From: a virus
Length of the DNA: 21,501 bases
IMG/VR virus record: IMGVR_UViG_3300009702_001279
Location: 1-21,501 of that record
Strand: one strand, 5' to 3'
In this document: one piece after another, positions 1 to 21,501 of the stretch
Numbering within the stretch: position 1 is the stretch's first letter
Layout of the letters: each line of letters opens with the position of its first letter
Program-made: the position numbers and the translations under genes
The notes under the pieces: model-generated
What the model saw: the letters and a program-made list of their open reading frames with translations, nothing else
What the model was told of the DNA's origin: nothing
The model's database searches: none

Positions 1-2619
1 ATGAAGACAGCACGCATATTCCGGCTCGAAGCAGGCGCCAACGAGGGAGTGAAGCGCTTCCTTGGCGATCGTGTGGATGCACGCAGCCTGGCGGAGGGAC
101 GGAAAACGACCGTCGTCACCGTGACACGTACAGGCAGGTTCTTCGACCCTCGGTATGGCGAGTTCGAAATCACCCGCCAGATGCTGTTGTCGATGGTCAG
201 CAACTTCGAGTCAGGCGTGTACGGCCAGAAAATCGTGCTGGATCTGGCGCACAAGCCGCAGGACGGCGCCGCCGGGTTCTTCAAGCGGCTGTTCCTGGAC
301 GGGAACAAGCTGCGCGGCGAGGTAGAGCTCACCGATTACGGCGTTGAGGCCATACAGAAAAAGGGCTTCATCTACCTGTCTGCCGAATTTGCAGATAACT
401 ATGAAGACAACGAGCAGCGCCAGAAGCATGGCCCGACCCTGCTCGGCGCAGCGCTCACACCGAGGCCGGTGATCAAACGCCTGGACCCGGTACAGCTTTC
501 CGAGGCCGCCCTGGACGGGGCGCCCACCTATCTGAGTGAACGAGTACAACGGTTTCTACAAGAGGATTTGACCATGACGCTGAAAGAAATGATGCAGGCA
601 CTGCAAAAGAAACTCTCCGAATTCAACCTGGCCGAGGCCATCATCACCCAGCTGATCAGCAGCTTTGAAGTCGTCGGCAGCAAGCTGGCGAATGAACAGA
701 TGCAGGCCACGCTGATGTCCGAATTCGTTACCCAGGGCGGCGTGATCGCCAAGCAGATGGCCGACGCCGGTGAAGGTGACCAGACCATCAAGCTGGATTT
801 CACCGGCTTGAATGAAGCCGTTGCCAAAATGGGTTCCGGTGCATCGGGACTCTCTGAAGACGACGTGAAACGATTATTGGCCGAGCAGACGCAGCAACAG
901 GCAGAAGACACGCGCAAGCTCGCCGAGCAGCGCGAAACCCGTGTCTCACAGTTCAACCAACTGCTGGAAGACGCAGAAGGCCTGAAATCGCTGCCGGAAG
1001 CATCACGCAAGACCCTGGCCGAAGCCGCCGAACTGATCACGCCGGATATGACCGAGGACCAGGTCATCAAGCTCGCCGAGCACCAGATCAAGCTGGGCAA
1101 CGACATGGTGGTGCATTCTAAGCTGTCTGGCATGGGTTATCACGTCAACGGTTCCCCCCACATCGCCGTGGGCGACTCAAACGACATCAAGGCTCTGCAG
1201 GAGACGATCGATCGTCGCCTGGGACTCCTGGACATGCCTGATTCTCGCCGCTTCAAAAACACCGGTGGCACACTGCAGGCAGAAAACAAGAAGTTTGCCG
1301 AAAAAGTGCTGGCGCAGATGGACATTGACCGCGGTGCGCAGCTGCATTCCGAGCACAAGATGCTGGCCGGCGGCGACGGCGTGGTGTCTGATGTCGCCAT
1401 CCCCGCCATTTTCGAGCGCACCGTGATCCGCGAGGCCTTGTACCGCCTGGTGGGACTGCAGTTCGTCAATGTGGGAACCGAGCAGTTCGCCGCATCCGCC
1501 ATTATTCCCTACAGCTACCGTGATACCGCGGCAGCGGGCCGTGACAACACGCGGGTGTACGAGGGAGGCTCCATTCCGCGTGCCGGCGTCATCCAGACGT
1601 CCGAAACGGCCTACCCGATCCCGCAGAAGATTTCGTTCGAAGTGTCGGACGAACTGCGCCACCTCACCGGGTCAGGTGTTCTCAACTGGGACGCCGTGTC
1701 GGAAAACACCGCCAACGCCTCGCGCATTATCAACGAAGACACCGAGCAGATGATCTTCAACGAAACCCTGCGCGCCTCCGATGAGTTCGGCGCAACGGCG
1801 GTGGTCGCTGAGGATATCGGCGCGCGGACGAATGCTGTGCTGCAGACCTTTATCCTGGCCAACTTCCCCGTGGTGCGTCCGCGATCGATCAGCGACCTGC
1901 AGGGCAACCAGGTGGGCGTCACCGTCAACCCCGTTACGGTAACCTACAACACGGTCGCGATCGCGGAATATGATGGCACCGGCAATCAGGCGGCCGGCAC
2001 CTACTACTCGCTCGATTACAACCTCGGTGAGATCACCCTGGTCAACGAGGCGGGTGTGGTTCAGACCCCTGCAGGTGCCGATACGCTGACCGTCTCCTAC
2101 AGCTATGCGACCAACGTCAGCGCATTCAACAGCGACGAAGGCGCCGTCGAAACCTCCGTGTACTGGGACAAGTTCCTGTATCGCTACGGCCTGCGCAAAG
2201 CCGTGATCGAGGATGACCGGTATCACATGGCTGATTTCGGCGCCATGAGCGGTACCGTGCTCAACCAGATCGAGCAGGCGCGCAAGTTTGCCGCCAACTA
2301 CCGCGTTCCGGCCACCGAGCTGGACACCAACGGCAATGTTGGCCGCATCAAGGACGTGCCGAACTTCAAAACTTCAGCCCCTGGCCTGTGGATGGGTGAC
2401 CAGCGCGTCATCATCGGCGAGCGCGGTATCACCCGCCTGCGCATGATGAAGCCCTGGGCCATGGGTCAGATGGAAAACCAGAAAGACGCCAACGGTCGGT
2501 TCACCGGCAAGAAAGAGGCCTACGGCGATCAGTTCCTGGTACTGCACACGCCGACCCAACTGAAGCGCGCCTACACCTCCATGGTGCTTTACAGCGCCAC
2601 GGCGCGTGTGGATCGGTAA
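1..2619 (+). CDS. Fused prohead protease, scaffold and major capsid protein
   Basis: This 872-residue protein appears to combine three head functions. Residues 1-170 resemble the Mu gpI type of prohead protease: His84 lies in DLAHK, followed by an AAGFF stretch, and Ser127 lies in YLSAEF, followed by the LLGAALTPRPV segment that normally closes this domain. Residues 190-390 are charged and Gln/Glu-rich, as expected for a scaffold that is removed by proteolysis. Residues 440-872 look like a major capsid protein, with an inserted beta-rich module near 627-706. Mu-like phages usually encode these as separate or nested genes, so the fusion is notable. The window begins exactly at this ATG, so its ribosome binding site and any upstream start cannot be seen. 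Domain assignment rests on motif recognition. The protease is the surest part, and the exact scaffold-capsid boundary and cleavage site are inferred. Confidence 0.85.
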   Translation: MKTARIFRLEAGANEGVKRFLGDRVDARSLAEGRKTTVVTVTRTGRFFDPRYGEFEITRQMLLSMVSNFESGVYGQKIVLDLAHKPQDGAAGFFKRLFLDGNKLRGEVELTDYGVEAIQKKGFIYLSAEFADNYEDNEQRQKHGPTLLGAALTPRPVIKRLDPVQLSEAALDGAPTYLSERVQRFLQEDLTMTLKEMMQALQKKLSEFNLAEAIITQLISSFEVVGSKLANEQMQATLMSEFVTQGGVIAKQMADAGEGDQTIKLDFTGLNEAVAKMGSGASGLSEDDVKRLLAEQTQQQAEDTRKLAEQRETRVSQFNQLLEDAEGLKSLPEASRKTLAEAAELITPDMTEDQVIKLAEHQIKLGNDMVVHSKLSGMGYHVNGSPHIAVGDSNDIKALQETIDRRLGLLDMPDSRRFKNTGGTLQAENKKFAEKVLAQMDIDRGAQLHSEHKMLAGGDGVVSDVAIPAIFERTVIREALYRLVGLQFVNVGTEQFAASAIIPYSYRDTAAAGRDNTRVYEGGSIPRAGVIQTSETAYPIPQKISFEVSDELRHLTGSGVLNWDAVSENTANASRIINEDTEQMIFNETLRASDEFGATAVVAEDIGARTNAVLQTFILANFPVVRPRSISDLQGNQVGVTVNPVTVTYNTVAIAEYDGTGNQAAGTYYSLDYNLGEITLVNEAGVVQTPAGADTLTVSYSYATNVSAFNSDEGAVETSVYWDKFLYRYGLRKAVIEDDRYHMADFGAMSGTVLNQIEQARKFAANYRVPATELDTNGNVGRIKDVPNFKTSAPGLWMGDQRVIIGERGITRLRMMKPWAMGQMENQKDANGRFTGKKEAYGDQFLVLHTPTQLKRAYTSMVLYSATARVDR
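574..2619 (+). CDS. Probable internal start: scaffold-capsid product
   Basis: An in-frame ATG at 574 (codon 192) is preceded by AGAGGA at 561-566, a good Shine-Dalgarno match at 7-base spacing. Translation from here would give a 681-residue product lacking the protease and beginning MTLKEMMQALQKK, at the start of the charged scaffold-like region. Nested in-frame protease/scaffold genes are known in phages, such as Mu I/Z and lambda C/Nu3. This would let the phage make an excess of scaffold-capsid over protease-containing chains. The site is visible in the sequence; its use in the cell is inferred. Confidence 0.5.
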   Translation: MTLKEMMQALQKKLSEFNLAEAIITQLISSFEVVGSKLANEQMQATLMSEFVTQGGVIAKQMADAGEGDQTIKLDFTGLNEAVAKMGSGASGLSEDDVKRLLAEQTQQQAEDTRKLAEQRETRVSQFNQLLEDAEGLKSLPEASRKTLAEAAELITPDMTEDQVIKLAEHQIKLGNDMVVHSKLSGMGYHVNGSPHIAVGDSNDIKALQETIDRRLGLLDMPDSRRFKNTGGTLQAENKKFAEKVLAQMDIDRGAQLHSEHKMLAGGDGVVSDVAIPAIFERTVIREALYRLVGLQFVNVGTEQFAASAIIPYSYRDTAAAGRDNTRVYEGGSIPRAGVIQTSETAYPIPQKISFEVSDELRHLTGSGVLNWDAVSENTANASRIINEDTEQMIFNETLRASDEFGATAVVAEDIGARTNAVLQTFILANFPVVRPRSISDLQGNQVGVTVNPVTVTYNTVAIAEYDGTGNQAAGTYYSLDYNLGEITLVNEAGVVQTPAGADTLTVSYSYATNVSAFNSDEGAVETSVYWDKFLYRYGLRKAVIEDDRYHMADFGAMSGTVLNQIEQARKFAANYRVPATELDTNGNVGRIKDVPNFKTSAPGLWMGDQRVIIGERGITRLRMMKPWAMGQMENQKDANGRFTGKKEAYGDQFLVLHTPTQLKRAYTSMVLYSATARVDR

Positions 2620-2638
2620 GCCACGCCACTAAGACCCT

Positions 2639-2670
2639 GACACGCCCGGCCCTGTGCGGCCGGGCGTGTC
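2639..2670 (+). terminator. Strong hairpin after the capsid gene
   Basis: A perfect 13-base-pair stem (2639-2651 with 2658-2670) closes a 6-base loop in the gap between the capsid gene and the next start. It is very GC-rich, but no T-run follows, so it is not a standard intrinsic terminator. It ends three bases before the Shine-Dalgarno of the gene at 2687. Likely roles are partial termination, protection of the abundant capsid mRNA from 3' exonucleases, or damping of downstream translation. The structure is certain; the role is inferred. Confidence 0.55.
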
Positions 2671-2686
2671 CACAGGAGAGAACCCC

Positions 2687-3175
2687 ATGACCGATATCCC
2701 CATCAAGAACTCGGGCAAGACCGCGCTCCACGTCGGCGGTTTCACTGTCCTGCCTGGCGAAACACGCATTTTCCCCGAGCACCATGTCCCGCCGCATTTA
2801 CGGCCAGCCGCACCGGAGACCGAGGTTGAAACCCCGGACCCGGACGCCGACCTGAAAGCCCTCCTGGATGGCACCGTCACCGAAGTCCGCGACGCCCTCC
2901 CGGCGTTCACCGATGACGAGCTGGACACGCTCGAAATACTGGAGAGCGAAGACACCGGCGGGAAAGGTCGCAAGGGCGTGCTGGAAGCCATCTCCGAAGC
3001 CCGTTTGCAACGCGCCGCTGATGCCGACTGGAACACGTTCAAGGACTCTCTGCAGGGCCTGGACGAAGCGGCATTGCTGGCCAAGCTGGACGAAGTCGGC
3101 GGTGATATCGACCGCCAGAACCTCATCCAGGCCGCACTCGAAGCCCTGGACCCCGACGGCGATGGCGAGTCGTAA
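2687..3175 (+). CDS. Head-associated protein of unknown function
   Basis: This 162-residue acidic protein follows the capsid gene. The ATG at 2687 has an AGGAGAG ribosome site at 2673-2680. A GTG further upstream at 2654 lies inside the hairpin and is less likely. Residues 1-45 (KNSGKTALHVGGFTVLPGET, then HHVPPHLRP) look like a compact beta-rich module of the kind placed after phage capsid genes. Residues 50-160 are Asp/Glu-rich and probably helical. Its position suggests head decoration, head completion or an assembly factor, but no family is assigned with confidence. It overlaps the start of the endolysin gene by 14 bases. Confidence 0.75.
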   Translation: MTDIPIKNSGKTALHVGGFTVLPGETRIFPEHHVPPHLRPAAPETEVETPDPDADLKALLDGTVTEVRDALPAFTDDELDTLEILESEDTGGKGRKGVLEAISEARLQRAADADWNTFKDSLQGLDEAALLAKLDEVGGDIDRQNLIQAALEALDPDGDGES

Positions 3176-3692
3176 CCTCAACGATCTACAGCCCGAGGCG
3201 AAGTCTCGGGCGCTTGATCTCATCCAGGCAGCCAAGGCTGCCCGTTTTGACATGCTCATTTATTGCACGTTGCGCCCCCTGGACGAACAGGCCAGATTGT
3301 TTCGCCAGGGGCGTTCTTTGTCTCAAATTCAGGCCCGCGCCGACGCGCTGGACGAAACCTACACACGCCCGGATCTCGCCGCGATCCTGATTGGTGTGGG
3401 CCCACAACCCGGGCACCGCATCGTCACCTGGGCCGCCCCGGGCCAGTCACTGCACAACTACGGGTTTGCGTTCGATAGCGCACCGCTCCTGTACGGCAAA
3501 CCGGTGTGGAGCCCTGTCGATATCCAGGCGACGCCCGACGTCGACGAGGGCGCGCTGTGGATGGAATACGGCGAGCTGGTGCGCCAGTCCGGTTTGCGCT
3601 GGGCCGGCGACTGGCCGAAAGGCAAGCGGGAATTCCCGCACGCACAGGTCCCGGGCGTCAGCTGGAAAGACCTTATCCGGAGTGCCGCATGA
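3162..3692 (+). CDS. Endolysin, M15-family peptidoglycan peptidase
   Basis: This 176-residue protein matches M15-type zinc peptidases, which cut peptide cross-bridges or stems in peptidoglycan. The zinc ligands are visible: His98 and Asp105 in SLHNYGFAFD, and His160 in FPHAQ. YCTLRPLDEQARLFRQG (residues 34-50) is the usual early segment of phage endolysins of this family. The ATG at 3162 lies inside the end of the preceding gene and has a weak ribosome site, so translation is probably coupled. Longer upstream readings in this frame run antisense-like through the earlier gene and were not chosen. The stop overlaps the holin start as ATGA. There is no signal peptide, consistent with holin-dependent release. 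Confidence 0.87.
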   Translation: MASRNLNDLQPEAKSRALDLIQAAKAARFDMLIYCTLRPLDEQARLFRQGRSLSQIQARADALDETYTRPDLAAILIGVGPQPGHRIVTWAAPGQSLHNYGFAFDSAPLLYGKPVWSPVDIQATPDVDEGALWMEYGELVRQSGLRWAGDWPKGKREFPHAQVPGVSWKDLIRSAA

Positions 3693-4264
3693 GCGACTTC
3701 TGGTCAAAACTCATGGACACCGCCGTCGACGTCGCGCCCACCCTGGCCGGCGCCGCGGCGACTGTCATCACCGGTGGCAACCCGGCGGCCGGCGCCGCCG
3801 TCGCCGCGCTGGCCCGCAAACTCACCGGCAAAGGCGACGGCGAAGACCTCAACAACGTCGCACAACAGATCCTCGGCGACCCCGCCAAGCTGCAGGCCTT
3901 TCGACTCGAAATGCGCCAGCTGGAACTGGACGAACTCAGAATTCGCACGCTGGACGTGCAGGATGCCCGCAAAACGCTGGACCACAGCAAAGGCCCCGTC
4001 GTCATCAGCACGGTTGTCGTCATCGGCTATTTCATCGCCACGATGATTGTCATGACCACCGCCATCCCGGCCGGCAGCCAGAACCTGGCCTACCTGCTGC
4101 TGGGCAACCTGGGCACCGCGTTCGGCATGGTGCTGACCTTCTGGGTGGGCTCCTCGTCGGGGTCAAAACAAAAAGACCAGACCATGAAAACGTACATGCA
4201 GGCCGCGCGCAAAGATCAGGACGCGCGCGCACAGGCACAACGGCAAAGGACCAGCAATGGCTGA
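3689..4264 (+). CDS. Holin, three-helix GTA_holin_3TM type
   Basis: This 191-residue membrane protein should form the lesion that lets the endolysin reach the cell wall. Hydrophobic segments lie at about 14-42 (Gly/Ala-rich), 102-125 and 134-154. Between them, residues 60-100 form a charged helix (KLQAFRLEMRQLELDELR). After the last helix comes GSSSGSKQKD, a motif I associate with the three-helix holin family first named from gene transfer agents. The ATG at 3689 overlaps the endolysin stop, so the two are translationally coupled. The C-terminus is basic and Gln-rich. Confidence 0.8.
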   Translation: MSDFWSKLMDTAVDVAPTLAGAAATVITGGNPAAGAAVAALARKLTGKGDGEDLNNVAQQILGDPAKLQAFRLEMRQLELDELRIRTLDVQDARKTLDHSKGPVVISTVVVIGYFIATMIVMTTAIPAGSQNLAYLLLGNLGTAFGMVLTFWVGSSSGSKQKDQTMKTYMQAARKDQDARAQAQRQRTSNG

Positions 4265-4574
4265 GGCTGACGAGTTGAAATCCGATATGGAGTCCTTCAA
4301 GAAATCCGTAAACGACCAACTGGAGGGCGTGAAACAGGAGCTGCGCGAGTTAACCAATGCCCTGCGCGAACTGATCCGCATCGATGGCGACATCAAGCGT
4401 GTCCAGGACGCCATGTCGCGCATCGGTCACCAGGTGGACGACCACGAAACCCGGCTGAGAAATGTCGAGAGCGACGGCGCCGTCAATACAACCCGCCTGA
4501 GTACAGCAGAGCGCGCGTTCTGGCTGGCCATCATGTTCGCGCTGGGCATCCTCCAGTACACAATCACGCACTGA
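4257..4574 (+). CDS. Coiled-coil, C-tail-anchored protein, XhlA-like
   Basis: This 105-residue protein has a long heptad-patterned helix (about 1-80) and one hydrophobic segment at the C-terminus (about 87-103, FWLAIMFALGILQYTI). This layout resembles hemolysin XhlA-type proteins, which act with holins and endolysins. A role in lysis is suggested by its 8-base overlap with the holin gene. An AAAGGA ribosome site at 4245-4250 precedes the ATG. A spanin is an alternative, but there is no N-terminal anchor or lipobox. Confidence 0.65.
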   Translation: MAEADELKSDMESFKKSVNDQLEGVKQELRELTNALRELIRIDGDIKRVQDAMSRIGHQVDDHETRLRNVESDGAVNTTRLSTAERAFWLAIMFALGILQYTITH

Positions 4575-4583
4575 GGCAGAGTA

Positions 4584-5216
4584 ATGGCAGGAAGCATGAG
4601 CCAAGCAGACCTGGTCGCGGACCTCAAGGCGCTCCTGATGGACGCTGCCAACAAATTCACCGCGGCCAATGACGCCGACCTGAAACGCCACCTGGACCTC
4701 GCTGCCCTGGCTATGGGTCAGGTGCGTGCTCGAACCCTCGTCGGATCTCTCTCGCTCGTAGCCGATCAACCCAACTATCCGGCCCCGGCTGATCTGTTAC
4801 GCCCCAAATTCCCCCTCTGGGGTGTGGCTGAAAAACGCAACCGCAAACCCTGGGAGGGCAACTGGCCAGGACGTCTGCCCAGGCTGTCCGTCGCCGAGAA
4901 TTCCGGCGCGCGTGAATTATGGCTATCACCCTCACCGACAGCCGGCCAGATCGCTGACCTCGGTGCCACCTACAAATTCTATTATTTCGCCGGGCACATC
5001 ATCGACACCAACGCGGCCACCACCACCATACAGCTCGGCGATCGGCACCTGCTGCTGATTCGCGCGGCCGCCGAGTCCATGCAGGAACTGGCACATAACG
5101 GCGTCAGCAAACCCGTCCAGCTCGGCAATGCCGGCGTCGGCGGCATGCCCAAAAACGGCACACCAGGCGCCCTGGCGGAAGCCCTGCTTAAACAGTTCGA
5201 GGCGATGGCGGCATGA
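4584..5216 (+). CDS. Putative head-tail connector protein
   Basis: This 210-residue protein begins with an acidic helical region (MSQADLVADLKALLMDAANKF), followed by an aromatic middle (PKFPLWGV, KPWEGNWPG) and a C-terminal helix. The DADLKRHLDLAALAM stretch and the YPAPADLL segment resemble proteins found between lysis or capsid genes and the gp10-like connector in temperate siphophages. I infer a head completion or adaptor role from position, not from a catalytic motif. GAGGCAG at 4573-4579 is the likely ribosome site. The stop overlaps the next start (ATGA), typical of coupled head-tail genes. Confidence 0.65.
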   Translation: MAGSMSQADLVADLKALLMDAANKFTAANDADLKRHLDLAALAMGQVRARTLVGSLSLVADQPNYPAPADLLRPKFPLWGVAEKRNRKPWEGNWPGRLPRLSVAENSGARELWLSPSPTAGQIADLGATYKFYYFAGHIIDTNAATTTIQLGDRHLLLIRAAAESMQELAHNGVSKPVQLGNAGVGGMPKNGTPGALAEALLKQFEAMAA

Positions 5217-5701
5217 GCCTTAAACTAACAGTTGAATCAAAAGCGCTGCAGAGCGCCATGGTATTAGGGCCTGCCATCCTGGAAAAACACATGCGCCGCG
5301 CCATCGGCCGCGCAACGCAGGAAATGGCGCGTGACGCACGTCGACGTGCGCCAAAGGCCTTCAGCACGCTGACCAGTGCCATCCGTGCAGACCAGCCCAC
5401 AGCCTATGAAGGTCGTGTCGTCGCTGGCGTCGACTACGCACGCGCCGTCGAAGAAGGCACCAAAGGCGGTGCGTTCCCACCGGTACAGCACATCCTGGAC
5501 TGGGTGAAAGTCACACGACAAGTGCCGGACGACCCCAACATGAGCCAGGAAGATCTCGCGTTCGTCATCGCACGCTCAATCGCCGCGCACGGCACACCGC
5601 CACAGCCCTTCATGGCACCGGCCTTCGAACACAACAAGGCTAGCGCCCAGCGACGCATCGACAACGCCATCCGCAATGCACTGAAGGAGATCGGCATCTA
5701 A
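5213..5701 (+). CDS. HK97 gp10-like head-tail joining protein
   Basis: This 162-residue protein resembles the HK97 gp10 family, which sits at the neck between portal complex and tail. Visible family features are the basic helical N-terminal part (RRAIGRATQEMARDARRRAP), the VVAGVDYARAVEEGTKGGAF segment in which a Tyr-Ala-Glu-Gly stretch is characteristic, and PPQPFMAPAFEHNK near the C-terminus, which is strongly conserved in this family. It overlaps the genes on both sides by one to four bases and belongs to a coupled operon of connector genes. Confidence 0.83.
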   Translation: MSLKLTVESKALQSAMVLGPAILEKHMRRAIGRATQEMARDARRRAPKAFSTLTSAIRADQPTAYEGRVVAGVDYARAVEEGTKGGAFPPVQHILDWVKVTRQVPDDPNMSQEDLAFVIARSIAAHGTPPQPFMAPAFEHNKASAQRRIDNAIRNALKEIGI

Positions 5702-6147
5702 TGGCCATCGGACAAGCCATCGAACGCATGGACGACCGGCTGGATGCCATCGAGGCCTCGCTCATCCTCGCGCTGCCCACCCGCGTCATCAGCCGCGACC
5801 TCAAGCACTACAGCGAGCAGACCGACGCAGACCTGACCGCCGGCGTCGTTACACTCGTCTCGGCCGGCGAAAAGAACTACAGCAAAGCACTCGGCATGGA
5901 AGCGCGTGATGGCACCCACAGCGTGCTGCTCATCGGCCACCTGCGCGTCGCCGAGAACCAGAGCGGAAAAAGCATCGAAGCCGCCGAGCTCGACCTGGCG
6001 GAAGAACTGAAGTCATGGGTACGCGCCGGCGTCACCGGCATGAGCCTGCGGCTGGATAGCGTTCAGCATTCCCGGCAACTGGACAACCCCTACGGCTGGA
6101 TCGTCGCGTATGTGGATGCAGGGCCGACGAGGCAGACCCCCTATTAA
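5701..6147 (+). CDS. Putative tail terminator or tail completion protein
   Basis: This 148-residue protein begins with an amphipathic helix (AIGQAIERMDDRLDAI) and continues with mixed alpha/beta sequence ending in YGWIVAYVDAGP. Size and position, between a gp10-like joining protein and the tail tube gene, match the tail terminator that caps the tube and docks it to the head. The assignment rests mainly on gene order. Its ATG overlaps the previous stop (TAATG), and a clear AAGAGGAAAG site for the next gene follows its own stop. Confidence 0.6.
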   Translation: MAIGQAIERMDDRLDAIEASLILALPTRVISRDLKHYSEQTDADLTAGVVTLVSAGEKNYSKALGMEARDGTHSVLLIGHLRVAENQSGKSIEAAELDLAEELKSWVRAGVTGMSLRLDSVQHSRQLDNPYGWIVAYVDAGPTRQTPY

Positions 6148-6167
6148 CCGATCAAGAGGAAAGCACC

Positions 6168-6914
6168 ATGGAACAATTCGATAGCGTATATTTCAGCGGC
6201 CAGGGGCCGCTCTTCATCGGCAGCCGGGATGCGGCAGGCAACCCGGCCGGCCTGGTCTTTGTGGGCGACCTCTCGGAAGCCAGCCTGACGCCCAGCGTCG
6301 AGACGGCAGAAGTCGTCGAAAACGTCTCCGGCCAGGGCGCCATCGGCAACAGCTTCACCAAAAAGGTGGAATACCAGCTCAGCATCACCATGCGCTCCGT
6401 CAAACCCGAACACCTGGCGTTGGCGCTACAGGGTGCCGTCACTACCAAGATCGCCGGTAGCGTCACTGACGAGGCGCACAAAGGTTACCTGGGCAAGATG
6501 ATCCCGCTGGACAACCCCAAGATCAGCACCGTGGTCGTCACCAATGCAGCCGCGACAACCACCTATGTCGTCGCGACCGACTACATCGTGCACGCCGATG
6601 AAGGCCTGATCGAAATCGTCAGCACAGGCAGTATCACAGAAGCAGAAGACCTGCTCATTGACTACGCCTATGCCTCGCAGGATCACGTCAAAGTCGCGCC
6701 GGCCAACGCGGAAAAATACCTGGTCTTCTCCGGTATGAACCGTGCCAACAACAACAAACAGACGCGCTGCGAGATTTACAAAGTCAAACTCGACCCGGGC
6801 GTCCTCGGCCTCATCCAGGAAGACCAGGCCGAAATGCCGATCACAGGCCGCATCCTGATCGACTCCCTACGTACCGCCGGCGACCAACTCTACAGCTGGA
6901 AGATCGAGCAGTAG
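6168..6914 (+). CDS. Major tail tube protein
   Basis: This 248-residue protein should polymerise into the tail tube. The beta-rich sequence, the early GPLFIGSRDA and VGDLSEASLT segments, the ELSITM-like strand (YQLSITMRSVKP) and its place after the terminator and before the assembly chaperones all fit. Residues about 92-170 form an inserted beta module ending TTYVVATDYIV...LLIDYAYAS, which has a counterpart in the capsid protein. GAGGAAAG sits just before the ATG, suggesting high expression. No sheath gene lies beside it, which argues for a non-contractile tail. Confidence 0.82.
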   Translation: MEQFDSVYFSGQGPLFIGSRDAAGNPAGLVFVGDLSEASLTPSVETAEVVENVSGQGAIGNSFTKKVEYQLSITMRSVKPEHLALALQGAVTTKIAGSVTDEAHKGYLGKMIPLDNPKISTVVVTNAAATTTYVVATDYIVHADEGLIEIVSTGSITEAEDLLIDYAYASQDHVKVAPANAEKYLVFSGMNRANNNKQTRCEIYKVKLDPGVLGLIQEDQAEMPITGRILIDSLRTAGDQLYSWKIEQ

Positions 6915-6972
6915 GCGGCTGTGAGATAACACAGTAATACCGATCATTCCATCGCAAAGTCAGGAGCACGAC

Positions 6973-7134
6973 ATGACAGAGACAACACCCAAAGCGCCAA
7001 AAAAGGTGAAAATCAAACTGCTGGACGACAACCACACCCACCGTGGCGAGCCGTGCAGAAAGGACGACATCATCGAAGTGCGAGAAGACCAGGCCAGGCG
7101 CCTGATCGAAGCAAAGCGCGCCACCGCCGCATAG
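6973..7134 (+). CDS. Small tail-region protein, DUF7210-like
   Basis: This 53-residue protein has a good ribosome site (AGGAGC at 6962-6967). Its pattern is VKIKLLDDNHTHRGEPCRKDD, then IIEVREDQARRLIEAKRA. This is a short beta strand, a His-x-His-x-Gly turn, an acidic step and a helix that packs a Leu-Ile pair. The pattern matches small proteins, which I associate with DUF7210, that lie next to tail tube and capsid genes in many temperate phages. Function is unknown. It is too short for many gene callers but is well supported by spacing and pattern. Confidence 0.75.
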   Translation: MTETTPKAPKKVKIKLLDDNHTHRGEPCRKDDIIEVREDQARRLIEAKRATAA

Positions 7135-7161
7135 TCCGACCACCCACCAAGGTAAACGCGA

Positions 7162-7608
7162 ATGACAACGCAAAAACCCGATAACGAGCTGGATGCACTC
7201 CTCCCGGATAGCGACATCGAGATCCGCGGTGAGGCCATCACGGTCACGGAAATAACCTTCATCCAGTCGCTGCCGCTGGAGCCGGTTATCCAACCCATGA
7301 TCGACGATCTGGCGGAGCTGTTCATTGGTGATGACAGCCGCGATGACGGCGCCGCCGTCTCGTACCAGGCCATGGCGTCAGTGTTCGGTTCGCACGCCGA
7401 ACTGTTGCTGCGCATGCTCTCACTGGCCACCGGAAAACCGCGAGACTGGATCGAATCCTTGAGCGATGCAGACGGACAACTGCTCACCATGACCTTCTGG
7501 CAAGTGAACAAGGATTTTTTTACCAGGCGGCTCGTCATCGAAACGATGGCGGGCAAACTGAAGCACAAGGACGCAGTGCCGGATGGGGCCGCGTCTTTGC
7601 CACACTGA
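7162..7608 (+). CDS. Tail assembly chaperone G
   Basis: This 148-residue acidic protein lies directly before the tape measure gene, the standard place for the lambda gpG equivalent, which coats the tape measure protein and recruits tube subunits. Residues 20-100 are helical (PVIQPMIDDLAELFIG; FGSHAELLLRMLSLATGKP). The last 28 residues, after the slippery site at 7515-7521, are translated only by ribosomes that stay in frame. Those that slip make the longer GT product. A weak site, AAGGT at 7150-7154, precedes the ATG at 7162. Confidence 0.78.
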   Translation: MTTQKPDNELDALLPDSDIEIRGEAITVTEITFIQSLPLEPVIQPMIDDLAELFIGDDSRDDGAAVSYQAMASVFGSHAELLLRMLSLATGKPRDWIESLSDADGQLLTMTFWQVNKDFFTRRLVIETMAGKLKHKDAVPDGAASLPH

Positions 7609-7787
7609 TCGCCCATGGGCACCGGCGTAGCGACCTGCCGCACTACACCCTGCGGCAGATACAGCTGTACTACCGCGAGGCGCTGGTCCTCGATGAACAC
7701 GCCCGCGCCAACCGCATCGAGGACGTCGCCATTGCCTTCGGCAGCAAAGACATGAACAAGATCGTGAGATCACTAAGGAAACGCTAA
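7162..7787 (+). CDS. Tail assembly chaperone GT, by -1 frameshift
   Basis: A -1 slip at 7515-7521 joins the first 120 codons of G to 88 codons in the -1 frame (7521-7784), giving a 208-residue product. The -1 frame is open throughout and encodes a convincing T domain, including GWGRVFATLIAHGHRRSDLP, then YTLRQIQLYYREALVL. In lambda-type tails G and GT are made in a fixed ratio, and the T part binds tube subunits. The T frame has no ATG near its start, so frameshifting is the simplest route to its expression. It ends in TAATG, overlapping the tape measure start. Confidence 0.85.
7515..7554 (+). promoter_or_regulatory. -1 ribosomal frameshift signal: T7 slip site plus hairpin
   Basis: Seven consecutive T residues (7515-7521) lie in the exact T-TTT-TTT phase of the G frame, a canonical slippery heptamer. 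After an 8-base spacer (7522-7529), an 11-base-pair stem pairs 7530-7540 with 7544-7554 around an AAA loop, with two G-U pairs. Spacer length and stem strength are in the usual range for stimulating -1 slippage. The elements are read directly; only the efficiency is unknown. Confidence 0.85.
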
Positions 7788-10042
7788 TGACCAGTGATAA
7801 AGAACTGCTGATCAAAATTCGCGCCGACATACGCCAGTCGTTGCGCGAGATGAAGCGCATGTCGAAGGAAATCCGCACGACCGGAACGGCCTTAGAGAAA
7901 TCATCCAGGCAGGTAGCGTCGATGGGAAAGGCCATGACCTTTCTCAAAAGAGGTGCAGCGGCGTATCTCTCGTTGCGGTTGGCGAAAGCGTTGGTCTTGC
8001 AGGCTGATGATTTCAATACCTTACAGGCGAGGATTAAAACCGCCACGCGTGAAACGGGAGATTATGTTGAGGTATCAAAGAAGTTGTTCTCGGTATCTCA
8101 ACAGAACGGGTCATCGCTGGAATCCAGCGTGTCGCTCTTTCAAAGGCTGGCATTGTCAGCCAAAGCCCTTGGCGCGACCAACAAAGACATCATAACGGTA
8201 ACTGATACGGTACAGAAGCTGGGTGTAATAGGCGGGTCATCTACCGCTGCAATGGCGGCAGGCACAATCCAGTTCGGGCAGGCACTTTCATCCGGGACGG
8301 TTCACGCGGAAGAAATAAATTCAGTCATTGAAAATATGCCTGAATTGGCAGTCAGAATAGAAAAGTCACTAAAACTACTGCCAGGCACGCTGAAAAACGC
8401 CGTTGTACAAGGCAAGGTATTAAGCCGCGATGTCTTCCAGGCGCTCTTGAGAAGTGCGCCTGAAGTCGCAAAAGAATTTGAATCAATTCCTGATTCCGTA
8501 CGACGTTCATCACAGTCACTATCGAACAGTTTTGACAAGTTCCTCAGTCAACTCGACAGTTCTATCGGACTCACGCAGCGGCTGGCGTCACTCTTCAGAT
8601 CGCTATCTGACGAGTTGGCAGGAACCGGCAGGACGACAGCGCAAATTCGTAAAGATATCGAGGCGCTGCGTCAGCGTGGCCCCTCAAGCCGATTGGGCGG
8701 CCAGGCGGACTTCAAGGCTGGACTACGACGACTGGAAAACGAACTGAATGCAGCGCTTGAGAAAGCGGGTGGTATTGGCGGCATCAGCTTAAAACTACAA
8801 AATCTGGATGACCAGATCGCACAGCTGGATTCCAGGCTTGAAATAAGTGCAGGGTCTCGTAACCGACGCGCAGCGGTTGTTATCCAGACGCGCCTTACAG
8901 AACTGAAGCGCCAAAAATCAACACTGCTGGATGCGTTGGCAAGCGCTGAATTTAATAGCGGTGGCCCCGCCCCGAAGAAAACCCCGTCCGGGCCTACACC
9001 CGATCAACAGCAGTTACTTGACAGTAATAATAAAATCGTTAGCGCGCTACAGCTGCAAGCGGCAACCTTTGGAAAGACAAGCGAACAAATCGCCCTCTAC
9101 AGGCTGGAACTGAACGGCGCAACACCAGCACAACTGAAGGCGGCGAGGGCGGCTATTGATTCAACCAACGCCATGCGCGACCAGGTGAGCGGCCTGCAGG
9201 CAGAAATCGCCGCAGAACAAGCACTGACTGCGGCGCAGGACGACAGGAACCAGCAACTCAAGCAAGAAGGCCAGCAGGTCATCCAGGACACCCTCACGGC
9301 TCAGGAGCAGCTCAACCAGAAGCTGGCACATTACCGAGAACTGCTTAACGCCGGCACCATCAGCCAGGACGTCTATGATCGCGCCAAAACAAGCGCACAA
9401 CAGTCGTTTCAGGAAACGGCAGATTCAGGCGACAACACCTTCGCCCAGTTAAAGGATGCAGGCAGACAATGGGGCGACTCGTTCACCAACACACTGGCAG
9501 ATATCGTCACCACCGGAAAAGGCAACTTCAAGGACCTGGCCGACTCCATCATCAAAGACCTCGCGAGAATCGCGATTCGGCAGTCGATCACAAAGCCGCT
9601 ACTGGCCGCCGCTGGTATTCCAGCATTCGCCTCGGGTGGGCCTGTGGTTGGTCCGGGCACTGCGACATCAGATTCCATACAGGCCCGTCTGTCAGCCGGT
9701 GAATATGTTATCCGTGCCGATGCGGTGCGCGCCTACAGTCCGCAGTTTCTGGAGGCCATCAACCAGATGCGACTGCCGCGTTATGCCAACGTCCCGCCGA
9801 TCACCATTTCCCGACCCGGGACGCACTTCGCCTCTGGCGGCCTGGTCGATGGTGCGCGCCCAGCCGGCGATGTGAAAGTCGAGATCGTCAACAATGGTCA
9901 ACCGGCCCGTGTGACAGACACCCAGGTGAGCGTAGATCCCAAGGACTTTATCATCCGCGTAATGATCGAAGACCAGAACAGCAACGGTCCGGCGATAACC
10001 AACCTGCAGAGCACCTTCGGGTTGCGTAGGTCCCCACGCTGA
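7787..10042 (+). CDS. Tail tape measure protein
   Basis: This 751-residue protein sets tail length and helps DNA entry. Residues about 55-260 match the phage tape measure N-terminal domain (LQARIKTATRETGDY; LFQRLALSAKALGA; IQFGQALSSGTVHAEEINSV). Residues 260-590 are largely coiled-coil with many Gln and Ala. The end carries AFASGGPVVGPGTATSDS and ARLSAGEYVIRADAVRAY (about 612-650), the usual C-terminal module. At roughly 0.15 nm per residue the tail would be near 110 nm, an inference. The ATG overlaps the T stop, and its own stop overlaps the next start. The first half (to about 9100) is visibly more AT-rich than the rest. Confidence 0.93.
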   Translation: MTSDKELLIKIRADIRQSLREMKRMSKEIRTTGTALEKSSRQVASMGKAMTFLKRGAAAYLSLRLAKALVLQADDFNTLQARIKTATRETGDYVEVSKKLFSVSQQNGSSLESSVSLFQRLALSAKALGATNKDIITVTDTVQKLGVIGGSSTAAMAAGTIQFGQALSSGTVHAEEINSVIENMPELAVRIEKSLKLLPGTLKNAVVQGKVLSRDVFQALLRSAPEVAKEFESIPDSVRRSSQSLSNSFDKFLSQLDSSIGLTQRLASLFRSLSDELAGTGRTTAQIRKDIEALRQRGPSSRLGGQADFKAGLRRLENELNAALEKAGGIGGISLKLQNLDDQIAQLDSRLEISAGSRNRRAAVVIQTRLTELKRQKSTLLDALASAEFNSGGPAPKKTPSGPTPDQQQLLDSNNKIVSALQLQAATFGKTSEQIALYRLELNGATPAQLKAARAAIDSTNAMRDQVSGLQAEIAAEQALTAAQDDRNQQLKQEGQQVIQDTLTAQEQLNQKLAHYRELLNAGTISQDVYDRAKTSAQQSFQETADSGDNTFAQLKDAGRQWGDSFTNTLADIVTTGKGNFKDLADSIIKDLARIAIRQSITKPLLAAAGIPAFASGGPVVGPGTATSDSIQARLSAGEYVIRADAVRAYSPQFLEAINQMRLPRYANVPPITISRPGTHFASGGLVDGARPAGDVKVEIVNNGQPARVTDTQVSVDPKDFIIRVMIEDQNSNGPAITNLQSTFGLRRSPR

Positions 10043-10419
10043 TGGAGGCCTTCCCCACCTACGGACAGTGGCTCATGTACGGCTTCGGCGAACAGCCTTC
10101 CTCTGCGGTGATTCGCACGCAAATGGAATCCGGCCCACCCAAGCAGGTGCAACGCTACAGCCGCGTCATGGTATCCAAACCCGTTTCTATCCTGTTTACC
10201 GCCACGGAATACGCCAGCTTCAAAACATGGGTCTCTACACAGATCAGCGGCGGCGCGGACTGGTTCAGCATCGATGACCCGGTCGACGGCGTGAACAAGC
10301 AGATGCGCATGGTCGCCAGCCAGGGTCAGCCAATCTATACATCTAAAGCCTATCAGTCCGCACCCGGCGGGCCACTTGGCTGGCAAGTTACCTTCAAGCT
10401 GGAGGCCTGGGAGTCCTGA
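10042..10419 (+). CDS. Minor tail protein after the tape measure
   Basis: This 125-residue protein begins FPTYGQWLMYGFGEQPSS, contains WFSIDDPVDGVNKQMRMV and ends in a beta strand (GWQVTFKLEAW). This arrangement is typical of small distal-tail proteins encoded right after the tape measure gene, in the place of lambda gpM. I infer a distal tail tip or hub-adaptor role. The start codon overlaps the tape measure stop (TGATG), and its stop overlaps the next ATG, so the tail-tip genes form one coupled unit. Confidence 0.7.
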   Translation: MEAFPTYGQWLMYGFGEQPSSAVIRTQMESGPPKQVQRYSRVMVSKPVSILFTATEYASFKTWVSTQISGGADWFSIDDPVDGVNKQMRMVASQGQPIYTSKAYQSAPGGPLGWQVTFKLEAWES

Positions 10420-10895
10420 TGCCTCGCGTCTATTCCACCACCTTCCATAACGTCATCAACGATACCGGCGCGCCGGAAGCGCCGCTGATCCTGCTGGAAA
10501 TCAACCACCCGGACCTCACCACGCCGATACGCGTGGTCAACGACCGGCAGGATCTGGTATCAAACGGAAATACCTTTATCGCCATGGCCTTCCGTGCCGC
10601 GTTGCCCTCAGAGCCTGAAAAGGGCCTGCCGAAAGCACGTCTGGCCATGGATAACGTCGGCAAGGAGCTGGTGACCTGGATCGATGGGTCGAATGGTGGC
10701 GAGGGCGCCACCGTGCGCATGATGCAGGTGCTGCGCTCCAACCCGGACAACCTGGAAGTCGATATCACCATGGATCTCAGCGATGTGACCATGGACAGCC
10801 TGGAAGTCACCGCCACGCTCGGCTTCGAAGACCTGCTGAACCGTCCGGCAGTCATGCTCAGCTACCGGCCTGACAAAGCACCGGGGGTATTCTGA
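10419..10895 (+). CDS. DUF1833-family minor tail protein
   Basis: This 158-residue protein matches the DUF1833 pattern: LILLEINHPDLTTPIRVVND, then DLVSNGNTFIAMAFRAALPSE, then LAMDNVGKELVTWI. Members lie in tail-tip operons in the position of lambda gpL and probably join the tip complex. It lacks the C-terminal cysteines expected for an iron-sulfur cluster in gpL itself, so direct equivalence is not claimed. It shares a base with each neighbouring gene. Confidence 0.82.
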   Translation: MPRVYSTTFHNVINDTGAPEAPLILLEINHPDLTTPIRVVNDRQDLVSNGNTFIAMAFRAALPSEPEKGLPKARLAMDNVGKELVTWIDGSNGGEGATVRMMQVLRSNPDNLEVDITMDLSDVTMDSLEVTATLGFEDLLNRPAVMLSYRPDKAPGVF

Positions 10896-11278
10896 TGCAT
10901 TGGGCCGAGACCTACGTGGGACAACCCTACGTGCCAGGCGAGCACGACTGTGGCGCCTTTGCCGCGCGCGTCATGCGCGAACAGTTCGCCCGCGAGATCC
11001 TCCTGCCGACCGAGCGCGGTTGTGGACTACGTGACGATTCCCGGCAGATCAATCGCTTGCTCGATGATTTTGGTGTACCCGTCCAGCAGCCGGCGGAAGT
11101 CGATGCCGTCGTGATGGTCTCACGCGGCATGCTGTCTCACGTGGGCATTTACTGCGAGATCAACGCCGAAGCTCATGTCGTGCATGCCATGAAAAATGCC
11201 GGACAAGTCTGCCTGCACAAGCTCAGGCAGCTGGAACACATGGGCCTGCATGTCGAGGGATACTACCGATGGCGCTGA
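10895..11278 (+). CDS. NlpC/P60 tail-tip peptidoglycan peptidase
   Basis: This 127-residue enzyme matches compact NlpC/P60 cysteine peptidases of phage tails, which cut cell-wall peptides during DNA entry. Probable catalytic residues are Cys19 in HDCGAFAARV and His82 in LSHVGIY, with His97 in HVVHAM as the likely third residue. It corresponds to the NlpC/P60 half of lambda gpK, without a JAB domain. It overlaps the hub gene by 10 bases. The hub begins with a possible ubiquitin-like fold, a partner known for this peptidase family in phages. Confidence 0.85.
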   Translation: MHWAETYVGQPYVPGEHDCGAFAARVMREQFAREILLPTERGCGLRDDSRQINRLLDDFGVPVQQPAEVDAVVMVSRGMLSHVGIYCEINAEAHVVHAMKNAGQVCLHKLRQLEHMGLHVEGYYRWR

Positions 11279-14200
11279 CCTATTGCCCGCATCCCATGCT
11301 GTCAGCTGTTGATCGGCAATACATCGAAGTGCCGGTGCTGCCGAAGGAAACTCTGTTTGATTACCTGCGCCGGATAAAAATCCCCATTGGTGTGCAACCG
11401 TTCGTTATTGGCTTTAACGACAGGATCGTGTCTCTGGACGAGAGCCAGGCGCTGCGGCCCGGAAAGGGCGACATCATCACCGTACGCGCCGCCCTGCACA
11501 ATGGCGGTGGCGGCGGCAGTAACCCGCTGGTCACTATCCTGACCATTGCTGTGCTGGTCTTCGCGCCGTATGCAGCATTCGCACTTGCTTCGTCCGTAGC
11601 GGCTACAGCAGCTGGTGCCTCCGCCGTATTTTTTACAACCCAAGCCGCCGTCACTGTCGGCGGCATGCTGCTGATACAAGCCATTGCCAAACCCCCCGCA
11701 CTAGATACAGGCGATCCGGCCATCGCCCGGCAATTCACCATCAACGGTGGCAGTAACTCCGCCAGACCCATGCAGCCGATGACGTTGATCATCGGCAAGG
11801 TCAAGCACTTCCCGGATCTTGGCGCCAAGGAGTACTTCTCTCAGGTTGGCGAAGACAGCTTCCTGCACCAGGTGTTCAACTTCGGTCTGTCCGACCTGGT
11901 GCTCACAGAGATGAAAATCGGCGACACGCTCGTTTCCAGCTTCATGGATGTTGATCTGGAAGAGTCCGGTGCTGACGGGGCCATCGTCAATTTCCCGGGC
12001 AATGTCGACACGCTGCCCGGTGCGGCCATCGTGGCCGACGCGACGCAAACGTGGATTGAGCGCACCGGTTCACTCAATACAACGCGGTTAATCGTAGATA
12101 TCGGCGGCCAGCTGAATGCCTTCGCCAAGGATCCCCCCGGCCAGATTCTGGACTATGGTGCGCTGCTGGAAATTGAATACCGCGTCACCGGCCAGACAAC
12201 CTGGTTGCCCTTCTTCGGGACCACCAACCGCGCCACGGTGAGTGGCGGGAAAAAGCCGATTCGTTTTTCCTTCGGCGCCGATGTGGCCTCCGGGCAGTAT
12301 GACGTGCGCGTTCGATGGTTCTCGGATGTTGCAGGCAACCTGAATCCCTCCGACAGTAAAAACGGCGCACAAGCCAACCTGAACTGGTTGGCCTTGCGTT
12401 CCGTGCAATCCGACACCGCCGATTACACGGGGCAAAAGCGCGTCGGACTGCGTATCCGTGCCAGCGGCCAGCTATCCGGCACCATCGCACGGTTCAATGC
12501 CATCGCCAGCGGCCGCGTACCGGTCTGGAACGGATCCGCCTGGGTGACGCAGGAAAGCAGCAATCCGGCCTGGTGGTTCCGCTGGTTTGCCCTCGGCAAG
12601 GTCATCAACGGGCAACTCGCCTTCGGCGTCGGGCTGGATATCACCCGCATCGATGACGCCGCACTGAAAGCCTGGGGCGCCTGGTGTGATCTGAAGGGGC
12701 TCCAATGCAACTTTGACTGGCGCCGCACCAGCAGCCGCGCCGAGCTGCTGGAAGTCATTGCGCGTTGCGGCCGTGCCGTGCAGACCTGGCAGACCGGCAA
12801 GCTCGGCGTCGTCTATGACCAGGCCAACCAGCCCGTCGCGCAGGCCTTCGGTATGGGCAACATCGTCCTCAACTCGTTCCACGTGGATTACACCACACAG
12901 CGCCTCGCCGACGAGGTGGTGGGCGAGTTTATCAATCCTGCCATCGGCTGGGAGCTGGACACCGTGCGCGCCGTGGTGCCCGGTGTGACCAATCCGCAGC
13001 GCACCGCCACCCTGCGGTTCATCGGCATCACCGACAAAGCACAGGCCGGCAAGGAAGTACTGTTGCAAGCCTCCAGGCAGGTTTACCACCGCAAACGCAT
13101 CACCTGGGAATCGGATTTCGAGGGCATGGTGGCAAACCGCGGTGACGTGGTGGAGCTAAGCCACGACCTGACTCAATGGGGCGAGTCGGGCCGGCTGGTG
13201 GGCGGGACCACCACCGTGATGACACTGGATCATGATGTGTATATCGACCCGGTGGATACCAACTACATCGGCCTGCGCGAACCCGACGGCACCTATCTGG
13301 CCCATGAAATCGCCGATCCGCCGACAGCCGGGAACTACAGCTCGGTGATCCTGCTCACACCACTGGCTGTAGCGCCGGACAATAACAAACCGGTGAACTA
13401 CATCTGGCTGTTCGGCCCCAGCGCCACACCCGGGAACCGGTTGAAAATCGTCGACGTCAATGTCGTGAGTGAATCCCGCGTGCGCCTCACCGCCATTCCG
13501 GAAGTGTCAGCCTACTACGCCTCGGAAAACGGCAGCATCACCTATGTACCGCCAAACCCCTACGGCAACCGTGCGCCAGAGGTGCGCAATGTGCAGATCA
13601 TCGAGGAGCTGGCCAATGTCGGCGGCACCACCAACCTGAACATCACCTGGGATCTGGTCAACGCAGACCGCACCTCGGTTCGCATCGAAACCGATACCGG
13701 CCTGCTGGAGTTTGCGGGCACCAGTGACCAGAACCGTTATTCCGGCGTGTTCGAGCAAGGACAGGTGCTGACTATTACGCTGTCACCAGTCACGCTGGTG
13801 AACATCCGCGACCTGCAGCCCATCCCCTACAGCGCGAGCTATACCATCCTCGGCCTGGCCGCCATCCCCAGTGATGTGCAAAACCTGACGTCGACCCTCG
13901 AAGGGTTCGGTGCTCGCCTGAGCTGGGACTATGTCTCGGATCTGGACGTGTCTGAATACGAAATCCGCGAGGGGGCAAACTGGGCGACATCCACGTTTGT
14001 GGCACGTGTCCAGAACAATGAATACCAGCTGGGTCTGCTGGCGGATGGCCCGCACACCTACCTGGTGAAGGCCGTCGATATCCCGGGCAACCTCTCTGCA
14101 CTGGAGGCCAGCGTAACGTTCACCGTCAACCTGCCATCGCAGCTGGTGATTGCCAACACGTTTGAAGGTGAAGCGGTCGTGCTGACCTGTACGGCCCCGG

Positions 14201-15387
14201 TAACCAGCTTCGCCATCGCTGAATATGAAATCCGCTATGGCAACGACTGGGCCAGCGGCACCTTTGTTGCTGTGAGCCGTACTACCTCTTTCTCCATCCG
14301 GGTTAATTTTGGCGGTACGCGGCGTTTCTGGGTGGCCGCCATCGATGCCGCAGGCAATACCGGCACGGCCGGTTCTGTCGATGTCGTGATTACCCCCCCG
14401 GCGCAACCGACAGTGACGCAGGACGTCATCGACAACAATGTGCTGCTGCGCTGGAGCGCCGCGTCTGGCAGCCTGACCATCGCGACGTATGAGATTCGCA
14501 AGGGCTCAACGTTCGCCACCGCCACCGTCTTACAGCGCGTCAACGGCACGTTCGCGACCTTTTTCGAGAACCAGTCAGGCACCTTCACCTACTGGGTGGC
14601 ACCGGTCGACAGCGCCGGCAACTTCGGTGTAGAGCGATCGATCACCGCACAGGTAGATGAACCGCCGGATTTCCAGCTGATCAACGACTATTTCACAGAT
14701 TTCCTTCCCGGCACAAAGACCAACGCGCTGGTGCTCGCCAACGGCGACCTGATGATGCCCGTCAACGCCAACGACTCTTACCAGGCGCATTTCGTCAACA
14801 ACGGCTACAACACACCACAGGACCAGATCAACGCTGGTTTCCTGCGTTTCATCCAGCCCTCCGTCAACGCCGCAAGCTATGAAGAGATCATCGATTACGG
14901 CGCCGTGCTGACCGGTTCACTGGTTTCACTGATCCTGAATAGCCTGGTGATCACAGGTAATGTCACCGTCACGCCCACCATCTCCTACCGAAAGCTCGCG
15001 ACAGATGCCTGGACAGACAACGTCGGTGTCTGGCAGATCTACGCGACCAACTTCCAGTTCGTAAAAATCCGTCTGGATGTCAGCGCCTCTGGCGGCGACG
15101 ACCTTCTGCAAGTGTTGGACCTTGAAACGAAGTTGAACATAAAGCTCAAAAACGATGCCGGCAGTGGCACGGCCAATGCCGCCGATCCGACAGGCACCGC
15201 TGTGACGTTCAATAAAACATTCATCGACATTACTTCGATCAACCTTTCACCGAACAGCACAGCCGCAGTCTCCGCCGTGTACGATTTCGTCGACGCGCCG
15301 AATCCAACAGGATTCAGTGTATACCTCTACGATCAGAACGGAGCCCGCGTCAGCGGCGCCTTCTCATGGACAGCAAAGGGTTTTTGA
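11269..15387 (+). CDS. Central tail hub / host specificity protein, gpJ-like
   Basis: This 1372-residue protein forms the tail tip. Residues 16-78 look like a small beta-grasp fold, ending in a five-Gly run (79-83). A strongly hydrophobic segment follows at 87-140, as in tail assembly protein I, so an I-like part may be fused to the hub. Residues 150-800 resemble the hub body (MTLIIGKVKHFPDLG; WFRWFALGKVINGQLAFG; FNCDW-like CNFDWRRTSSRAELLEVI). Three Fn3-like repeats follow at about 864-955, 956-1043 and 1044-1129. Residues 1130-1372 are beta-rich and may bind sugar. It overlaps the peptidase gene before it and lies one base from the fibre gene after it. Confidence 0.88.
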   Translation: MALTYCPHPMLSAVDRQYIEVPVLPKETLFDYLRRIKIPIGVQPFVIGFNDRIVSLDESQALRPGKGDIITVRAALHNGGGGGSNPLVTILTIAVLVFAPYAAFALASSVAATAAGASAVFFTTQAAVTVGGMLLIQAIAKPPALDTGDPAIARQFTINGGSNSARPMQPMTLIIGKVKHFPDLGAKEYFSQVGEDSFLHQVFNFGLSDLVLTEMKIGDTLVSSFMDVDLEESGADGAIVNFPGNVDTLPGAAIVADATQTWIERTGSLNTTRLIVDIGGQLNAFAKDPPGQILDYGALLEIEYRVTGQTTWLPFFGTTNRATVSGGKKPIRFSFGADVASGQYDVRVRWFSDVAGNLNPSDSKNGAQANLNWLALRSVQSDTADYTGQKRVGLRIRASGQLSGTIARFNAIASGRVPVWNGSAWVTQESSNPAWWFRWFALGKVINGQLAFGVGLDITRIDDAALKAWGAWCDLKGLQCNFDWRRTSSRAELLEVIARCGRAVQTWQTGKLGVVYDQANQPVAQAFGMGNIVLNSFHVDYTTQRLADEVVGEFINPAIGWELDTVRAVVPGVTNPQRTATLRFIGITDKAQAGKEVLLQASRQVYHRKRITWESDFEGMVANRGDVVELSHDLTQWGESGRLVGGTTTVMTLDHDVYIDPVDTNYIGLREPDGTYLAHEIADPPTAGNYSSVILLTPLAVAPDNNKPVNYIWLFGPSATPGNRLKIVDVNVVSESRVRLTAIPEVSAYYASENGSITYVPPNPYGNRAPEVRNVQIIEELANVGGTTNLNITWDLVNADRTSVRIETDTGLLEFAGTSDQNRYSGVFEQGQVLTITLSPVTLVNIRDLQPIPYSASYTILGLAAIPSDVQNLTSTLEGFGARLSWDYVSDLDVSEYEIREGANWATSTFVARVQNNEYQLGLLADGPHTYLVKAVDIPGNLSALEASVTFTVNLPSQLVIANTFEGEAVVLTCTAPVTSFAIAEYEIRYGNDWASGTFVAVSRTTSFSIRVNFGGTRRFWVAAIDAAGNTGTAGSVDVVITPPAQPTVTQDVIDNNVLLRWSAASGSLTIATYEIRKGSTFATATVLQRVNGTFATFFENQSGTFTYWVAPVDSAGNFGVERSITAQVDEPPDFQLINDYFTDFLPGTKTNALVLANGDLMMPVNANDSYQAHFVNNGYNTPQDQINAGFLRFIQPSVNAASYEEIIDYGAVLTGSLVSLILNSLVITGNVTVTPTISYRKLATDAWTDNVGVWQIYATNFQFVKIRLDVSASGGDDLLQVLDLETKLNIKLKNDAGSGTANAADPTGTAVTFNKTFIDITSINLSPNSTAAVSAVYDFVDAPNPTGFSVYLYDQNGARVSGAFSWTAKGF
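13860..14660 (+). repeat. Three tandem Fn3-like repeats in the hub protein
   Basis: Three successive units of about 85-92 codons share the core YEIREGANWATSTFVA, YEIRYGNDWASGTFVA and YEIRKGSTFATATVLQ. Each is followed by an aromatic Val-Ala-x-Asp strand and a Gly-Asn turn (VKAVDIPGNLS, VAAIDAAGNTG, VAPVDSAGNFG). They have diverged at DNA level, so this is a protein-level repeat and not a recent duplication. Such domains are common spacers or weak surface binders in tail proteins. Confidence 0.8.
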
Positions 15388-15388
15388 T

Positions 15389-16120
15389 ATGGTTGACTGG
15401 GCAACTCCGACACTGACAGACCTGTACCAGGACTTCCTCGACTTCCTGAAACAGCGAGACGATGATCTTGCCAAAATGTTTGATGGCAGCACGTCGACAG
15501 GCCTCCCGATCGGTACAATCCGGTGGAGCGATTCGAATGCGCGTTTTGAAAAATGGGATGGTACTACGTGGGGAGAATTAAAACTCAAATACAACATTAA
15601 TGCTGACATGGTCGACGGTAGACATGCGTCGGACCTTCCTGGACCAGGGCAGCTACTTGCGCTGGATGCTAACGGAAATTTACCTACGAATATCACGGGC
15701 GACGCAGATACTGTAGATGGTGCGCACGCATTCGAGTTGCGTGACAGGACAACTCACTCAGGGGTGCAGCCGCCTGTGTCGATTTCTCCACAGGGCGAAG
15801 GAAGCGGGCTAAATGCAGACCTATTGCGCAGCATGGTTATCTATTCAGGGACCATAAATGCAGATGGTTCTTCACCGGTAGGGGAGATCCCGAGCGGTTG
15901 GTCTTCCTCTCGAACCAGTACTGGCGTATATCAACTGGTTCACAATTTGAATACATCGAAAATCCGGCTATTTGTCCAGCCGTGGATTGTGGCAGGTAAT
16001 TTGACACTAAGCACGGCTGCGAATGCTGCGAGCAATGACCAGCAAACAATCCTGCTTGATAACCCAAATGGGACAAGAACAGACTCTGCCATCAATTGGA
16101 TGCTTGTTAAATATATATGA
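15389..16120 (+). CDS. Tail fibre or receptor-binding protein
   Basis: This 243-residue protein starts at the ATG at 15389, one base after the hub stop, with GCAAAGGG as a ribosome site. An N-terminal acidic helix (TLTDLYQDFLDFLKQRDDDL) probably docks to the tail. Residues 70-83 and 103-116 are repeats of the Ala-Asp-Val-Asp-Gly-x-His type common in fibre shafts (NADMVDGRHASDL; GDADTVDGAHAFEL). The C-terminal part is Ser/Thr-rich and beta-like, a candidate receptor-binding tip. Longer upstream starts lie inside the hub gene and were not chosen. The gene is more AT-rich than the hub, as often seen for exchanged host-range genes. Confidence 0.75.
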   Translation: MVDWATPTLTDLYQDFLDFLKQRDDDLAKMFDGSTSTGLPIGTIRWSDSNARFEKWDGTTWGELKLKYNINADMVDGRHASDLPGPGQLLALDANGNLPTNITGDADTVDGAHAFELRDRTTHSGVQPPVSISPQGEGSGLNADLLRSMVIYSGTINADGSSPVGEIPSGWSSSRTSTGVYQLVHNLNTSKIRLFVQPWIVAGNLTLSTAANAASNDQQTILLDNPNGTRTDSAINWMLVKYI

Positions 16121-16467
16121 TTATGAATGAACAGGAAGAACTAAAGGCTTGGCGGACACCGTCGGAGATGTATTCGGATGGGTGCACAATCCCACGGGTT
16201 ATAAAGTGGCTGGCTTGCCCGTTACTGGGCTGCGACAGCAACCGTGTTTTTTGTCGTCGGCATGATTTTGAATGCAGGTACTCGCTATATCCCTGGTGGA
16301 GTGCCAACTGGCATTTTGCACGGGGAGTATGGTTGCATCAGCCGTGGTATTTGAAATGGAGGGCGCCATTGTTTTTGTTTGGTGCTACTTTATTCGCGTT
16401 CAAATGTGCGGTGACGGTTGGTAAATTGCCTAAAAAGTGGGAGGAATATCGTCAGAGATCGGTGTAA
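16117..16467 (+). CDS. DUF1353-like protein with a C-terminal membrane segment
   Basis: This 116-residue protein overlaps the fibre stop as ATGA. SDGCTIPRVIKWLACPLLG followed by CRRHDFECRYSLYPWW matches the DUF1353 layout, in which an Asp-x-x-Ser/Thr-Ile-Pro segment precedes a His-Asp pair and an acidic helix. Here Asp is displaced and Cys residues are frequent. A hydrophobic segment lies at about 84-100 (LFLFGATLFAFKCAVTV). DUF1353 proteins are common in phage tail-end regions, with unproven function. An ATG two codons later (16123) is an alternative start. Confidence 0.65.
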   Translation: MIMNEQEELKAWRTPSEMYSDGCTIPRVIKWLACPLLGCDSNRVFCRRHDFECRYSLYPWWSANWHFARGVWLHQPWYLKWRAPLFLFGATLFAFKCAVTVGKLPKKWEEYRQRSV

Positions 16468-16516
16468 TTTATACCGGCAGGATGGTTGTCCGTTTCTAAC
16501 AGAGAGAATCAGGTCA

Positions 16517-16789
16517 ATGGGTGCTAGATTAACCCCGGAAATTGAGCAGCAAATTAACGAAGAGAAAATATCTAACGATATTCGCGCGGAATTCGAGCGA
16601 AACGGTAAAGAGTATAAGGCCGCCCGCTTGAAATTCGTTTTTATTGAACTCTCACATGCCTGGACAGACCTGTTTGTCTGGTGCGATCAAGAGCGGTGCA
16701 GGAAGCTAGGCCGCATACTGGCCGTGGTGATTCCCGTAGTGGTTTTACTCGGAGTGTCGTTCCTGCTCAGGAACGTCTGGCCAGCGTAG
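16517..16789 (+). CDS. Small membrane-anchored protein, unknown function
   Basis: This 90-residue protein starts at the ATG at 16517, with only a weak purine-rich ribosome site upstream. Residues 1-45 are charged and helical (PEIEQQINEEKISNDIRAEF), and residues about 67-86 are a strong membrane segment (LAVVIPVVVLLGVSFLLR). It is the last rightward gene of the late region, and its 3' end overlaps the convergent gene on the other strand by 23 bases. No family was recognised. Position would allow a lysis accessory or superinfection-exclusion role; neither is shown. Confidence 0.6.
   Translation: MGARLTPEIEQQINEEKISNDIRAEFERNGKEYKAARLKFVFIELSHAWTDLFVWCDQERCRKLGRILAVVIPVVVLLGVSFLLRNVWPA
16758..16775. 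repeat. Palindrome at the convergent gene ends
   Basis: CGTTCCTG and CAGGAACG form an 8-base inverted repeat around CT, inside the 23-base overlap of two convergent genes, and the minus-strand stop codon lies within it. There is no T-run on either side, so a bidirectional terminator is possible but not well supported. Confidence 0.3.
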
Positions 16790-17288
16790 TCACCGGCCAA
16801 TTAAAAACCTGAGACGTCAAGCGCTGGTACCATCTGATCGGAACATACAGGTCATCATCCGATGAATACCCCTGGGCCTGAAGCAGATCGTTATAGCAAA
16901 TCGTATCCAGCGCGCGCAGTACTGGCGGCTCATCAGCCTCGATAACAAGGTATTCTGCGCCAAGACGATCAAGCGCGTCCTCTTGCGTCACCAGCTTCTG
17001 CTCCAGCACAAGAAACCTGCGCCGAAGGTCATTGTGAAGCCGAGCCTTGGCGGCGGTGCCAACCACCAGGTCAATCGCAGAGAAAACTGCCACCGCAGCA
17101 GCGGCATAAATCGCCAGGTGATTGTTCAGATCAGACAGCAGCGCGCCAACCGCTGCAGAGCCGGAGATCACAGCGACCGCGGACGTCGCCTTGTGCCAGG
17201 CATCATAGAAAGCCTCTCGGCGCATGTGGTACCGCACCGAACGCCGCGTGTTAAAGAGTAGGTCGTGCCGTTCAGTGTCAGCGTTCAT
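16767..17288 (-). CDS. SLATT-like two-helix membrane protein
   Basis: This 173-residue protein has two closely spaced membrane segments (about 34-51 and 58-78), preceded by NTRRSVRYHMRREAFYDAW and followed by a long basic helix (KARLHNDLRRRFLVLEQKLV). That layout matches SLATT proteins, two-helix membrane effectors often found with nucleotide second-messenger sensors in bacterial conflict systems. IEADEPPVLRALDTICYND (about 115-133) is the conserved tail of this phage-borne group. No sensor gene lies nearby, so activation would need another trigger. The ATG overlaps the stop of the proline-rich gene (ATGA), with AAGGGG upstream. A role in abortive infection or superinfection exclusion is inferred. 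Confidence 0.75.
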   Translation of the reverse strand: MNADTERHDLLFNTRRSVRYHMRREAFYDAWHKATSAVAVISGSAAVGALLSDLNNHLAIYAAAAVAVFSAIDLVVGTAAKARLHNDLRRRFLVLEQKLVTQEDALDRLGAEYLVIEADEPPVLRALDTICYNDLLQAQGYSSDDDLYVPIRWYQRLTSQVFNWPVTTLARRS

Positions 17289-17443
17289 TTTTTTGGCTTC
17301 CCCTTGGGTGGTGGTGGAGGATGTGTTGGCGTTACCGTTGTCGGCCGGCCGGGTCGGCCTGACCCCGGGTTCGGCTCTGACAGCGGGAAGCTGCGCCCAG
17401 GTGGGATTTTAGCAGGTTTTGGTGGTGGTTTTTTGTCTGACAT
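17285..17443 (-). CDS. Proline-rich 52-residue protein
   Basis: A complete small frame begins at the ATG at 17443 (minus), with an excellent AGGAGAGG ribosome site, and ends in TGA overlapping the start of the SLATT-like gene. The protein is about one third proline and strongly basic: MSDKKPPPKPAKIPPGRSFP at the start and HPPPPPKGKPKK at the end. It has no membrane segment and is probably unstructured. Strong ribosome site and coupled stop/start make it a real gene despite its size. It may be a partner or regulator of the SLATT-like protein, which is inferred from coupling only. Confidence 0.7.
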   Translation of the reverse strand: MSDKKPPPKPAKIPPGRSFPLSEPNPGSGRPGRPTTVTPTHPPPPPKGKPKK

Positions 17444-17458
17444 TACCTCTCCTCGTGG

Positions 17459-17764
17459 CTACTCTGGAATTTTATTGATTATCCTGGAGCGCTTTTCTTT
17501 GAATTCTTCGTCAGTAATAACGCCTTCATTGTGGGCCTTTTCAAGGAGCTCAAGATGATCAAGGGATGCTTCCGTTTGTGCGAACATACCGTCAAAGAGT
17601 ACTTTTTTCGGCTTCTTTGGTTTTGAGGGGAAAAAAGCGACGAGCAAACCAAACGGGCCAAATAGCAGGCCAAGAAGAAGCCACCCAAAAGCGCTTCTGT
17701 TTTTTGCGGCTGCCAGCGCTGCGCTGAAAACTGCAAATAAGAAAAGAAGTGCTACTATTTCCAT
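17459..17764 (-). CDS. Membrane protein with SHOCT domain
   Basis: This 101-residue protein has two hydrophobic segments (about 1-20 and 24-45, the second GWLLLGLLFGPFGLLVAFF), a Lys/Pro linker (SKPKKPKKV) and a C-terminal SHOCT domain (about 67-97, ending EKAHNEGVITDEEFKEKRS). SHOCT is a short helical oligomerisation element found at the ends of many membrane proteins. The gene starts 17 bases after the repressor stop and points the same way, so it should share the repressor transcript. It is visibly AT-richer than the structural genes. Confidence 0.75.
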   Translation of the reverse strand: MEIVALLFLFAVFSAALAAAKNRSAFGWLLLGLLFGPFGLLVAFFPSKPKKPKKVLFDGMFAQTEASLDHLELLEKAHNEGVITDEEFKEKRSRIINKIPE

Positions 17765-17781
17765 AGAATATCCCCGTGCGG

Positions 17782-18552
17782 TTAGGTTAAAAGCTCAATT
17801 AGCGCCTTACGTTTGTTTTCAGGCATTTGACGGAAGGCATGGATGAGATTTAGCTCTTCAGAATTATACGATGCACGATCTTCTCTGGCACCATAGGCAT
17901 ATTCTGATTCGCCAGATTCACTGTTCATTAAACCACGAGCAAGCATCAATTCATCGAAGTCTTTTTTTGAGGCTATTCCTGTAGCATCGGACAGAATACC
18001 TTCGGTGTTCTTCCAGCCAATCAGTTCAGGGTTGCCCATGTAGCCGGTAACCAGTCGCTCGAAGACATCCTCTTGCACATCAACAAGGCGTACCGGCACA
18101 CGGCCGATGGTGTAGGCCACAGCCGCCATTGTCAGTGGACCAACCCCTTTTCCAGAGATACCAATCTCTGTGTAGTCAACGGGGGGTTTCTTGGGTAGCT
18201 GGAGCTGTGTTTGCGTTGTAGTTACCACACAGAAATTGCCATACGTGGTTACGACATAAAGCGCATCGCACGGCTCTTCATCAGCGCTGTATCTGATGAT
18301 CTGGGCGTGCTCTATGTCGTCGCAATCGACAACATTGAATGGTGACCCGTCGCCGTCGGTGAGCCAGTCCAGGCTAACGTTCTCGCAGCGGCTAATGGTG
18401 CTCAGCGTGTTCCAGCCAGGCATCGTCCCTTTAAACACTCGGTTGATGGTCCCTCGTGTTAGCCCAAGAGAAAAGCCCCATGGGTATTTATTGCGAGCAC
18501 CTAATACGTACTCGATTCTTGATAAAAAAGACTGATGAACAATATTGTGCAT
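17782..18552 (-). CDS. CI-type phage repressor
   Basis: This is the lysogeny repressor. The N-terminal helix-turn-helix matches the phage CI repressor family: FLSRIEYVLGARNKYPWGF, then LGLTRGTINRVFKGTMPGW, then SLDWLTDGDGSPF. I chose the ATG at 18552 (256 residues). The upstream ATG at 18582 would overlap the likely -10 box of the leftward promoter and has no ribosome site. AAGGGA lies close before 18552. The C-terminal part has no recognisable S24 Ser-Lys peptidase motifs, so RecA-stimulated self-cleavage is not expected, and the antirepressor gene at 18833 offers another induction route. The SHOCT gene follows directly. Confidence 0.82.
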   Translation of the reverse strand: MHNIVHQSFLSRIEYVLGARNKYPWGFSLGLTRGTINRVFKGTMPGWNTLSTISRCENVSLDWLTDGDGSPFNVVDCDDIEHAQIIRYSADEEPCDALYVVTTYGNFCVVTTTQTQLQLPKKPPVDYTEIGISGKGVGPLTMAAVAYTIGRVPVRLVDVQEDVFERLVTGYMGNPELIGWKNTEGILSDATGIASKKDFDELMLARGLMNSESGESEYAYGAREDRASYNSEELNLIHAFRQMPENKRKALIELLT

Positions 18553-18558
18553 ATTCCC

Positions 18559-18587
18559 TTGACAGTGCCCATTAATGGACATAGTAT
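18559..18587 (+). promoter_or_regulatory. Rightward early promoter
   Basis: TTGACA (18559-18564), a 17-base spacer and TAGTAT (18582-18587) form a near-consensus sigma-70 promoter pointing toward the ribbon-helix-helix gene. It is divergent from the repressor gene, as expected for a PR-like promoter. Confidence 0.8.
18566..18581. promoter_or_regulatory. Operator-like palindrome in the early promoter
   Basis: A 16-base near-perfect palindrome with core CCATTAATGG fills the spacer between the -35 and -10 boxes. A bound repressor would block RNA polymerase. It also lies just downstream of a possible leftward -10 (TACTAT on the minus strand, 18586-18581), so the same site could adjust repressor synthesis. 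A second weaker dyad, ACACA-GA-TGTGT, lies at 18590-18601. Confidence 0.65.
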
Positions 18588-18631
18588 GAACACAGATGTG
18601 TATCTAACCCATTTTATACCACGGAGGCAGT

Positions 18632-18811
18632 ATGAGTAAGAAAGTCCGCGATAAAGACCGTCGGTCGATCAGCCAGAAAGAAGTCATCAGCGTCCGCATT
18701 TCCGAGGAAACAAAAAAAAAGATCGCAGCTATCGCGCTGCGCGAACACAGGACGCTTGGTAGCCAGGCGGCGCTGTACATCGAGCGCGCGCTTGAAAATG
18801 CGGCTGCATAA
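18632..18811 (+). CDS. Ribbon-helix-helix DNA-binding protein
   Basis: This 59-residue basic protein has the ribbon-helix-helix layout: a strand (VISVRIS), a helix (ETKKKIAAIALREH), a short turn, and a second helix (GSQAALYIERALENA). Such Arc-like dimers bind operators through the strand. It has a strong GGAGGCAG ribosome site and is the first gene of the early transcript, the usual position of a Cro-like regulator. Its likely job is control of the repressor or early genes. Too short for many gene callers. Confidence 0.78.
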   Translation: MSKKVRDKDRRSISQKEVISVRISEETKKKIAAIALREHRTLGSQAALYIERALENAAA

Positions 18812-18832
18812 CGTACACGAGGAGACCAGCAG

Positions 18833-19489
18833 ATGAACAAAATAATGATGCAGTTGGATTTTTCCGGTGTTGTGCTGCCGGTTATCGAAGATGAGCAGGG
18901 CCAGCAGGTTGTCCCTCTCAAGCCTATATCCGATATTTTTGGGCTTAATTGGTCTGATCAGCACAAGCGGATGCAGACCCCCTATTTGGCACAAAGATTG
19001 GGGGTCTGCATAGGGGAACTCCCCTATGCAGGTCAAAGACGAAAGATGGTCTGTATCCGTTTGGACAGGGTGTCTGCCTACCTGTACACCCTGAATCCAG
19101 ATCAGATCCGCGTAGGTGGAAACGCTAAGGGCGCTGATTTTCTCGAAGCCAAACACGAAGCGTGGGATGACCTGCTTCACGACTATGAAGTTGCCAGCGG
19201 CATTCTTTCTAAAAACGAGAGCCTTAAATCCGAGTCTGTCCGGTTGAGAAAAATCAGCTCTTTCCTCTCGATATGTCGCGAAAAGCGGGTCACACAGAGC
19301 ATTGCTGATCGCCTGACGTTGTCCGATTTGGCGCAGCAACTGGCGGCCGAGGTTGGGGTTCCCTACCAGATGGACTTTGAAGAGACTGACGTTGTCGTGG
19401 GCCTGCTCCAGGATGCCGATCAAATTCAGGACGCTGAGCTGCGAGGCATGGCCATTGAATTTATTAACAAGGTAAAGAAAACGGCTTGA
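18833..19489 (+). CDS. Antirepressor with P22_AR_N domain
   Basis: This 218-residue protein matches the P22 antirepressor N-terminal family: VVPLKPISDIFGLNWSDQHK, then RKMVCIRLDRVSAYLYTLNP (about 70-89), then a helical middle (HEAWDDLLHDYEV). Family members bind and inactivate phage repressors. The C-terminal part (about 130-218) is helical and unassigned. A GAGGAGA ribosome site precedes the ATG. Codons about 47-66 overlap a striking set of inverted repeats (18971-19030), which may regulate its translation. It is the second gene after the early promoter. Confidence 0.8.
   Translation: MNKIMMQLDFSGVVLPVIEDEQGQQVVPLKPISDIFGLNWSDQHKRMQTPYLAQRLGVCIGELPYAGQRRKMVCIRLDRVSAYLYTLNPDQIRVGGNAKGADFLEAKHEAWDDLLHDYEVASGILSKNESLKSESVRLRKISSFLSICREKRVTQSIADRLTLSDLAQQLAAEVGVPYQMDFEETDVVVGLLQDADQIQDAELRGMAIEFINKVKKTA
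18971..19030 (+). repeat. Mutually exclusive hairpins inside the antirepressor gene
   Basis: A 12-base perfect inverted repeat (18971-18982 with 19000-19011, 17-base loop) overlaps a 10-base perfect inverted repeat (19007-19016 with 19021-19030, 4-base loop). The two share 19007-19011, so the RNA can fold one way or the other but not both at full length. The layout recalls attenuators and antisense targets. Confidence 0.65.
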
Positions 19490-19497
19490 CAGGAAGT

Positions 19498-19529
19498 GTC
19501 CCCGCCAGCGCGGCAACGCCGGCAGGGAC
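19498..19529 (+). terminator. Hairpin downstream of the antirepressor
   Basis: A 13-position stem with two mismatches (19498-19510 with 19517-19529) and a 6-base loop starts 8 bases after the antirepressor stop. Only GAGTTT follows, so it is at best a weak terminator or an mRNA-stabilising stem. The rest of the gap to 19652 contains no convincing gene. Confidence 0.4.
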
Positions 19530-19619
19530 GAGTTTGAGGCTACTGGTTTTGTGTGCACCGTTTCACCTCGCGCAGCAGGGTATCACCCCCATGCCGTCCG
19601 AGGATAGCCAGCAGCCCCG

Positions 19620-19634
19620 TCACGTACAACGTGA
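19620..19634. promoter_or_regulatory. Short dyad before the CP76-like gene
   Basis: TCACGT and ACGTGA flank ACA, four bases before the Shine-Dalgarno at 19638-19643. It may be an operator half-pair or a small RNA stem affecting ribosome access; it is short enough to occur by chance. Confidence 0.25.
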
Positions 19635-19652
19635 ACTGGAGGAGATTTCCAC

Positions 19653-20036
19653 GTGCTATCTGAACTGGACATGGCTGTCTATCGTACCGTGCACGATTTC
19701 CCGGGCGGCGCAAAGGCGCTGGCCACGTACCTCTCGGTACGTCCCGGGACACTCAGCAATAAGGCCGATCCGGCCTGTGACACCCACCACCTGAACCTCT
19801 CCGAAGCGCTGGCCATCATGAAGGTGTCGGAGAATTACCGCATCTTGCGGGCGCTGGGGGTTGAAACGAACCACGGGGTTGTCCAGCTGTTGAATCTCAC
19901 CGGCGTATCAGATCTGGAACTCCTCGATGCCTACACCCGCATGAACAAGGAGCTGGGCGACGTGGCCGGCGCTATGAACCGGGCGTTTGAGGACCGGAAG
20001 TTGACCCGTGTGGAGTTCAACGAGATCACTCGGTAG
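19653..20036 (+). CDS. CP76/CII-like regulatory protein, ends at an in-frame amber
   Basis: This 127-residue protein matches the Phage_CP76 (CII-like) family: TVHDFPGGAKALATYLSVRP, then GTLSNKADPACDTHHLNLSE, then ALAIMKVSENYRILRAL. These regulators contribute to lysis-lysogeny control. The GTG at 19653 is the chosen start, with GGAGGA nine bases upstream; an ATG at 19671 is less well placed. The frame stops at TAG (20034-20036) but stays open afterwards for 21 more codons that look like the missing C-terminal helix, so the protein may be truncated or read through. The HTH region is intact. Confidence 0.75.
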   Translation: MLSELDMAVYRTVHDFPGGAKALATYLSVRPGTLSNKADPACDTHHLNLSEALAIMKVSENYRILRALGVETNHGVVQLLNLTGVSDLELLDAYTRMNKELGDVAGAMNRAFEDRKLTRVEFNEITR

Positions 20037-20102
20037 ATTTTCGAGGCTATCAATGCGCAGCTGGAACTGCGCCGCAGGCTGGAGGCGGTGATCGATGAGT
20101 AA
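20034..20102 (+). other. Coding-like continuation after the amber codon
   Basis: Past the TAG, the same frame encodes IFEAINAQLELRRRLEAVID and one Glu before TAA at 20100-20102. The segment is an amphipathic helix that continues naturally from KLTRVEFNEITR. Its stop overlaps the next start (ATGAGTAA), as in the other coupled genes here. This suggests an original gene of 19653-20102 with a CAG-to-TAG or similar change. Confidence 0.6.
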
Positions 20103-20244
20103 GGCACTGGAAACCATGCTCGTGGCGTTGGCGATGCTGATTTTCATGGCGATCGTGGTAGCGGCCTTCTTGTTGGTGTCGGTTATCTCCGCGCCGTTTT
20201 ACCTGGCATCTGTCATGGGGAGGTCGCGTGGGCCGTTCGGTTAA
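20095..20244 (+). CDS. Small single-helix membrane protein
   Basis: This 49-residue protein has one long hydrophobic segment (about 8-40: LVALAMLIFMAIVVAAFLLV onward) and a short basic end (GRSRGPFG). Its ATG lies inside the end of the extended CP76-like frame, implying coupling. It is too short for many gene callers. Function unknown. Small membrane proteins in early phage operons can affect host entry or division, but nothing here shows that. Confidence 0.55.
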   Translation: MSKALETMLVALAMLIFMAIVVAAFLLVSVISAPFYLASVMGRSRGPFG

Positions 20245-20419
20245 GCACCCCGTGTCATCGATGCGCATCACCGAGTCCATTGGCGAGGATGAGGCGATTG
20301 AGTTGCGCCATATCGGCCTGTTCGACTGGTTTGAACGGGAGCTCACTGAACGCTATTTCCCGGAGCGGTCCGATGGACAAGCACCCCGGAAGCCGGTCAG
20401 AAGCCCACCCAAGGGCTAG
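20228..20419 (+). CDS. Small early protein, unknown function
   Basis: This 63-residue frame starts at a GTG (20228) with GGGAGG close upstream, and overlaps the preceding membrane protein gene by 17 bases. It contains an acidic middle (ESIGEDEAIELRHIGLFDWF) and a basic Pro-rich end (APRKPVRSPPKG). No family was recognised. Ribosome site and overlap pattern support it as a gene of the compact early operon. Confidence 0.5.
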   Translation: MGRSVKHPVSSMRITESIGEDEAIELRHIGLFDWFERELTERYFPERSDGQAPRKPVRSPPKG

Positions 20420-20594
20420 CCTGGCGCGCGCGTTCCGCGCCTGCCCCGGCCTGTCATCGAGGATGACGCTGGAGGAGGCGCTGGCGATTGAGCCGATCAG
20501 GCGCTGTCTGGCGGTGGTGGTGGAAACACAGGGCCGTGATCGGCCCAGGAGGAAAACGTGGGCGAAGTACTTCACATCATCAATGCGGACGTAG
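20373..20594 (+). CDS. Small basic early protein, unknown function
   Basis: This 73-residue Arg-rich frame begins at an ATG with CGGAG upstream and overlaps the previous gene by 47 bases, which is long, so the start is uncertain. An internal ATG at 20463 (MTLEEALAIEPIRRCLAVVV) would give 43 residues. It overlaps the next gene by 37 bases. No known domain. It may bind nucleic acid because of its charge; that is only a guess. Confidence 0.42.
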   Translation: MDKHPGSRSEAHPRASLARAFRACPGLSSRMTLEEALAIEPIRRCLAVVVETQGRDRPRRKTWAKYFTSSMRT

Positions 20595-20872
20595 AAGCGC
20601 CGGAAGGCCTGCAACGTGCGCGGGTGTGGCTGACGCCCGGCTATCCCCGGCTGGCAGCGCCAGGCATTGCGCTGACGCTGATGGTGGATCGCTGGAATGA
20701 CAACGGCCGGTATGAACTGCGGGTGGTGCCGGACATTTTACGCCAGGTGCCTGTGCCGGTGTTGGTACAGGAGTTTTGGCTGCTTGTGCGGTCGGTGCGG
20801 CTGGATGTGCTCGGCTATCCCGATCGCGCGCTGGTGGAGCTGGCCTACGCGCCAACACCCACCCTTCACTGA
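20558..20872 (+). CDS. Early protein of unknown function
   Basis: This 104-residue frame starts at a GTG (20558) with an AGGAGGA ribosome site at 20547-20553. The sequence looks folded, with a strand-like start (GEVLHIINADVEAPEGLQRA) and later ALTLMVDRWNDNGRYELRVV, followed by VPVLVQEFWLLVRSVRLDVL. I do not recognise the family. It directly precedes the recombinase gene, with a 14-base gap containing that gene's ribosome site, so the two are probably co-transcribed. Confidence 0.62.
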   Translation: MGEVLHIINADVEAPEGLQRARVWLTPGYPRLAAPGIALTLMVDRWNDNGRYELRVVPDILRQVPVPVLVQEFWLLVRSVRLDVLGYPDRALVELAYAPTPTLH

Positions 20873-20886
20873 CGGAGGAGACAACG

Positions 20887-21501
20887 ATGTATGAGAGACG
20901 AGTTTTCGAACGCTATTTGAAGGCCGACGAGGAGCGCACGCTGTTGCGCACGGTCGCGCAGTTCGGCGAGGTGCTGGCCCGCCGCGATCTGCACTGGATG
21001 ACACTGCTGCGCCAGACCGGGATCCGCGTCGGGTCGCTGGCGCAGTTGACGGTGGGCGATGCCCTGCAGGCATTGTCGGGCGCTGCGCCGCACCGCCTGC
21101 CGCTGCGTGCGGACATTTCAAAGGGCCACCGCGGTTACCAGGTGTTGCTGAACCAAAAGGCGCAGAAGTCGCTGCGTGCACTGCTACGCATTCGCAAGGA
21201 AATGGGCCACCCGCCCGTGCCTGAGCACCCGCTGATTATGAGCCGCAACCATCGAGGCATCAGCGTGCGCTCGCTGCAGGACCGCATGCACAAGTGGGTA
21301 CTGGCCGCCGGCATCGGTGTGGAGGCAACGCCGCACTGGTTCCGCCATACCCTGGCGAAACGGCTCATCGAACGAAGCACAGCCAACGACCCGCGGGCCG
21401 TGGTACAGCACGCCCTGGGACACCACAGCAGCAAGAGCAGCGCGGTGTATACCTTCCCGGATCGCGAGGAACTGGAACGGTCGATGGAGGAAGCGTCATG
21501 A
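20887..21501 (+). CDS. Small tyrosine recombinase (site-specific integrase)
   Basis: This 204-residue protein carries the tyrosine recombinase catalytic set: Arg47 in TGIRVGSL, a Lys at about 79, His150 and Arg153 in HWFRH, His179 in LGHHS and Tyr188 in AVYTF, with the usual 9-residue His-Tyr spacing. The ATG at 20887 has ACGGAGGAG upstream. It is short for a phage integrase, and the N-terminal core-binding domain appears to be missing or minimal. It may integrate the phage, resolve dimers or control early recombination. No attachment site was found beside it. The stop is the last codon of the window. Confidence 0.83.
   Translation: MYERRVFERYLKADEERTLLRTVAQFGEVLARRDLHWMTLLRQTGIRVGSLAQLTVGDALQALSGAAPHRLPLRADISKGHRGYQVLLNQKAQKSLRALLRIRKEMGHPPVPEHPLIMSRNHRGISVRSLQDRMHKWVLAAGIGVEATPHWFRHTLAKRLIERSTANDPRAVVQHALGHHSSKSSAVYTFPDREELERSMEEAS

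Follow-up and report, generated by a model that had tools for sequence, protein, structure and literature searches.

A probable programmed -1 ribosomal frameshift in tail assembly chaperone genes of an uncultivated virus, with an invariant slip site and an optional hairpin among relatives

The stretch of viral DNA analysed here (21,501 nucleotides; the window) raises the question of how two overlapping reading frames, located between the genes for a major tail protein and a tape measure protein as in the G/GT layout of tailed phages, are expressed together. In phage lambda, the corresponding overlapping frames also lie between the major tail and tape measure genes, a -1 shift late in G appends T to a minority of G, and both gpG and gpGT are required in a set ratio, the tape measure protein being bound by G and the major tail protein by T (PMC5009743). 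As judged from its sequence, the window very probably uses a programmed -1 ribosomal frameshift that would fix the relative amounts of two tail assembly chaperones, with a hairpin as probable stimulator; we infer both the slippage and its rate. The locus appears to be best read as a further representative of the G/GT class of -1 frameshift sites, carrying an optional hairpin on an invariant slip site.

All elements of the locus are on the plus strand. G (7162-7608) codes by ordinary translation for a tail assembly chaperone of 148 amino acids, which matches DUF6631 (PF20336; E 7.8e-17, 61.9 bits against a curated cut-off of 27) and the tail assembly chaperone family phrog_1442 (E 6.8e-31, 108 bits). 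Upstream lies the expected partner, a major tail protein with an Ig-like domain (6168-6914; phrog_807, E 5.1e-62), and downstream the tail tape measure protein (7787-10042; TMP_3, E 2.5e-47; Tape_meas_lam_C; phrog_339). The T part extends in the -1 frame from 7521 to 7787, comprising 88 codons (7521-7784) and a TAA (7785-7787) whose final A, at 7787, also begins the tape measure start codon (TAATG), and was recognized by its translation, a conserved T motif and a match to phrog_8022 (E 2.5e-5). The proposal of the initial annotation that a T-like domain in the -1 frame ends at the tape measure start is therefore borne out, the frame being open over all 88 codons and the domain conserved while devoid of a usual start. 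ATG, GTG and TTG are absent from the T frame between 7347 and 7752, and the first usual start occurs only within the last 11 codons, so T would not readily be made alone.

The motif Leu-Ile..Gly-His...Tyr-Thr..Gln of the T part is kept in homologs that are read via the same shift, at 27-43% identity. The family phrog_8022, which is annotated as having an unknown function, is matched by the T part of the window and by 60 of 71 homologous T parts, which identifies it, on sequence grounds, as the conserved T portion, encoded in the -1 frame, of this group's gpGT. An orphan family thereby gains a place, and those of its members that are recorded as proteins in their own right probably reflect genes that were split by mistake. 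The label "T-like" is based on position, frame and conservation, homology to lambda T being undetectable at the level of sequence. No credible family was found for T in Pfam, a sequence search of solved structures with G and T gave nothing credible, and the fold of T had no significant match among viral models. The AlphaFold model of G reached a pLDDT of 88.6, but no match below E 1 was returned when it was searched with Foldseek, and the HK97 chaperone 2ob9, although second among the realigned chains, aligned to it with a Z of only 4.1 and an rmsd of 8.9.

The presumed shift site is the slippery heptamer U_UUU_UUU at 7515-7521 within the G/T overlap, which has the X_XXY_YYZ form and is read in frame 0 as GAT TTT TTT ACC, the two TTT triplets being codons 119 and 120 of G. 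It is followed by an 8-nt spacer, ACCAGGCG (7522-7529), and by a hairpin at 7530-7554, in which the arms GCTCGTCATCG (7530-7540) and CGATGGCGGGC (7544-7554) form 11 pairs, two of them G-U, around an AAA triloop (7541-7543). A phase-correct T7 slip site, an eight-base spacer and an 11-base-pair stem with an AAA loop had all been named in the initial annotation and are present as described there. Its span for the element, 7515-7554, holds the heptamer, spacer and stem, but leaves out an outer 3-bp helix predicted by RNAfold, CAG/CTG (7524-7526/7558-7560), which encloses the hairpin across a 3x3 internal loop and extends the structure over 7524-7560, and the T domain reaches 7784. Folding of 7522-7562 with RNAfold yielded -21.5 kcal/mol (z -5.7), a value equalled by none of 200 shuffles, and only three hairpins with at least 11 bp and a loop of 3-8 nt occur on the plus strand of the 21.5 kb window. 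A hairpin as good as this one, placed 5-9 nt past the heptamer, arose in 9 of 5000 dinucleotide shuffles. The window thus has a stable structure in the interval of 5-9 nt after the heptamer, with its spacer of 8 nt and 11 bp; a scan of the whole window against Rfam gave no match at gathering thresholds.

In the mechanism suggested by this arrangement, most ribosomes would finish G at its own stop and release gpG of 148 amino acids. In a minority, with the UUU UUU Phe codons in the P and A sites, the two Phe tRNAs would slip back in tandem by one base, and these ribosomes would continue in the T frame to yield a predicted gpGT of 208 amino acids (120 + 88) with the junction ...VNKDFF-YQAAR.... 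Slippage is probably increased by the 11-bp hairpin beyond the 8-nt spacer, which would keep the ribosome in place over the heptamer. By analogy to lambda, the G part would bind the tape measure protein, while the T part would recruit the major tail protein. Slippage of 6-7% has been measured for other phage tail chaperone genes (PMC3711429). The locus represents a clean and testable -1 frameshift element.

The relatives of the locus show how far its parts are conserved. Loci collected with G are biased toward the heptamer, because the search pattern included the two Phe residues, and the T domain alone was therefore used as query. All 80 loci recovered in this way carry an in-phase X_XXY_YYZ heptamer at the homologous place, namely TTTTTTT in 54, TTTTTTC in 18, CCCTTTC in 7 and TTTTTTA in one. 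Pooling them with the G-based loci gave 249 loci, or 88 representatives below about 80% identity, of which 31 have T6C at the homologous site. TTT serves as the first slip codon in 84 of 84 representatives, although across the rest of G this triplet makes up just half of the Phe codons, and a T stands directly in front of it in 83 of 84 versus 17%; as the representatives are not fully independent, p-values for these biases are overstated, but their direction is plain. In-phase T6N heptamers also appear in distant loci from genome searches (among 18, in those read on the coding strand). Relatives without slip site and stem that nevertheless encode both products, the finding named in the initial annotation as speaking against the element, were sought and none was found. 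Two apparent exceptions to the heptamer dissolved on inspection: "CTTTTTT" in loci L018 and L019 is part of an in-phase T9, and "TTTCTTC" in L156 gives way to an in-phase CCCTTTC. The nine T's of L018 (1151-1170; AGC TTT TTT TTT CGT) could allow polymerase slippage in addition to ribosomal slippage at that locus. Note that a single-protein scan of viral contigs with G revealed no relative, whereas profile scans did, that searching phages at the nucleotide level returned nothing, and that no relative above about 43% protein identity was found.

The hairpin behaves differently from the slip site. Starting 5-9 nt downstream of the heptamer, a hairpin of -9 kcal/mol or better is found in 30 of the 88 representatives, compared with 13.4 +/- 3.0 in dinucleotide shuffles of the same downstream stretch (0 of 300 reach 30) and 8.8 +/- 3.7 in upstream control blocks. 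At -15 kcal/mol or better the count is 15 versus 2.5 in shuffles, and z values below -2 occur in 17 of the 88 as against 6% of control windows. The excess of hairpins is real, but some of the scored stems are certainly due to chance, at the -9 threshold perhaps roughly half. In many relatives the slip site and T domain persist while a strong stem is lacking, as in phage VW-6B, which has T7 and the T domain, yet only about -6 kcal/mol downstream; the stem is therefore not a general part of the element. The complete element of slip site plus stem, as initially annotated, holds for the slip site in all relatives examined, but not for the stem. The stem arms are built from different sequences among the relatives: between L044 and L048 a T-A pair is replaced by A-T and the bulge has shifted, yet both retain their stem, and the fold of L012 mirrors the architecture of the window with other bases, including a short outer helix, a 3-nt internal loop and an 11-bp stem. 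Mapped on the GT protein tree, presence of the stem requires 24 changes against a mean of 25.2 for shuffled labels and is scattered without clustering; the idea that the stem arose only once was abandoned, as the label is no less scattered than the shuffled ones. We tentatively consider that the slip site is fixed, whereas the stimulatory hairpin might have been gained and lost repeatedly from unrelated 3' arms, such that phages could tune their gpG:gpGT ratio via fast-evolving hairpins in the dual-coded G-T linker. Relatives sharing the slip site, either with or without a hairpin, represent a natural experiment on the contribution of the hairpin to slippage.

These comparisons also bear on other explanations of the locus, one of which affects the role of the stem and leaves the frameshift untouched. 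The slip site may work alone, and the stem at 7530-7554 would then be incidental, forced by Arg-Arg-Leu-Val codons together with GC-rich dual coding. Lambda-type sites can function without known structure, the 5' arm of the window stem indeed falls in the conserved RRLV codons, and the many relatives lacking a strong stem fit as well; an incidental stem is nevertheless unlikely in view of the rarity of an equal hairpin at that spacer in shuffles (just 9 of 5000) and of the shuffle count of 2.5 beside the 15 of 88 relatives at -15 kcal/mol or better.

The remaining alternatives concern the shift itself. RNA polymerase might add or skip a U within T7, with part of the mRNA encoding GT in one frame, as the seven-T run of the window and the T9 of L018 might suggest. 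However, the runs of the T6C representatives (31 of 88) and of the CCCTTTC relatives are too short for this, every site keeps the exact codon phase, and the excess of hairpins 5-9 nt downstream argues against it as well, leaving transcriptional slippage very improbable. Even less credence can be given to T as a separate gene with its own start: some records, such as that of Rashabar, annotate pieces as separate small ORFs, but the T frame offers no usual start until 7752, which lies past the conserved core. A sequencing or assembly error, in which one missing or extra T in the homopolymer run would split a single gene, is already refuted by the relatives, since an identical split, around heptamers of varied sequence, recurs at the same position in 80 of 80 T-domain loci on separate contigs, as well as in sequenced isolates.

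The closest described systems are those of the D3112-like and related Mu-like siphophages MP38, MP42, DMS3, PaMx73 and phiSHP3, which contain a homologous G (DUF6631/phrog_1442) at about 33-36% identity and share the gene order, the slip position and a -1 shift that leads into T immediately ahead of the tape measure gene. They differ in carrying T6C instead of the T7 of the window, and the 11-bp triloop hairpin at 8 nt has another sequence and shape than the structures at that place in those phages of the set that were folded. Lambda G/GT has the overlapping frames in common with the window, together with the -1 shift late in G that is proposed here, but its slip site differs and no sequence homology was detected. 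The -1 signal of E. coli dnaX is similar in combining a heptamer with a downstream stem-loop at a short spacer; it also has an upstream Shine-Dalgarno-like stimulator, and the gene and the outcome differ. Pseudomonas phage VW-6B and Klebsiella phage Kp4852-3 have homologous G and T and the same T7 followed by an ACC codon, but no comparable hairpin downstream. In GenBank, the entries for MP38, MP42 and phiSHP3 already show gpG/gpGT or a joined frame, with the slippery sequence marked as well in MP42, and T_TTT_TTC of PaMx73 (D3112 group) was described in 2014, with -1 frameshifting named as the usual situation for tail genes of phages (PMC4378225). By sequence, the window is a further member of this known G/GT group at about 31-43% identity, and what is added to the record, as far as found, is slight, consisting of the survey that indicates an invariant slip site with an optional and varied hairpin.

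Some further features of the window may be recorded. A small DUF7210 ORF (6973-7134) lies between the major tail protein gene and G; in Kp4852-3 and, judged by size, in VW-6B and Rashabar, a small gene like it is found ahead of the major tail protein gene instead, and a local gene rearrangement is possible. The ORF at 1-2619 (872 amino acids) has a Mu-like I protease domain (PF10123) in its N-terminal part (residues 55-340) and matches phrog_22848 in its C-terminal half (302-852); it is apparently a fusion of a protease-scaffold with the major capsid protein. The short gap past this capsid ORF contains a strong, GC-rich hairpin of 13 bp (2639-2670; -29 kcal/mol), which looks terminator-like or regulatory. 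A near-perfect 14-bp palindrome with a 4-nt loop (19003-19034) is located within the ORF at 18833-19489. The ORF at the right end (20776-21501) resembles by eye a tyrosine recombinase with an HxxR-type C-terminus; the head genes, however, are Mu-like.
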